Assembly: GCF_014698235.1 (NCBI RefSeq)
Contig: NZ_JACJSP010000010.1
Span: 1 to 64,000, forward strand
Source of the DNA: Limnothrix sp. FACHB-406
GTDB lineage: Bacteria; Cyanobacteriota; Cyanobacteriia; CACIAM-69d
Length of the DNA: 64,000 nt
Direction: 5' to 3'
The notes beneath the pieces are model-generated. The model saw only the letters and a list, made by a program, of their open reading frames with translations. It was not told the DNA's origin and did not search any database. How positions within the stretch are numbered: the stretch's first letter is position 1; every line of letters begins with the position of its first letter. Both the position numbers and the translations under genes were made by a program. Shown here piece after piece: positions 1 to 64,000 of the stretch.

Positions 1-609
<609 letters not shown>

Positions 610-665
610 TTCTGAAGGTTGTGAGTGCCTGCTAGCCTGAGCAAATCAGTCTAAGCGACACAGTG

Positions 666-700
666 GAGGGGGGACGATCTTGAATCGTCTCCCCTCTTGC
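666..700 (+). terminator. Intrinsic terminator of psbA
   Basis: A 13-bp hairpin (GAGGGGGGACGAT at 666-678 with ATCGTCTCCCCTC at 684-696, one G-T wobble, 5-nt loop) follows the psbA stop by 57 bp. The T-tract is short. Position and stem strength support a transcription end or a 3' stabilising hairpin for the abundant psbA message. Confidence 0.75.
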
Positions 701-847
701 TATTGGTGATCCTGAGAAACTCATGCGGGCAGTGATTCGCAGGATCCAGAACGGTTGGAATCGCCCGATAATTGGGTTATCGGTACTGGTTGTGCGGCGG
801 CTCCCGGGGAATTCGTAGGAATTCAAGATTTGAGGAATTGAAGGTTT

Positions 848-2143
848 ATGTTGCTCGATCGCCCAGAAATGCATAGCGAATCTGATGTGGCGGTGGCGGA
901 AGCGAAAGCGGCTGCAATTCCCACCTATGACGTAGCGATCGTTGGGGGTGGAATTGTGGGATTGGTGGTGGCCTGTGGGTTGCGCCAAACGGGGTTGAAA
1001 GTGGCGATCATTGAAGCCCTAACCCAGGCCACGGCAGCAAAACAAGCCCAGGCCTATGCCTTTTCCCTGTCTTCGGCCAAAATCTTCCAGGGATTGGGCT
1101 TGTGGGATCAGGTGCGATCGAGTCTGGAACCCTTCCGGCGCATTCGGCTTTCCGATTGTGATTGGCCCGATGTGGTGGAATTTTGGCCCCAAGATGCGGG
1201 AATGCAGACGGAGTTGGGCTATGTGGCGGCCCACAATACCCTGCTGGAAGCCTTGCAAGGGGCCGTGAATCGATCGCCCCATTGCACTTGGATTGGCCCG
1301 GCCACGGCCACCGTTTTGGACTACGGGGCCGATTGGGCTGAGTTGGTGATTGCGCCCAATGGCGAGGGGGTGACGGTTCCGTCGCGACTGCGGGCCAAAC
1401 TGGTGGTGGCGGCGGATGGGGCCCGATCGCCCCTGCGGGAAGCGGCCGGCATTCCCAGACGCGGTTGGGCCTATTGGCAATCCTGCATTGTGGCCGCCGT
1501 CAAGGCTGAACAGCATCACCAAAACATCGCCTACGAACGGTTTCAGACCAGCGGCCCCTTCGCGATTTTGCCCTTGGGGGATGTTTGTCGCTTGGTGTGG
1601 ACGGCTCCCCACGCGGAAGCCCAGGCGATGTTGGCGTTGGATGACCCAGCATTTTTGCGGGCCCTGAGCCAACGGTTTGGCCCCCAGATGGGGCAATTGG
1701 AATTGGTGGGCGGTCGCTATCTATTTCCGGTGCGGTTGATGCAGTGCGATCGCTACGTGGGGCATCGGTTGGCCCTGGCGGGGGATGCGGCCCACTGTTG
1801 CCATCCCGTGGGGGGACAAGGTTTGAACATGGGCATTCGCGACGCGGCGGCCCTGGTTGATGTGATCCAGGGGGCGATCGCCCGGGGTGAAGACTTTGGG
1901 CAAGTGGCGGTGTTGCGGCGCTACGATCGCTGGCGGCGTTGGGGCAATTGGGTGATCTTGGCGTTCACCGATTTGCTCGATCGACTCTTTTCCACCCAAC
2001 TGTGGCCCGTGGTTTGGGTGCGACGGCTGGGCTTGGCGGCCCTCAAGCGGGTTCCGCCCCTGAAGTCCCTGGCCCTGAGGTTGATGACAGGACTGCTGGG
2101 GAAAATGCCGAGCTTGGGTCGCCTGGTGGATTCCAACCCTTGA
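848..2143 (+). CDS. FAD-dependent UbiH/VisC/Coq6-family hydroxylase
   Basis: A 431-residue flavoprotein monooxygenase of the UbiH/COQ6 family, which hydroxylates aromatic rings of quinone precursors. The N-terminal Rossmann motif is DVAIVGGGIVGLVVACGL (about residues 27-44). The second FAD motif is GDAAHCCHPVGGQGLNMG (about 312-329), with the family's GD and P-x-x-GQG-x-N pattern. Length is typical. ATG 848 has AAGG just upstream; an in-frame ATG at 869 is an alternative start. Cyanobacteria lack ubiquinone, so a role in plastoquinone or another prenylquinone pathway is an inference. The neighbours psbA and ftsE give no operon context. Confidence 0.85.
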   Translation: MLLDRPEMHSESDVAVAEAKAAAIPTYDVAIVGGGIVGLVVACGLRQTGLKVAIIEALTQATAAKQAQAYAFSLSSAKIFQGLGLWDQVRSSLEPFRRIRLSDCDWPDVVEFWPQDAGMQTELGYVAAHNTLLEALQGAVNRSPHCTWIGPATATVLDYGADWAELVIAPNGEGVTVPSRLRAKLVVAADGARSPLREAAGIPRRGWAYWQSCIVAAVKAEQHHQNIAYERFQTSGPFAILPLGDVCRLVWTAPHAEAQAMLALDDPAFLRALSQRFGPQMGQLELVGGRYLFPVRLMQCDRYVGHRLALAGDAAHCCHPVGGQGLNMGIRDAAALVDVIQGAIARGEDFGQVAVLRRYDRWRRWGNWVILAFTDLLDRLFSTQLWPVVWVRRLGLAALKRVPPLKSLALRLMTGLLGKMPSLGRLVDSNP

Positions 2144-2169
2144 GCGTTCGGCGATCGCCCCGCGTCAAT

Positions 2170-2229
2170 TGGTGGTTACAGATGGTGGTTACAGCCGCGC
2201 GATCGCAGATTGGCCGATCGCAGATTGGC
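2170..2229. repeat. Two adjacent short tandem duplications
   Basis: Between the convergent hydroxylase and ftsE genes, a 13-mer TGGTGGTTACAG[A/C] occurs twice (2170-2195), followed by a 15-mer CGATCGCAGATTGGC repeated exactly (2200-2229). The second unit overlaps a HIP1-like core. This looks like slippage duplication; no clear terminator hairpin is seen here. Confidence 0.7.
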
Positions 2230-2235
2230 AAGCTG

Positions 2236-2973
2236 CTAGCCTAACCAGGCGGCCGGTGCGGGCCGGGCGGTCGATCGACCGGCGGGCCGCACCTCGTAAA
2301 GCTTGCCTTCATTCAGTTGCAAAACTCGGTGATGACTGCGCCGCACCCACAACTCATCATGGGTCGTGACGATCGTGGTTGCTCCCAATTCGTTGAGCCG
2401 CTCCAGGATCGCAATGATCTGTTGGGAGTTGTCGCCGTCGAGGTTGCCGGTGGGTTCATCGGCCAAAATTAAGGGGGGCGTGCTGACAATTGCCCGGGCA
2501 ATGCTGGCCCGTTGCTGTTCGCCGCCGGAGAGTTGTTCGGGGAAGTGGTCTGCCTTGTGCAGCAGCCCCACCAACCGCAGGGCGGGCGTGAGACGACGGC
2601 GAATTTCCGCCTGGGGATAGCCCTGGGCCAACAAAACGAAGGCAATATTTTCGGCTACGGTGCGGCGGGGAATGAGTTTGTAATCTTGAAAAACGATGCC
2701 GATTTTGCGCCGCAGGAGCGCCAGTTGATTGCGATTGAGATCGCTAACCCGTTGCCCATCGATGATCACTTCGCCCCGATCGACCAGTTCTTCGCCATAG
2801 AGCAACTTCAGCAGGGTAGACTTGCCCGCGCCGGAGGGGCCCGTAATCATCAAAAATTCACCGCGATCGACCCGTAAATTAGCCCCCAACAGGCCGCGCT
2901 GACTGCGGTTATAGATTTTCACCACCTCGCGCAATTGCACGATCGCCGCCGCACTCGACCTCACACCAGCCAT
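2236..2973 (-). CDS. ftsE: FtsE-like cell-division ABC transporter ATPase
   Basis: A 245-residue single ABC ATPase domain. Walker A is GPSGAGKST (about residues 44-52), the Q-loop is in IGIVFQDYKL, the signature is LSGGEQQR and Walker B is LILADEPTGNLD, followed by the switch histidine in TTHDE. The IGIVFQDYKL and LADEPTGNLD stretches are typical of FtsE, which works with the membrane protein FtsX to activate septal or cell-wall hydrolases. No ftsX is adjacent, so the pairing is inferred. A proline- and arginine-rich tail of about 20 residues follows the core. A LolD/MacB-type ATPase is the main alternative. Confidence 0.85.
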   Translation of the reverse strand: MAGVRSSAAAIVQLREVVKIYNRSQRGLLGANLRVDRGEFLMITGPSGAGKSTLLKLLYGEELVDRGEVIIDGQRVSDLNRNQLALLRRKIGIVFQDYKLIPRRTVAENIAFVLLAQGYPQAEIRRRLTPALRLVGLLHKADHFPEQLSGGEQQRASIARAIVSTPPLILADEPTGNLDGDNSQQIIAILERLNELGATTIVTTHDELWVRRSHHRVLQLNEGKLYEVRPAGRSTARPAPAAWLG

Positions 2974-3090
2974 GGCCGTTCTGTCCTTTGTGGAGGGTGG
3001 GGGTCGTCAGGATGCCAAGCTTGGGCCACTGGGCCCGCAATCGCCTGAATCGATCGCCCTGTTCCACCCAATTGTTCGTTTTGGTTCGTT

Positions 3091-4725
3091 ATGAGTTTAA
3101 CCGCCGATCTCCTTTCCACCATCCCCGGCCAACCGTTGGCGGGTTTAGCGCGAGCCGATCGCCTGTGGCAACAACTCCGGGGGCTGGATGATCAGGGGGT
3201 CAAACCCCCCATTTCGGTAATTTACGAATCTTCACAAAATCTGGCGGCCGATCCTGACAACTGGCCGCCGGCCGATGCCCTCAGGGTTGATTTGGTGGTA
3301 CTGGGGGGAACCTTGGGGATTGTGATGGCCACGGCCCTGGCCCAGGCCGGTTGGCGCGTGGTGTTGATGGAACGGGGACAACTGCAAGGGCGAGATCAGG
3401 AATGGAATATTTCCCGATCGGAATTGGCCGTTTTGGTTGAACGGGGGCTGTTGACAGCGGCGGAACTGGAGCGGGCGATCGCCTCGGAATTTAATCCCGT
3501 GCGGATTGCCTTTGCGGGTGGTCAGGAGCGATGGGTGCGGGATGTGCTGAATCTGGGAGTCAGTCCCGCCATTTTGGTCGCTCAATTGCGGCAAAAATTC
3601 TTGGACGCTGGGGGCATCCTGCTGGAGCAAACCCAGTTTGTTTCCTTGACCGTGCAGCCCGATCAGGTTTGGGTGCAGGGGCGATCGCTCCTGGGCGGCC
3701 CCACCGGAGCCACAGGAGCCGGGGGCAACGCTGCCTATGGGGATTGGGTCACCGCCCATCAGGCTACGGTCACGATCGGGGCGCGGCTGGTGTTGGATGC
3801 CATGGGGCATCAGTCCCCGATCGTCCGGCAAACTCGCGGCCCCGCCAAACCCGATGGCGTTTGTCTGGTGGTGGGCACTTGCGCCACGGGCTATCCTGCC
3901 AACGACAGCGCTGATCTCATTGCCACGACCACCGGCATTCAGGACGATCGCCAATATTTTTGGGAAGCGTTCCCCGCCCAAGCGGGCCGCACCACCTATC
4001 TGTTTTGCTATGGGGATGCCCACCCCAGCCGTCCCAGTTTGCACGACTTGTTTGAGGACTACTTCCGGCTGTTGCCTGCCTATCAAAACTTGCCTTCCCT
4101 GGAGGGGTTGCAATTTCAGCGGGCCCTGTTTGGTTTTTTCCCTGCCTTTCGCCAAAGCCCTTTGCAACCAACGGTCGATCGCCTGCTGTTTATTGGTGAT
4201 AGCAGCGGTTTGCAATCCCCCCTCAGTTTTGGCGGCTTTGGGGCCCTGTTGCGCCACCTCGATCGGCTCTTGGATGGCATCACCAACGCCCTGCAAACCG
4301 ATCGGCTCGATCGATCCCACCTGAGCCTGTTGCTGCCCTATCAACCGAATCTTTCCGTTACCTGGTTATTTCAGCAGGCCATGCGCGTGGCTGTGGGGCA
4401 ACAGTTACCGAGCGATCGAATCAATCGATTGTTGGATGCGGTGTTTGGGGAAATGGCCGCAGCGGGCGATCGGGTACTGCGGCCCTTCCTACAAGACGTG
4501 GTGCAATTTCCTGCCCTTTCCATTGCCCTGGCCCGTGTGGCGATCGCCCAGCCGGCCTTGGTGGCTCAACTCATTCCCCAACTGGGCTTGCCTGCCTTGT
4601 TGGATTGGATGCGGCATTATCTCGCCTTGGGGCTATATCACGCGGGCGATCGCCTGGCCTTGCCCGCTCGCGAACCGGTGCGATCGGCTTGGCGCTACGG
4701 TTCTGGCAACGATTGGCATTCCTAA
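3091..4725 (+). CDS. cruP: CruP, lycopene cyclase paralogue (FAD flavoprotein)
   Basis: A 544-residue flavoprotein of the CruA/CruP family. It has a Rossmann motif near residue 69 (LVVLGGTLGIVMA), the family block EWNISRSEL (about 107-115), then WVRDVLNLGVSP, LVLDAMGHQSPIVRQ, KPDGVCLVVGTCATGY, FWEAFPAQAGRTTYLF, LLFIGDSSGLQSPLSFGGFG and LRPFLQDVVQF. These blocks match the CruP branch, conserved from cyanobacteria to plant plastids. Plant CruP is reported to lack cyclase activity and to limit singlet-oxygen or epoxide damage, so the name should not be read as a proven lycopene cyclase. It is divergent from ftsE. A carotenoid-related role fits the presence of crtQ elsewhere in the window. Confidence 0.9.
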   Translation: MSLTADLLSTIPGQPLAGLARADRLWQQLRGLDDQGVKPPISVIYESSQNLAADPDNWPPADALRVDLVVLGGTLGIVMATALAQAGWRVVLMERGQLQGRDQEWNISRSELAVLVERGLLTAAELERAIASEFNPVRIAFAGGQERWVRDVLNLGVSPAILVAQLRQKFLDAGGILLEQTQFVSLTVQPDQVWVQGRSLLGGPTGATGAGGNAAYGDWVTAHQATVTIGARLVLDAMGHQSPIVRQTRGPAKPDGVCLVVGTCATGYPANDSADLIATTTGIQDDRQYFWEAFPAQAGRTTYLFCYGDAHPSRPSLHDLFEDYFRLLPAYQNLPSLEGLQFQRALFGFFPAFRQSPLQPTVDRLLFIGDSSGLQSPLSFGGFGALLRHLDRLLDGITNALQTDRLDRSHLSLLLPYQPNLSVTWLFQQAMRVAVGQQLPSDRINRLLDAVFGEMAAAGDRVLRPFLQDVVQFPALSIALARVAIAQPALVAQLIPQLGLPALLDWMRHYLALGLYHAGDRLALPAREPVRSAWRYGSGNDWHS

Positions 4726-4786
4726 CGGTTGGTTAATGCTTGGCTAGTGAATGCCGGGTTAGTTAATGCTTAGTTAGTGACAGCCT

Positions 4787-6958
4787 TTACCGATGATTGA
4801 ATGGCGGATTCTGCTGATTGATACCAGCAGGCAAATGAATAATAAATTGAGTACCTTGATTGGGTTGAGAGCGACAGAAAATTTTCCCTTGGTGTCGCTC
4901 CGTAATAACTTGATAGCTAATTGACAGTCCCAAGCCTGTGCCTTTGCCAACGGGTTTTGTGGTGAAAAATGGATCGAAAATCCTTGCCTGCACGGATTCT
5001 GGAATGCCGGGGCCATTATCAGCAATGCTGATTTCAACCACATTTTCACTAGCGATAAACTGGGTGGTAATTTCAATTCGGCTAGGATTAGCCTCAATTT
5101 CTGCCTCGCTCCAGCCGGCTGTTTTTTGCTCCAAGGCATCGATCGCATTAACCAGCAAATTCATAAACACCTGATTCAGCGGGCCTGGATAGCATTCCAC
5201 AGGTGGCAAATCGCCATATTTTGTGATTACTTCAATGGCTGGATGATCAGACGTTGCTTTCAAACGATGTTTGAGCAACAGCAAGGTGCTTTCAATGCCA
5301 TGGTGCAAATTGGTGACACAATCTTTGGTTTGGTCAGTTCTGGAAAATGTGCGTAGGGATAAAACTAGCTGCCGAATTCGATCGGTGCCCACGGTCATCG
5401 AATCCAAAATTTTAATCAAGTCAGCTTGAATAAATGCCAGCTCTTCAAAGTCGATCGAGGCTTGACCGTTAGATTGGCTGGCTTGACCGGCATGGATTGC
5501 ATAGACTTGCGTTGTGGCTTGGAGTAATTCGTGAACATAGTCCCGCACATAATCTAAGTTGCCATGAATAAAATTCACGGGATTATTAATTTCATGGGCA
5601 ATTCCTGCCAAAAGCTGCCCCAACCCTGACATTTTTTCACTTTGAATCAGTTGCAATTGCGTTTGTTGCAATTGGTTCAGGGCCTCGCTGCGGTCTTGAA
5701 CGGTGGCTTGCAGGGTTTGGTTGGTTTCGGCCAAAGATTGCAAAGTTGCCTCCACTTTGGCAGCCATTTGATCAAAGGAATGACATAAAAAAGTCAGCTC
5801 ATCCATGTGCTGTCGATCGCGAACCGCAAAAGCGAAGACGGCCTCTGAAGTGGTGGCTTTTGGGGTGGCCATGGGCATGATTTTCTCCGTGGCCACCAAG
5901 GTATTGCATTTTTCTAGAATTGGCTTAAGTTGGCGATTGAGACGGCGCACAAAACCCAATACGGCGATCGCCAACAGAATGGCGGCAATGCTGACACTGA
6001 TGATTAAAATGCGCCAAAGGGGCCCCAACACCACATCACTGGGAACAACGGCGATCGCAATCCAGTTGGCACTGGGAATTCGCTCATAGGCGATGATTTG
6101 ATCTTGGTGATAAATAATATCGGAATTTTTGCTCTGCAAGATGGGCCACAGTTCGCGCAAGAGTGGCAAATCTCGATAGCTGGAATTGGCTTGAAGAGAC
6201 TTGCGCTTCGGTGGGTAAGCCAGTAATTTGCCAGATCTGCTGAGAATGGCAAAATAGCCTTCATTGTTGATGACGGATCGATCGACTCGTTTGCTGAGTT
6301 CGGTCACGCTGAAATCTGTTCCTGCCACACCAACTAGGTTTTTTTGACTGTCATAGAAGGGAACTAAGTAGCTGGTCATGACAATATTTGACCACTCATA
6401 GGGTTCTATCCAAATTCCCTTTTGATTACCCACAGGAATTCGCCAGTAATGTTGGTCAGGATATTGATCGTCTTTATACAACTCTGAGTAAATCCAGTCG
6501 GAGTAGGGAGGTGGTAGGCGCTCACCGATCGGATTGGGCTGACCTTGATCGACATAAAAATATGGATAAAACCACTGACGATCGCGCAAAACCTGAAAGG
6601 CATTTTGGCCGAAGCCTACTCCCAACACTAAGCTGGGACGTTGTTTGAAAAATTCTAAAGTTAGTTGCTTATAGAATTCTGGATCTTGAATATTTCGATC
6701 GCGATTGGTCAAAACAGCCGCCGACAGAATTTCAATGTAGCGCTGCGACTCTAATAGTTGCCCTCGGGTAAATTCAACTTGGGCGTTCAGTTCCGCACGA
6801 ATTCGCCCAAGGGATTCCCGTTCAATGGAGCGATAAAAGACGGCGGCCATGGTTCCCAAGGCCACGAGGGCCCCACCCAAAACGTAGAGAAAAAGTTGGG
6901 TGCTGATGGATCGAACAAGCAGGCGATCTCGTAATCTCTGGAGCCACTTGGCCAGCAT
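4787..6958 (-). CDS. Membrane sensor histidine kinase with extracytoplasmic Cache-type domain
   Basis: About 723 residues. A transmembrane helix (about residues 20-45) precedes a periplasmic region of about 260 residues that resembles a double Cache ligand-binding domain (motifs WIYSELYKDD, GVAGTDFSV, GYFAILSRSGKLLAYP). A second transmembrane helix (about 312-334) and a linker with a predicted coiled coil follow. The HisKA box is LLAGIAHEINNPVNFIHGNL with the phospho-accepting His. The ATPase domain has an N-box ([15 protein letters not shown]), ADNGPGIP and [18 protein letters not shown]. The track start is TTG; ATG at 6958 is preferred. No response regulator is adjacent. The kinase core closely resembles that of the soluble kinase at 49332-50411. 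Confidence 0.88.
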   Translation of the reverse strand: MLAKWLQRLRDRLLVRSISTQLFLYVLGGALVALGTMAAVFYRSIERESLGRIRAELNAQVEFTRGQLLESQRYIEILSAAVLTNRDRNIQDPEFYKQLTLEFFKQRPSLVLGVGFGQNAFQVLRDRQWFYPYFYVDQGQPNPIGERLPPPYSDWIYSELYKDDQYPDQHYWRIPVGNQKGIWIEPYEWSNIVMTSYLVPFYDSQKNLVGVAGTDFSVTELSKRVDRSVINNEGYFAILSRSGKLLAYPPKRKSLQANSSYRDLPLLRELWPILQSKNSDIIYHQDQIIAYERIPSANWIAIAVVPSDVVLGPLWRILIISVSIAAILLAIAVLGFVRRLNRQLKPILEKCNTLVATEKIMPMATPKATTSEAVFAFAVRDRQHMDELTFLCHSFDQMAAKVEATLQSLAETNQTLQATVQDRSEALNQLQQTQLQLIQSEKMSGLGQLLAGIAHEINNPVNFIHGNLDYVRDYVHELLQATTQVYAIHAGQASQSNGQASIDFEELAFIQADLIKILDSMTVGTDRIRQLVLSLRTFSRTDQTKDCVTNLHHGIESTLLLLKHRLKATSDHPAIEVITKYGDLPPVECYPGPLNQVFMNLLVNAIDALEQKTAGWSEAEIEANPSRIEITTQFIASENVVEISIADNGPGIPESVQARIFDPFFTTKPVGKGTGLGLSISYQVITERHQGKIFCRSQPNQGTQFIIHLPAGINQQNPPFNHR

Positions 6959-7426
6959 AGGGATCAATAGTTGGAAAGAGCAGTGAGTTGCGAAGGGGAT
7001 GCGCTCTGGGCTTGGCTTTGGTGACTAACAATTGTGGCTATTCCTCAGGAAATTAAGGGACTCTTGAGGTATTGGCTAGGACTAAATGGGCTTCATTTGG
7101 AGGAAATGGAATGGAGGATGATCAGGATCGGCTTCTTAATTGATTGGAGATCTGTTTTTAGCTATAAATAATTGCAATTGAGTGCTGATTCTTGATCTGC
7201 CAGTGCCCCTATTTTGGCATCTTCTTTTCAGAATTTTAAGTAATCGATGAAACGGTGGGGATTGGGCGATCGCCCCGATCGCAGCCTTTGGAGCTTTACG
7301 GATTCCAAGGGCAACCAACCGGATTCCTTGACTGAATGATTTGGGGAAGCAGACCTGTGGATGGGTGGCCGGAAGCGATCAAGATGAACAGTACGATCGC
7401 CCCCAAACAGGTTAAAAGGGGTGAGA
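6959..7426. other. Intergenic region between divergent genes
   Basis: 468 bp separating the sensor kinase and the M16-family gene, which are transcribed away from each other. It must contain promoters for both, but no convincing -35/-10 pair, hairpin or coding frame was recognised. The only structure noted is scattered GGATTCC and CGATCG words. Confidence 0.4.
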
Positions 7427-8770
7427 ATGTATTGTGCAAAACAATTTCTCGTTTCTTTCGCCATGACGTTTGCGCCCCCAGTTCAGCACCATGTTTTTCC
7501 CAATGGTTTGACGGCAATTGCGATCGAAAATCCGGCAGCGGACATTGTGGCGGCTCGTATCTTCATTAAGGCTGGGAGTCTGTGGGAGGCGCGATCGAAA
7601 GCGGGGCTAGCCAACTTGGTGGCAGCGGTGATGACGAAGGGTACGGAACGCTTGTCATCGATGGAAATTGCGGAGCGGGTGGAATCAATTGGGGCCAGCC
7701 TGGGCACGGATGCCAGCACCGATTACTTTCTAGTTAGCCTCAAGAGTGTGTCCCACGATTTTGTGGATCTGCTGTCCTTGGCGGGAGAGTTGTTGCGATC
7801 GCCCGCGTTTCCGGAGTCGGAGGTGGAACTGGAGCGATCGCTGATGTTGCAGGGGATTCGTTCCCAACGCGAGCAGCCGTTTTCCCTGGGGTTTGATCAA
7901 CTGCGCCAAGTGCTGTACGGGCCAGAGCATCCCTATGCGTTTTCACCCTTGGGCACGGAAACCACCACAGGACAACTGACCCCAGCGGATTTGCAGGCGT
8001 TTCATCAAACCTACTTCCAGCCTGATCGGGTGACGATCGCGGTGTCCGGTTGCCTGAGCACCCAGGAAGCTTTGAAGGCGATCGAAGCAGTGTTTGGCGA
8101 TTGGCAGGTGAGCGATCAAGTCATTGTGGAGCCGCAGTTTCCGCCTTTGCCCAACACCATTGAGCAACGGGCGATCGCCCAGGAAACTCAGCAGGCGATC
8201 GTCATGTTGGGTTATGGGGCCGCATCGGTGTTGGGAACGGATTCAACCGCAACCGAGCAACAACATCACCCGGACTATGCGGCGCTGAAGTTGGCCAGCA
8301 CCTATTTGGGCAATGGCCTTTCGAGTCGCCTATTTGTGGAGCTGCGGGAAAAACGCGGCTTGGCCTATGAAGTTTCAGCCCTCTATCCCACTCGCTTGGG
8401 CCCGTCGCACTTTGTGGTTTACATGGGCACTGCGCCTCAGAACGTGCCCGAGGCGATCGCCGGGTTGCAATCGGAGGTGGAACGCTTGATTCATCACCCG
8501 ATTGAAGCAGCAGAATTAACCGCCGCCAAAAATAAGCTCTTGGGTCAATATGCCCTGGGTAAGCAAACCAACGCCCAGTTGGCTCAACTCTATGGTTGGT
8601 ATGAGGTGTTGGGCTTGGGTCGCGAGTTCGATCGCACCTTTCAAACTGCAATCGCCCAAGTGAGTGCCCAAGATATTCAAACGGTGGCCGATCGCTACTT
8701 TGCCGCACCGCACATGGTTTTGACGGGCCCCGCCGCCGCCGTGGAGCCGGCCCTGTTGGTGACCCCCTAA
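7427..8770 (+). CDS. M16-family (pitrilysin-like) protein lacking the zinc motif
   Basis: About 447 residues with the two-domain fold of M16 peptidases: an N-terminal domain starting HHVFPNGLTAIAIE, and a C-terminal domain with the conserved LFVELREKRGLAYEVS block. The place where active members have HxxEH reads GLANLVAAVMTKGT, so the metal-binding His and Glu are missing. It is therefore probably the non-catalytic partner of an M16 heterodimer, like the inactive subunits of mitochondrial processing peptidase. Active and inactive M16 genes are often paired in bacteria, but no active copy is adjacent here. ATG 7427 has AAGGGG 6 nt upstream; GTG 7421 and ATG 7463 are alternatives. Confidence 0.85.
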   Translation: MYCAKQFLVSFAMTFAPPVQHHVFPNGLTAIAIENPAADIVAARIFIKAGSLWEARSKAGLANLVAAVMTKGTERLSSMEIAERVESIGASLGTDASTDYFLVSLKSVSHDFVDLLSLAGELLRSPAFPESEVELERSLMLQGIRSQREQPFSLGFDQLRQVLYGPEHPYAFSPLGTETTTGQLTPADLQAFHQTYFQPDRVTIAVSGCLSTQEALKAIEAVFGDWQVSDQVIVEPQFPPLPNTIEQRAIAQETQQAIVMLGYGAASVLGTDSTATEQQHHPDYAALKLASTYLGNGLSSRLFVELREKRGLAYEVSALYPTRLGPSHFVVYMGTAPQNVPEAIAGLQSEVERLIHHPIEAAELTAAKNKLLGQYALGKQTNAQLAQLYGWYEVLGLGREFDRTFQTAIAQVSAQDIQTVADRYFAAPHMVLTGPAAAVEPALLVTP

Positions 8771-8832
8771 GTGCAGCCAGCGAGCACCAAAACAGGCCAA
8801 AGCCAAAAAGTCCCAAGAAAATCAGAAAATTA

Positions 8833-8868
8833 GGGGCAAGGAACTTCAGCCCCTTGCCCTTGTTCTTG
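8833..8868. terminator. Bidirectional intrinsic terminator
   Basis: Hairpin GGGCAAGG (8834-8841) with CCTTGCCC (8852-8859). The + side is followed by TTGTTCTTG and the - side by an AATTTTC-type tract. It sits between the convergent M16-like gene and sqdB and can serve both. Confidence 0.65.
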
Positions 8869-8893
8869 ACCTTTTAGTGGTTTTAGCTGTTGA

Positions 8894-10057
<1,164 letters not shown>

Positions 10058-10237
10058 CTAGCGCTTGCCGATTGTTTCGCTCAATCTATCAGGGTTTGGT
10101 TAAATTTAGGCCTTCCACTGAAGGATGGGCGCTGGATCCCGATTGATCCTGATAGGCTCCTGATGGGCTGGGCGTTTCGAGCACTAAGATCTCGCTTTCG
10201 AGTTCTGATTGGTTTCGGGTTGGTTGTCGGTGGATCG

Positions 10238-10281
10238 TTGATTGATCATTGATTGATCAACGATTGATCGTTGATTGATCA
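10238..10281. repeat. TTGATTGATCA direct repeats
   Basis: Three exact copies of the 11-mer TTGATTGATCA (10238-10248, 10249-10259, 10271-10281) with related CGATTGATC words between them. Each contains the palindrome TGATCA. They lie in the 303-bp gap between sqdB and the HAD phosphatase gene (both on the minus strand), upstream of sqdB, so they could be a regulatory site or slippage product. Confidence 0.6.
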
Positions 10282-10348
10282 GCGATTGTCGGTTTGTGAT
10301 TATTTGCAAATATTTTCTGGGCAGGTACTTTTGCTGCAAACCGACGGA

Positions 10349-11092
10349 TCAAAACAAGTCCACTTGCCAATGGCGGAACCCATCCATAATGCCCAAGAGG
10401 CCAGGATAGGGACTGTGGTAGAGGGTGGGCCGATCGCCCAATGCCGCCAGCAGCTTGGGTTCACTGTTGCCCACGGCGATCGCCCGGTAGCCCGCCGCCA
10501 ACAGGTTCAAATCATTGAGGCTGTCTCCAGCGGTGATGATTCGATCGCCCGGCCAGCGCTCCAGCTTGGCCAGTCGTTGCAGGGTAGATCCTTTGGCAAC
10601 GCCCTTGGGCATCACATCCAAATAGCGATCGGCGGACATAATCACATCAAAACCGGCCGCCTGGATCAGGTTCAGCGTGGCTTGCCGCAATAATTGCGGG
10701 TCGTAGTCATAGGACACGCGGTAGGCAAATTCCCCGCGCTGCAACGAGAGACCCGGCTCCCCCGCCAGCAAGCACTTGACCCGATCGTTCGCGCAATTCC
10801 AGCGATTGGCGATTTCCGATTGGATGGTTTCGATCGGGCGGCCCTGACCGTCATAGACCGTTGTGCCCACATCACCAATCACAAAATCCGGTTGGGGCAC
10901 TGGGCAATCGCCCGACCACAGCGGTTCAATGAGCTGCCAATGGCGACCGGTCACGAAAACCAAAATCAGCCGATCGCGCTGTTGTTCAATCCGTTGATAA
11001 AACGCAGCGCGATCGGCCTGGGAGCCGTGCAGAAAGGTTCCGTCCAAATCCGTCGCCAGCACCCAACGGGGCGCGGTCGTTGCAAAAACCAT
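10349..11092 (-). CDS. HAD-IIB phosphatase, sucrose-phosphate phosphatase-like
   Basis: A 247-residue HAD hydrolase of subfamily IIB. Motif I is VLATDLDGTFL (nucleophile Asp), motif II is LVFVTGRHW, the cap-side Lys lies in VMPKGVAKGSTL, and motif IV is IITAGDSLNDLNLL. The block PDFVIGDVGTTVYDG resembles sucrose-6-phosphate phosphatases, as does the length. Related sugar-phosphate phosphatases acting on glucosylglycerol or glucosylglycerate phosphates cannot be excluded, so the exact substrate is left open. A role in compatible-solute or sugar metabolism is likely. Confidence 0.75.
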   Translation of the reverse strand: MVFATTAPRWVLATDLDGTFLHGSQADRAAFYQRIEQQRDRLILVFVTGRHWQLIEPLWSGDCPVPQPDFVIGDVGTTVYDGQGRPIETIQSEIANRWNCANDRVKCLLAGEPGLSLQRGEFAYRVSYDYDPQLLRQATLNLIQAAGFDVIMSADRYLDVMPKGVAKGSTLQRLAKLERWPGDRIITAGDSLNDLNLLAAGYRAIAVGNSEPKLLAALGDRPTLYHSPYPGLLGIMDGFRHWQVDLF

Positions 11093-11182
11093 AGATCACC
11101 AGTCCCCCACCGATGCGATCAATCCCTGGGCATTGTACCAAGGCGTTTCCTGCTTCCTGGGGGAGATGGGTTCCTGGCTGGG

Positions 11183-12709
11183 CTATGCGCCAACGGCTTC
11201 CTTGGCGGCATAGAGCACTTCAGCGGTAATTTGCGTCAGTCCCCGATCGCGCGCAAATTTTTCCGTATTGCGCTTCACCTTGCCCCGCACAAAACCCGGC
11301 ACACGGTTCAACTCCGTCAGCCCATCGCGACTCCAATTCAGCTCCGAATCCGTGGAAACAGACTTGGTAATCACTTCCTTGGTGTCGTGGCCGCCAAAGA
11401 TTTCCAGCAAATGATCTTCCATGCCCAAGGTGAAGGAGTTATAAACCAAATCCACCACCTGATTGGCTCCCTCGTAGCCCAAATAGGGTCGATAGCCAAC
11501 GGGGAAATTCTGAATATGAACCGGAGCCGCAATTACACCACAAGGGATATCTAATCGCTTGCCCACGTGGCGCTCCATTTGCGTGCCAAAGATGGCGGCC
11601 GGTTCAATTTCTGCGATCGCGTTGGCCACCTGGGTATGGTCATCGGTAATTAAAACCCGATCGCAATATTCACTGACCTGATCCCGGAACCAATCGGCAT
11701 CATACTGACAGTAAGTGCCCGCCAAAACCACCTGAATTCCCATTTCCCGGTCCAGGATTTTGGTCATGGCCGCCGCGTGGGTGTTGTCACCAAACACCAC
11801 GGCTTTTTTACCCGTTAGGTTTTGACAATCGATCGAACGAGTGAACCAAGCGGCTTGCGAAGCAAATCGGGTTTGTTCATCAATAAACCCTTCATAGTTC
11901 ACCGGTTCGCCCTGACTGTTCAGCACGGCTTGGATCGATCGAATGCAGCGGGCCGTTTCCACAATCCCCATCGGCGTGATATCCACAAGCGGCATCTGAA
12001 ATTCCGTTTGCAAATATTGCGCCGTCAGCCCGCCAATTTCACGGTAAGGAACCAAATTAAACCAAGCCCGGGGCAACTGTTTCAGTTCTTCCACCGAAGC
12101 CCCATCGGGAATCACCGCATTCACCGTAATTCCCAAATCCGCCATCAATCGCTTCAGTTCTGTGCAATCGTGGCGATTATGAAATCCCAGCGTGGTCACT
12201 CCCAAAATATTCACCGAAGGGCGATCGGTCTTTTGGGTTTGCAAATCACCCACTTTGCGGGCTTTTTCAATGTAGAACTTGACGATTTGCTGAAGGGTCT
12301 GATCCGCCGCTTGCAATTCGTTCACGCGGTAGTGATTCACATCAGCAAAGAGCACATCGCCCTTAGCATCCAACTGGGCCCGGGCCACAAAATTTTGCAA
12401 ATCCTCTTGCAAAATGCTTGAAGTGCAAGTGGGAGTCAGCACAATTAAATCGGGCGCTTCTTCTCGATCTTTGCGAACAATATTATCAACAACTTTTTCT
12501 TGGGAGCCTTGGGCCAAAACGTTGCGATCGACCACGCTAGTGGTGACAGGGGTATAGTCTCGCTCCCGTTCCAGCATCGATCGCATCACATTGAAATAGT
12601 CGTCCCCCAGTGGGGCGTGCATGATGGCATGGACTTTTTGAAAAGAACTGGCAATCCGCAACGTTCCAATGTGAGCCGGCCCGGCATACATCCAATAGGC
12701 TAATTTCAT
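11183..12709 (-). CDS. chlB: Light-independent protochlorophyllide reductase subunit B
   Basis: A 508-residue ChlB, the nitrogenase-like catalytic subunit that with ChlN and ChlL reduces protochlorophyllide to chlorophyllide in the dark. It starts [20 protein letters not shown]. The nitrogenase-fold motif [14 protein letters not shown] carries a conserved Cys, and [10 protein letters not shown] and [20 protein letters not shown] follow. The C-terminal ChlB-specific domain ends in [18 protein letters not shown]. Full length. chlN and chlL are not in the window, so chlB is unlinked here. The product is oxygen-sensitive, and expression is usually redox-regulated. Confidence 0.97.
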
Positions 12710-13040
12710 CTGCTGCTCAACTTGGGCCCAATAGCCCGACGCATTGACGTTGAATCAGGTCTAAATTTGCATCTAAATCTAAGCCCAAGTTTGATTCTCG
12801 CAGACGAATAATTGATCCCCGCTAAACATGAAGCATTGCAACGTAAACAAAAGTCTGCAAGTGTTGCGAGACCTAACAACCCTTGCAGACGAATGAATGG
12901 CGTTTGCCTTGTTTGGGATTGGCTTTTCGAGAATTAACCCTGTTTTGGCTTTGTCTTCTTTTGAACAAACTTGAATCAAGGTGAACGAACTTGAACTCAA
13001 TTGAAAACTTGAGATGAGACCGAAGAGGCTATCTGAAAAG
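12710..13040. other. Gene-free region upstream of chlB
   Basis: About 330 bp between the chlB start and the putative RNA gene at 13041. It contains several AACTTGAA-like words (around 12965-13010) and a weak + strand TTGAAC box near 13005 that might drive the RNA. The long minus-strand open frame across this area has no recognisable protein character. Confidence 0.35.
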
Positions 13041-13168
13041 GATCTGGCCCGGGCCCAGCACCCGCAGTCATGGGGGCAAGGGGTTAAGGGCCTACGTCGC
13101 TTAGCCCGAAACCCCAGAGCTGCCGTTAGTAGGAGCCGTGGGGGCCAGATGCTTGAGCATCTTGTCTT
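13041..13168 (+). ncRNA. Putative structured small RNA (6S-like rod) with terminator
   Basis: The sequence can fold into a rod. The closing stem is ATCTGGCCC (13042-13050) with GGGCCAGAT (13142-13150). CAC/GTG pairs follow (13059-13061 with 13138-13140), then an open central bubble (13062-13074 and 13125-13137). Upper stems are GGCA/TGCC (13075-13078 with 13121-13124), GGGGTT/AACCCC (13080-13085 with 13110-13115) and GGGC/GCCC (13088-13091 with 13104-13107). A terminator-like hairpin AGATGC-TTGA-GCATCT (13147-13162) followed by TGTCTTTG ends it on the + strand and competes with the closing stem. The closing stem, bubble and terminal stem recall 6S RNA, but this RNA is shorter than usual (about 120 nt) and no family signature is recognised. 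Confidence 0.4.
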
Positions 13169-13225
13169 TGTCGATCGAGGAGAGAATCGGGGTTGCAGAG
13201 CCGAAGCGATCGCCAAACCTGGCGC

Positions 13226-13972
13226 TTAAACCGAAGCTGTGTCGGCCACGGTTTCCACGGCGCGATCGTCCTGGGCCGGCAATTCCAGACAGTAACCCGC
13301 ACCATAAACGGTTTTGATGTAGCGCGGATGGCGGGGATCGGGTTCTAGCTTGGTGCGCAAATGTCGCACGTGAACTCGAATGGTTTCAATGTCATCGTTG
13401 GGATCGTAACCCCAAACTTCCTTGAGAATTTCGCTGGGGGCAACGGTTTGACCGTGGCGCTGCAACAGGCAATGCAACAGCTCAAATTCCAGGTGAGTGA
13501 GCTTCACGGTTTTGTCAAACCAAATGGCCTCAAACCGTTCAGGAACCAGGGTTAAGGGGCCGTAGCTCAGGATTTCGCTATGCTTGGCGGCTTGGGGAAT
13601 GCGATCGGTGCGTCGCAACAGGGCCCGCACCCGCGCCAACATTTCTTCCACTTCAAAGGGCTTGGTTAAGTAATCGTCTGCCCCTGCATTGAAGCCTTCA
13701 ACTTTATGTTGTGTTTGCCCCAGCGCTGTCAGCATCAGCACTGGAATATCGGCGGTGCGTTCATCGCGTCGCAGCCGCTGACAAACGGTGAACCCATCAA
13801 CCTTGGGCAACATAATGTCCAACAAGATCAAGTCGGGCATGAGTTGGAGCGCTAGGGCTTGGCCCTTGATGCCATCGGTGGTTTGGTTCACGTCATAGCC
13901 GGCCATTTCTAGGTTGACGGATACCAGTTCGGAAATGGCTGGATCGTCGTCAATAACGAGAATGCGCGGCAT
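13226..13972 (-). CDS. rpaA: Response regulator RpaA (OmpR/PhoB family)
   Basis: A 248-residue two-domain regulator. The receiver domain has the acidic pocket DDD (residues 7-9), the phosphorylation Asp in [13 protein letters not shown] (about 53), Thr in MLTALG and Lys in [14 protein letters not shown] winged-helix DNA-binding domain follows, with [37 protein letters not shown] and the recognition helix in [18 protein letters not shown]. The match to RpaA is near full length and is distinct from RpaB. RpaA is the master output regulator of the circadian clock through SasA/CikA and affects phycobilisome-photosystem coupling. No kinase gene is adjacent. GGAG lies 9 nt before the ATG. Confidence 0.93.
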
Positions 13973-14245
13973 GGCCTTTGGCTCCGAAAAACGTGCGATC
14001 GGGGACAGGCAAACAACTGCATATCCCTGATCGGATTATAAAGCGGCTGAGAAGAAGGCTGGAAAATCACTATTTTGTTTTAGCAATCGTTCGCAACCGA
14101 CGGTAACAGTTCGCAATATTGCCATGATTCGCAATCGGGCTGGGGCTAACCGGGCCGAGGCTAATCGGGCTGTGGCTGCTGCTCGATCGCCCCCATGCCG
14201 GCCGCTTGGGGGTTTAGGAATTGCAAAGATTAGGGATCACAAGGA

Positions 14246-14977
14246 TTAGGGACTGAGATGAACTTGGCCGAGGATCGCTCGCAGGCGATCGTAATCATCC
14301 TTGAGCAGAACGCTGAGGGCACGGCCCGCCTGCACCAACCAGGGGCGATCGCCCTGTCGCAGCCGATAAACCTCCCGCAGCGTGGCGGCAATCAACGCAT
14401 CGGTGGGCGTGCCGCTCATTTGCAACAAAGTCCGCAAAAAGTCCATTTTGGCGGTGAATTCCACCACCTCTTGGCGATCGCACCCATACACCGCCTGGTG
14501 AATTTGGGGTGGGCGAGGGGGCAAATGTTGATAGATCGGGCCGTTGATCAGTTTGGCCCCCGCTTGCAGGAGGTTGGCGATCGCCCCTGGGTTCACGCCT
14601 TCTGTCCCGATCGCGTCGGGATTCAAGGACTCCAGCGGCACAAACCCCACGATCGCTACCCGAAACTCCGTGCGCAACATGGAAAAAATCTGCGGCTGTT
14701 GTTCGCGCAAATCTTCCAGGGACAGCCCCAAGGCCTGGGCCCGGTGTACGGAGTCGATCGGGGCGGTGGTGGCGTGATAAACCACCCCATAGATCTGATT
14801 GCCGGAATCCTCATCGCGCGATCGCACCCAACTGCCAAAGGGCGGCATGGTCGGAAAACTAAGGGTTTCTGGCTCCAAACATTGGGCCAAATATTCCGTC
14901 GTGGCCGTTTCAATCACTTCCGCCAGGTGATGGGACGGACGATCGCGCTGGGCAAATTGCGGCAGGGGTAAACGCAT
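14246..14977 (-). CDS. HAS-barrel domain protein, conserved in cyanobacteria
   Basis: A 243-residue protein starting MRLPLPQFAQRDRPSHHLAE. The block FGSWVRSRDEDSGNQIYGVVYH resembles the HAS-barrel seen in HerA-like and other ATPases, but there is no Walker A, so it is not an ATPase by itself. The C-terminal half is helical (about residues 165-243, ending RAILGQVHLSP). The biochemical role is unknown. It lies 64 bp downstream of ndhS on the same strand and may be co-transcribed. The family assignment is from memory of similar cyanobacterial proteins. Confidence 0.7.
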   Translation of the reverse strand: MRLPLPQFAQRDRPSHHLAEVIETATTEYLAQCLEPETLSFPTMPPFGSWVRSRDEDSGNQIYGVVYHATTAPIDSVHRAQALGLSLEDLREQQPQIFSMLRTEFRVAIVGFVPLESLNPDAIGTEGVNPGAIANLLQAGAKLINGPIYQHLPPRPPQIHQAVYGCDRQEVVEFTAKMDFLRTLLQMSGTPTDALIAATLREVYRLRQGDRPWLVQAGRALSVLLKDDYDRLRAILGQVHLSP

Positions 14978-15041
14978 GGCCGAACCAAAGCAGGGCTAAG
15001 GGGAGCAAGGGTTAGGGGCCTGACGGCCTTGAACCAATGCG

Positions 15042-15236
15042 TTACTTTTTGCCGCGACCAGCCGTGGCATCCACCGTCTCCAGTTCCGAGAACCGGAAGG
15101 TGACCAATTTATCCCAGTTGCCACCCTCAAACAGCACGGCCACTTTGCCATCGGTCACGCGCTGCACTTGACCTTGAAATTGATAGTAGGTGTCGTTGGG
15201 GTTAATGACACGGACTGCGGAACCGGGCAGGATCAT
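15042..15236 (-). CDS. ndhS: NDH-1 complex subunit NdhS
   Basis: A 64-residue protein starting [18 protein letters not shown], with a KOW/SH3-like fold and the conserved block [14 protein letters not shown]. This is the NdhS (formerly DUF3252) subunit of the cyanobacterial NDH-1 complex, which helps bind ferredoxin as electron donor for cyclic electron flow around photosystem I. Size and sequence fit the family well. The lysine- and glycine-rich tail (GRGKK) is variable in the family. It is just upstream of the HAS-barrel gene and downstream of proB on the same strand. Confidence 0.9.
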
Positions 15237-15442
15237 AGGATTAGCCTGAACTCAACAGGGACTGGGATTGGCTTGGGAATCAGGGCTTGGGGCCCCGGGG
15301 GCAGTCAACCGATGCCCAGCCCTTACGATAGCGTGCGATCGAGCTGCTTTGATCGCCCAATCCCGCCCGATCGCCCCCAAAATTTTTGATATCCCCAATC
15401 AGTTGAACGGTTGAATATGGCTGAATCCTGTGCCCCGCGTCT

Positions 15443-16552
15443 TTAGCTGGCCAGCACCAAGTTATCCCGATGCACCACCGTTTCCGGCGCATCATGCCCC
15501 AAAATTGCGGCAATTTCGTCCGATCGCTTGCCACAGATTTTCTCCAGCGCCTCATGGCTGAAATTCACCAGGCCGCGAGCCACCTCCCGCCCTTCTAAAT
15601 CACAGAGCTGCACCGCATCTTGGGGTTGAAACTCCCCTTCCAAATCCCGAACTCCCGCTGCTAACAGGGATCCACCGCCCGTGCAGATGGCCCGCACCGC
15701 CCCGGAGTCGAGATAAAGCTTGCCCGCTGGAATCAGGCCATGGGCGATCCACCGCTTGCGGGCGCTGGTGGCCTGGGGTTGGGGCGCAAACTGCGTGCCA
15801 ATATCCGCCCCCTCCAAGATTTTCAACAAGTTACGCGGTTGGCTGCCGTCCGTGATCACCACGCGAACCCCGGCACTGGTGCCAATTTGGGCGGCGGTGA
15901 TTTTGGTGGCCATGCCGCCGGTTCCCCACTGGGAGCCACGGCCGCCAATGTCCAGCTCCAACGCCTCCAAATCAGACATTTGCTCCACCAGGCGAATGGG
16001 TTCCGCGTTGGGATTTTGGCGCGGGTCGGCGGAATAGAGCCGATCGACATCCGTGAGCAAAAACAGCCACTCCGCTTCCACCAAGCTGGCCACCAAGGCC
16101 GAAAGGGTGTCGTTATCGCCAAATTTCAACTCATCCACGGCCACCGTGTCGTTTTCATTGACGATCGGGATGGCTCCCATCCGCAGCAGTTCTTGAAAGG
16201 TGCTGTAGGCGTTGATGTAGCGACTGCGCTGGGCCAAGTCTCCCCGCGTCAGCAACACTTGGGCGATCGGCTGGTCAAACTGACTAAACAGATCGTCATA
16301 GACCCGCATCAGTCGCCCTTGGCCCACGGCGGCCACGGCCTGTTTCTGGGCGATCGCCTTGGGCCGTTCCGTCAGCCCCAACCGCGCACAGCCCACCCCC
16401 ACCGCTCCCGACGACACCAGCACCACGGGATAGCCCCGATCGCGCAGATCACAAATCACTTCCACCAGCGTGGCGATCGTGGACAAGGCCAGCCGGCCGC
16501 TGTCCGGTTGGGTCAAGCTGGAAGTGCCAATTTTCAAGACGATCGGGCGCAT
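15443..16552 (-). CDS. proB: Glutamate 5-kinase
   Basis: A 369-residue kinase for the first step of proline synthesis (glutamate to glutamyl-5-phosphate). The amino-acid kinase domain has [43 protein letters not shown] and [19 protein letters not shown]-terminal PUA domain begins near residue 270 ([20 protein letters not shown]). The frame is open upstream to 16600, but the family begins at [12 protein letters not shown], so ATG 16552 is chosen. It is full length with the PUA domain typical of bacterial ProB. proA is not adjacent. Confidence 0.95.
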
Positions 16553-17189
16553 AACTAACCACCACTTCTGGAAGGGTTGCAAGGGGCAACCAATTATCAA
16601 ACCAGTGAACGGCCCCAGCGGCCCAGGCTGTGGCCCCAGGGCGATCGAGGTTTATGGGGATCAAACAGTTGAGGTATGGGGGGAATGCGTGGGGCTAATT
16701 CTGGGCGATCGACTCGCCTTCGTGCGGATCCCCCACCGGAATGCTTGAGATTACCGCGAGACCTCCGCCCCCGATCCCGACCCAGATCCTGGGCGAAACG
16801 GCGATCTCCAGCACCGTGATCCCAAAAACCCTGAGCAACAGGGCCCCAAAACAGCAGGGCCAAAAACAAAGTGCCGGGATCCGGAGACCCCAGCACTTTG
16901 TGTGTTTAAAAAAGTTGGTTTTATGGTTAGGGTCTTTATTGGCTGACCCCATTTGAACTGTTATTAGAATCGCAGATTTTTGGGATGGCGTTTTATTTCC
17001 TTATATTTTTTTTATATTTGTTTCTTCATAAAAGTTAATCAAAAAGGCGAGATTTTGTATTCTAGCAAGCGATATATCACGGGATCAGTATCTTTTCTTT
17101 AAAAAATGTTTCAGTCATAGCGGCAACTTGATAGAGAAATCCCCCCAGGCCAGAAAACTAAGACGATTTGAATAAAAACTGTATCGGGA
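16553..17189. other. Long gene-free stretch, AT-rich in its second half
   Basis: No convincing gene. From about 16890 to 17190 the DNA becomes AT-rich (runs of T and A, for example around 17000-17030), unlike the GC-rich surroundings. It leads into the promoter-like element at 17190. It could hold regulatory DNA for the candidate small RNA; nothing else is recognised. Confidence 0.4.
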
Positions 17190-17219
17190 TTGACAAAAAA
17201 TTATTAAGTGCCCTATTCC
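17190..17219 (+). promoter_or_regulatory. Sigma70-type promoter for candidate small RNA
   Basis: TTGACA at 17190-17195, an 18-bp spacer, then TATTCC at 17214-17219, in an AT-rich context. The perfect -35 box stands out in a region with no downstream + strand protein gene, so it most likely drives a short transcript starting near 17226. Confidence 0.5.
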
Positions 17220-17225
17220 CTAGAT

Positions 17226-17350
17226 TTTCACCATGAATCTGTGCGTTACACCGCAAATTGCAACGATTAATGATGGCAAAAACCATGACTAATCGCTCCT
17301 AAAGTTAGCCCCCAAATCCTCGGATTGGATTCCGAATCTTTGGGGGCGGT
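17226..17350 (+). ncRNA. Candidate small regulatory RNA with two hairpins and an anti-SD linker
   Basis: Downstream of the promoter-like pair lie two hairpins. The first is CGATTA/TAATCG enclosing ATGG/CCAT (17264-17295). The second is GCCCCCAAA/TTTGGGGGC (17308-17347) with an inner CGG/CCG stem. The single-stranded linker between them contains GCTCCTAAAG, complementary to Shine-Dalgarno sequences. This two-hairpin plus anti-SD layout recalls trans-acting cyanobacterial sRNAs such as PsrR1, but no sequence identity could be verified. A 19-codon ATG frame (17233-17292) has no SD and is considered fortuitous. The T-tract after the second hairpin is poor. Confidence 0.4.
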
Positions 17351-17498
17351 TGTCAATGGTGCTCTGTTGGTTTTTTGGGGCCAAGACTGCTGAATTGTGT
17401 GCTCATCTATTCAGGTGGGATCCACCCAGTCGAGATCCATGAGCACCGGCCATTTTTAACTCAATCTCAGAATGACTTCGAGTTAGCCATTAATTAAG

Positions 17499-18065
17499 TT
17501 AGCTGGCGGGGCGATCGGGCGAGGAGGTCGCTGTGGGCAGGGGCGAAGGATCGCGATAGAACGATGCGCCAATCAGTTTTGAGAGCCACACTTCGAGGGA
17601 GTGAATCGGGTAGCCCCGATGGGCCGACAGGGGATTCACCATCGGTTGCACCAACACGGTGAACAGCCCCAGACGGTTACCGGCTAACACATCGGTGAAC
17701 AGGCGATCGCCCACCATGGCCACCCGCTCCGGCGGCAGTTGCATTTCTTGGAGCGCTTGGCGCAACTTGCGGCGAGAGGGCTTGGCGGCTCCGGTGAAGT
17801 AGGGCAAGTCGAGCGATCGGGCAATGCTGCCAATTCGCGACTCGCTCAGGTTGTTGCTGGCCAACCACAGTTGCACATGGGGCCGCACCGCTTGGATCCA
17901 AGTCACCAGTTCCGGTGAAACCGCGTCGGTGGTGGTGGGAACCAGGGTGTCATCCACATCCAGAATCAAGCCCTGCAAACCGTGCTGCACAATCACTTCC
18001 GGCGTGAGGGCCAAAATGCAGTCGCCTAGGATTAAGTCGGGCTGAAGCAGGACACCAAACGTCAC
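17499..18065 (-). CDS. YqeG-family HAD (IIIA) phosphatase
   Basis: A 188-residue HAD hydrolase of the YqeG/GEP4-like family. Motif I is GLILDVDDTLVPT, motif II is LWLASNNLSE, the Lys is in GAAKPSRRKLRQAL, and the last motif is VAMVGDRLFTDVLAGNRLG. The yeast relative Gep4 is a phosphatidylglycerophosphate phosphatase; the bacterial substrate is less certain. GTG 18065 is preferred because GAGG lies 5 nt upstream and the family begins with the FGVLLQPDLILG stretch. The longer frame to 18131 adds 22 unrelated residues. It is downstream of mltG on the same strand. Confidence 0.85.
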   Translation of the reverse strand: MTFGVLLQPDLILGDCILALTPEVIVQHGLQGLILDVDDTLVPTTTDAVSPELVTWIQAVRPHVQLWLASNNLSESRIGSIARSLDLPYFTGAAKPSRRKLRQALQEMQLPPERVAMVGDRLFTDVLAGNRLGLFTVLVQPMVNPLSAHRGYPIHSLEVWLSKLIGASFYRDPSPLPTATSSPDRPAS

Positions 18066-18174
18066 GGGAACCTCACAAACTTGTGGCGATCGAACTGAGC
18101 AGCGAAACGGAGCAGCGAAACTGAGCGGCAAACTGATGAAGGGGCGATCATCAGGGCGATCGGGGCGATTGTGC

Positions 18175-19272
18175 CTAGGGGCTGGGGCTGGTCGCCGGTT
18201 GAGGGGTCGATCGAGTCCTGGCGTTGCGCTCGGCCCGAATGCGCTTTACAGCGGCTTCGTGTTCCGCCAAGGTTTTGCTAAACACATGGGTTCCGTCATA
18301 CCGTGCCACAAAGAACACATAGTCTGTTTGGGCCGGAGCCAAGGTGGCCTCTAGGCTGGCCTTGCCCGGTGCGGCGATCGGCCCCGGCGGTAACCCAGGA
18401 TTGAGATAGGTATTGTAGGGCGAAGGCTGGCGAATATCCGTGAAAGTCAGAGGACGATCAGGTGTTTGCCGAATTTTCAGGGCATATTCCACCGTTGGAT
18501 CTGATTCTAGCTTTTGCCCCCGATTCAGCCGATTGCTAAACACCCCCGCAATCACCGATCGCTCCTGGGGAATCACCGCCTCTTTTTCTACAATGCTGGA
18601 AAGCGTCACCCACCCCAACAAATCCAGCTTGGTTTGGCCGCGATTTTGGTTCCACAGGGGCAAAGCCACCTTCTCGAAGCGATCGAGCATGGAATCAATC
18701 ACCGCCTGCGGGGTAATCGTGTCTCCCGGAAACTGGTAAGTATCCGGAAAAAGAAACCCTTCCAAGGACGTAATTCGCTGGGGCAGCCAGGGGTAGCGAT
18801 CGCGCGGAATTTTTTGCGTGAGGGCCAAAAACTCCTCCGCCCGAAACACCCCTTGGGACTGGAAATAGTCGGCCATTTGCCGCACTGTCCAGCCCTCCGG
18901 AATCGTCAGGCTCTGTTGAATGGTCTTGCCCTGCCAAAGTTGCTGGGCAACGTCCGTCATCGGGGCCGTGGGTAATAGTTCATAGGTTCCCGCCTGGAAG
19001 CCGCCATTGTCGTCATTCCAAGTCAGCCACCGGGCCCACAGTTCCCAAGCCGCGCTGGAGCGAATAATCCCCAACCGTTCCAGATCGCGGCCAATTTGCC
19101 GGGCGCTGGTTCCCCGTTCAATTTGCACTTGTACTGCTTTCATGGCGGTGTCGCCCTGGGCCAAGTCCATGGGACGGTTGGCCCAGCTCCACCATTGCCA
19201 TCCTTGCCAAGCACCAACCAAGGCCGCCGTGGGCACGAGGAGAGTAAATATCACGCGACCCAATCGTTGCAT
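18175..19272 (-). CDS. mltG: Endolytic murein transglycosylase MltG
   Basis: A 365-residue YceG/MltG protein, an inner-membrane lytic transglycosylase that cuts nascent peptidoglycan and helps end glycan strand growth. It has an N-terminal signal anchor (about residues 8-30), a LysM-like region (VQIERGTSARQIGRDLERLG), then the catalytic domain with SLEGFLFPDTYQF, LSSIVEKEA (catalytic Glu), RLNRGQKLESDPTVEYA and PYNTYLNPGLPPGPIAAPG. The serine- and proline-rich C-terminal tail is unstructured. It lies 12 bp downstream of the DUF3727 gene and upstream of yqeG, probably one operon. Confidence 0.93.
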   Translation of the reverse strand: MQRLGRVIFTLLVPTAALVGAWQGWQWWSWANRPMDLAQGDTAMKAVQVQIERGTSARQIGRDLERLGIIRSSAAWELWARWLTWNDDNGGFQAGTYELLPTAPMTDVAQQLWQGKTIQQSLTIPEGWTVRQMADYFQSQGVFRAEEFLALTQKIPRDRYPWLPQRITSLEGFLFPDTYQFPGDTITPQAVIDSMLDRFEKVALPLWNQNRGQTKLDLLGWVTLSSIVEKEAVIPQERSVIAGVFSNRLNRGQKLESDPTVEYALKIRQTPDRPLTFTDIRQPSPYNTYLNPGLPPGPIAAPGKASLEATLAPAQTDYVFFVARYDGTHVFSKTLAEHEAAVKRIRAERNARTRSTPQPATSPSP

Positions 19273-19284
19273 GGCTCGATCGAA

Positions 19285-19881
19285 CTACTCCAACCCATTA
19301 AATAGTTGTTCCTCGATCGACGGTAGCAAATCTTCGATCTGCTCCAACTCCTCGGGATCCAGTAATTCTGGCTGTCCCTGCTCATTCATGCGGGCCACAA
19401 TGAAAAATGGATCCAGCGGCGTATAAACCGCGTACTCCGTTTCATTATGAAAAAAGCTAGCTAACCACTGGAACTCATCCACATCTTCGCCGGAGCCGTT
19501 CCCTTCCCAGGGTTCATCGTCCTCCGGTTCTTCGGGTAATTCGCCCTCAACGGTCAGCACGATCGCCGTGCGCTTCAACTTCAAGTTCTCCTCTGCCAAC
19601 ACCGCCTTCGCCGTGTTGAACAGGAGATCGATCTGTTGCTCGTTCTCGATCGGGACGGCTTCTTCGTCCTCGTCGTCACCCTTCCAGGTCACAATCTCAA
19701 CCGGGGAATCCACCGGGTGTAAGAGCACATACTCGGAGCCTTCCACCTCGATCGAGTGCTCAACAAAACACTCCAATGTCCGACCCGTGGCATCGGACAG
19801 GGTGATGGTGGGAACGTCCCACGCAGTATCTTCTTGGGTCATGCGCGCGATGGGAATCGAGACCTTAAAAGTATCCCCCAT
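19285..19881 (-). CDS. DUF3727-type protein of cyanobacteria and chloroplasts
   Basis: A 198-residue very acidic protein. The N-terminal part (VPTITLSDATGRTLECFVEHS, about residues 23-43) resembles the DUF1292-like fold. A second conserved block near the C-terminus is ASFFHNETEYAVYTPLDPFFIVAR. The linker is almost entirely acidic (residues about 114-134). The function is unknown. It is 12 bp upstream of mltG, which suggests co-expression with this cell-wall enzyme. Neither ATG 19881 nor ATG 19842 has a good ribosome-binding site, so the start is uncertain. Confidence 0.75.
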   Translation of the reverse strand: MGDTFKVSIPIARMTQEDTAWDVPTITLSDATGRTLECFVEHSIEVEGSEYVLLHPVDSPVEIVTWKGDDEDEEAVPIENEQQIDLLFNTAKAVLAEENLKLKRTAIVLTVEGELPEEPEDDEPWEGNGSGEDVDEFQWLASFFHNETEYAVYTPLDPFFIVARMNEQGQPELLDPEELEQIEDLLPSIEEQLFNGLE

Positions 19882-19976
19882 GAGGGCAGCGTTGCCGCAG
19901 GGAATAATGAGGATTTTCCCGCCCTGCTCTCAACCACCGGACTGACAGCAGAATGGCCAGGCCATTGGCTCACCCA

Positions 19977-20001
19977 CAAAAAAGCCCCCTGCACAGGAGG
20001 C
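19977..20001 (-). terminator. Intrinsic terminator on the minus strand
   Basis: Reading the minus strand, GCCTCCT-GTGC-AGGGGGC is followed directly by TTTTTT. It is a compact hairpin with one G-T pair and a proper T-tract. It can end transcription coming from the small gene at 20383-20577 and isolate the DUF3727-mltG-yqeG unit. Confidence 0.75.
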
Positions 20002-20382
20002 CCATTGCGGACTAGAGGAGTAAGTTCACCCTCAATACCCATCTTTCACTCAGTGCCTATACCCGATCGAGAAACCCATAACAGTGCTGTTCCGAGTGCC
20101 GTGAATTGTGCCGAACACTGGGCCACCAATTGAAGGGAAAAAAAGAAAGGGCGATCGCACCGGTATTCTCAGCCTCAGGGGCATCATTGAGAATCAAGAT
20201 GGGATTGATCGTACTTGAAAAATGAATTGGGAAAAACCGGTTGCAAACTGCTGAACATTCTCTTTTGAAGCAATTGTTTCAGTGAACAACCTTCAACCCA
20301 ACATCTCAATTCAGCAAATCTAGCAAACTTCATGAATGGTCGTTGCCTAATCGCTGATTCAGCCATTCAGACAACAGAACCC
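20002..20382. other. Gene-free stretch
   Basis: About 380 bp downstream of the small gene at 20383. No convincing open frame or repeat; it is more AT-rich than the flanking genes between 20190 and 20370. Promoter elements for the DUF3727-mltG unit may lie at its left side but were not resolved. Confidence 0.35.
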
Positions 20383-20577
20383 TTAACCAATGGCATCTTC
20401 TTCAGACAGCATCTCTAGAAGATTGTCGGGATCCACATAATGGCAAACCGCATCATCAACACAAATCAAAGCCCAACCCGATGCATCAATATCCATTAAT
20501 TTGTAGGAGGCTTCTTGGACAAAAAAGCCCTTATGATTACGGGTTTCCGGCTTAACAGTAACGTTGTTCGCAGACAT
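20383..20577 (-). CDS. Small hypothetical protein (64 aa)
   Basis: Predicted to start at ATG 20577 because AGGAG lies about 8 nt upstream; the frame is open to 20667. The product has a polar N-terminus (MSANNVTVKPETRNHKG), a central stretch FFVQEASYKLMDIDASGWALICVDD and an acidic C-terminus (LLEMLSEEDAIG). It has two cysteines (Cys in ALICVDDAVCHYVD) and no membrane segment. It is not recognised as a known family. It has its own transcription unit, with a terminator at 19977-20001 downstream. Confidence 0.6.
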   Translation of the reverse strand: MSANNVTVKPETRNHKGFFVQEASYKLMDIDASGWALICVDDAVCHYVDPDNLLEMLSEEDAIG

Positions 20578-20833
20578 TTCCCTAACTCCTGAAACGGTGT
20601 GACGACGAACTGAACTGGTCGGGTAAAGCAAGTCTAATAACTTGTATCGCAAAATCCTATCATTCAATTTTTGATTGTCCAGTAAAGTTCTGTGACATCT
20701 TGCAACCCCTTGTTAAATGTAAACGCTGTAACCAGGGAGCTGCTGAACCCTGTTTTTTCGAGGGTTTGACCGGTCGGAGATTTGGCCTTTTGGGGTCACA
20801 ATCGTTCGAGAAAGTGTAAAGTTTTTTGACAAT
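20578..20833. other. Intergenic stretch
   Basis: 256 bp between the terminator of the TPR gene and the 64-residue gene. It must hold the promoter of the latter on the minus strand, but no standard -35/-10 pair stood out. No coding frame is supported. Confidence 0.35.
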
Positions 20834-20863
20834 TAAAAATGGAGCCAGTTTTTACCTGACTCC
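20834..20863 (-). terminator. Intrinsic terminator of the TPR gene
   Basis: On the minus strand, GGAGTCAG (20863-20856) pairs with CTGGCTCC (20848-20841), with one mismatch and a 7-nt loop, followed by ATTTTTAATTG. It lies 41 bp after the stop of the TPR gene. Confidence 0.75.
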
Positions 20864-20903
20864 AATGCCAAAAAATCAATAAGACGTGATCCCAGCGCGA
20901 TCC

Positions 20904-21383
20904 CTAACTATCAAAGATCCAAGCTTTGATCCGCTGAAAGCCTTTGCTGTTGGGTTTTTGGGCGATCGCCTCTTCCAAATTTTTCTGAACTTCTTCGGCC
21001 GCGTCTTGGTCAATCAAAACCAACTGGCTGGCGATTTCCACCTGTTCTCGCACCCCTTTTTGGCCGTCTTCGATCATGGCAACAGCCAGATTTACACGGG
21101 CTTGGGCATCCTGGGGATTAAGTTTCACGGCTTTTTTAGCAGCTTTGAAAGCCAATCCCGCTTGATCAGTCAGCAGATACAGCCATGCCAAGCAAGTCCA
21201 AGGGGGGCTGCTTTTGGGGGCCCGATCGCACACGGACTTGAACAGCGGAATCAGCACAGCGGGATCTTCACCGGCTTGATAGCGATCGATGCCTTGCAAG
21301 AACAGTTCTTCGGCGGTTAACGTCGCGGAGTCAGTGGTTTCCGCATCCGCAAGTTCTGAAGTGACAACAGGAGTTTCGGCCAT
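20904..21383 (-). CDS. TPR-repeat protein
   Basis: A 159-residue soluble protein. After an acidic low-complexity start (about residues 1-22) it has helical repeats of tetratricopeptide type, clearest in PPWTCLAWLYLLTDQAGLAFKAAKKAVKLNPQDAQARVNLAVAMIEDG (about 60-107; consensus W-LG-Y-A-F-A-P). It probably serves as a protein-protein scaffold; the partner is unknown. The terminator directly downstream marks it as the last gene of its unit. Confidence 0.7.
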   Translation of the reverse strand: MAETPVVTSELADAETTDSATLTAEELFLQGIDRYQAGEDPAVLIPLFKSVCDRAPKSSPPWTCLAWLYLLTDQAGLAFKAAKKAVKLNPQDAQARVNLAVAMIEDGQKGVREQVEIASQLVLIDQDAAEEVQKNLEEAIAQKPNSKGFQRIKAWIFDS

Positions 21384-21690
21384 GGGTCAACCACGAAAAA
21401 GAATGAGGGTCAGTCCTGACGAACGATCGCCAACGGGAAGCAACCCGCCAGCACCGATCGCCCAAAGGCTTGGTCTTTGACCACTGTTGAAGGGTTGCGT
21501 TGCGCGCACAAAGTCGCGATCGCCCCGAAAACGGAATGGCAGGGATAATTCCGAATCCTAACGATACCAGCAAACGCGAAACGGCAATCCCGAAGGACTG
21601 CCGCCGCTGACAGAGGGGCGATCGATCGTCCCCCCAACGGGCCCCACCAAACTGATGAAACCCAGTTAAGGACAGGAGGCCCAGTTCAAA

Positions 21691-21765
21691 CCAACTCAAC
21701 TCAAGCTAAATCAGCTCAAGCTAAATCAACTCAAACTAAATCAACTCAAACTAAATCAACTCACT
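21691..21765. repeat. Tandem repeat of 15 bp, about five copies
   Basis: Units CTAAATCAACTCAAA and close variants at 21706-21720, 21721-21735, 21736-21750 and 21751-21765, preceded by a degenerate unit at 21691. They lie in the 412-bp gap between iscA and the TPR gene. A multiple of three keeps a frame open, but no start or protein context supports translation; the rest of the gap shows nothing. Confidence 0.8.
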
Positions 21766-21795
21766 CAACCAAAACCCAGTTAGGTTCAATCCCAA

Positions 21796-22155
21796 CTAGG
21801 CCGAAAAAGACTTCCCACAGCCGCAGGTTTGGGTAGCGTTCGGGTTGCGGAATTGGAACCCGCCGCCAATCAAAGCCGTGCTGTAGTCCAGTTCCAAACC
21901 ATAGAGATACAGCAAGCTTTTCGGATCACAAATCACCTTGAAATCGCCGTAATCAAACACATCGTCATCGGGGCGAATATTCGCTGCCGTCTCAAAGTCC
22001 ATCGTGTAAGACAAACCCGAACAACCGCCTCCCCGAACGCCAACTCGCAAGCAGAGGTCGCTTTGGCCTTGGCTCTGGCGCAGGTTGAGCAGGTGTTGGC
22101 GGGCCGACTCGCTAATTTGAATGCCTTGCTTGGCGGGAATGGTTGAAGTAGTCAT
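21796..22155 (-). CDS. iscA: Iron-sulfur cluster carrier of the IscA/ErpA type
   Basis: A 119-residue A-type Fe-S carrier. The three conserved cysteines are in RGGGCSGLSY and the C-terminal CGCGKSF. IQISESARQHLLNLR and KSLLYLYGLELDYSTALIGGGFQF are standard family blocks, close to cyanobacterial IscA1. It delivers Fe-S clusters to apo-proteins, important here because photosystem I, ferredoxin and ChlL/N/B all need them. The frame begins with TTG at 22164; ATG 22155 is chosen, with no strong SD. No suf genes are adjacent. Confidence 0.9.
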   Translation of the reverse strand: MTTSTIPAKQGIQISESARQHLLNLRQSQGQSDLCLRVGVRGGGCSGLSYTMDFETAANIRPDDDVFDYGDFKVICDPKSLLYLYGLELDYSTALIGGGFQFRNPNATQTCGCGKSFSA

Positions 22156-22762
22156 AGGGTTCAAAGGGCTGGGACTAGCAACTACCTGGGGATGGCTCCG
22201 TGGAGGAAGGCCCCAGAGTTTCGCGGAATCTGTGAAATCGATGAAATCTGATGAAATCTATTGTAAGCAACTCCTCCAGCTAATTTTCAGTAATTCCAGG
22301 AGGCTATAGGTTCTGGCGATGTGACGATCACTTAACGATCATCTAATGATCGTCCTCTTCCTGAATGCTCTGGGCTGAAACCACGGCAAAATAACCACGG
22401 TAAAATCAGCCCGCCGCAGGAAATCACAGCACAATCACCCCACCGTAGGGTCTGTCGTCAAATCCTCTGAAACCCTGATTCCACCGCTAACGGTTCTTGA
22501 AAGCCAAGGCCCTTAAGCCCCCTGTTGCGACGATCGGGGCACGGAAAATCAACCGTTCCTGCCTAATCCCAAGACATCACAACCGCCCCTAAAACCTACC
22601 GTATGGTTAAGCCACCGTTTCGTCAGGCTAGCGCTGATGCTGGGTTTGGCAAGTGCTAGTTGGGAAGAATTGCGATAATGGAACTGGAAAAGCTGTGTCA
22701 GAACGTGAAAATGGGGTGCGCACTGCTCTTTCCAATGCGCTGTGTTGTTGGGGATCTGGGAT
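22156..22762. other. Gene-free region between divergent genes
   Basis: About 600 bp between iscA and the 651-residue gene. It contains clustered ACGATCA words (22322-22352) and CCGC-rich stretches, but no open frame, RNA structure or promoter pair that could be defended. Confidence 0.35.
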
Positions 22763-24715
22763 ATGCAAAGTTTGCCAAAGGCGACGATCGAACGGTTAAC
22801 ACAACTTCCGTTGTTGCGAACCACTTGGCAGGGAGACCTGAGACCGGTTCATAGCCGTGCCCTCAATACCCGCGCAAACCATGATGCCCAAAGGCTCTGT
22901 GTGTTGTGGATGGATGTTAGTCAACCCTCGTTGCGCGCTTTGGAGCCGGTGACAGAAGAGGCGGGTTTCGGAGCGGTGGTGCGGGTTTTGCTGCAGGCCA
23001 TTGAACAACCCCGAGGACAACAGCCGCCGGGACGGCCCCAGCGGTTGGTGGTTTGCAACCGAGAATTGCAATTTTTCCTGCGCGGCGCACTGCAAGGGCT
23101 AGACATCAAGGTGGAATACGGCGCGAAGCTGCCTCTGGTTGATGATGTGGTGCAATCGCTGGAAGCCTATAACCCAGAATTGGAAGTGCGAGACATTTGG
23201 GATTCGCCCCACGCCAAACGGCTGGTTCAAGCAATTCGGGCCACCTGGCGATCGGCCCCTTGGATGTTGTTGGCTGAATACGAAGTGGTGGAAATTAAAT
23301 TTGAGCTGGATGAGCCACACCAGTTCTATCTATCCACTTTGGGCATGGAGGGGTTGGAGCTGGGATTGTTGCTCTATCGATCGCTGGAATCGTTGGAGAA
23401 ATTCCGCAAAGATATCATTAGCAGTCCCCATCGAGCAGAACCGCACAAGATGGAAGAGATCTTTCTGAATCAAGATTGTTTCTTCCTCACCTTCAATGAT
23501 CTTGAAGAGAGCGAAGCACCATCCTCCCAAAGCCCCATTCTGAGTGAATCGGCTTGGCCAGAATTGGGCAGCATTCATCCCCTTGAAGGAATGCGAGATC
23601 ATCTATCAGATGATGAATTGATGGTGATGGTCGTAATTTTGGAAGCGCTCAATCAGTTCATCAAGCGCAACAACAAAATCCTTTACGATGCTGACGATTT
23701 CCCAAGCCTCAAAAACCAATTTCGGATTCTGAATCCCTTAGCGAATCCTAATCCTGGCCAGAAGCGTAAACAGGACAACATTGCTGTCACGATTCAGACG
23801 CGCCCTGACGTGACCCTGCGATTGCTGGAATCGGTTGCGGATCCGGAATCCCTGGCGGCTCATTTGCTGATGCCCGATTTTATGGATGACTTGGATGAGG
23901 ATGCGGAGGGCATGGCCGCTTTGGAGCAGATCCAAAAATTGCTGTCCCTTGCATCGGGACGGGATGTTCCTCTGGGATTGGGCAATCCTAATTTGAATCC
24001 TGGCTATGTTCCCAGGGCGCTGAAATCGGCATCGTCTCAACAATTGTCATCGGGTTCACGCCACTATTCTCAGGAAATTGAGATGGATTGGTTGCCGGAG
24101 GGAACGTTGGTCAATTTGGAAACCAATTTGCCTCGGGTGACCTATGACATGATCCCGGATACTTTTCGATCGCCCTTGGTGGACTATCCCTTCACGCCAA
24201 ATAGTTTGACGGGTGGCGGTTCGGTGCAGGAAGGCCAGCAGAAAAAAGCTGGTTCTGGGAAGGCTGCTGGAAAGACTGCTGCTCAGTCGTCGAAGCGATC
24301 GCCCCAGAGTTTCCCGCTACTGGCTTTGCAAACCTCCCAACCCAAGGCCAAGGCGTTGATTGATGAAGTGCTGAGTCAAGATCGCCCGATCGCGATGGGG
24401 GTAATGTCGAGTTATGACCAGTTTGATCAGGCTTACGATTTATTGGTGCTTTACACGGCGCAAGGTCGTTTGCTGGGGGTGAATGTTTATTGGCAAGATG
24501 ACCCGTTCGATCTCGCATTGATTGAAGACTGGCACAAACGAACCAAGGCGGCGGGAAATCGCTGCTCGGTGGCGGTGTTTAAGGGAGCCACGGGCAAGAA
24601 TCGCGGCATGGTTGATCCATTAGATCTGATGCGGTTGTGGGATATCCATGTGTTGAGCATGGAAGATTTGCTCCGATCGGCAGTGCAGGCTCAAATTGCA
24701 AGGGAGAAGGCCTAG
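22763..24715 (+). CDS. Large conserved hypothetical protein (possibly DUF6930-like C-terminus)
   Basis: About 650 residues. The N-terminal half has blocks such as RLCVLWMDVSQPSLRALEP, and WRSAPWMLLAEYEVVEIKF resembles plant-type DUFs with a mixed alpha/beta fold. A low-complexity linker (about residues 505-530, rich in G, K, A, S) leads to a C-terminal domain with RPIAMGVMSSYDQFDQAYDL, LLGVNVYWQDDPFDLALIEDW and VLSMEDLLRSA. No catalytic signature or membrane segment is recognised. ATG 22763 is preferred over GTG 22742, with GGGGAT upstream. It probably belongs to a cyanobacteria-specific family; the domain name is from memory and uncertain. Confidence 0.7.
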   Translation: MQSLPKATIERLTQLPLLRTTWQGDLRPVHSRALNTRANHDAQRLCVLWMDVSQPSLRALEPVTEEAGFGAVVRVLLQAIEQPRGQQPPGRPQRLVVCNRELQFFLRGALQGLDIKVEYGAKLPLVDDVVQSLEAYNPELEVRDIWDSPHAKRLVQAIRATWRSAPWMLLAEYEVVEIKFELDEPHQFYLSTLGMEGLELGLLLYRSLESLEKFRKDIISSPHRAEPHKMEEIFLNQDCFFLTFNDLEESEAPSSQSPILSESAWPELGSIHPLEGMRDHLSDDELMVMVVILEALNQFIKRNNKILYDADDFPSLKNQFRILNPLANPNPGQKRKQDNIAVTIQTRPDVTLRLLESVADPESLAAHLLMPDFMDDLDEDAEGMAALEQIQKLLSLASGRDVPLGLGNPNLNPGYVPRALKSASSQQLSSGSRHYSQEIEMDWLPEGTLVNLETNLPRVTYDMIPDTFRSPLVDYPFTPNSLTGGGSVQEGQQKKAGSGKAAGKTAAQSSKRSPQSFPLLALQTSQPKAKALIDEVLSQDRPIAMGVMSSYDQFDQAYDLLVLYTAQGRLLGVNVYWQDDPFDLALIEDWHKRTKAAGNRCSVAVFKGATGKNRGMVDPLDLMRLWDIHVLSMEDLLRSAVQAQIAREKA

Positions 24716-24848
24716 GGGCGACGGAAGCGGGCAACGGCGATGTTACAATCCGTTAATATTTTGAGCGATCGAGTTGGGTTAACCGTTCCAGGAACCCGCC
24801 GCCCGATCGCCCCTACTCACCCGATGCACAGAAGGATTTGAGGCAGCC

Positions 24849-26300
24849 ATGCGAGTCGCGATCGTGGGAGCCGGATTAGCCGGATTAGCCACCGCCGTGG
24901 ATCTAGTCGATGCGGGCCATGAAGTGGAAATCTTTGAGGCCCGCAACTTTGTTGGCGGCAAGGTTGGCAGTTGGGTTGATGCAGACGGTAACCATGTGGA
25001 GATGGGCTTGCACGTCTTCTTTGGCTGCTATGAAAACCTGTTTGGCTTGATGAAAAAGGTGGGAGCCTTTGAAAATCTGTTGCTGAAGGAGCATACCCAC
25101 ACCTTCGTGAATCGGGGTGGCAATTTGGGCGAGCTGGATTTTCGCTTCCCGATCGGGGCCCCTTTCAACGGTCTGAAGGCTTTTTTCACCACTTCGCAAC
25201 TGTCGGTTGCCGACAAGCTGGCTAACTCGATCGCCCTGGGAACCAGCCCGATCGTCCGGGGATTGGTGGACTTCAAGGGCGCAATGAAAACGATCCGTGA
25301 GCTGGATCGGGTCAGCTTTGCCGACTGGTTTCGCAGCCACGGCGGCTCCGACGGCAGCTTGAAGCGGATGTGGAACCCGATCGCCTACGCCCTCGGCTTC
25401 ATCGACACCGAAAATATTTCGGCGCGGTGTATGCTCACCATCTTCCAATTCTTCGCCGCCAAGACCGAAGCTTCGGTGTTGCGGATGCTGGCCGGCTCGC
25501 CCGATGAATATTTGCACAAGCCGATCGTGAAATACATCACCGATCGGGGCGGCAAAATTCACCTGCGTCGCCGCATTCGGGAAGTGCAATACACCGAAAG
25601 CAGCAACGGCGAAATCCGCGTCACGGGCCTCGATGTGGCCGACGGGGAAGCCACCGAGCGCATCACGGCCGATGCCTACGTGGCCGCCTGCGACATCCCC
25701 GGAATTCAGCGCCTGTTGCCGGAATCCTGGCGCAAAATTCCCGAATTCGACAACATCTATAAGCTGGAAGCCGTGCCCGTGGCCACGGTGCAGTTGCGGT
25801 TCGATGGCTGGGTCACGGAAATGCAAGATCCCGAAGCCATGAAGGATCTGAGCAAAGCACGGGGCTTGGATAACTTGCTCTATTCGGCCGATGCGGATTT
25901 TTCTTGTTTCGCGGACTTGGCCCTCACCAGCCCCAAAGACTACTACCGCGAGGGCCAAGGCTCCCTGCTGCAATTGGTGTTGACTCCCGGCGACCCGTTC
26001 ATCAAAAAGTCCAACGAGGAAACGGTGCAGCATGTCCTCAAGCAAGTCCACGACCTGTTCCCCTCGTCGCGCAGCCTGAATCTGGTGTGGTCGGGGGTGG
26101 TGAAGCTGGCCCAATCGCTGTACCGCGAAGGGCCGGGCATGGATCCCTATCGCCCCAACCAAAAGACCTCGATCGAGAACTTCTTCTTGGCCGGCAGCTA
26201 CACCATGCAGGACTACATCGACAGCATGGAGGGCGCAACTCTCTCGGGCAAACAGGCCGCGAAGGCGCTGTTAAGCACCAAACTCCCGATCGCGGCCTAG
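24849..26300 (+). CDS. crtQ: Zeta-carotene desaturase (plant-type)
   Basis: A 483-residue FAD enzyme that desaturates zeta-carotene to lycopene in the poly-cis carotenoid pathway. The dinucleotide motif [20 protein letters not shown] opens it. [58 protein letters not shown] and [15 protein letters not shown] are diagnostic of CrtQ/ZDS rather than phytoene desaturase. The C-terminal FAD block is [18 protein letters not shown]. Full length. GAGG lies 6 nt before the ATG. With CruP in this window it adds to carotenoid-related functions, although the two genes are far apart. Confidence 0.96.
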
Positions 26301-26582
26301 CCATCGGCTGCCCATGATGGGGTTGATGGGGTCATCCTCGGGCAACCGGGGGTAACCGGGCGATCGGGTCATGCCTTCAAGTGCTGATCGCAGCAACGTG
26401 TGGGGTGGTTAATGGCCACCCTCCAGGTTCAACAGTTTTGATCGTGCAGAAGTGTTGATTGTGCAGACGATTCAGACCAGTTCAGGCCAGTTCTGAACCC
26501 ACTTTTCTGCATCTCAAAATTCTGGTGTCAAAATAAATCAATTGGTTATAAATCAATTGGTTGCAAGCACGGTGATGTTCAC

Positions 26583-27155
26583 ATGCTAGAAACCCTGACC
26601 GCCCCGATCGCCCTGGCAGACTTTTTGGAGTTGCCAGAAACCCAACCAGCGAGTGAATATATCGACGGGCAAATCCTGCAAAAACCCATGCCCAAAGGAA
26701 AACATAGCCGAATCCAAAGCAAGTTGACTGCGTTCATCAATGCAGTAACGGAACCCTTAAAGTCAGCCAGTGCATTTACCGAATTGCGTTGCACCTTTGA
26801 TGGGCGCTCGATCGTGCCGGATATTGCTGTCTTTTCTTGGGAACGGATTCCCAAAGATGAATCGGGTGAAATTGCCGATCGATTTCTGCTGGCTCCCGAT
26901 TGGGTGGTGGAGATTCTGTCTCCTGATCAAAGCCATGCCCAATTGTTTAAAAAACTACGCCATTGCTTTCAGCACGGAACGATCGCTGGTTGGATTATTG
27001 ATCCTGCAAACAAAGCGGTGATGATCTATCGGCCGGGTCAAGAGGCACTTTTGTTTGATTTAGAAGAAATGCCCGATCGCCCCTTGCCCATTCCAGAATT
27101 TGTTGGAGAGCTGACCCTCACCTCAGAAGTTTTATTTAGTTGGCTGGCACTCTGA
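26583..27155 (+). CDS. Uma2-family (DUF820) PD-(D/E)xK nuclease-fold protein
   Basis: A 190-residue protein typical of the large cyanobacterial Uma2 family. It starts with a family-like ALADFLELPETQPASEYIDGQIL. The restriction-endonuclease-like core has the acidic residue in RSIVPDIAVFSW and the E in DWVVEILSPDQS, then KLRHCFQHGTIAGWIIDP and VMIYRPGQ. The family is often multicopy and its cellular role is not established; some members are linked to mobile DNA. It stands alone here, 280 bp after crtQ. Confidence 0.88.
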   Translation: MLETLTAPIALADFLELPETQPASEYIDGQILQKPMPKGKHSRIQSKLTAFINAVTEPLKSASAFTELRCTFDGRSIVPDIAVFSWERIPKDESGEIADRFLLAPDWVVEILSPDQSHAQLFKKLRHCFQHGTIAGWIIDPANKAVMIYRPGQEALLFDLEEMPDRPLPIPEFVGELTLTSEVLFSWLAL

Positions 27156-27289
27156 AACTGCGAAGAATGCCAAGAATGTCAAGAATTCAAATTCTTCAAA
27201 TCCTGCAATTTCTTGTCCAGCCTTTGCCTAGAACCATTTGCCTAGAACAATTGGTACGACAGATTGCAGATGTCATAAAATAACGATTC

Positions 27290-27306
27290 GGTGGGCATTG
27301 CCCACC
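27290..27306. repeat. Dispersed palindrome GTGGGCATTGCCCAC
   Basis: A perfect 15-bp palindrome (one central base), flanked by CTAC, identical in core to the ends of the element at 56601-56735. Such GGGTGGGC(A/T)TGCCCACCC words are common dispersed repeats in cyanobacterial intergenic DNA. Confidence 0.8.
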
Positions 27307-27352
27307 CTACGGGCTAAGGTTCACCATTAGTTAACTCACCGTTAATTAACTA

Positions 27353-27907
27353 TTAATTCACCAGTTTCTGTTGGGCTTGCCGTTGCTTTTTGCGTTCCAC
27401 CATGGCTGATAAATGCCGTCGCAACAGAGCGCTACCTTGCAAATTCTGATTTTCTAAATATAAATCTCCCGCCTTCACCAACCGAGGAACGGCTTCATTG
27501 TCATTGAGCAAATTGGCCAAGGCCAGACCCCAGTTATGGTAAGCCTCCGGCCAATTGGGTGCTAATTCTAGGGCCGTTGCAAATCGCTCACCGGCTGCTC
27601 GGTAGTCCCCTTGCGTAAACAACGTTTGTCCTTGATTGAAAGCCGCGATCGCCTTAGGAATTCGATCGCCGTTCTCTGTTGGCAAGGGAACCGCCTCCGT
27701 GAACAAAATCGATCGGCTACCCTGGCCGCGATAGGCCCAAATCATAATCCCTAAAGAGCCACCCAACACCGCACCAATTACGCCAAACCAAAGGGCAAAG
27801 TCTCCCCACTCCAAGCCCAGGCGATCGAGCAATGGGGAGTCAACCACTGCCGTGAGTGCTGTCATGAGTGTTGTCATCACTGCTGTCATTACCCCGATTA
27901 TGATCAT
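27353..27907 (-). CDS. Membrane-anchored TPR protein
   Basis: 184 residues. A hydrophobic N-terminus is followed by a clear transmembrane helix at about 39-60 (WFGVIGAVLGGSLGIMIWAY). A soluble domain with TPR-like helices follows (AIAAFNQGQTLFTQGDYRAAGERFATALELAPNWPEAYHNWGLALANLL, about 86-134), ending in a basic tail (about 169-184). The first 20 codons are a near-repetitive run of ATG/ACT/GTC triplets, which makes the true start uncertain; several in-frame ATGs exist. Probably a cytoplasmic-face scaffold; partner unknown. Confidence 0.7.
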   Translation of the reverse strand: MIIIGVMTAVMTTLMTALTAVVDSPLLDRLGLEWGDFALWFGVIGAVLGGSLGIMIWAYRGQGSRSILFTEAVPLPTENGDRIPKAIAAFNQGQTLFTQGDYRAAGERFATALELAPNWPEAYHNWGLALANLLNDNEAVPRLVKAGDLYLENQNLQGSALLRRHLSAMVERKKQRQAQQKLVN

Positions 27908-28000
27908 TGATGGATGAATTTGCTGAATTTGACGAATGAATCTGATTCGTCGGTTCCATAGACCAATTTCTAATCAGTTTAAAACCAATCAGAAACGAAT

Positions 28001-28035
28001 AGAGCCAAGGGATAACTCGATCCTCCCTTGGCTCT
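28001..28035 (-). terminator. Strong hairpin downstream of the DUF2811 gene
   Basis: AGAGCCAAGGG (28001-28011) and CCCTTGGCTCT (28025-28035) form a perfect 11-bp stem with a 13-nt loop. On the minus strand the tail is ATTCGTTTCTG, a weak T-tract. Most likely the transcript end of the small gene at 28164-28364. Confidence 0.6.
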
Positions 28036-28163
28036 GCAATATTGAGTTTCATCTCTGGAGCTTTATCACTGGAGCTTCAACTTTTCAATTGAAGGCTGAT
28101 TGCGATGGTTAATGCTGTTGCCTTCCTGATCGCCCGATCGCAGGCCAAGCCGAGCCAAAACCC

Positions 28164-28364
28164 CTAAGCCGGTTGGCGAAACAGCGTTGATAGATAAACC
28201 CGCGACACCCGCCGATCGCTCTCCCCGTTTTGCAACAGAAAAAGCGACAACGCCGCTGCAAACACCCGGTTCAAATCCCAGTCGGGATGCACTTCCAAAT
28301 AATCCTTAAGGGCTTCGTGGAGTTCTTCAGGAATTTCCGCCACGATGCTAACTGTGCCACTCAT
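28164..28364 (-). CDS. DUF2811 small protein
   Basis: A 66-residue cyanobacterial protein of the DUF2811 family. Its pattern is IVAEIPEELHEALKDYLEVH, DWDLNRVFAAALSLFLLQNG and RRVSRVYLSTLFRQ. It resembles a ribbon-helix-helix-like small fold, but DNA binding is not shown. The frame is open to 28427, but the family starts at MSGTVSIVAE, so ATG 28364 is chosen (GGGG about 8 nt upstream). Function unknown. Confidence 0.8.
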   Translation of the reverse strand: MSGTVSIVAEIPEELHEALKDYLEVHPDWDLNRVFAAALSLFLLQNGESDRRVSRVYLSTLFRQPA

Positions 28365-28459
28365 CGGCAAAACCCCAGCCACATTGGTAAGCGGCAACAT
28401 TGTGCGCCAGGCTCCCGGCGATGTCAATGCTGCGAAATATTGCGATCCAGTTCAAAAAC

Positions 28460-28540
28460 TCAGAATTTTTTCTGAATAGCACATATTTTTACTCATTTAA
28501 TTTACATAAAGTCATGAAAAATCGCCTTTTATGAGAAGTC
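28460..28540. other. AT-rich block next to the DnaA-box cluster
   Basis: About 80 bp with unusually many A and T (including ATATTTTTACTCATTTAATTT), in contrast to its surroundings. Together with the DnaA-box-like sites 60 bp away it resembles a DNA unwinding element. It could equally be the promoter region of the DUF2811 gene. Confidence 0.4.
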
Positions 28541-28600
28541 GGGCGATCGTCCAAAACAATCCCCAACTGAACGACAAACCGTATCGTTGGCGACATAGCC

Positions 28601-28663
28601 TGTGGAAAACTCCGTCATTTCTGTGGAAAACTTGGGGGTCTTCTGTGGAAAACCTGTGGAAAA
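28601..28663. promoter_or_regulatory. Cluster of four DnaA-box-like sites (TTTTCCACA)
   Basis: Four exact copies of TGTGGAAAA (complement TTTTCCACA) at 28601-28609, 28622-28630, 28644-28652 and 28655-28663, all in one orientation. Start spacings are 21, 22 and 11 bp, close to whole helical turns. TTTTCCACA is the consensus reported for DnaA boxes at the Synechococcus origin. The cluster lies about 100 bp upstream of trpB and next to an AT-rich block. It may be an origin, a DnaA titration site or a DnaA-controlled promoter. Confidence 0.65.
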
Positions 28664-28763
28664 CTTTCCCCCAAGATAAGAATTTCCCCTTTGCAAAATG
28701 ATTTGTATCCTCAGAAATCCTAACCGGGGGCCTTGGATCGTCAGCCCAGCGCCCAATGCGATA

Positions 28764-30029
28764 ATGGAGGTGTTGAATTCAGCCCAGCTAGTCGTGACCG
28801 TAACCCCGCTCCGTTCCGCCACCTTCAATGCCCAAGTGCCCGATGCCCTCGGCCGGTTTGGCCAGTTCGGCGGCAAATACGTTCCCGAAACCCTGATGCC
28901 CGCCCTGGCTGAGTTGGAGCGGGCCTACGAGCACTATCGGCACGATCCAGACTTTCAAGCGGAACTGCAAGGGTTGCTTCAGGACTATGTGGGTCGCCCC
29001 AGCCCGCTCTACTTTGCCGAGCGACTGACGCAGCACTACGCCCGCCCCGACGGCAGCGGCCCGCAAATTTACCTGAAGCGCGAAGACCTGAACCACACGG
29101 GCGCACACAAAATTAACAACGCGATCGCCCAAGCCCTCCTGGCCAAGCGGATGGGCAAACAGCGGATCATTGCCGAAACCGGAGCCGGTCAACACGGCGT
29201 GGCCACGGCCACCGTTTGCGCCCGCTTTGGCCTCGATTGCGTGATTTACATGGGCATCCATGACATGGAGCGTCAGGCCCTGAACGTGTTCCGCATGAAG
29301 CTGATGGGTGCAGAAGTGCGACCCGTGGAAGCGGGAACCGGCACGCTGAAGGATGCCACCTCGGAAGCGATTCGCGACTGGGTGACCAACGTGGAAACCA
29401 CCCACTACATCCTGGGTTCCGTGGCTGGCCCCCACCCTTACCCGATGATGGTGCGCGACTTCCACGCCATCATTGGTCAGGAAACCCGCCAACAGTGCCA
29501 AGCCAAATGGGGCGGACTGCCAGATATTTTGCTGGCCTGCGTCGGCGGTGGCTCCAATGCTATGGGGCTGTTCCATGAGTTCGTGACGGAACCAACCGTG
29601 CGGATGATTGGCGTGGAAGCGGCCGGCGAGGGAGCCGAAACCGAAAAGCACGCGGCTACCTTGACCAAGGGCCGGGTGGGCGTGTTGCATGGGGCCATGA
29701 GCTATTTGCTGCAAGATGGCGACGGCCAGGTCATTGAGGCCCACTCAATCAGTGCTGGGTTGGACTATCCCGGTGTGGGCCCGGAACATGCCTACTTGAA
29801 GGATGCGGGACGTGCGGAATACTACAGCGTGACGGATCAGGAGGCGTTGGATGCCTTCCAGCGGGTGTCGCGTCTGGAGGGAATTATCCCGGCGCTGGAA
29901 ACAGCCCACGCCTTTGCCCATCTGGAAAAACTTTGCCCGACCTTGGAAGGTAGCCCCAAAATTGTGATTAATTGTTCGGGCCGGGGCGATAAAGATGTGC
30001 AAACGGTGGCTAAGGTGTTGATGCCTTAG
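28764..30029 (+). CDS. trpB: Tryptophan synthase beta chain
   Basis: About 421 residues. It joins indole and serine to make tryptophan, using PLP. The PLP lysine is in [20 protein letters not shown]. Other blocks are [39 protein letters not shown], the phosphate-binding [12 protein letters not shown] and the C-terminal [13 protein letters not shown]. It is full length and of the TrpB1 type that pairs with TrpA. The frame is open from 28698. ATG 28764 is my choice, but a downstream GTG (28794) before [13 protein letters not shown] is also possible. trpA is not adjacent. The upstream DnaA-box cluster may affect its expression. Confidence 0.94.
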
Positions 30030-30090
30030 GCCTGGTTGGCACACCCGATCGCTGGGGACGGGAATGGCTGATTTTCTGAGCCACATCCGT

Positions 30091-30113
30091 GGGGGCGTAC
30101 AGCGGTACGCCCC
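30091..30113. repeat. Dispersed palindrome GGGGCGTAC-AGCG-GTACGCCCC
   Basis: A 9-bp perfect stem with a 4-nt loop, followed by CTAC. It is a typical short interspersed palindromic repeat of cyanobacterial intergenic DNA, located between trpB and the sulfotransferase gene. It may double as the trpB transcript end. Confidence 0.7.
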
Positions 30114-30132
30114 TACCCGGATGCCTTCTACT

Positions 30133-30171
30133 CCCGAGGTTTTGCCCCGAGATTTTGCCCCGAGATTTTGT
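30133..30171. repeat. 13-bp tandem repeat, three copies
   Basis: CCCGAGGTTTTGC, CCCGAGATTTTGC and CCCGAGATTTTGT lie back to back, 70 bp upstream of the sulfotransferase start. It looks like slippage; no function is evident. Confidence 0.7.
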
Positions 30172-30242
30172 AAAGGGCGACGGCCAAATCAGGGAAGCAT
30201 CGCCACCGCCAAAACCGCACGAGGGCGAGAGTTGCAACAACC

Positions 30243-30923
30243 ATGAAAATTTTGGGCGCGGGCCTCAGTAAAACGGGCACTTCTTCACTTCATGCGGCTT
30301 TGCAGATTCTGGGGTTGTATGGGCTGCATTTCGATCGCGATCGCCTGAACGAGATCCTCAGCGGCAAGGTCACCCAACCCAATTTCCGCTGCTATGACGA
30401 TGTGGATGTGGTGACGGATTTGCCCAGCGCCTATTTTTATCGGGAGTTGGCGTCCGCCTATCCCGACAGCAAAATCATCCTGACCGTGCGCGATGTGGAT
30501 GCCTGGTGGCGCAGTGTGGAATTTCACATCAATCACCGCTTTCCCGTGTCACCTAGCTTGGGGATTCGGGCCCAGCTTGCCCAGCGTTGGCAGCTCGATC
30601 GCTGGTTGAGCCATGGGCCTTGGCCGACGGATTGGCAAGTGGGTTGGCAAAACTTTTGGCAAGAAAGTGCATCGCAACAGTTTCGTCGCGACCTGCGCAA
30701 TTGTGTTTATGGCTCGGCGATCGCCACCGAATTTCTTTATAAGAAGAAGTATCTGGAGCATAACGATCGGGTGATGGCAGAAATTCCGCCCGATCGACTG
30801 CTGGTGATGAATATTCCCGCCGGGGATGGTTGGGAAAAACTCTGCCCTTTTTTGGGTATGCCAATTCCCGATCAACCCTTTCCCCACGCCTACAAAACCG
30901 AGCACCAAGCCTACAAACGCTGA
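30243..30923 (+). CDS. Sulfotransferase-family protein (Sulfotransfer_4 type)
   Basis: 226 residues. The N-terminal P-loop-like 5'-phosphosulfate-binding motif is ILGAGLSKTGTSSLHAALQI. A second PAPS-contact region is SKIILTVRDVDAWWRS, with the Arg and downstream Ser expected for 3'-phosphate binding. DDVDVVTDLPSAYFYRELAS and the C-terminal GWEKLCPFLGMPIPDQPFPH match the P-loop sulfotransferase group found in many bacteria and algae. It would transfer sulfate from PAPS to an unknown acceptor such as a polysaccharide or lipid. It stands alone between trpB and malQ. Confidence 0.85.
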   Translation: MKILGAGLSKTGTSSLHAALQILGLYGLHFDRDRLNEILSGKVTQPNFRCYDDVDVVTDLPSAYFYRELASAYPDSKIILTVRDVDAWWRSVEFHINHRFPVSPSLGIRAQLAQRWQLDRWLSHGPWPTDWQVGWQNFWQESASQQFRRDLRNCVYGSAIATEFLYKKKYLEHNDRVMAEIPPDRLLVMNIPAGDGWEKLCPFLGMPIPDQPFPHAYKTEHQAYKR

Positions 30924-30993
30924 TCAACAAAAAGCAAGACTGACCCTGTGTTAGAGTCATTCCGACCCGATCCGGATGGTTTAAACAATTCCC

Positions 30994-32490
30994 ATGGCCA
31001 GACTCAGCGGAATCTTGCTGCACCCCACTTCGCTCCCCAGTCGCTACGGAGTGGGTGATCTGGGTGACCAGGCCATTGCCTTTTGTGACTGGTTGCAAGC
31101 GGGGGCCCAGCGGGTGTGGCAAATGTTGCCCTTGGGGCCGGTGGGTGCTGGCAATTCGCCTTATATGAGTTTTTCTGCGATCGCCGGGGAACCGTTGCTG
31201 ATCAGCCCCGATCGCCTGGTGGAAGCTGGCTGGCTGCCCGCCGCCGCCCTCGAACAAGTGCCCGATTTCAATCCCCATCGGGTGGACTTTGCGGCGGTGC
31301 GGGCCTATAAAGATCGCCTGTTTGTCCAAGCCTGGGCTGGGTTCCAAGTTCATGCCACCGCAGAACAACGCACCGCCTTTGAGGAATTTTGCACCGAGCA
31401 GGCCACCTGGCTCGAGGATTTTGCCCTGTTCATGACCCTGAAGGCAGAATTTGGCCAAATTGTTTGGAACCGTTGGGATGTGGGATTTGCCCAGCGAGAT
31501 CCGGCCGTGTTGGCCGCCGCCCGCCAAACCCTGGCCGAGCCGATCGCCCTGCAACGGTTTTTACAATTCGTCTTCTTTGAACAGTGGCAACAACTGAAGA
31601 CCGCTGCCAACGAACGGGGCGTGCAATTGGTGGGCGATGTGCCCATCTATGTCTCCTTCGACAGTGCCGACGTTTGGGCCAATCGCGAGTTGTTTGCTCT
31701 GGATCCAGACACCCTCGATCCGGCTCAAATGGCCGGCGTACCCCCGGACTATTTCAGCGCCACGGGGCAACTGTGGGGGAACCCGGTTTATGACTGGGAA
31801 ACCAACGCCCAAACGGGCTATCACTGGTGGATTAACCGATTCCGCCATTTGTTCACCATGGTGGATTGGGTGCGAATTGACCACTTTCGAGGGTTCGAGT
31901 CCTTTTGGGCCGTGCCCCAAGGGGAAGAAACCGCCATCAATGGCGACTGGGTTCCGGGGCCGGGCGCTGCATTTTTCGAAGCGGTGCAGGGGGCCTTGGG
32001 CAAGCTGCCAGTGATTGCGGAAGATTTGGGGATTATTACGCCCGAGGTGGAAGCCCTGCGCGATCGCTTCCAATTTCCCGGCATGAAGATTCTGCAATTT
32101 GCCTTTGACTCCGGTAGCGGTAACCCCTATTTGCCCCACAATTACCGCAGTCCCAACTATGTGGTTTATACGGGAACCCACGATAATGACACCACGGTGG
32201 GTTGGTTTAATGGCCGATCGCCCGAGGAGCAACAGCGCGTAATCCGCTACGCTGGCTATGCGGGCCCCGATGGCATTCAGTGGGATCTCACCCGGATGGC
32301 CATGGCCTCGGTGGCCGACTGGGCGATCGTTCCGTTGCAAGACTGCTTGGGCTTTGGCAGCGATTGCCGCATGAATGTGCCCGGCCAGGCCGATAGTAAT
32401 TGGGAGTGGCGCTGTTTAGAGGGATCCTTTGCCCCTTGGATGGCCGATCGACTCCGGGAGTTGGTGGATTTGTATGGCCGCTGGGGCTAG
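30994..32490 (+). CDS. malQ: 4-alpha-glucanotransferase (amylomaltase)
   Basis: A 498-residue GH77 enzyme that rearranges alpha-1,4-glucans in glycogen breakdown. It starts with RLSGILLHPTSLPSRYGVGD and PLGPVGAGNSPYMSFSA. The catalytic nucleophile Asp is in VRIDHFRGFESFW, the acid/base Glu in VIAEDLGIITPEV, and the transition-state Asp in YTGTHDNDTTVGWF. FPGMKILQFAFD is also diagnostic. Full length, short (bacterial/plastid DPE1) type. Not in an operon with other glycogen genes here. Confidence 0.96.
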   Translation: MARLSGILLHPTSLPSRYGVGDLGDQAIAFCDWLQAGAQRVWQMLPLGPVGAGNSPYMSFSAIAGEPLLISPDRLVEAGWLPAAALEQVPDFNPHRVDFAAVRAYKDRLFVQAWAGFQVHATAEQRTAFEEFCTEQATWLEDFALFMTLKAEFGQIVWNRWDVGFAQRDPAVLAAARQTLAEPIALQRFLQFVFFEQWQQLKTAANERGVQLVGDVPIYVSFDSADVWANRELFALDPDTLDPAQMAGVPPDYFSATGQLWGNPVYDWETNAQTGYHWWINRFRHLFTMVDWVRIDHFRGFESFWAVPQGEETAINGDWVPGPGAAFFEAVQGALGKLPVIAEDLGIITPEVEALRDRFQFPGMKILQFAFDSGSGNPYLPHNYRSPNYVVYTGTHDNDTTVGWFNGRSPEEQQRVIRYAGYAGPDGIQWDLTRMAMASVADWAIVPLQDCLGFGSDCRMNVPGQADSNWEWRCLEGSFAPWMADRLRELVDLYGRWG

Positions 32491-32634
32491 GGGCAACCTT
32501 GCCACGATCGAGCGCCTGATAGTCGTCATCATCAGCCAGGCCACAAAACCGGCCTGAGGACACAAAGGATCAGATTTTGGAGCATAACCCCCACCCGATC
32601 GACTCGGGTGTATGAAATCAGGCGATCGCCCCGC

Positions 32635-33351
32635 ATGAGCAGAAACTTTGCCAATCGCCGTCTTGATCTGGCGCGAATCATGCCCGAATCATTCCTTGAA
32701 GAATTCGGGCAGAAGGACGCGGGCACAAGACGGTTTTTGCTCAATGCCCTCACCCTATTTGCCGCCATTTCCCCCGAGCAACAACACCAAGCCATCAACG
32801 ATCTGATTCAGTTTGAAATCATCATTTTGTCCGATCGCTCGCGGGAATTTTTGCGACGACGGGTGCAAGGCTTGCTGAAGCGGTTCTACTTGCAGAAAAA
32901 TTTGGGCGAAAACGATATTCGTGAATATTACTATCGTTATTACATCCTCACGGGTACGATTCCGGAGCGCCTAACGCCCGATTATCTAAACTTTTTGATG
33001 AAGTTCATTGTGGGCATTGAACTCATCATCATGATTTTCTGCATGAGCTTCATGGAGCAGCAGCGCTTCTTTGAACTGCAAGGAAAATATTCCACCCAAG
33101 CCCTGTTGTTTTATCACTACATTCGCCCCATCCGCGACAAGTTAGTTCGAGAACGGGTGGTGACGCGGGATCCATCCGGCAATCACTACTATCGGCGGCC
33201 CAGCCTCGATCATTCCGAGGTGATGGATTTTGTCTTTGATGTGTTCGATCTCGATCGAATCGTTGCCTTGGGCGAATATGCCGAAAAACTAGCCTTTGAG
33301 CGGGACTACATCCACAGCGGCCCCGATGAGCTGGAGTCGGACGGATCCTGA
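32635..33351 (+). CDS. Conserved hypothetical protein, partly helical
   Basis: About 238 residues. I do not recognise the family. The N-terminus is basic (MSRNFANRRLDLARIMPESF). The middle is helix-rich, with SREFLRRRVQGLLKRFYLQK and YYYRYYILTGTIP. A hydrophobic stretch FIVGIELIIMIFCMSFM (about residues 122-138) could be one membrane helix or a buried core helix. The C-terminus is acidic (EKLAFERDYIHSGPDELESD). The frame is open from GTG 32608; ATG 32635 is chosen. It lies 145 bp after malQ, so co-transcription is possible but not shown. Confidence 0.6.
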   Translation: MSRNFANRRLDLARIMPESFLEEFGQKDAGTRRFLLNALTLFAAISPEQQHQAINDLIQFEIIILSDRSREFLRRRVQGLLKRFYLQKNLGENDIREYYYRYYILTGTIPERLTPDYLNFLMKFIVGIELIIMIFCMSFMEQQRFFELQGKYSTQALLFYHYIRPIRDKLVRERVVTRDPSGNHYYRRPSLDHSEVMDFVFDVFDLDRIVALGEYAEKLAFERDYIHSGPDELESDGS

Positions 33352-33958
33352 GCGCCATCGCCCTTGCGATCAATGGCTGGCCGATGGCGTAACCGTTGCC
33401 TGAACCTTCCCAAATTGCCCTAATCATCCTGCATCACCCTAATTGTCCTGAGGAACCGGGCCAGCCCTTGGGAACCTGGTGATACTGGTTACGTCCTTAA
33501 TTGAGGAGCCATCGAAAAATAGCCCATGGCCACGATTTACTGAAAAGAATCAAGCTCCTGGGTTCTAATTCCAGTCACTATCAAAGCCTGCTTTTAAAAT
33601 CAACCCAACCACTGGATTTTGTTTTCAGTAACTCTTAAAACCAAGAAACTGACTGAATTAATTAGATAAAATTTCTAAGCTGCAACCACCAGAAAACTAT
33701 TAATAGAAAACCCTAGCCTTAAGCTGCATTCCCCAGGCATGGGCAGGAGGCTTGGGGGGATTGCGGTTGATGATCCCTAACCGAAGGACGGGATCGATCG
33801 GCCATCGATCGCCCATCAATCTCCTCAGCCCTTCAGGATCAATCCGCCTGGGATGCCTTCCTTTTGGCTCGATCGCCCCTTAGGCCCCAACCCCACGCCA
33901 TTGCTATCCCCAAACAACCCGAGCCGATCGCCCCGATGGGATTGGGCGGATTGAGCGA
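33352..33958. other. Long gene-free region
   Basis: About 600 bp after the hypothetical gene. It is AT-rich at 33540-33720 and HIP1-rich at 33790-33960. No credible coding frame, RNA or mobile element was found; the open frames here are short and lack protein-like composition. Confidence 0.35.
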
Positions 33959-34087
33959 TCACTCCACCGGAGCGTTGGCCAAGATGCGATCGCCATCCAG
34001 CCGATCCTGAAAATCCGGTTCCCAACAGTCGCTCCCCAGACGAACCAGACAGGGCGATCGTTCCCGATTATTTTTCAGAAAAATCAA
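33959..34087 (-). CDS. Possible small protein or gene remnant (42 aa)
   Basis: A short minus-strand frame ending SDCWEPDFQDRLDGDRILAN and APVE. It shows protein-like codon use (GC-rich third positions, Asp/Arg/Leu mix). The only start is TTG at 34087 with no ribosome-binding site, so it may be a degraded C-terminal fragment rather than a working gene. Low confidence. Confidence 0.25.
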   Translation of the reverse strand: MIFLKNNRERSPCLVRLGSDCWEPDFQDRLDGDRILANAPVE

Positions 34088-34090
34088 GAA

Positions 34091-34136
34091 TTGCGGGAAC
34101 TTTTTGAAAACTTTTCAGAACATTTTGTTCCCGCAA
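34091..34136. promoter_or_regulatory. Nested palindrome upstream of the RTX gene
   Basis: TTGCGGGAAC (34091-34100) and GTTCCCGCAA (34127-34136) form a perfect 10-bp inverted repeat. Inside it lies a second palindrome TGAAAA-C-TTTTCA (34105-34117). It sits 280 bp before the RTX gene in AT-rich DNA. It could be an operator or a transcription terminator. Confidence 0.45.
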
Positions 34137-34416
34137 AATTCCCCAAAAAAAATTTCCCCACTTCCGGATTCTTCGATCGCTTCCCGAAGGAATAGGCAGC
34201 GAACCACAGTTCACCAACCCGCACAGGGAACGCAACAGCAATTCACTTGCACCTCGATAGCGGTTCCGGTTCCACCGGCCCCTAAGCACCCAAGAATGCA
34301 GGACTTGCACCAGCGTTTGGGACTCGAACTCGTGACCGCAATGGTTGCGGCTGTTCGTCCGCGCCTCTTCAACTCAACAGCTCACCTTTTGCAACTCAAG
34401 TCCACTGGAGGAGTCA

Positions 34417-36600
34417 ATGGCTGTTATTAACGGAACCAACTTTCCCGATGTCATCCCCATTACTGAAACCCAAGCCGCCCTCGACAGCCTGGCCGGGAAT
34501 GATGTGATCAGCGGTTTGGATAGCAACGACATCATCCGGGGCTATAACGGAGACGATCGCATCCTGGGCGGCAACGACAACGATCGCCTGTTTGGCAACC
34601 AAGGCGTAGATACCCTGGAAGGGGAATCCGGCGACGATGAATTGCTCGGCGGTGCTGGCAATGACCTGTTGTTGGGCGGACTCGGCAATGACCTGATGTT
34701 CGGCAACATGGACAGCGACCAACTGTATGGCGGCAGCGGCGGCGACGAGCTGTATGGCGGCAAAGGCAACGACCTGCTGTTTGGCGAAGACGGCGACGAT
34801 GTGTTGTCCGGCGACCTGGGCGCAGACACCATGCGCGGCGGTCAAGGCAACGATACCTTTGTGATCGGTCGCCGCAGCGACAGCTTCTCGGCCCAGACCG
34901 GTCAAATTTCCACCGGCGGTTCCACCATCCTGGAAGCCGACGTGATTGAAGACTTCAACCAATTTGGCCAAGACCAAATTCGGCTGATTGGCGGAGTCAC
35001 CATGTCTGACCTGGAAATCTTTGATGGTTCCGGTCAAACCGCTGGCAGCGCCATCATTCGCGACAAAGGCAACAACCAAATTTTGGCGGTGGTGAAAGGG
35101 GTCAGCGCCAACCAACTGATGAACACCCCCGGCACGTTCAGTTCCGATGGTGTGCAACCTGGATCTGTGCCGCCCCAAGGCGCACTGCAATTTTCGGTGG
35201 CCAACCTGACCGGCACGGAAGGTTCCCAAGTGGAAGTGACCGTGACGCGGGATGTGAACCAATCGGCGGGTGCGGTTTCCGTGGATGTGGGTGTGTTGGG
35301 CGGCACGGCAACGGCCAACGCAGACTACAAAACCTTCAACCAAACCTTGAACTTTGCGCCGGGTCAAATTAGCCAAACCTTCAAGGTGGATCTGATTGAC
35401 GATGCGCCTTTGGCCGACAGCGGTGAAACGATTCGGATGTTGCTGTCTCGTCCCACGGGCGGCGCAATCTTGGGCAAGCAGGATTCGGCAATCTTGACGA
35501 TCGTGGACAAGGGCGCAACGGGCGGCGGCGGAACCACTGGCTCTTCCACTTTCCAATTCAGCGGCGCAACCTACACGGCGACGGAAGGCACGGCCACGGT
35601 ACAAGCGGCCATCAACATCACCCGCACGGGCGACACTTCCCAAGCTGGCTCCGTCACCTTCTCGACCGGTACAGGCGGCACGGCGACGGCTGGCTCGGAC
35701 TACACGGCGGTTGCGAACCAAGTGGTGAGCTTCGCGGCAGGTGAAACGACCAAAACAGTGAACGTGCCGGTTCTGTCCGATGCGATTACGCCAGAGGCCG
35801 ATGAGACAGTTAACCTGACTCTGACGGCTCCCACTGGCGGTACGTTGGGCACTCAGGCCACTTCGGTGCTGACGATCAAGGATGTTGCTTCGGCCCCTCC
35901 CACAACTCTGCCCCCTGGTAGCTCAGCAGTTGGCAACACATTGCAATTCAATAGTGATCCGAATGCGGTCACGATTGATGCTGGATTACTCAATCTCTTT
36001 CCTGGTGGTGTTAACGGCGGAGCTGGGGACGATCAACTGACGGTTCCTGTTACTACCCCTGCAACGGCTGCAACGGTTCGCGGCGAGGCAGGAAATGATG
36101 TTATCAGTGGCACAGCAGCCACTGCCGTCATGACCGTTGATGGCGGTGATGGTAATGATGCGATTACGGGTAGTACCGTGGTTGGTGACAAGCTGTTGGG
36201 TGGCGCTGGTGATGACATCATCAATGTTGGTACTGCTGGGGGTGCAACTGTCGTGGGCGGCCCTGGCTTGGATCGAATTGTTGGTGGTACTGGTGCTGGT
36301 GCTGGTGCTAACACCTATGCCTATCAAGCTAGCGACACAACAGGCAGCCTCTTGACGGCCGACCAGATTACTAACTTCAAGGCTGCTGACAAGATTGGTC
36401 TTGGCCCTGGCTTGACCAGCTTGGTGATTACGCCAGAAGTGGTTAATGTGGCTGGCGTGGCTGGCACGGCTGATTTGGCGCTGTCTTACGTGGATGCGAA
36501 TAACACGAAGAAGTATCTGGCCGTGTTGGTGGACTATACCGGAACTTTCACAGCGGCAGCCAATGTGACCAACGTTGCGGCGAGCACGTTCACGATCTAG
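34417..36600 (+). CDS. RTX calcium-binding secreted protein with two Calx-beta domains
   Basis: 727 residues. Start ATG 34417 is set by GGAGGAG 4 nt upstream; the frame is open to 34345. Residues about 20-150 are RTX nonapeptides (GGxGxDxxx, such as GGAGNDLLLGGLGNDLMFG) that bind calcium and fold after secretion. Two Calx-beta domains follow (about 260-370, with TEGSQVEVTVTRD and VDLIDDAPLADSGETI; and about 390-490, with SDYTAVANQVVSFAAGE). A second, looser RTX block occupies about 545-640. There is no Sec signal peptide, which fits type I secretion with a C-terminal signal. It is probably a surface or extracellular protein; no T1SS genes are adjacent. Codon choice shifts from GGC-rich to GGT-rich after about 35890. 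Confidence 0.88.
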   Translation: MAVINGTNFPDVIPITETQAALDSLAGNDVISGLDSNDIIRGYNGDDRILGGNDNDRLFGNQGVDTLEGESGDDELLGGAGNDLLLGGLGNDLMFGNMDSDQLYGGSGGDELYGGKGNDLLFGEDGDDVLSGDLGADTMRGGQGNDTFVIGRRSDSFSAQTGQISTGGSTILEADVIEDFNQFGQDQIRLIGGVTMSDLEIFDGSGQTAGSAIIRDKGNNQILAVVKGVSANQLMNTPGTFSSDGVQPGSVPPQGALQFSVANLTGTEGSQVEVTVTRDVNQSAGAVSVDVGVLGGTATANADYKTFNQTLNFAPGQISQTFKVDLIDDAPLADSGETIRMLLSRPTGGAILGKQDSAILTIVDKGATGGGGTTGSSTFQFSGATYTATEGTATVQAAINITRTGDTSQAGSVTFSTGTGGTATAGSDYTAVANQVVSFAAGETTKTVNVPVLSDAITPEADETVNLTLTAPTGGTLGTQATSVLTIKDVASAPPTTLPPGSSAVGNTLQFNSDPNAVTIDAGLLNLFPGGVNGGAGDDQLTVPVTTPATAATVRGEAGNDVISGTAATAVMTVDGGDGNDAITGSTVVGDKLLGGAGDDIINVGTAGGATVVGGPGLDRIVGGTGAGAGANTYAYQASDTTGSLLTADQITNFKAADKIGLGPGLTSLVITPEVVNVAGVAGTADLALSYVDANNTKKYLAVLVDYTGTFTAAANVTNVAASTFTI

Positions 36601-36680
36601 TAGAGCCGCACGAGTTGAGGCAGGACGGAGAAATTCTGTCCTGCGAAGACTGCCAAAAATTTCACTTCTGAACTCGATGG

Positions 36681-36713
36681 GGGGCTGGGTCGATCGACCT
36701 GGCCCCTTTCTTT
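36681..36713 (+). terminator. Intrinsic terminator of the RTX gene
   Basis: GGGGC-TG-GGTCGATCGACC-TG-GCCCC followed by TTTCTTT: nested stems with a T-rich tail, 80 bp after the RTX stop. Confidence 0.8.
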
Positions 36714-36718
36714 GGTGG

Positions 36719-37033
36719 TTAGCGCGGGGCCTTTGTCCAGCCGGCCGCGATCGCCTCCGCCTCCGAGCAAAACCAGCGTTCCCCTCGCGATAGGTCGATC
36801 ACGGTGCGCTCATAGTCCCGCATTCCTGGCAGGTGATATAGCCGTCGCCCGGTGTTTTGGCCGTCCGTGGTTTGGGAGATGTTGCCTTTGATCGGGCAGT
36901 TGGGATCGGGTGGGGTGGTGGAACGGCTGCTGGGGGCTGATTGGGTGTTGGGTCGCTGTTGGGCCTGGGCCGGTGCGATCGCCGTGGAGCCAATAACCAG
37001 GGCGATCGCACCGCCTAAAAGCTGATGAAGCAT
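36719..37033 (-). CDS. Small secreted protein with a WFCSEAEAxxAGW domain
   Basis: About 104 residues. A Sec-type signal peptide (hydrophobic LLGGAIALVIGSTAIAPAQA, about residues 4-23, cleavage after AQA) precedes a proline- and serine-rich linker. A compact domain follows with CPIKGNIS, RLYHLPGMRDYERTVID and GERWFCSEAEAIAAGW, containing two cysteines. This domain occurs in many bacterial secreted proteins and next to thermonuclease-like modules; no catalytic role is established. ATG 37033 is preferred over GTG 37045, since GGTGAT lies 6 nt upstream. Confidence 0.75.
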   Translation of the reverse strand: MLHQLLGGAIALVIGSTAIAPAQAQQRPNTQSAPSSRSTTPPDPNCPIKGNISQTTDGQNTGRRLYHLPGMRDYERTVIDLSRGERWFCSEAEAIAAGWTKAPR

Positions 37034-37114
37034 TGAGATCACCAAAAGAAAAGGGTCTGAAGCCCCGCCCTTTTAAGGCGGCTTTTTCTATGATCAGTTT
37101 CTATAATGCTAGCT

Positions 37115-37279
37115 ATGAAAGCACGATTTCGCTACCGAATCTATCCCAATCGCCTACAAAGAATAATGCTGGCGAAAACATTTGGTTGCGCTCGTATGGT
37201 GTGCAACGATGCAATTCGGTTGCGTCAAGACCTCTATCAGCAAGGGGAAAAAGTTGGCGACACTGAGCTTCAGAAATGA
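37115..37279 (+). pseudogene. TnpB (IS200/IS605-type) N-terminal remnant
   Basis: A frame beginning MKARFRYRIYPNRLQRIMLA, then TFGCARMVCNDAIRLRQDLY, ends at an in-frame TGA (37277-37279). It is the N-terminus of a TnpB/OrfB protein (family pattern: K-x-RY-R-YP, L-x-TFG-x-R-x-VWN). The frame continues a little beyond the stop (LITQAK...) and then homology is lost, so most of the gene, including the RuvC core, is missing. A hairpin with CCGCC/GGCGG at 37060-37075 may be part of the old element's end. Confidence 0.7.
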
Positions 37280-37456
37280 CTGATTACCCAAGCCAAACTT
37301 TCTGCTTTTTGGAACCAACAAATGACCAAAGCTCGTCCAGTTGCAGGATTAAACAGCCTTTTTTTTAGGGCGTACTTGGGCCTGGCGAGGGATGTTTGAA
37401 GTGTAAGATATTACTTGCTCAGAACCCCAAATAACATTAATTAGAAAAACACAAGC

Positions 37457-37699
37457 ATGACTTTACTGGAACTTCGTGAAGCAACCTTAGCCTTGCCATG
37501 GCGAGATCGGTGGTTACTACTTTGGACTGTCATTCGATCGCTCTTCATGTTCAAACCACAGGAAATGCCACCGACGATCCTTGAGCGCATGGGTGGATTA
37601 CCAGAGCATTGGCTTCATGATGGTGACTTGGCTGATCGAGATTTAAGACGAGTCGCCTTGGCCGATCGACTCCATCAATCCACTACAGATCAATCATGA
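37457..37699 (+). CDS. Putative antitoxin of a PIN-domain toxin-antitoxin pair
   Basis: An 80-residue protein of unfamiliar sequence (MTLLELREATLALPWRDRWL... LADRDLRRVALADRLHQS). Its stop codon overlaps the start of the PIN gene (ATGA at 37696), a classic toxin-antitoxin arrangement. Size and position argue for antitoxin; no standard DNA-binding motif is visible. Just downstream of the TnpB remnant. Confidence 0.6.
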   Translation: MTLLELREATLALPWRDRWLLLWTVIRSLFMFKPQEMPPTILERMGGLPEHWLHDGDLADRDLRRVALADRLHQSTTDQS

Positions 37700-38115
37700 A
37701 GCCAGCAAAAGTGCTAGTGGACTCAGGCGTTTTAATTGCTTTTTATAATGCTGAGGATCGATACCACAGTCGAGTTGTTGATTTCTTTAGAACTTGTCGA
37801 AGTGAACTGATTACAACTTTGGCTTGTGTCACGGAAGTACTTTGGTTATTGAATAAAAGCTGGCAAGTTCAAAATATTTTTCTGAACCACTTAGCACAGA
37901 ATATTTATCGCTGTGAGTCATTAAATCGTCATGATTTTCAAAGAATTGTAGAACTCAATGAACAATACTCAGATTTGCCTGGAGACTTTGCAGATTTAGC
38001 ATTGGTGGCTATTTCAGAACGATTACGAATTGCAGAAATTGCAACTTTAGATCAGGATTTCGATGTTTATCGTCGCTACCGCAAAGAGCCTTTTATTCGG
38101 GTCTTTCGCCCCTAA
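37696..38115 (+). CDS. PIN-domain protein, VapC-like toxin
   Basis: 139 residues with PIN-domain acidic residues in order: D in KVLVDSGVLIAFYNAEDRYH, E in TLACVTEVLWLL, D in GDFADLALVAISERL, and a last D in IATLDQDFDVYRRY. These build the metal-dependent RNase site of VapC-type toxins. It is translated by overlap with the upstream 80-residue gene. Target RNA is unknown. The lower GC content than neighbouring core genes fits acquisition. Confidence 0.8.
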   Translation: MKPAKVLVDSGVLIAFYNAEDRYHSRVVDFFRTCRSELITTLACVTEVLWLLNKSWQVQNIFLNHLAQNIYRCESLNRHDFQRIVELNEQYSDLPGDFADLALVAISERLRIAEIATLDQDFDVYRRYRKEPFIRVFRP

Positions 38116-38344
38116 CTTGATCAAACTCAGGTTACGCATTACCCACTATCTACTCGCTAGTGAAGTCTAGCGACATGGGATCGCGCGGAATTTGTGGGGA
38201 GTGGGTTCCCTGAGGGCGGCCAGTTCATAAACAGGAAGTACCTCCACGATCGGGTGGAGCGTGGGCCGCATACTGGATTTATTCGCGATCCGGCGTTCTG
38301 CCAAGTTTTGGAGGCCCGGCTGCTCACCATCAGGAGATGCTGCC

Positions 38345-38761
38345 ATGAAAACCAACCGATTTTTCTCGATTTTGACCGCCAGCCTGGCGATCGCCACGAT
38401 CGTACCTTGGGCAGCGCCGGCCCGGGCCGATTTAATTGCCCTGGGGCCGGGCATGAGTGAACCGATTCTTCGATCGGGCACGGCCGGCGGCAGCACCAGT
38501 ACCAGTTGTGGCTTTGTGGCCGGTGCGCCCAACCATCGCTTGGCGGTGGGTCAGGATTTTGGCTCCCTGCGGGTGAAGGTGCAGGGGGGTGATGGTTTAA
38601 CGCTGTTGGTGGTGGGGCCGAGCGGTCAATTTTGCATTCCGGCGGCCAACGGGGTGGCGGAAATGCCGGGCTATTGGGGTGCGGGCAACTATGACATCTT
38701 TGTGGGCGATCGCAACCCCAGCGGCCGCCAACCCTATCAACTCTCGATTTCCACTAATTAA
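38345..38761 (+). CDS. Secreted protein with N-terminal signal peptide, hypothetical
   Basis: 138 residues. ATG 38345 is set by AGGAG 8 nt upstream; the open frame extends to 38261. Signal peptide (MKTNRFFSILTASLAIATIV, cleavage after ARA, about residue 28). The mature part is glycine-rich, with TSTSCGFVAGAPNHRLAVGQ, LLVVGPSGQFCIPAANG and WGAGNYDIFVGDRN. Two cysteines may form a disulfide. The pattern suggests a beta-sandwich pre-peptidase-like domain, a guess. Periplasmic or extracellular. Confidence 0.75.
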   Translation: MKTNRFFSILTASLAIATIVPWAAPARADLIALGPGMSEPILRSGTAGGSTSTSCGFVAGAPNHRLAVGQDFGSLRVKVQGGDGLTLLVVGPSGQFCIPAANGVAEMPGYWGAGNYDIFVGDRNPSGRQPYQLSISTN

Positions 38762-38837
38762 TTCCCACTAATTAATCTCCGTTAATTAGTGCTCAAGATG
38801 AGTGCTCAAGATGAGTATTCGAGAACTGTAAGAGCGT

Positions 38838-39251
38838 TCAATAGCGTTGGTCGGGTGGGGTGGCATCTCTTAGCTCTCGTTTGCCCACCTCCACCGCTTG
38901 CACATCGATCGTGCCGGGGGCCGATTGGCGCTGCACCGTTTGCCCCAAACCGCTGAGGGGTGTGCCGCAGTTTGGGCAGTTGCTGCTGAAGCCGCGCAGG
39001 GTGGTGACGGGATAGCCACAGGCGGGGCAGGGGCCGGCCACCAAGTTGCGCCGCAGCCACCATAAACCAACCACACTGAGCACGATCGGGGTCAAAATCA
39101 CCAGCAACAGCAACCAACCGATCGCCTGCACCACCACCCCTAAACCGATCGCATTCAGCAGCCCGATCGCCCCTAAAATCAGCAACCAGGGCCCCAGGGC
39201 CGCGATCAGAATGGGCCCAGCTTGGGTTGATTTCCAATTAAAACGGTTCAC
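38838..39251 (-). CDS. Small membrane protein with zinc ribbon
   Basis: 137 residues. Two closely spaced transmembrane helices (about residues 14-36 and 42-65) are followed by a cytosolic zinc ribbon with two CxxC pairs (GPCPACGYP and CPNCGTPL, about 73-96) and a polar tail. It probably binds zinc. Function unknown; a role in membrane regulation is speculation. No operon partner. Confidence 0.65.
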   Translation of the reverse strand: MNRFNWKSTQAGPILIAALGPWLLILGAIGLLNAIGLGVVVQAIGWLLLLVILTPIVLSVVGLWWLRRNLVAGPCPACGYPVTTLRGFSSNCPNCGTPLSGLGQTVQRQSAPGTIDVQAVEVGKRELRDATPPDQRY

Positions 39252-39493
39252 GATCGGGTCAGCCTCTCAGCGAAACAATGGGGGCGATCGGGGTTCCTCA
39301 GAATTGGTTATTTAACTGTTGCCACACCTCATTAAATAACCCCAAAAATAATCCCAAGTGCAGCAATGCCATGTTCAGCGCTGAGCTGTCTGGAATGCGG
39401 AAAATACCCCATTTCCAGTATGGGCCGCAGGGGTGGCCAACCCAAGCCGATCGGGGGTGGGGTTGCCCGGCGCGATCGGGCGGGATCGCCCCC

Positions 39494-40789
39494 CTAGCGA
39501 AGGGTGGTTTTTGAGGCAATACGGGTCTTTTTGCGATCGGCCTCCGACAGGTCATCGCCCGCCTGGAGTTTGGTGGCCTGGGTTTGCAGCACCGTCGCCG
39601 CGTTGCGATCGCCCATTTGCAAAGCCGTTTGGGCCGCCGCTTGCAGCATGGTCACCGCACCTTGGCGATCGCCCGTTTGCAGCTTGGTTTCGGCAATTTG
39701 GGTTTGGCGATATTTGGCCAATGCGCCGATGTGAGCCTGTACCGGGGCATTGGGAGCCGGGTGAAAGAGTTCCAGCGATCGCCCAATCACCGCGATCGGC
39801 TCCGACAGCAGATCCACCTGACCCGTCGCCGGATCGTCATAACAAACCTGCACTTGAACCAACCGATGATCCCCCGGCGGCAACTGGGCCACATAGGCAT
39901 TCACCAACACCACCCGTGGCCCATCCACCATCAAATCGCCCAACCGCACCTCCAGCCGACCATCGGGCAACTCCTGCGCCGTCAGTTCCACCGTTTCCGG
40001 GGCCACCTGGGCGATCGGCTTCAGCTCCGCCAAGCGCACAGGTGACTCCAACGCCAACAACAACCGCGCATTGGTTAACTGCACCGACTGCACTCGGGCC
40101 AAGAGCCTTTCAAAGGCGGCGGGCGCATCTTCCGGCTGTTCGATGTAGCAAAGGGCCCCGGCTCCCGCGTCGGCAATCTGTTCCAGGGTGTCTTGGTTCC
40201 AATGGCTGCCAAACCCGAGACAATGGACTGAAATGCCGTAGCTCGCGGCCAATTCCGCCATCTTTAAGCAGCGGGGATCGTTGCCATGCTCGTTTTCCCC
40301 ATCGGTGAGCAGGAAAATTTGCGACACCGAGGGTGCAGTGGGCAAAATTCCGCTGTGATCGGCGTTGACGTTGCCCAAAAGGCCCGATTCCTTACGCGAT
40401 CGCGCCAGTTCTTCAATGCCCAGCTTCAGACCCTCATCAATGCAAGTGCCGCCGCCGGCCGTTAAGCCCTCGATCGCCTGCAAAATTGACAGCGGCTCCG
40501 GGGCCACTTCCTGACAAGGCAAGATCACTTGGGCCTCGTGGTCAAAGGCGACCAACGACAGGCGATCGCCCAGGGCCAACTGACCCACCAACTGACGCGC
40601 CGCCGCTTTCACCATCTCCATCGGTCGGCCGCGCATGGAACCGCTGCGATCGAGAATCAAACACAGGTTCGATCGCACCCGCCCATGGCCGGCCTGGGCC
40701 GCCACCGAAATCGCCAGTTGCCGCTGGTTGCGGGCCAACTTGGCATCCAAATTGGCATCACTGAGGGCACATTGCACAAGGGCTGGCAT
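39494..40789 (-). CDS. von Willebrand factor A domain protein
   Basis: About 431 residues. ATG 40789 is set by GGAGG about 9 nt upstream. The VWA domain (about residues 40-240) carries the MIDAS motif DRSGSM (DxSxS), a Thr in GGGTCIDEGL and an Asp in FLLTDGENEHG, so metal-dependent ligand binding is expected. A beta-rich region follows (about 245-350), then a helical C-terminal domain with Ala/Gln repeats ending in a basic tail. No signal peptide, so probably cytosolic. Cyanobacteria have several such proteins next to protein phosphatases and ATPases; no partner is seen here. Confidence 0.85.
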   Translation of the reverse strand: MPALVQCALSDANLDAKLARNQRQLAISVAAQAGHGRVRSNLCLILDRSGSMRGRPMEMVKAAARQLVGQLALGDRLSLVAFDHEAQVILPCQEVAPEPLSILQAIEGLTAGGGTCIDEGLKLGIEELARSRKESGLLGNVNADHSGILPTAPSVSQIFLLTDGENEHGNDPRCLKMAELAASYGISVHCLGFGSHWNQDTLEQIADAGAGALCYIEQPEDAPAAFERLLARVQSVQLTNARLLLALESPVRLAELKPIAQVAPETVELTAQELPDGRLEVRLGDLMVDGPRVVLVNAYVAQLPPGDHRLVQVQVCYDDPATGQVDLLSEPIAVIGRSLELFHPAPNAPVQAHIGALAKYRQTQIAETKLQTGDRQGAVTMLQAAAQTALQMGDRNAATVLQTQATKLQAGDDLSEADRKKTRIASKTTLR

Positions 40790-41103
40790 GATTTGCACCT
40801 CCTGCCGGAGAAAAACGCATGGAACGCTGGCGGGCCTCAACCATCGCCATCAAAACGATAGCAAGGAACCCAACGCTGAAACCTGCAACCGCACCGAAGA
40901 CCACTCATCGCCCCGGCAACCAACGCACCGGCAGCTCCAGGAATCGCCACCCACAGCAAACCACCCACAGCAAACTACCACCGCAAACATTGATTGAGAA
41001 CCATTGAGCAGTCATGAGCGATGGCTTTTTTCTAGGCTATGACTGAAGCGCGACCGGAATCTATTCTGAATCGTCCCGCTTTCTCCGGTTCTAACAAAAT
41101 TCT
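40790..41103. other. Intergenic stretch with a 14-bp tandem duplication
   Basis: CCACCCACAGCAAA occurs twice in tandem (40947-40974), followed by a degenerate copy. Otherwise no gene or RNA is supported. The stretch separates the divergent VWA and secreted-protein genes and must contain both promoters. Confidence 0.5.
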
Positions 41104-41652
41104 ATGCAGAAGATTCACCCGAATCTGCGGCGATGGTTGCTGGGCTTCGTGAGTCCCGTGGTGATGATCGGGGCGATCGGGTTGCCGGCCCAAGCAGAGA
41201 CCGTTGCGCCCAGCTTTTTCCAAGGATCGACTCCCCTCAGCCTCACGCTTCAGGAATTGGACGATCGGTGGCGTGTGTTTAGTGTCACGGGGCAAATTGA
41301 AACCAGCAATATGCTGTCTCTGACGGCGGCGGTTTTTGGCGCATCTCCCAGCGACTATTACACGAAGGGCGAAATTGCGGAGGTGGGCGGCGAGCGCTTT
41401 TTGGTTGCCTACCGTGTCATGCCCGGCAGCATTACGGAACCGGCCGCCGTCAATGGCAGCACGCCAATTCATGTGTCGCTGATTCATCTCGATCAGGTGG
41501 CTTCTTTGAACGATTTCCGGCCCTTCAGCCTGGTGACGGAGATCGATCGCCTCAAGGCCCTCATCCAAAGCCGCGCCGCTTCGCCGTTCAACATGTTCAA
41601 CAGCGGCGGCCCGCCGCGCTCTTTGCCGCCACTTCCCCGATCGACTCCTTAA
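41104..41652 (+). CDS. Secreted hypothetical protein
   Basis: 182 residues. A signal peptide ends at AQA (LLGFVSPVVMIGAIGLPAQA, about residues 13-32). The mature part begins ETVAPSFFQGSTPLSLTLQE, continues with WRVFSVTGQIETSNMLSLTA and ends in a proline-rich tail (about 161-182). No family is recognised; it has few charged clusters and no cysteine. Probably periplasmic. Confidence 0.65.
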   Translation: MQKIHPNLRRWLLGFVSPVVMIGAIGLPAQAETVAPSFFQGSTPLSLTLQELDDRWRVFSVTGQIETSNMLSLTAAVFGASPSDYYTKGEIAEVGGERFLVAYRVMPGSITEPAAVNGSTPIHVSLIHLDQVASLNDFRPFSLVTEIDRLKALIQSRAASPFNMFNSGGPPRSLPPLPRSTP

Positions 41653-41744
41653 AACCTTTTCCAGAAATTTTGCGGGGCGATCGGTTTGTAGTGAATGGGA
41701 AAACCGGTCGATCGGGGGTGATCACATATGAGCCACCCGGAACC

Positions 41745-44700
41745 TTACGGTTTTTGGGATGGTTTGACGCGACAAAATTGCTGTAAATCCGCCGGCGCAT
41801 CCCGATTCGTCGTCAAATAATCCCGCAACCAATCACATCCTATTTGTAGCAAGCCATCCAGATCTTCTGTTTGGGAGAGGACTCTTAACCAATCAGATTC
41901 AGTAAAATTGTTTAGATTAGTATGCAAGAGACTGTTCGAAATACTAGCATTATTTAATTTTAAATTTTTTGCAACATCTAGCTGCAACAAGTTTTCTGCA
42001 CTCATTTTTTTCATCGCTCGATCTCTCAGTGATTCAAGGTTCACTGCTCCTTGATAAACATTCCAGAATCGAATCACTCCACCATTGGAACCAGAAATAA
42101 CTTGCTTCTCGTCAGAGCTAAACCTTGCGCGCTCAACCCAATTTGGATGTGGGAGAGTGATTGTTTTTTTGTGTAGATGAGAATTATTTTCGCCAATAAA
42201 ATGATTCCACTCCCATACCATGGCACTTTTATCACTGGAAGCAGTGACTAACAGGAATTGATTTTTTTTTCCAAAAGAGATGCTTCTCACCGAATCCGAG
42301 TGATTCGTCAGTGAAATTGTTCTTCCATTCGCTGACCAGTTCCATAGCTTAACAACGCCATTTTTCAAGGCAACTCCAAGCCATTGATTATCTGCACTAA
42401 AATCTGCACTCAGAATACTACTGTCAAATTTTTTGGACTTTATAGAATTAGAGATTTTTAAATTCTCATTTTTTTGCCAATCCCAAACTTTGATTACTCC
42501 ATCACCTCCAGCGGTAAAAACCAGTCTCCCATCGGGGCTGAAGTTGGCAGAACTTAGCCATTGATTGGCTGAATGAACAAGAGTAATAAGAGGAGCATGA
42601 ACACTTTTGCGTTGCTTATTCCATTGCCAAATTTTAGCCTCTCCATCATCTCCAAGAGTTATGATCCACTTACCAGTACTATCAAAGCTGGCTGCTCTAA
42701 TTTCTCCTGAAACACTATGGTTAAGAGTTGAGAATGGTCTTTGAGACTCGGGATCAGTCAAGTCCCAAATTTTAGCTGTTCCATCTTGAGCAGAAGTTAA
42801 TAGCCATTGACTGTCAGGGCTAAAGCTGACGCTATAAACTGTCTGTGCGTTTTTAACACTAGAGTGTTTTAATCTACGAATTTCCTGCATTTCCTTAATA
42901 TTCCAAATTCTTGCTGTTCCATCTTCTAGGGCAATAGCTAACAGTTGATCATCTGGGCTGAGTTTGATATCCCGAATATGGGCTTGGTTATCTACCTTGA
43001 GCAAATTGATTTCTTGGACAGTCAGAAGATACTTTCCAAGAGTTTCTCGAAGAGATATCAGTGATTGAGAGTCCAATCCTAGTTGCTTGGCAGTAAACCC
43101 GATGCGTAAGAGATTAGACAATTGGGCTAATTGATCATCCTGAGTAGATATCGTTCGTAAAATTGTTTGTTCGCGCTCAATTATTTGCTTAAGGTCTTGA
43201 GAAGAGTCCCACGACAAAAACGAAGCAATAATTGTCATTATAAGGCTAGCCAAAAATACTACATTTACTCTTTTTTGAAGTTTCTTCATTCGTTGAATAT
43301 TGCTTTTTAAGCTTGCAAATCGCCGCTTTGCGATTTGGTGCTGCTTCAGTAGTTTCAGCTCGGTAGCTTGGCGTTGAGCTTTTTCTTGAGCAATTTCTGC
43401 TAAAAAGGTGACCTTAGTCTGTTTCTGGATAAACTCTGCAATATAGTCATGAACAATTTGATAGGTGACCTTGTTTTGAGAGTGATTTTTAAGAAGTAAA
43501 CCAGAATCAGTCAGGATTTCTAAAACCAGATTTAGAGCACTTGGATCTTGCTCTAAATCTGTCACCTCTTGGTGAAGAAACAACTGGCTTTTCAGGGGTC
43601 GGATCGGTTGATCGCCTGTCAGCAAAAACAAAATCAATTTTGCCAGTTCCACATTCTCCGGGCCACAATCCCCCGTCGCCGCATCGAGATAGCGCTGCAC
43701 CAACGCCACCTTGCCGCCCGAATTGGCATAGCCAGCAGCCGTGGTGATTCCCTCCGCTTGCACCTGCGCCCCAACAATTTGCAGCTCGATCGGGCGGACT
43801 TTGTAATAGTTTCCCGACAGATCCGAAACGATCGCTTCAATCAACTCCGGCTCCCAATCCAGCTCAGCGCGATCGATCAAATCGCGAATCACCTGCTTGG
43901 CTTCCTCCAGCCGGAAATTGCCAATTCGATAGAGCACGTTGGTACTGAGTAAGCCCCCATCAATCCGCCGATCTAACTCCGCGCGATTCAGCAGGTAATA
44001 GATATATTCCCGACGGATTGAAAAGAGAATTTTGAGACCCGTAATGTCCAAACATTGGCTTAAAAACGCAAACAGCGGCGATCGCCCTTGGCGCTGACCA
44101 TTCTCAAAAAAGAACTCCTCAAACTGATCAAAAATCAACACCGTGGCCAGGTTACGTTGCTCGGCATTCCGCACCAATTCCCGGGCGATCGCCCCTTGCC
44201 AGTTGCCATCCGTCGGCGGTTCGATTAGCCCTTGATGTTCTGCCAACAAAGCCTGTTTCAGTGACTGCCACAGCTTCTCTTCCCAGTTGCTATAGTCACG
44301 CAGCACCACTGGTAGACCACTACGAGATCCCAATGTCTCCTGTCTTACTGCTGGAATGATGCCCGCATTGAGCAGAGAACTTTTGCCAGAACCAGAGAAG
44401 CCAAATAGTACAGTGATCGAGTTGCCTCGGTCATTTTTTAAGCGCCCTAGGATACGCTCTACATCATGCTTGCGCCCAGCAGCGGAAATAGCTCTTGATG
44501 AAAACTCTAGATCAAGTTTTGATCCTTGTAATTCTTTGACTTTTGGAGTTGCTAAGTGGCTGACTCCTACGAAAGCACGAAAATTAAATTCTTCTTCTAG
44601 AGATTGATATAAGAATTTATATGAAAAAGCATAACGATAGTCTCGCAATTGCCACTCCGTTTCAGCTAATTTTTTGAGAATAGCAATTGATAAGCGTGGA

Positions 44701-46022
44701 TCAAAATCTGGTTCACCCTTGTTGTGAGCTGTTGCCAAAGACTCACGACTCTCCTCATACTGTTCAAGTCCAAATTGTGCTTGCCCCTTCCCAAACCAAT
44801 AGCTAGCTTCATCCCGATATCGCACCCAGTCCTTTGACTCTGGATCTCCCGGTAGCCAATGAGATCCAACTGATAGACCTTGGATAGTTGCTATTGCCTG
44901 TTCAAACCACCTAATTGCAATTTGCCAGTCTTGGTTTTGGAGTGCAAGCTCACCGCATAAGCCATACACCTTAGCCTGCTTAAAAGGGTTGAGATATTGA
45001 CGATGCAGCTCTAGTGCTTGTTGTGTTACTAACTGCAAAGAATGCCATTGATTCAGTTGAAGGAGTATATCTCCCCAACTATTAATAAACTTGGCACAAA
45101 GATCTAGGCGGTTGGCTTGGTTAAAAGTTGTAATGGCAATTTCAAAAGCTTCGCTTGATTGGGTTAAATAGTCTTCGTAATGACGACGGCTGAAACGAGC
45201 GCGCCGTTGCCAAAATTGTGCCAGTGTAATTTGAACTGCTCCAAATTGGATCAAGTCACCGTTTTGCCACCAAAAATGGCTTGCTTTTTGATAGCCCTCG
45301 TGAGCTTCTGTTATTGAGTTAGGCTGGGCAGTTATTAGCGCTTGCAACCAAGCTACGTTGGCTTCTTGAACGGCTATATCTTGGCTAGTAAGGTCAGGGC
45401 ATTGCAACAGAGTTGACCAATCAACCGCGATCTCAGTCAGCTCATGAACGCAAATTTTAGGGTTTTGAATTGCTGATGTGAAATTGGTTTCTAAAACCCA
45501 AGTGCGTATGCGATCGGCCATTGTTTGTATCCAATCAGCAAGCTGGGTAGCCGTGGCCTCAAAGGTTTGGGTTGTCGTCCAACTAGCCAAGTCGCTGGCG
45601 GTGGTTTGCAATTGCCGAAGCGCCCGATCGTCGAGCCACCAGACCAAGGGCAAGGGAAAGCGATCGCGAAAGGCTTCCCGGCTGCGGTTGGCCTGGGCAA
45701 ACAGCTCGCGCAGGTCGGCATCGGTCAGCTCACCAAACCCAACCACAGCTAAGGCTCCCGGCGGGTTGGAGTCGATCGCCCGTTCGATCGCCGCAAACAG
45801 TTGCCGATCGCCCCGTTGGAGGGTCAGCCGCCGCACCTCCAAGGGGCAGAGGGTTTGCAGTCGCGCCAACAGCCGCTCGGTCAAATCCCCATAGTTGCAA
45901 CGGGCAATCAGTAGCTTAAATTGCCCCTGGGCCGCCTCGATCGCAAAGGCCAGCCGCTGCAACGCTCGCTCTTGGTCTGGCGAGAGCGCTGCTGAGTCAA
46001 ATCCTGGGCGATCGGCAGTCAT
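41745..46022 (-). CDS. STAND-type NTPase with TPR region and seven-bladed WD40 propeller
   Basis: 1425 residues. Residues 1-170 are a P-loop-like domain without a Walker A (LLIARCNYGDLTERLLAR, PLPLVWWLDDRALRQL). Residues about 190-480 are TPR-like helices (QAKVYGLCGELALQNQDWQI). An nSTAND1-type NTPase follows with Walker A GFSGSGKSSLLNAG (about 540-553) and Walker B VLIFDQFEEFFF (about 629). A winged-helix-like region and a transmembrane-like helix (VVFLASLIMTIIASFL, about 920) precede seven WD repeats (about 1005-1345, ending in IWNI, IWDL, IWQW, VWDW, LWNW, VWEW, FWNV), one complete propeller. STAND proteins are signal-sensing switches, some in antiviral defence; no effector domain is recognised here. 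It lies 15 bp downstream of the AAA gene. GC content alternates along the gene. Confidence 0.85.
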   Translation of the reverse strand: MTADRPGFDSAALSPDQERALQRLAFAIEAAQGQFKLLIARCNYGDLTERLLARLQTLCPLEVRRLTLQRGDRQLFAAIERAIDSNPPGALAVVGFGELTDADLRELFAQANRSREAFRDRFPLPLVWWLDDRALRQLQTTASDLASWTTTQTFEATATQLADWIQTMADRIRTWVLETNFTSAIQNPKICVHELTEIAVDWSTLLQCPDLTSQDIAVQEANVAWLQALITAQPNSITEAHEGYQKASHFWWQNGDLIQFGAVQITLAQFWQRRARFSRRHYEDYLTQSSEAFEIAITTFNQANRLDLCAKFINSWGDILLQLNQWHSLQLVTQQALELHRQYLNPFKQAKVYGLCGELALQNQDWQIAIRWFEQAIATIQGLSVGSHWLPGDPESKDWVRYRDEASYWFGKGQAQFGLEQYEESRESLATAHNKGEPDFDPRLSIAILKKLAETEWQLRDYRYAFSYKFLYQSLEEEFNFRAFVGVSHLATPKVKELQGSKLDLEFSSRAISAAGRKHDVERILGRLKNDRGNSITVLFGFSGSGKSSLLNAGIIPAVRQETLGSRSGLPVVLRDYSNWEEKLWQSLKQALLAEHQGLIEPPTDGNWQGAIARELVRNAEQRNLATVLIFDQFEEFFFENGQRQGRSPLFAFLSQCLDITGLKILFSIRREYIYYLLNRAELDRRIDGGLLSTNVLYRIGNFRLEEAKQVIRDLIDRAELDWEPELIEAIVSDLSGNYYKVRPIELQIVGAQVQAEGITTAAGYANSGGKVALVQRYLDAATGDCGPENVELAKLILFLLTGDQPIRPLKSQLFLHQEVTDLEQDPSALNLVLEILTDSGLLLKNHSQNKVTYQIVHDYIAEFIQKQTKVTFLAEIAQEKAQRQATELKLLKQHQIAKRRFASLKSNIQRMKKLQKRVNVVFLASLIMTIIASFLSWDSSQDLKQIIEREQTILRTISTQDDQLAQLSNLLRIGFTAKQLGLDSQSLISLRETLGKYLLTVQEINLLKVDNQAHIRDIKLSPDDQLLAIALEDGTARIWNIKEMQEIRRLKHSSVKNAQTVYSVSFSPDSQWLLTSAQDGTAKIWDLTDPESQRPFSTLNHSVSGEIRAASFDSTGKWIITLGDDGEAKIWQWNKQRKSVHAPLITLVHSANQWLSSANFSPDGRLVFTAGGDGVIKVWDWQKNENLKISNSIKSKKFDSSILSADFSADNQWLGVALKNGVVKLWNWSANGRTISLTNHSDSVRSISFGKKNQFLLVTASSDKSAMVWEWNHFIGENNSHLHKKTITLPHPNWVERARFSSDEKQVISGSNGGVIRFWNVYQGAVNLESLRDRAMKKMSAENLLQLDVAKNLKLNNASISNSLLHTNLNNFTESDWLRVLSQTEDLDGLLQIGCDWLRDYLTTNRDAPADLQQFCRVKPSQKP

Positions 46023-46037
46023 AGATCCAGTCCTGAT

Positions 46038-47423
46038 TTAGCCCTGCAATTCTTCGGCTTCCAGCAAAATCGGGTTTACTTCAAACCACGATTCACCGGC
46101 TTCTAAATATTCAAAAACAAACCGCTTATGAATCAGTTGATCATAGCCATCCGCATCACTAACCTTGTTGCCCCGACTACGCACAGCCCGCAACAATTCC
46201 CACTCGGCATTACTGAGGGCTAGCTTCATTTCATTGCGGTGCGATCGAATCACTTGCTCCAGAGTCGATCGGGTCAGGGGCAAGCTCATTTCCTCCTGAA
46301 TCCAACTGTTCAGTAATCGCAGCAAATCTCGGGCATGGCCACCGCTGGCTTGGCAGAGCCGATCGAGCGTGGCTGGCTCATCCACCACCGCTGCGATCGC
46401 CATCTGCCATTGGGTCGCATCGCCCGCCGGGTCAAAGGCCGCATCTGCCCGCAGCAACACCATCTGCCGCAACAGTTGTAGCCCGGTCTCGTGCGATCGC
46501 CCATCGCGATGACGCACCGGAACCATCGGCAACACCTTGGGTTCTTCGGGAAACTTTTGGGTTAATAAGCCATAGCTATCATCAAACCGCAACCGCAACG
46601 GCATGGTGTAAATCAGGTGGCAATTCAGCGCCGACAGCAGATTGCCCCGCTCCACAAACAGATAATTTTGTTGGGGATAACCATTGGGTAATAGGCGGTT
46701 ATCAATTTTTTCCAGGTTATCAACAATCACCACCAAGCCCTGGAATCCTTTAGCTTTGAGTTGGGCGATCGCCGGTTCAATCAGTTCTGCATTAATCGCA
46801 TCTCGCAGTTGCCCAGTTTGCGACCCCAAAAACTGATGGAGTTTCTCGCGCAGCTTGGGATTGTCTTTGGTTTTAGCGGTGACTTTGCCAATCAAAAAAT
46901 CTAGGGAAACTTCGCCTTTGTTGTTACCAGAAACTTTCAGACCTTGGGGCAAACCGGGGATTTTGTCGGAACCCAATTCCAGATTGCTCAACTCAAATTC
47001 CGTGGTGAGAATCCGTGCCGCATCATCGAGAATTTTGCGAAATCCTTTGGGTTCACCGAGATCGATATTGTCCAAACTTTGGCTGATTTGCCGGGCGATC
47101 GACAGCAACACATCGCCCGCGTCCACATCGGTCATTTCCAAGTCGCGATCGACCTGAAAATACACCACATGGAAGCGATCGCCGCGCAAATCCTTCACCA
47201 ATCGCTGCAACTCTGTGGATTTGCCACAGCCCACATGGCCCGTAAACAGGGTACAAGTGGGTTGGTCGGGACTCAGAAACGAGATCCGATTACGAATTTT
47301 CTTAATAATTTCGCCGCCACGCACGGGCGCAAAGTCCACATAGAGTCGCGCATCGTTGGGATCAGCCACATTCAGGGTTTGGCTGGGGTCTGTAGCCCGA
47401 TAGAATGCACGCAAATCGGTCAT
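46038..47423 (-). CDS. AAA-family ATPase, partner of the STAND protein
   Basis: 461 residues. Walker A is FTGHVGCGKSTELQRL (about residues 60-75), Walker B is GLVVIVDNLEKI (about 229-240). The block GGHARDLLRLLNSW (about 357-370) resembles the sensor 2 region of Cdc6/Orc-like AAA proteins, with a winged-helix-like C-terminus. The N-terminal DPSQTLNVADPNDARLYVDF is conserved in similar cyanobacterial pairs I recall. It is upstream of the STAND gene with a 15-bp gap, clearly one operon. It could load or gate the STAND partner; this is inference. The activity of the pair is unknown. Confidence 0.82.
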   Translation of the reverse strand: MTDLRAFYRATDPSQTLNVADPNDARLYVDFAPVRGGEIIKKIRNRISFLSPDQPTCTLFTGHVGCGKSTELQRLVKDLRGDRFHVVYFQVDRDLEMTDVDAGDVLLSIARQISQSLDNIDLGEPKGFRKILDDAARILTTEFELSNLELGSDKIPGLPQGLKVSGNNKGEVSLDFLIGKVTAKTKDNPKLREKLHQFLGSQTGQLRDAINAELIEPAIAQLKAKGFQGLVVIVDNLEKIDNRLLPNGYPQQNYLFVERGNLLSALNCHLIYTMPLRLRFDDSYGLLTQKFPEEPKVLPMVPVRHRDGRSHETGLQLLRQMVLLRADAAFDPAGDATQWQMAIAAVVDEPATLDRLCQASGGHARDLLRLLNSWIQEEMSLPLTRSTLEQVIRSHRNEMKLALSNAEWELLRAVRSRGNKVSDADGYDQLIHKRFVFEYLEAGESWFEVNPILLEAEELQG

Positions 47424-47511
47424 AGCAGCAGATGTGAGAACGGCATTGCTTCAACCATAACCCACTGATCCGGGAGAGATGCAATACCTTTCACCCCCGA
47501 CGCGATCGCAT

Positions 47512-47613
47512 TTAGCTATTAACAAGTGATGCCATGGAGTATTTGACGATCGGGTGGTAAGCAATGATCGCCGTGGTGGACTGCCCCGGATAAAGCTGAT
47601 TGTTCTCATTCAC
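47512..47613 (-). pseudogene. Fragment of a metH-like gene (3' end only)
   Basis: The minus strand encodes NENNQLYPGQSTTAIIAYHP followed by IVKY and a stop. It closely matches the last residues of MetH in this window ([20 protein letters not shown]). DNA identity over about 50 bp with 57950-58005 is high, with roughly five mismatches. No upstream coding sequence remains (an in-frame TAG lies just before). It is an old duplicate or deletion scar. Confidence 0.75.
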
Positions 47614-47676
47614 CTATTATTATTAAGTGTAGACTAACTAGATATTAAATGTATGTTAATCAAAGCAGCCCAGCCG

Positions 47677-47735
47677 CTACAGACCTTCCATAACAGCTTC
47701 ACCCAGCTTATGCAGCGAAACAGCCACAACCCGCG
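47677..47735 (-). pseudogene. Fragment of a BASS-transporter-like gene (3' end only)
   Basis: Coding on the minus strand: VVAVSLHKLGEAVMEGL then stop. Across the stop and 3' flank, 30 bp (47660-47689) match the end of the transporter gene at 50570-50599 with two mismatches. The rest of the gene is absent. Together with the metH fragment 60 bp away, this gap is a small graveyard of gene ends. Confidence 0.55.
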
Positions 47736-48157
47736 ATCGCGCCGAGCCAGAGGGTAAATTAACCCGCCTCAGCCAAAGCCCCCATCACAAGCGCCACCCA
47801 TCAGCCAGGCGATCGCATCGGGTCAGTTATTTCATATTTCAGAACCGCAACCCCTAGATGGAAATCATCCCGAATTTGCGGTTTAATGCATAGTTGTAAT
47901 GCCTGAATAGCTGGTAATTATTTATACATTCGCCATGCAATTATTGATCAGACCGTAATAACGACGCAGAGCGCTAAGCCAAATGTGCTCTCCATTACAG
48001 ATTAAGCAGCGCATTTATTATTTTTTGCTCATGAAACTTAACTTGATCGTCAGTGTCGGTCAGGTAATAATTCCTGTTGAAAGATGACTGACATCGTAAA
48101 GCTTTCAGGACAATCAAGCCAATCACATTGATCAGTCCCCTTGCAGAGGAAAGACAC
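47736..48157. other. Gene-free region upstream of the FIST gene
   Basis: About 420 bp, AT-rich between 47880 and 48060. It must contain the promoter of the FIST-kinase operon, but no convincing -35/-10 pair was settled on. No coding frame. Confidence 0.35.
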
Positions 48158-49324
48158 ATGCTCAAAACAGTTCTTGGTCATAGTGACGATCCTGACTCCC
48201 AAGATGCTATTGAAGAAGTGCTAGAGCAATGTACCCGTGAATTGGCAGGAATGCTGCCCAAGGCAGGATTGTTATTTGCGGCTATTGATTTTGATCATGC
48301 CTTAATTTTACAAAAAATCAATCAGGTTTTCCCGGGTTTGCAACTCATTGGTTGCACCACCGATGGAGAAATATCTTCAATTTTAGGGTTTCAACAAGAC
48401 TCGCTGACCCTAACGCTATTTTGCTCAGACACCGTAGAAATTTACGCGGGTGTGGGTCGCCAAACTGAACAGGACGCGATCGCCGCTGCTCGCCAGGCCG
48501 TGCAGCAAGCCACCGAAAAAAGCCTAACCCCCGCCAAACTCTGCATCACAGTTCCAGCCAGTTATACGGCTGATGGTTCAACAACCAGCGGCGAGCAAAT
48601 TTTGAAAGGATTGGAGCTAGCTTTAGGGAAAAATGTCCCCGTTGTGGGTGGAACCGCAGGCGATCAATTTCGATTCCAGAAAACCTATCAATTTTTTGGA
48701 ACAGAGGTCTTCACCGATGCTCTGCCGGTTCTAATTTTTGCTGGCGATTTGCGCTTTTCCCATGGCACTGGTTGCGGTTGGCAGCCCATTGGCTCCAAGA
48801 GCACGGTCACTAAGTCTCACAAAACAGTTTTGTATGAAATCGACGGTCAATCGGCGCTGAACTTTTACCAAAAATATTTGGGCGATCGCTCTCCTACCGC
48901 AGAGCATCCTCTCTATGTTTATGAAGGAGATAGCGATCGCTGCTATCTCCGAGTTCCCAACACCTGTGACTTAGAAACAGGCAGCATTAATTTTTTGGGA
49001 AACATCCCCCAAGGCGCGATCGTGCAGTTGGCTGAAATTAGCCGAGACCAAGTGATTGCTGCCTCTGAAACTTCTTTCAAGATGGCCCTAGACAATTATC
49101 CTGGAACCGAACCAGAAGCAGTGCTGATCTTTTCTTGTTGCTGTCGTCGTTGGCTGTTGGGAACAAGAGCCAAGGAAGAATATGATTTAGTTAAAACTGC
49201 GCTGCCCAAAGTCATGCCGATCGCGGGCTTTTATACCTACGGCGAGTTTGCACCACTTCAACAACAGGGTTCTAATTACTATCATCAAGAAACTTTCGTC
49301 ACTCTGCTTTTAGGCACAGCATAA
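48158..49324 (+). CDS. FIST-domain sensory protein
   Basis: 388 residues. ATG 48158 is preferred over TTG 48128 because GAGG lies 8 nt upstream. The N-terminal FIST domain (about residues 25-215) has LQLIGCTTDGEISSILGF, LCITVPASYTADGSTTSGEQ and VPVVGGTAGDQFRFQKTYQF. A FIST_C domain follows (about 220-370) with YEIDGQSALNFYQKYLGD and AGFYTYGEFAPL. FIST domains are predicted small-ligand sensors, possibly for amino acids. The gene is 7 bp before a histidine kinase, so it is probably its input partner. A run of three cysteines (SCCCRR, near 324) is unusual and might bind a metal or react with oxidants. Confidence 0.85.
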   Translation: MLKTVLGHSDDPDSQDAIEEVLEQCTRELAGMLPKAGLLFAAIDFDHALILQKINQVFPGLQLIGCTTDGEISSILGFQQDSLTLTLFCSDTVEIYAGVGRQTEQDAIAAARQAVQQATEKSLTPAKLCITVPASYTADGSTTSGEQILKGLELALGKNVPVVGGTAGDQFRFQKTYQFFGTEVFTDALPVLIFAGDLRFSHGTGCGWQPIGSKSTVTKSHKTVLYEIDGQSALNFYQKYLGDRSPTAEHPLYVYEGDSDRCYLRVPNTCDLETGSINFLGNIPQGAIVQLAEISRDQVIAASETSFKMALDNYPGTEPEAVLIFSCCCRRWLLGTRAKEEYDLVKTALPKVMPIAGFYTYGEFAPLQQQGSNYYHQETFVTLLLGTA

Positions 49325-49331
49325 AAGTCCT

Positions 49332-50411
49332 ATGGAAGCCAATGCTGATCAGCAAAAGCTACGAGAGCTAGAGAAGAAAGTACGAGTTCTCACGAAAAAA
49401 TTAGAGCGTTCAGAGGCCGATCGACGACAACTAGAAGATGCGAGTGAAGAGAGAGAACGTATCCTTAAAGTTGTTATTCGAGATTTTGAACTATCCCAAG
49501 CTAATCTAGAACACCGTACTCGCGAACTAGAAGTGGCGCTGAGGGATCTCAAGCAGTTACAAGTCAAACTAATTGAGTCTGAGAAAATGTCAGCCTTGGG
49601 TGTGCTAGTGGCTGGCGTTGCCCATGAAATCAACAACCCCATTAATTTCATTCATGGTAATTTAACTTACATCAAAACTTATACTCAAAATCTATTAAAG
49701 CTTGTTACGACCTATCAAAAATATGTTTCTAGCCCCATTCAAGAATTACAAGACTTGAGTGAAGAAATTGATCTTGACTTCTTGCAAGATGACATGATTA
49801 ACATTCTCAGATCAATGCAAACTGGGAGTGAGCGAATTCAAAAAATTGTGCTCTCGTTACGCAACTTTTCGCGGTTAGATGAATCCAAATTCAAAGCAGT
49901 TGATATCCATGCAGGAATGGATAATACTTTGATGATTTTGCAGCATCGACTTCAAGCAACTGCAACTCGTCCGGAAATTCAAGTTAGAAAGCAATATGGC
50001 AACTTACCTCCAGTGGAGTGCTATGCCGGATCGCTCAATCAAGTGTTTATGAATTTGCTGAATAATGCTATTGATGCGATTGAAGAATCTAATCAAGCCT
50101 GCACTGATCAAGAGCTACAGCATAAGTCTCATGCAATTTGGTTACGCACAGAAGTTAATGGTCAAGATCAAATTAAAATTACGATCGCTGATAATGGCCA
50201 AGGAATTCCTGAAGAGGTGCAATCACGTATTTTTGACCCTTTCTTTACAACGAAACCCGTAGGTAAAGGTACAGGTTTAGGACTTTCCATTAGCTATCAA
50301 ATTATTACTGAGAAACACAAAGGCAAATTTTACTGTCACTCAACAAAGGGTGTGGGCACGGAGTTTATGATTGAAATTCCTGTGCGGCAACAGTCCCCAA
50401 CCTCTCGATAA
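49332..50411 (+). CDS. Soluble sensor histidine kinase paired with FIST protein
   Basis: 359 residues without membrane segments. The N-terminal 85 residues are a long charged coiled coil ([21 protein letters not shown]). The HisKA box is [20 protein letters not shown] with the phospho-accepting His. The ATPase domain has [30 protein letters not shown] and [20 protein letters not shown]. It lacks its own sensor domain, so the FIST protein encoded 7 bp upstream probably supplies the signal. Output regulator unknown. Its core is close to the kinase at 4787-6958. Confidence 0.88.
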
Positions 50412-50586
50412 TGCAATAGCGCTGTGGCGATCGATCGCACTCCAATACAGCAAGCGATCGCCCTTCAACCGCCGAAGATTGCACCCATGAAAATAGGCAC
50501 AATCTCCAATTAACTGGTAACTAACCTCGCGAAACACTTGGCGATCGATTTATACTGCCCTCGATCGCCTCAAAACAGCCCAGTCG

Positions 50587-51573
50587 CTACAGACCTTCCG
50601 CTACGGGTTTGCCAAACCAGCGATCGCTTAGTTTCACATACCAAGCCGCCGCTTGCACCTGAATGATGTAGCTCATAGAAATAATCAGAGCAATTTCAGC
50701 GCCGGCCTTAGCCCCAAATACTGTCATGGCGATGGCCAGAGCGATCGACAAATTGCGCATCACCGTGCCATAGACTAGGGCGATCGCATCTTCGCGCGAA
50801 AACCAAACTTTACCCACCACCGTGCTCAACACAAAGTTGATCAGATAAATCAGCACCAACGGCCCGAAATAGCCCAAAAATACCAGTGGTGAAGCCACAA
50901 TTGCCTTGGCCTTCAGGGCCATTGCCACAAACACAATTCCCAGCACGCCTAAGGTTGAAAAGACCGGAAACTTTTTCTTCAGGTTCCCCTCATACTTTTG
51001 TTTTCCCACCGTTGAAATCAGCACTTTTTTCGTGACCAAACCTAAAATCATGGGCAAAAACACCACGATCGCAATTTGCTTAAAGGTTTCCATCAAAGGA
51101 ATTTCAATAGCTCGTCCCAGCAAGGCTTGAGCATAGAGCGGAGTGGCTAGAGAACCTAAAATCAAGCCGATCACGGTCATTTGAATTGCGGCTGTTAGGT
51201 TTCCCTTTGCAAAGCCTGTCCAAGAAATGGTCATGCCGCTGGTGGGAAGTAATCCCGTTAACAGCAACCCTAGCCAAATCAGTGGTTGATCGCGGAAGAA
51301 GAGCCAGCCGATGCCATAGGCTAAAAAGGGCACAACTCCAAAGTTAATGAATTGGGCGACCCCTTGCAGCTTCCAGTTTCCCCCGGCCACTAACTTGCCA
51401 AATTGCAAGTTAATCATCATCGGGTAAACCATTAAGAAAGTTAAGGGAACAATCAGATCCTTGAGACCGCTGGGGTCTGTTGCTAAGCCAAATAGAATTC
51501 CGACAATCATGCTGATTGGAACTGACCAAATCAGTTGATTTTGCAACAGCGATAGTAATGTCCACATATGCAT
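50587..51573 (-). CDS. Bile acid:sodium symporter (BASS)-family transporter
   Basis: 328 residues with about ten predicted membrane helices (SMIVGILFGLATDPSG, FLMVYPMMINLQFGKL, LLTGLLPTSGMTISWTG, IALVYGTVMRNLSIALAIAM). The GLLPTSGMTISW and GTVMRNLSIALA blocks are typical of the BASS/ACR3 superfamily. The ACR3 cysteine for arsenite is not seen, so substrate is open (organic acid, arsenite or sulfur compound). ATG 51573 is chosen: GGAG lies 5 nt upstream. It is downstream of the DUF302 gene on the same strand, divergent from the SQR operon. Confidence 0.8.
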   Translation of the reverse strand: MHMWTLLSLLQNQLIWSVPISMIVGILFGLATDPSGLKDLIVPLTFLMVYPMMINLQFGKLVAGGNWKLQGVAQFINFGVVPFLAYGIGWLFFRDQPLIWLGLLLTGLLPTSGMTISWTGFAKGNLTAAIQMTVIGLILGSLATPLYAQALLGRAIEIPLMETFKQIAIVVFLPMILGLVTKKVLISTVGKQKYEGNLKKKFPVFSTLGVLGIVFVAMALKAKAIVASPLVFLGYFGPLVLIYLINFVLSTVVGKVWFSREDAIALVYGTVMRNLSIALAIAMTVFGAKAGAEIALIISMSYIIQVQAAAWYVKLSDRWFGKPVAEGL

Positions 51574-51715
51574 TTTTCTCCGATTCTTTTTTCTCCAAAC
51601 TCTGAATCTTGGCGTGATCAATCTCCCAGCGGTTGAGTAATGAATTATCAACCCTGAGAGTCATTAATCCTGAGAATCATCAATCCTGAAAATGGTCAAA
51701 CTTTAGGACTGAATG

Positions 51716-51821
51716 CTTGGGGCAAATTTTTGAGACAGCCTGAAGCCTGGTTTGGCGGGCCACGCCCTGCCCGATCGCCCAATTGCGATGCAGTCTCATT
51801 CAGGTTCAGGCTTGCCCCAAG
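51716..51821. repeat. Large imperfect inverted repeat between DUF302 and transporter genes
   Basis: CTTGGGGCAA (51716-51725) and TTGCCCCAAG (51812-51821) are perfect inverted repeats 86 bp apart. Inside lie further complementary words: TGAGAC with GTCTCA and CCTGAA with TTCAGG (twice). The two inner pairings compete. It may be a REP/MITE-like insert or an mRNA structure that separates expression of the two genes. Confidence 0.55.
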
Positions 51822-51839
51822 GGTTTCTGAGGGAGGCGA

Positions 51840-52223
51840 TTAAAGCTGCTCCATCACCTTGTCCATCAGGGTTTTCGCTTCCAGAGCAATCCCCTTTGCG
51901 CCGGGGTTTTCGAGGGCCGCAAACATGACTGTGGGGTCGATCGCGGACACTTCCACGGTTCCGCCCTCTTGTTCTTGCACCACCACGTTGCAGGGATAAA
52001 AAACGCCAGCTTTGTCTTCCGTTTGCAAGATGCTGTAAGCAATGCGTGGATGGCAGGCTCCCAAGATGGTGTAGCGCCGGAATTCCACATCGAGTTTTTG
52101 TTTAAAGGCCGCTTTGGCATCAATTTCCGTCAGCACTCCAAAGCCTTGCTGTTTCAGGGCTTCTTTGGTGTGGGCAATGGCTTCATCAAAGGACAAATTC
52201 AAGACTTTGCTGAGGTGATACAT
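51840..52223 (-). CDS. DUF302 family protein
   Basis: 127 residues. The DUF302 fold shows in SFDEAIAHTKEALKQQGFGVL, TEIDAKAAFKQKLDVEFRRY and LGACHPRIAYSILQTEDKAG, then PCNVVVQEQEGGTVEVSAID. These proteins often sit next to sulfide or redox genes, and a Cys/His pair (GACHP) is present. ATG 52223 is chosen; the frame is open to 52307. The upstream DNA has a T8 run. Divergently arranged to sqr, it shares the intergenic control region. Confidence 0.82.
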   Translation of the reverse strand: MYHLSKVLNLSFDEAIAHTKEALKQQGFGVLTEIDAKAAFKQKLDVEFRRYTILGACHPRIAYSILQTEDKAGVFYPCNVVVQEQEGGTVEVSAIDPTVMFAALENPGAKGIALEAKTLMDKVMEQL

Positions 52224-52440
52224 CCGAAAAAAAACTCCGCAATGGGGGATGAGGCGGCGAGGGGCAGCTCGGTTAGCCACGGGAACCGACCGGCAACCAG
52301 GAACCAATCAACAGGAGGTCAATGTAAGGAGCGATCGAACTGGTCGGTTGAACCTTGAGGGTGCGATTGGGCCTTGCCGCTTTCTGTATAATAAACTATA
52401 TAACTAAATAAGCAAGTATGAAACAAGGGAGCACCCGGCA
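52224..52440. promoter_or_regulatory. Shared divergent control region of the sulfide/arsenite cluster
   Basis: 217 bp between the DUF302 and sqr starts. On the + strand a TATAAT box lies at 52387-52392 with no good -35 box, followed by an AT-rich stretch with a repeated AACTA word. CGGTT/AACCG and GGTTGAACC palindromes occur at 52270-52288 and 52347-52355. The ArsR-type regulator encoded downstream probably binds here. The exact operator is not resolved. Confidence 0.5.
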
Positions 52441-53763
52441 ATGGCACAGGTAATCGTGATCGGCGCAGGATTAGGCGGTTTGCCCACGGCCTATGAACTG
52501 CGACATTGGCTCAAGGGCGGGCATCAAATTACCTTGGTGTCTGACCGTCCCCAGTTCACCTTCATTCCGGGCCTGATTCAGGTAGCCCTGGGCAAAATTC
52601 CCCTGGAGCATGTGCAGCTTGATGTGGCTTCCCTCTGCAAGCACCATGGGTTGGGGTGGGTGGATAGTGCGGTGGTGCGGGTGGATCCCGATCGACAAAC
52701 GGTGCAACTCGCCAATGATCAGGTGCTCTCCTACGACTACTTAGTGATTGCCAGTGGCCCTTCATTGGCTTTTGATGAAATCCCCGGTTTGGGGCCCCAT
52801 GGGGGCTATACCCAGTCTGTTTGCAATCCCGCTCATGCGCTGATTGCCCGGGAGGCCTGGGAAGCTTTTCTGGAAAATCCGACGGATTTGGTGGTGGGAG
52901 CCGCGCCCAAAACCGGTTGCCTGGGGCCGGGTTATGAGTTTGCATTGCTGGCCGATGAGGAGTTGCGCAAACGCGGCCTGCGAGATCGGGTAACGATCAC
53001 CTACATCACGCCGGAACCCTATGCGGGCTATTTGGGCCTGCCGGATCTGTACATGGCTCGCGAGCTAACGGAAGGCGTTTTGGAAGAACAGGGGGTGCAG
53101 GTGGTGACCGATGCGGCGATCGCCCGAGTGCTGCCCGATCGGGTGGAACTCAGTGATGGTCGCCAATTTCCCTTTGGTTACGCGATGATTTTGCCCGCCT
53201 TCCGAGGTGCGGAATACGTGCAGGCTTCTGGGCTAGGGAACGATCGGGGCTTTATCTCGATCCTGCCCACCCAGCGCCACCAAGACCACGAGCGGATTTA
53301 TGCCCTGGGGGTGAGTGTGCATCTAGAGCAGCCCTATCACACACCTGTCCCGATCGGGCTGCCCAAAAGTGGTCAAATGACCGAAGCCATGGGCGCTGCG
53401 GTGGCTTACAACATCGCCGTGGACTTGGGAGCCTTGCCCAGTCCGCACCAAATTCCCACCCTTGAAGCCCTTTGCTTTGCGGAGTTTGGCCAAACCGGCA
53501 TTGCTTATATTGCTGCTCCCATCTTGCCCGATCCTGCCAATGGTCAACGACGCTATTCCTACGCCACCCGAGGCGCTTGGGTGAATTGGGCAAAAGCCGC
53601 CTTTGAACGCTACTTCCTACTCAAAATGCAATGGGGAATTGGGCTACCCTGGTTTGAACTGTGGGGGCTGAAGCTTTTATTTGGTCTTTCGCTCCTGCGG
53701 CCCGTAACCCAATCTGTTCGGCCAAACCTTGGCCCCAATCTTCATGCCCCGCACCACACCTAA
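52441..53763 (+). CDS. sqr: Sulfide:quinone oxidoreductase
   Basis: 440 residues of the flavoprotein disulfide reductase family, oxidising sulfide and passing electrons to the quinone pool. FAD motif VIVIGAGLGGLPTAYEL (about 4-20). The three catalytic cysteines of SQR are in place: Cys128 (SVCNP), Cys160 (KTGCLGPGYEFAL) and Cys346 (EALCFAEFGQTG). A hydrophobic C-terminal amphipathic region suits membrane attachment. It is the first gene of an operon with an ArsR regulator (overlapping by 20 bp) and a haem protein. A similar ArsR-SQR operon in Synechocystis (suo) responds to arsenite and sulfide. It gives sulfide tolerance or detoxification. Confidence 0.92.
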   Translation: MAQVIVIGAGLGGLPTAYELRHWLKGGHQITLVSDRPQFTFIPGLIQVALGKIPLEHVQLDVASLCKHHGLGWVDSAVVRVDPDRQTVQLANDQVLSYDYLVIASGPSLAFDEIPGLGPHGGYTQSVCNPAHALIAREAWEAFLENPTDLVVGAAPKTGCLGPGYEFALLADEELRKRGLRDRVTITYITPEPYAGYLGLPDLYMARELTEGVLEEQGVQVVTDAAIARVLPDRVELSDGRQFPFGYAMILPAFRGAEYVQASGLGNDRGFISILPTQRHQDHERIYALGVSVHLEQPYHTPVPIGLPKSGQMTEAMGAAVAYNIAVDLGALPSPHQIPTLEALCFAEFGQTGIAYIAAPILPDPANGQRRYSYATRGAWVNWAKAAFERYFLLKMQWGIGLPWFELWGLKLLFGLSLLRPVTQSVRPNLGPNLHAPHHT

Positions 53764-54118
53764 TTCTGTGTTGAACTTGTCGGCTGAAATGGCTGCTGCT
53801 GCTGCCAATCCTGATTTAGATCGGCTAGCTGACCTATTCAAATTGCTGGGCGATCGCAGTCGATTAGGAATTCTTTGGCGCATTTGCCAAGGTGAGTGCA
53901 ACGTAACTGAAATTAGCGAGTCAACCAACCTGAGCCAAGCCAATGTTTCTAAGCATTTGCAAATGCTGCGAATGGCTCGAGTGGTTGCTTGTCGGAAGGA
54001 AGGAAATTCCCGAATTTATTTCCTTTCGGATCCGAAGTATTTAGGACTTTGTGCCCAATCGTTGATTGATCTTGCAACGTTTTCCCCACCGGAGATATCC
54101 ACATGCGACGAATCCTAA
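53744..54118 (+). CDS. ArsR-family transcriptional regulator (SuoR/SqrR-like)
   Basis: 124 residues from ATG 53744 (the frame is open to 53729 from a TTG). The winged helix is clear: DLFKLLGDRSRLGILWRICQ, then the recognition helix TNLSQANVSKHLQMLRMARV, then VACRKEGNSRIYFLSD. Cysteines at 48, 52, 83, 103 and 121 offer candidate sensor pairs; SqrR-type regulators form a persulfide bridge between two cysteines. It overlaps sqr by 20 bp, and its 3' end overlaps the next gene by 16 bp, so the three are translationally coupled. It probably represses the divergent cluster. Confidence 0.88.
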   Translation: MPRTTPNSVLNLSAEMAAAAANPDLDRLADLFKLLGDRSRLGILWRICQGECNVTEISESTNLSQANVSKHLQMLRMARVVACRKEGNSRIYFLSDPKYLGLCAQSLIDLATFSPPEISTCDES

Positions 54119-54702
54119 TGTTGGGCATCGCTTTCATTTGGGCGATCGGTCTGAATGGCGCGATCGCCCCGACGGCCCAAGCCAATACCAGCCCCGATCA
54201 GTTGGCCAAAGCCGTGGAAGCCATTGAAAATCTCGATGCCCTGCGATCGGGACTCGCTTCCACCTTGGAAGGCAAAACTGACCCCCCCACCGCCGAAACC
54301 ATGAAAGCCGTGTGCAAGCCGGTGGGGATGGAAGCCAAACGGATCGCCCAGACGGAAGGTTGGCAACTGCGCCAAGTTTCCCAGAAGTATCGAAATCCAG
54401 AACACCGGCCCCAAAACGCCACAGAATTGGCGGCCTTAGAACAGTTTTCAGCTAATTCCGAACTACAAGGCTTGTGGCAGCGTGGCCAAGTGAATGGTCA
54501 GCCCGGAACCCATTATTTTCGCCGCATTAATGTATCTCCCGGTTGCCTAGCTTGTCATGGGCAAAAATCGCGTCGGCCCCAATTCGTAGCCAACAACTAT
54601 CCCGAAGATTTGGCTTACGACTTCAAGCCCGGTGATTTACGGGGAATGTACGCCACTTTTATTCCCGATCTAACGGCTGCCTTGAATGAATCCGGGTCGT
54701 AA
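54103..54702 (+). CDS. DUF3365 / c-type haem-binding secreted protein
   Basis: 199 residues. A Sec signal peptide (MRRILMLGIAFIWAIGLNGA, cleavage near residue 27) precedes a DUF3365-like domain. The c-haem motif CLACH is in VSPGCLACHGQKSRRP (about 146-161), so a covalent haem is expected in the periplasm or thylakoid lumen. It starts inside the arsR gene (ATG 54103). Co-expression with SQR suggests a redox or sensing role for sulfide or its products; this is inference. Confidence 0.85.
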   Translation: MRRILMLGIAFIWAIGLNGAIAPTAQANTSPDQLAKAVEAIENLDALRSGLASTLEGKTDPPTAETMKAVCKPVGMEAKRIAQTEGWQLRQVSQKYRNPEHRPQNATELAALEQFSANSELQGLWQRGQVNGQPGTHYFRRINVSPGCLACHGQKSRRPQFVANNYPEDLAYDFKPGDLRGMYATFIPDLTAALNESGS

Positions 54703-54837
54703 TGCTCTGTTTGCTCTGGCTGATGTGTCAAGTGTTGAAGGGCTAATTGGATTCTAGATTGAAGTTTAGTCCTCAAGCCTTTTCAAAGTATCCCCAAGTG
54801 TTCCAAAACACCCCAAAATCATTAAGAGAGAAGGATA

Positions 54838-55080
54838 ATGCAAATTCAAACGCTGGTGACTCATGACATGACTTTGATGAGCGATCGCACCAGTGTGACG
54901 ATCGTGGGAAAACGGATCTGTCATTTAACGAATGAGGTTCATTTGAGCTTTTCGTTGAAGCAGCCTCAAGCCTTGGATGATTGCTTGGGGCAAACGGAAT
55001 CGCTGTGTTTGGTGATGTCTGATGAGGACGCGCGGCTATTGGGGCGATCGCTGTTGGATTTGGTAACAACGGAGGATTAA
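54838..55080 (+). CDS. Small hypothetical protein (80 aa)
   Basis: Starts MQIQTLVTHDMTLMSDRTSV and continues ICHLTNEVHLSFSLKQPQAL and LVMSDEDARLLGRSLLDLVT. ATG 54838 is preceded by AGAAGG. It looks like a compact alpha/beta domain with a C-terminal helix; no family is recognised. It stands between the sulfide operon and the xis region. Confidence 0.6.
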   Translation: MQIQTLVTHDMTLMSDRTSVTIVGKRICHLTNEVHLSFSLKQPQALDDCLGQTESLCLVMSDEDARLLGRSLLDLVTTED

Positions 55081-55137
55081 ATTAGGCCGTAGGGCGATCG
55101 ACCATTGAGACCTATTGCTCGATCGGCTCGATCGTCC

Positions 55138-55302
55138 ACAATTCACATTGATCTACAACAAGGTAAAGTCTGGATTCAATATGATGGCACAGAAGTTGGG
55201 ATTGCCAATGAGCTAGTTGAGCGTGGAATTCCCAAAGAGGAAATTGTGCTGGCTTATCACTCACCCCTCATGCGCCAATATGATGGCTTTGCAGTGAGTT
55301 GA
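55138..55302 (+). pseudogene. xisI fragment (C-terminal half)
   Basis: Encodes IHIDLQQGKVWIQYDGTEVG and so on to YDGFAVS, nearly identical to the C-terminal half of the complete xisI at 56181-56516. The first 55 or so residues of XisI are missing, and homology also extends into the 3' flank (GAGTTGAC). No start codon of its own is needed if it is a remnant. It marks a duplication around the xisH-xisI pair. Confidence 0.8.
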
Positions 55303-55380
55303 CTAGCAATAAGATTTTCACGCATGACATTAATCTAACCCTGTAAACCATTGAATTAGAGACAACAGAGACGACGATTA

Positions 55381-55737
55381 ATGACTACACGGCAACTCAA
55401 TCCTAAACTGCAATCTCGATTAGGCATTACTCTAGAACAGCTTGCTGAGTTTTGCCAACGATGGAAAGTGGTTGAACTCGCTCTCTTTGGCTCAGTTCTC
55501 AGGGATGATTTCCGCCCCGACAGCGACATCGATATTATGGTTGAGTTTCACCCAACAGCCTGCCCCACATTCAGCACCTTAGACCGTATGGAAGCAGAGC
55601 TGAAAATTATGTTCGATCGGGAGATTGATTTAATCACCCGCCAAGGAATTGCCAGCAGTCGCAACTATCTACGCCGCCACGAAATTCTTTCTTCTGCTCA
55701 GGTGATTTATGCAACGGGGTCTGTAATTTCTGCTTAA
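55381..55737 (+). CDS. MNT-type nucleotidyltransferase-domain protein
   Basis: 118 residues. The nucleotidyltransferase signature is ALFGSVLRDDFRPDSDIDIM (GSxxRxx...DSDxD, about residues 38-57), with a later Asp in FDREIDLITRQGI. This is the minimal NTase of MNT-HEPN toxin-antitoxin pairs, where it AMPylates and silences the HEPN toxin. No HEPN gene is present next to it, so it may be an orphan. It sits between the xisI fragment and xisH. Confidence 0.8.
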   Translation: MTTRQLNPKLQSRLGITLEQLAEFCQRWKVVELALFGSVLRDDFRPDSDIDIMVEFHPTACPTFSTLDRMEAELKIMFDREIDLITRQGIASSRNYLRRHEILSSAQVIYATGSVISA

Positions 55738-55782
55738 CATGCTGCAATCCGTCGAGGGGTATGGTGTCGGAGGTGATCACTG

Positions 55783-56193
55783 ATGGCAAAAGATCTGTTT
55801 CACCATATTGTCAAGTCAGCCCTGATGGCTGAGGGCTGGGAGATTACCCATGATCCTTTTCCTGTGGACTATGGTGATGTGCAAATGCAAATTGATCTGG
55901 GGGCAGAACGCTTACTTGCGGCTCAACGCGATTCCGAGAAAATTGCCGTCGAGGTCAAAAGCTTCACTCACCCCTCAGCTATTTCCGAGTTCCACACGGC
56001 TGTCGGTCAATATTTCAATTATCGCCATGCGTTGCGTGCTCAGGAAGCGAATAGAAAGTTATATCTAGCTGTGCCTAGTCAAATATATGATCAATTTTTT
56101 AGACTTAAATTTGTTGAAGAAATTGTGAAAGAGCAGCAGATTTTGATTGTGGTTTACAACATCAAAACTGGAGGTATCCAATGGATAAACTAG
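55783..56193 (+). CDS. xisH: XisH-family protein
   Basis: 136 residues, full-length XisH. The fold is PD-(D/E)xK nuclease-like: ALMAEGWEITHDPFPV, then KIAVEVKSFTHPSAISEFHT (the ExK core) and AVGQYFNYRHAL. XisH and XisI were named for controlling fdxN-element excision in Anabaena, but the pair is widespread without that element. Its last 13 bp overlap xisI, so they are co-translated. Function here is unknown; a recombination or toxin-antitoxin-like role is possible. Confidence 0.9.
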   Translation: MAKDLFHHIVKSALMAEGWEITHDPFPVDYGDVQMQIDLGAERLLAAQRDSEKIAVEVKSFTHPSAISEFHTAVGQYFNYRHALRAQEANRKLYLAVPSQIYDQFFRLKFVEEIVKEQQILIVVYNIKTGGIQWIN

Positions 56194-56516
56194 AACGCTA
56201 CCGGCGAATCGTTCAGGAAGTTCTGACTGAGCATAGTCAGATTCAGCCTGCCTATGGCGAAATTCAGATGAAGTTGATGTTTGATTTGGAGCGCGATCGC
56301 TATCAATTGCTGCGTACAGGCTGGCTTGAGGAACGCCGAGTCTATGGCACATTGATTCACATTGATCTAGAGCAAGAAAAAGCCTGGATTCAATATGACG
56401 GCACAGAAGTTGGGGTTGCCAACGAGCTAGTCGAGCGTGGGATTCCCAAAGAAGAAATTGTGCTGGCTTATCACTCGCCCCTCATGCGCCAATATGATGG
56501 CTTCGCGGTGAGTTGA
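56181..56516 (+). CDS. xisI: XisI-family protein
   Basis: 111 residues, complete. Typical pattern: KLERYRRIVQEVLTEHSQIQ, QMKLMFDLERDRYQLLRTGW, RRVYGTLIHIDLEQEKAWIQ, YDGTEVGVANELVERGIPKE, EIVLAYHSPLMRQYDGFAVS. The start overlaps the xisH end. A second, truncated copy lies at 55138-55302. Confidence 0.92.
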   Translation: MDKLERYRRIVQEVLTEHSQIQPAYGEIQMKLMFDLERDRYQLLRTGWLEERRVYGTLIHIDLEQEKAWIQYDGTEVGVANELVERGIPKEEIVLAYHSPLMRQYDGFAVS

Positions 56517-56600
56517 CGATCAGTAGAACGCTTATACGCATCGTGAAGCAAGCCTTGTAAATTATCGCCTTCGATTATCTTGAAATTCAGTGAGAGCAGC

Positions 56601-56735
56601 AGTAGGGTGGGCATTGCCCACCTATACCTACAGCCCATCGCTAATGCAATCTGATCGCACTGTGGGAAGAAGCGATCATTGTTTTGTAGATGAGCGCTTT
56701 TTGGCTGGATGGCGGTGGGCAATGCCCACCCTACT
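56601..56735. mobile_element. MITE-like element with 22-bp inverted repeats
   Basis: AGTAGGGTGGGCATTGCCCACC (22 bp; 56601-56622) recurs as its exact reverse complement at 56714-56735. The flanks AGCAGC and GCTGCT add further, bulged complementarity. The 91-bp interior codes for nothing recognised. Each end contains the GTGGGC(A/T)TGCCCAC palindrome also seen at 27290. No clear target-site duplication. Confidence 0.6.
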
Positions 56736-56749
56736 CGCTGCTTTCCTGG

Positions 56750-56995
56750 TCAACTTGCAGACTTAGCAATCCTACGGAAAAATACATGAATTGCAGCATC
56801 TACTAATGGCAAATCATGTTCTTGCCAATCCCTCACTAGTCGCAATTGTCCGTCAATCAACTGATTTCGATAACTGGGGGTAAGACCGATACTGTGACTG
56901 AGGGCAGTTGCAATTTTCCCAATTTCCCGAAGTTGGGCACGATTAGGCTTCTCATAGCCTAGTTGAAGAACTCGATCAGAAATATGAACACTCAT
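56750..56995 (-). CDS. Small hypothetical protein, second gene of a two-gene unit
   Basis: 81 residues from ATG 56995; GGAGG lies 8 nt upstream, the best ribosome-binding site in the window (ATG 57001 is too close to it). The sequence SVHISDRVLQLGYEKPNRAQ and ATALSHSIGLTPSYRNQLID is helical and may contain a helix-turn-helix, but no family is recognised. It follows the 240-residue gene by about 20 bp, so both are co-transcribed. Confidence 0.65.
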   Translation of the reverse strand: MSVHISDRVLQLGYEKPNRAQLREIGKIATALSHSIGLTPSYRNQLIDGQLRLVRDWQEHDLPLVDAAIHVFFRRIAKSAS

Positions 56996-57015
56996 TGTCA
57001 TTACCTCCTTTGGAA

Positions 57016-57738
57016 TTAGTCAAATGATGTGGTCAAAAGCTTATCTATAAAAAATTCTAAAAATTCTTTCAAAAGATTGGTATCAGTGATGGTTGTCTGT
57101 AGTGCATAAGGAAAAAGTTTATCCGCGCCCAAAATTAAATAGGTGTCTGGGCTGCTGATTTTCAATGGGTCGAACTCCTCTTGTGGAATAATTTCACTAC
57201 CTTGAATGGAACGGCCTTCGTAACCATCATGCTCTAAATCTCTCATATCAATAGTCCTGGACTCACGATTAGCGGCTCCTTGCCAGCCATCCACATCTTC
57301 AAATTTTGACCAATAGTAAGGATTCCGGTTTGCCATGAAATCATCTTCCTTGCTTGGGATAATCCAGATTTTGGCAACGTATTGAGATACATCCGTCCCG
57401 GCTTCAGAACAATATGTCCTATAACGAAATCGAACAATGTATTGCTCAAGAAACTTTTCTTCTAAAGAGATACAGATACCATCTTTTCGACGAGAAATAA
57501 TGAGTTGGGATCTTTTAGAAACTCCACCTGAGACTTTCTTGCGATATCCAACATACTGAGAAGCCTTCCTTTCAACAAAGAAATTGGAAAAATTGCGATC
57601 CTCTAGTAATTTTTGAGCAGTTGAAAACAAATCTTCTCCACCAGAAATCACATTGAGAGTACTAGCGATTAATCGCGGAACTCCATCCTCAACTTCAAAG
57701 CGTTGAATCAAATCGTAGATAACTTTGCTCATTTCCAA
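57016..57738 (-). CDS. Unrecognised protein (240 aa), first gene of a two-gene unit
   Basis: 240 residues: MEMSKVIYDLIQRFEVEDGV, a basic patch VGYRKKVSGGVSKRSQLIIS, then aromatic- and acid-rich stretches YYWSKFEDVDGWQGAANRES and HDGYEGRSIQGSEIIPQEEF. No membrane segment, signal peptide or catalytic motif is evident. GC content is clearly lower than that of metH next door, suggesting transfer. With its small partner it forms an isolated two-gene module next to the xis/MITE patch, so a toxin-antitoxin or defence role is conceivable but unsupported. Confidence 0.65.
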   Translation of the reverse strand: MEMSKVIYDLIQRFEVEDGVPRLIASTLNVISGGEDLFSTAQKLLEDRNFSNFFVERKASQYVGYRKKVSGGVSKRSQLIISRRKDGICISLEEKFLEQYIVRFRYRTYCSEAGTDVSQYVAKIWIIPSKEDDFMANRNPYYWSKFEDVDGWQGAANRESRTIDMRDLEHDGYEGRSIQGSEIIPQEEFDPLKISSPDTYLILGADKLFPYALQTTITDTNLLKEFLEFFIDKLLTTSFD

Positions 57739-57822
57739 GAATCTGATCTAGGATTTATGGAATCAATCTAGCAAACAACTGAGAAGCTGTCAAGATTCCA
57801 GGCCAAGATTTTTGGAAAAAAA

Positions 57823-57867
57823 CAAAAGCCGCAAAACCTTCGTCTGACAAGGATTTCACGGCTTTTG
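57823..57867. terminator. Strong bidirectional terminator (metH end)
   Basis: CAAAAGCCG (57823-57831) pairs with CGGCTTTTG (57859-57867), and AAAACCTT pairs with AAGGATTT inside. On the minus strand the stem is followed by a long T-run (complement of GGAAAAAAAC), ideal for ending metH. Confidence 0.85.
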
Positions 57868-57930
57868 GAATTTTGCTGAACAGTAAACTGCTGCTTCTTA
57901 ACTAGCTGCGGGCATCATGCTAGCTACAGC

Positions 57931-60900
57931 CTACGCTGTGAAGTACTTCGCGATCGGGTGGTAAGAAACGATCGCCGTGGTGGACTGCTCCGGGTAAAGC
58001 TGCTCGCTCTCGTCCATATACATGTTGATTCGATCGGTTTGCAGCAACTGCAACTGAATCAATTGATCCTGAATATTCGGACAAGCCGGATAGCCAAAGC
58101 TGTAGCGAGATCCCTGATAACGCTGCGCCAAAATGTCCCGCAAACTATCCGGTTCCTGCGCGCCAAATCCCAGCTCCCGCCGAATGCGAGCGTGCGTCCA
58201 TTCCGCCAGGGCTTCCGCCGTTTGCACCGCCATCCCGTGGAAGTACAAATAATCGGAATATTGATTCGCCCCGAATAGTTTTTGAGCGTATTCCGTGGCA
58301 ATTTCGCCCACCGTCACCGCTTGCATCGGGAACACATCAAAGATGCCCAACTCCTTCGGCGCAAAGAAATCGGCAATGCAAAGGCGACGCATGGAACCTT
58401 GGCGCGGAAACTCAAATTGGGCGATCGGCTCCAGGTTGATTTGCCCCGCGCTGACTGCTTCCGGGTCGTAGATATAGAGCGTATTCCCCGCCGCATTGCA
58501 GGGGAAATAGCCATAGATCACTTGCGGTTGCAGCAGGTTTTCCGCCAGCACCTTGGCTTTCCATTCCGCCAAAATCGGTCGCACTTTGGCATCAATAAAC
58601 GCATCGTAATCCTCGCGGGATTGCTCCTTCGGTTTACGGAACTGCCATTGACCGACGAACAAGGCTTGCAAGTCGAGATAGTTGAAAACTTCCTCGATCG
58701 CAATGTCCGTGGGGTTCAGCAATTGGCTGCCCCAGAACGGCGGCTGGGGGCGATCGATATGCGGGTCAACCGCTTCCGATCGCCGCGTGTCAATCACCTT
58801 GGGTTTCTCGGCTTTGGCGGGTTTCTCAGCCGCATCGTCACCATCCGCCTTGGCTTGGCCATAGCGACCCAGCGCCGCCGGATCATCGGCAAATTCCCCT
58901 AAAAAGCCTTGGGAATCATCCCATTTCTCAGCCGCTTTTGCGGGCATCAACTTATCCATGAAGCTGAGATCCGAGAAGGCATCTTTGCCATAGATCACCC
59001 GACCGCGATAGGTCTTTTGGCAATCTTCATAGACAAATTTCGGCGTGAGGGCCGCGCCGCCCAAAATCACGGGCACGGTAATCCCGCGATCGTTGAAGGT
59101 CTCCAGGTTTTCCTTCATGAACGCCGTGGATTTCACCAACAAACCGCTCATGGCAATGCAATCGGGCTTGTGTTGCTCGTAGGCATCAATGATATTTTCC
59201 ACGGGCTGTTTAATGCCCAAATTAATCACCCGATAGCCATTGTTGGTGAGGATGATATCCACCAGGTTTTTGCCAATGTCATGCACATCGCCCTTGACCG
59301 TGGCAATCACGAAAGTGCCCTTAGCATTGTTGCTGGTTTCGGATTTCTCCATGTGCGGTTCCAAAAAGGCCACCGCCGCTTTCATGGTTTCCGCCGATTG
59401 CAACACAAAGGGCAATTGCATTTGACCCGAAGCAAACAATTCACCCACCACTTTCATCCCATCCAACAGATAGGTATTGATGATTTCTAGGGGTGGATAT
59501 TGGGTCATGGCCTGTTGCAAGATGGCTTCAAGACCCAACCGTTCGCCATCGATGATGTGGCGTTTGAGTTTCTCTTCGAGGGAGAGGTTTTCATCCACGC
59601 CTGCTGCCTTTTTGGTGGTGGCTCCTTCAAAGAGTTGGGTGAGCTGGGTCAGGGGATCATAAACACAAACATCCCCCTCAAACCGGCGACGATCGAAGAT
59701 CAAATCGCGGCAGACTTCCTGGTGTTCCGGCTCAATTTTGGCCAGGGGCAAAATCTTGGCCGCACTGACGATCGAGGAGTCCATTCCCACCTGCATACAT
59801 TCATGCAGGAACATCGAGTTCAGCACCTGCCGCGCCGCCGGATTCAGACCAAAGGAGATGTTGGAAACACCCAGCAAAATGTGGCAGCCGGGCAGATTTT
59901 CCCGAATCAAGCGAATTGATTCGATCGTGGCGGCTCCGTTTTTGCGGTCTTCTTCAATGCCGGTGGAAATCGGCAGAGCCAGGGTGTCGAAGAAGATTTC
60001 ATGGGCGGGAATTCCAAACTCCACCGCTTGTCGATAGGCCCGCTGGGCGATCGCAAATTTCTTTTCGGCGGTGCGGGCCATCCCATCTTCATCGATCGTC
60101 CCGATCACCACCCCAGCGCCATAGGTTTTGGCCAGCTCCAGCACTTTCAAAAAGCGCTCTTCGCCGTCTTCATAGTTGGTGGAATTCAGCAAACATTTGC
60201 CGCCGGCCACCTTCAAACCGGCTTCCATTTTTTGCCATTCCGTGGAGTCCAACATCAGCGGCAAAGTGACATTATTCACCAGCCGCGAAACCAGCTCCCG
60301 CATATCCCGTTCGCCATCGCGACCCACATAGTCCACGTTCACATCCAGCACGTGGGCCCCTTCGCGGACTTGGGCTTTGGCCAGGGAAACCAGCCCATCC
60401 CAATCTTCCGCATTCAGCAGTTCGCGGCATTTTTTGGAACCGCTGGCATTGAGCCGCTCACCCACAATTAGGAAGGAATTATCTTGCTGATAAAGCTGGG
60501 TTCCGTAGATCGATGCAGCGGCGGGTTCGTAATGCAATGGGTTGCGATCGAACCGGCCCGGTTCCAAGTTTTCAGGAACCCGAATCTCGCGGGCTTTCGG
60601 TTGCAAGGATTCGGAAATACCGACCAATTCCTTGATGTGATCGGGGCGCGTACCGCAGCAGCCGCCCACCACTTGCACGCCCCAATCTTCCACGAATTTG
60701 TGCAGGGCCATCCGCAATTCCATGGGGGTCAGGCGGTAGTGGGCATGGCCGCCGACGTTTTCTGGCAAGCCCGCGTTGGGAATGCAGGAGACCACAAAGG
60801 GCGATCGCTCACACAGGTAGCGAATATGCTCCGCCATTCGATCGGGGCCAGTGGCACAATTCAACCCCAAAATATCGATCGGGTAGGGTTCCAAAATCGC

Positions 60901-61539
60901 CACAACGGCGTTGATATCCGTCCCGACCAACATCGTGCCGGTGGTTTCCATGGTCACCGAAACCATCAACGGAATCCGCGATCCTTGCTCGGCAAAAACC
61001 TCTTCGATCGCATTCAGTGCTGACTTAATTTGCAACACATCTTGGCAGGTTTCAACAATCAACAAATCAGCCCCACCATCGATGAGCGCTCGGGCCTGTT
61101 CCGCGTAGGCCGCTTTCATCGTGTCGTAGTCAATGTGGCCCAGGGTCGGTAGTTTCGTTCCCGGCCCCATGGAACCGGCCACAAAACGCGGTTTTTCAGG
61201 GGTGGAAAATTCGCGGGTGAGTTCCTTGGCCAGCTCCACGGCCTTGCGGTTTAACGCATAGGCTTGGTCGGCTAAATCGTATTCCGCCAGGACGATCGAA
61301 GTTCCACCAAAGGTGTCGGTTTCGATCACATCTGCGCCCGCCTTCAGATATTCCCGATGCACATAGGCCACGGCTTCCGGCTTGCTTTGCACCAAATACT
61401 CATTACACCCCTCATACTGCGGGCCGCCAAAGTCTTCGGCCGTCAGGTTCTGCGCCTGGAGGAGCGTCCCCATGCCGCCGTCAAAAACGATGACCGGACG
61501 CGAAGGGTGATGCAACCGTTCCAAAAAGGGATGAGTCAT
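57931..61539 (-). CDS. metH: Cobalamin-dependent methionine synthase
   Basis: 1202 residues, full length. The homocysteine domain (about 1-320) has [35 protein letters not shown], and zinc cysteines in GLNCATG and [13 protein letters not shown]. The pterin (methyltetrahydrofolate) domain (about 355-620) begins [19 protein letters not shown]. The cobalamin domain has the lower axial His in [15 protein letters not shown] (about 751) and [17 protein letters not shown]. The C-terminal AdoMet activation domain ends [20 protein letters not shown]. An acidic/lysine linker (about residues 900-925) is cyanobacteria-specific. It methylates homocysteine to methionine. No cobalamin riboswitch is recognised upstream. 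Confidence 0.96.
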
Positions 61540-61834
61540 GGTCAGGGATGGAGCAGCAATTGGAATGCGAATGGGTTGGGGCGTGGCACTGTATTGTTGA
61601 CCAGCGCGGTTGATTAGCCCATGGGGCCAATGTCCCTATTGTGCCGGATTTGGCCGAGAGGTCTAGGCCCGGCGTGATTTCCGCAACCAGGGAGCACCGA
61701 TCGCCCGGAAGGTCTAAACAGCCCAAACCGCCACCGGGTGAGCCTCATCAATCAGCAGAGACCAGATGCTCAAGCCCTGGCCCCCAGGACTACGAGGGCT
61801 TGGCCAGTCACCCAGGTGACTCCTCAGACCACTT

Positions 61835-64000
61835 CTAAGACAGTCGCCCTTCAGCGATCAGGGCCTGGTGAATGAAGCTGGCCAGGTCGGCGCGGGTGGT
61901 GGGTTGGTTGGGATTCAGGCGATCGGGACTGGGTTGCCCTTGCAGGATTTGGCGCTTGAGGGCGGCGGCAATTTTGCCCTGCACGGCGCTGGGAATTTCG
62001 GCGCGATCGTCCAGCACTGCCAAGCCTTCGGGGGACTCATCGGGCCAAGCCAGCCCTCCGGCCAGGGCTGCGGCCAACTGCCAACGGGGCACACCCAACT
62101 CGGGGCCAAATCGATCGGCATCCATCCCCGAGAGGAACTGACCCCGGTAGGCGCGATCGATCGCCGCCGCCGCCCAATAGCCCGATGGCACATCTTGAAA
62201 GACCTTGCCCGATCGCCGATCGCCGGGATCGAAGGCTTTGACCAACACCGCCGCCAATTGGGCCCGGTTAATCGGCTCATCGGGATGGAACGAGCCGTCC
62301 TCGTAACCGCTGAGAATGGCCTGTGCCGCCAGGGTATTGATGAAGGGGGCGGCCCAATGGTCGGTGATGTCGCTGAAGGCGCTGCTGGCCGGATCACTGT
62401 TGGCGTTGTTGCTGCCCAAATCGACAATGTAGGGCGATCGCAGGGCGCTGGCCAGGCCCTTGGTGACCAGGGCTTGGTAAAGGAAGGCGGATACTTCCCC
62501 CCGGGTGATGGCCCGCTCGGCTTCCAGGCGGGTGAGGTCGGGATAGTTCACCACCATGCGCCGCACTGTGGCCGTGGCGATCGCGTCGCGGGCAAAGTTG
62601 GGAATCCGAATCGCATCGCTGTAATAGCTCAAAACACTCAAGGTTCCCCCCGTCAAACCCAGGCCATTCACCAGGGCGACCAACGCTTGGGCCCGGGTGA
62701 GGTTGGCGTTGGGCTTAAAGCTGCCGTCGGGAAACCCTGCCAGCAATCCGCGTCGATAGCATTGGTCGATCGCCCCGGCAGCCCAAAAACTGGCCGGCAC
62801 ATCCCAAAATTTCGCCCCCGATCGCAGGTTAGGCAAACTGGGAAAAGCCTTCACCAACAGGGCCGCAAACTGCCCCCGCGTCAGGTTGGTGTTGGGGCGA
62901 AAGGTGCCATCCTCCTTGTAGCCGCTCATGATTTGCCGTTGGATCAACTGGCGAATAAACGCTTCGGCCCAATGGCCCGTCACGTCATCCCCCAGCGGGC
63001 CAGGACTGGGGGTTGGGCCGGGACTCGGAACCGGACTGCCGCCGCCCGCCCGTCGCCGGGCCTCCAACACCGCCTTGTAAGCGTTCACCTTGCCGTAGCC
63101 AAACCACCGGGAAAACCCGCGACTGTCATAGGAACCGTAGCGAAATCCAAACTGTGGATCGGCGTTGGTGTCCACAATTTTGTCCGCCGTTGATTCCAGA
63201 ATTTGTTTCACCTCCCGCGCCGTCAGGTTGGGATTCGCGGACAACACCAGGGCCGCCACACCCGCCACCACCGGGCAAGCGCTGGATGTGCCCCCAAAGT
63301 CGGCGGTGAAGTCCGTGCTGCTGTAGCCCGCTGACCCCAGGCGATCGGTCGTGAACACTCCGGCTCCGGCCAGGTTGCTGGTCACCTGGGGCGGAGTCAG
63401 AATTGCGCCGGTTTCCGGCAACCAAATTCCCGGTGATGCATTGTTGCTGGGGGCGCAAACGGAAATGTTATCGCCCCAATTGCTGTAGGCGGCTTTGCGG
63501 TTCAAGCTGGTGGAAGCGGCAACGGCAATCACGTCCGGATGGGCCGCAAACCCGGACAGCCATTCTGTGGATCCCGACAACACCTTGTTGGGCCAACCCT
63601 GCTCATTCACCGTGCCATTCACGGGCCGGTTCGCGTTGCCGGCCGCAAACACAATCACACAGCCTTTGCCATTGCGGCCCTGGGTGGCGGCTCGGTTGAG
63701 GGCTGCTCGCTGCCGGGTGGACAGGGGAAAGTAAATGCTGCCTGGGCCCCAGCTACAGGAAACCACGGCGGCCCCCCGGGACACGCACCAATCAAACAGT
63801 TCTTCCACCGCTTGGTCATCTAAATAGCCGGTGGTGCGAATGGGCATCAAGGCACAACGGGGAGCCACGCCCACAATGCCGCTGCCGTTTTCTTCGGCCA
63901 CGGCAACCCCAGCGCAGGCGGTTCCGTGGCTGTCGTCCCGCGTGCCAGGCAGGGGGTTAAAGTCGTTGTCTTTAAAGTCTTTGGGGCTGACAATTTTGCC
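61835..64000 (-). CDS. Subtilisin-like serine protease with SLH domains (5' end beyond window)
   Basis: The 721 C-terminal residues; the frame is open to base 64000, so the N-terminus and Asp of the triad lie outside. The catalytic His is in DSHGTACAGVAVAEENG (residues about 23-39 of the part seen), the oxyanion Asn in VIVFAAGNANRP, and the Ser in FGGTSSACPVVAGVAALVLS. After a PSPGPTPSPGP linker come S-layer homology repeats, for example GHWAEAFIRQLIQRQIMSGY, FWAAGAIDQCYRRGLLAGFP and HWAAPFINTLAAQAILSGYE. SLH domains anchor proteins to the cell-wall polymer, so it is an exported surface-bound protease. Several cysteines suggest disulfides. Confidence 0.9.
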   Translation of the reverse strand, partial: GKIVSPKDFKDNDFNPLPGTRDDSHGTACAGVAVAEENGSGIVGVAPRCALMPIRTTGYLDDQAVEELFDWCVSRGAAVVSCSWGPGSIYFPLSTRQRAALNRAATQGRNGKGCVIVFAAGNANRPVNGTVNEQGWPNKVLSGSTEWLSGFAAHPDVIAVAASTSLNRKAAYSNWGDNISVCAPSNNASPGIWLPETGAILTPPQVTSNLAGAGVFTTDRLGSAGYSSTDFTADFGGTSSACPVVAGVAALVLSANPNLTAREVKQILESTADKIVDTNADPQFGFRYGSYDSRGFSRWFGYGKVNAYKAVLEARRRAGGGSPVPSPGPTPSPGPLGDDVTGHWAEAFIRQLIQRQIMSGYKEDGTFRPNTNLTRGQFAALLVKAFPSLPNLRSGAKFWDVPASFWAAGAIDQCYRRGLLAGFPDGSFKPNANLTRAQALVALVNGLGLTGGTLSVLSYYSDAIRIPNFARDAIATATVRRMVVNYPDLTRLEAERAITRGEVSAFLYQALVTKGLASALRSPYIVDLGSNNANSDPASSAFSDITDHWAAPFINTLAAQAILSGYEDGSFHPDEPINRAQLAAVLVKAFDPGDRRSGKVFQDVPSGYWAAAAIDRAYRGQFLSGMDADRFGPELGVPRWQLAAALAGGLAWPDESPEGLAVLDDRAEIPSAVQGKIAAALKRQILQGQPSPDRLNPNQPTTRADLASFIHQALIAEGRLS

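Follow-up and report, generated by a model that had tools for sequence, protein, structure and literature searches.

A conserved DnaA-box array upstream of the DUF2811 gene as a putative regulatory element in cyanobacteria

The cluster of four DnaA boxes studied here is predicted, with a probability of roughly 0.8, to be a DnaA-binding regulatory array for the DUF2811 gene that acts on the promoter of this gene. Comparison of cyanobacterial genomes brought out the array, its geometry, its link with DUF2811 and its dependence on the DnaA/oriC system.

Box cluster in the window and in the genome

The window is the whole 64-kb stretch of DNA analysed (C10:1-64000), and the genome consists of 4.5 Mb in 38 contigs. 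As the original prediction had described, the window contains four exact copies of TTTTCCACA in one orientation, at steps of 21, 22 and 11 bp; the strand that carries them is the minus strand. The box nearest the DUF2811 promoter (28601..28609) was used as the anchor (position 0) and is conserved in the aligned families; the other three, also exact matches, are located 21 bp (28622..28630), 43 bp (28644..28652) and 54 bp (28655..28663) out from it. Exact TTTTCCACA occurs nowhere else in the window. Copies with one mismatch numbered 24, against 22.5 expected from shuffles; therefore, the signal in the window is one of clustering and not of a general TTTTCCACA excess. The genome-wide count suggested earlier gave 72 exact copies, whereas the reversed control pattern occurs 22 times. 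Three prominent clusters were found in the genome: C13:44875-45653 (12 boxes), the array of the window (4 boxes) and C2:195734-195784 (3 boxes).

The AT-rich block reported beside the boxes was recovered at 28454-28510, with 81% A+T, a value reached by 0.04% of the equal-length stretches of the window. It forms the middle of a larger conserved region, and the whole element exceeds the range of 28460-28663 given before, its limits being the outer motif at about 28684 and the promoter -10 at about 28399. Transcription around the boxes is divergent, as had been noted, DUF2811 being encoded by the minus strand and trpB by the plus strand. The window also lacks dnaA and dnaN, again in agreement with the prediction; dnaA was located on contig C16 and dnaN on C13. 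Elsewhere in the window, a gene of the Uma2 family (PF05685; 26583-27155) adjoins an amine-oxidase-family gene resembling zeta-carotene desaturase.

Organization and geometry of the element

Alignment of the family representatives revealed a single layout, in which AATTCTTATC is followed by the boxes, an inverted box, an HLR1-like repeat and TTGACA-N17..19-CACAAT. In the window, the outer motif AATTCTTATC is located at 28675..28684 on the minus strand; it is kept in 67/78 named loci, in most families and in G154, a genome without dnaA. A weak inverted DnaA box, identified by sequence match, lies at 28558..28566 on the plus strand (minus strand: TTGGGGATT). Such an inverted and usually weak box was present at +44 to +46 after the last box in 71/78 named loci, and in family f17 it is an exact TGTGGATAA. 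On the minus strand, the promoter-like elements are TTGACA (-35-like; 28422..28427), 182 bp from the anchor box, and CACAAT (-10-like; 28399..28404), 17 bp from TTGACA. The likely target of the array, the DUF2811 (PF10929) gene of 66 aa, occupies 28164..28364 on the minus strand, with an in-frame ATG at 28400 as a possible alternative start. The divergent neighbour trpB covers 28698..30029 on the plus strand, with an uncertain start codon (28698 or 28764); 14 nt separate its first ATG from the outer motif of the array.

Up to five boxes were found per locus, at steps of 11, 11, 21-22 and 21 bp, and weaker forms (TTTTCCCCA, GTTTCCACA) are frequent at the outer positions. Box slots recur across loci at about -21/-22, -32/-33 and -43/-44, where chance would give 0.09 matches per position. 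The last exact box and ATTGACA are 181.4 +/- 4.9 bp apart (77 loci; the spread is descriptive), and the observed values (161, 171-174, 181-183, 190-195 and 203 bp) differ mostly by steps of about one helical turn. Most family representatives have 181-184 bp, with exceptions that include 172-175, 187 and 196 bp. The distance from ATTGACA to the start codon was 205 +/- 48 bp in 77 loci, which means that the leader varies. The element thus resembles a DnaA-controlled promoter in that a box cluster lies upstream of a gene and holds a fixed position relative to a promoter element.

The HLR1 (RpaB)-like direct repeat TTTACATA-AA-GTCATGAA (28501..28518, plus strand) lies inside the AT-rich block and matches 13/16 positions of the consensus used for scoring, KTTACAWW-N2-KTTACAWW (PMC13421787), a level that some shuffles reach. 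At about +91, families f3 and f8 have a full 16/16 match, and the named loci mostly score 13-15/16. RpaB sites that activate are found at -66 to -45, and those that repress lie over the start site (PMC13421787). The HLR1-like site is about 110-120 bp upstream of the start predicted from the TTGACA promoter, outside -45 to -66; therefore, either the RpaB input or the choice of promoter may be wrong.

The family representatives also share a conserved block like AAACCCTGATTCTTTCGT, flanked by the HLR1-like repeat on one side and TTGACA on the other (about +113 to +133, counted from the anchor), which might belong to a second promoter or to another factor. An Rfam search of the region gave STnc290 below threshold (22 bits vs 60), and this match was rejected. 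An RNA hairpin drawn by eye from the inverted repeat CATTG...CAATG was also discarded, its arms being missing in some families.

Distribution of the array in the class

In a first comparison, three boxes in a row were sought in 39 relatives and the loci were read by tblastn; the non-origin clusters were mostly located upstream of DUF2811 or past the 3' end of guaA. The search was then made in 116 cyanobacterial genomes of the class, where at least 95 triple-box clusters were found and sorted by neighbouring gene. The clusters listed comprised 31 at dnaN, 27 in front of DUF2811, 26 past guaA and 11 in other places, so that 84/95 fell at three loci; those at DUF2811 came from 10 families. Orientation was constant among the listed clusters, being that of the DUF2811 strand in 27/27 and opposite to the guaA strand in 26/26. 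Two of the triple-box clusters were located at a lytic transglycosylase-like/NDH subunit 2 locus (L066 4046-4096) and at an FAD oxidoreductase/trypsin-PDZ protease locus (L067 3990-4040).

Of the 80 named DUF2811 loci, which are mostly from Nostocales and are not independent, 78 have one or more exact boxes upstream on the strand of the gene. Together, the 80 loci have 112 such boxes, nearly all of them between -300 and -550, and no exact box on the opposite strand from -1500 to +800. In 20 more genomes from 19 families, in which DUF2811 lacks a triple cluster, the same-strand upstream box was exact in 16 and had one mismatch in 4. About 20 families show the layout, and the small-genome family f2 also has boxes. 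Genomes of family f16 that have two DUF2811 copies and a cluster carry the cluster at one copy.

DUF2811 protein

DUF2811 was found in 115/116 genomes of the class and in none of the 38 genomes from the other classes of the phylum. The aligned proteins share the invariant core HPxWDxxRVxxAALSLFLxQxG. With an alignment led by the protein of the window as query, the closest named record was that of Limnothrix sp. CACIAM 69d, whose DUF2811 is identical. The AlphaFold model is weak (pLDDT 66, three helices), and comparison with the PDB by fold and by sequence gave no match; consequently, no fold is claimed. A ribbon-helix-helix suspected by eye in the first 45 residues was not confirmed by Pfam or structure search. 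DUF2811 was not found in viral contigs, and none of the papers searched dealt with DUF2811.

Box respelling and loss of dnaA

In family f17 (loci L176 and L206-L217), seven genomes were searched for closely spaced TTATCCACA pairs, and all matches were at dnaN or DUF2811 (7/7 genomes). Among the six dnaN regions examined in this family, five have 9-10 copies of TTATCCACA and zero copies of TTTTCCACA, and that of G075 has both spellings. Six DUF2811 arrays of the family use TTATCCACA only, the inverted box included. The spelling has changed jointly at oriC and at DUF2811, which would be expected if one protein reads both.

Cyanobacteria without dnaA are known (PMC7198777). Genome G154 (locus L222) gave no dnaA match and retains DUF2811 together with the outer motif and the ATTGACAA promoter. 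Zero boxes within one mismatch were found in the 1200 bp upstream of its DUF2811 gene, and the outer motif was 203 bp from ATTGACA, versus mostly 245-248 bp elsewhere. The boxes thus behave as sites that depend on the DnaA system, being respelled together with oriC in 7/7 genomes and lost in a genome without dnaA. Since G154 keeps the promoter, DnaA probably modulates transcription rather than enabling it; judging from this genome, which retains both gene and promoter, DnaA would not be strictly needed for DUF2811 expression.

The class members G151 and G157, which lack DUF2811 in the phylum sample, also gave no dnaA match. For the joint loss of dnaA and DUF2811, Fisher's test gave p = 0.0015 from very small numbers, with three dnaA-less genomes and two pooled samples, in the second of which four genomes were checked for dnaA. 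The fragmented assembly G031, with dnaA present and no DUF2811 match, counts against the regulatory reading.

Alternative explanations

The original prediction had proposed part of a replication origin, a DnaA titration locus or DnaA-controlled expression of trpB. A role as part of the origin, or as a second origin, would agree with the identical box, the helical phasing and the AT-rich block. However, an oriC-like cluster of 12 exact boxes lies on another contig (C13:44875-45653), with 11 of its boxes within 240 bp and dnaN starting right after it. The dnaN side is the usual location of the cyanobacterial oriC, which uses the same box (PMC4674748), and the array of the window is not the main box cluster beside dnaN or dnaA. 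In other genomes, moreover, the dnaN and DUF2811 clusters coexist far apart, and the origin reading is extremely unlikely. Control by DnaA was the part of the prediction that gained support, with the boxes placed in a regulatory element that has strong comparative support; the target would be DUF2811 and not trpB. The boxes do lie 35-100 bp upstream of trpB in Limnothrix, but trpB was found beside the array only in this genus, and the conserved distance is that to the DUF2811 promoter. The neighbour on this side in other genera is an MscS channel, QueC, a photolyase-related protein or a GHMP kinase. A literature search for a trpB link found nothing, and when plasmid records were searched with the trpB region, the trpB gene alone gave matches. 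Control of trpB as the main role is very unlikely, and trpB is an incidental neighbour.

The array could instead be a titration or DnaA-recycling site that acts on replication, with DUF2811 as a passive neighbour. A compact, phased multi-box array accompanied by other conserved motifs throughout the class would suit such a site, as would the second conserved cluster beyond guaA, for which no promoter role is obvious. Against this, the distance to the promoter element is fixed while the leader varies, and the strand and the DUF2811 neighbour are constant. In E. coli, datA, DARS1 and DARS2 are non-oriC sites with 3 to 6 DnaA boxes, datA and DARS2 also having sites for other proteins, and datA and the DARS sites keep their distance from oriC (PMC4585315). 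The DUF2811 array shares with them the form of a non-oriC DnaA-box array and differs in that its distance to dnaN, taken as a proxy for oriC, ranged over 1-48% of the chromosome in 19 genomes, the fixed distance being that to the promoter. We regard passive titration as unlikely overall, and titration and control of DUF2811 may both apply. Chance or a simple repeat, which the shuffle-level number of one-mismatch copies in the window would allow, is practically negligible given that strand, place and spacing are conserved across many families.

Proposed mechanism

Under the preferred reading, a regulatory array for DUF2811, DnaA would bind boxes one or two helical turns apart and so be aligned on one face of the DNA, and the inverted box 45 bp further on would complete the array. 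The DnaA complex would act over the fixed 182 bp on the TTGACA promoter, probably through a bend or loop, with the HLR1-like (RpaB, light/redox) site lying between array and promoter. DUF2811 output would then follow the state of DnaA, coupling transcription to the state of replication, and would also follow the photosynthetic redox state if the HLR1-like site is real. We infer that DnaA binds the boxes in this organism, that the DNA loops and that RpaB has an input; whether DnaA activates or represses is likewise inferred. At 182 bp upstream, the array is a long way off for activation of the usual kind, which counts against the model. Modulation of a promoter that could also work without DnaA is the favoured form of the model.

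Comparison with known systems

In Bacillus subtilis, sda has DnaA boxes upstream of the gene of a very small protein and is activated by DnaA (PMC4447404, PMC8203912). The cyanobacterial array would be similar in placing a DnaA-box array upstream of a tiny-protein gene under putative regulation. It differs in gene, phylum and geometry, the fixed 182-bp spacing and the HLR1-like site being its own. The B. subtilis DnaA regulon, with boxes in eight intergenic regions, likewise has intergenic clusters away from oriC, but it involves other genes, whereas here one layout extends across the oxygenic cyanobacterial class. With the cyanobacterial oriC at dnaN the array shares the box, the 11/21-bp steps and the joint spelling change in f17; unlike oriC, it has fewer boxes, is not beside dnaN and is tied to DUF2811.

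The second non-origin cluster, beyond the 3' end of guaA and on the opposite strand, was found in nine families among the clusters listed (L032 6735-6785, corresponding to G000 C2:195734-195784, and L186-L200). Five other genomes that were checked lack it. The gua operon of E. coli is repressed by DnaA (PMC8203912), and this second cluster recalls that link between DnaA and guaA, although in cyanobacteria the boxes are found past the 3' end of the gene.

Significance

The papers searched contain no earlier report of a DnaA array at DUF2811, and those on cyanobacteria describe DnaA-binding tests at origins only. The reason why dnaA is retained in cyanobacteria whose replication is independent of DnaA and oriC has been stated as unclear (PMC7198777). 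As a guess, DUF2811 may be an effector of replication or of the cell cycle. A broader and tentative idea, which we hold to be possible but on balance doubtful, is that the DUF2811 protein serves DnaA as a dedicated cyanobacterial partner or effector, its gene having been wired to DnaA since the early oxygenic cyanobacteria. It would link replication with the light/redox state via DnaA and RpaB, and would help to explain why dnaA is kept where replication does not depend on it. A class-wide DnaA array that goes with one promoter and disappears with dnaA points to a concrete target gene, and it gives the DUF2811 family a likely place in replication control.
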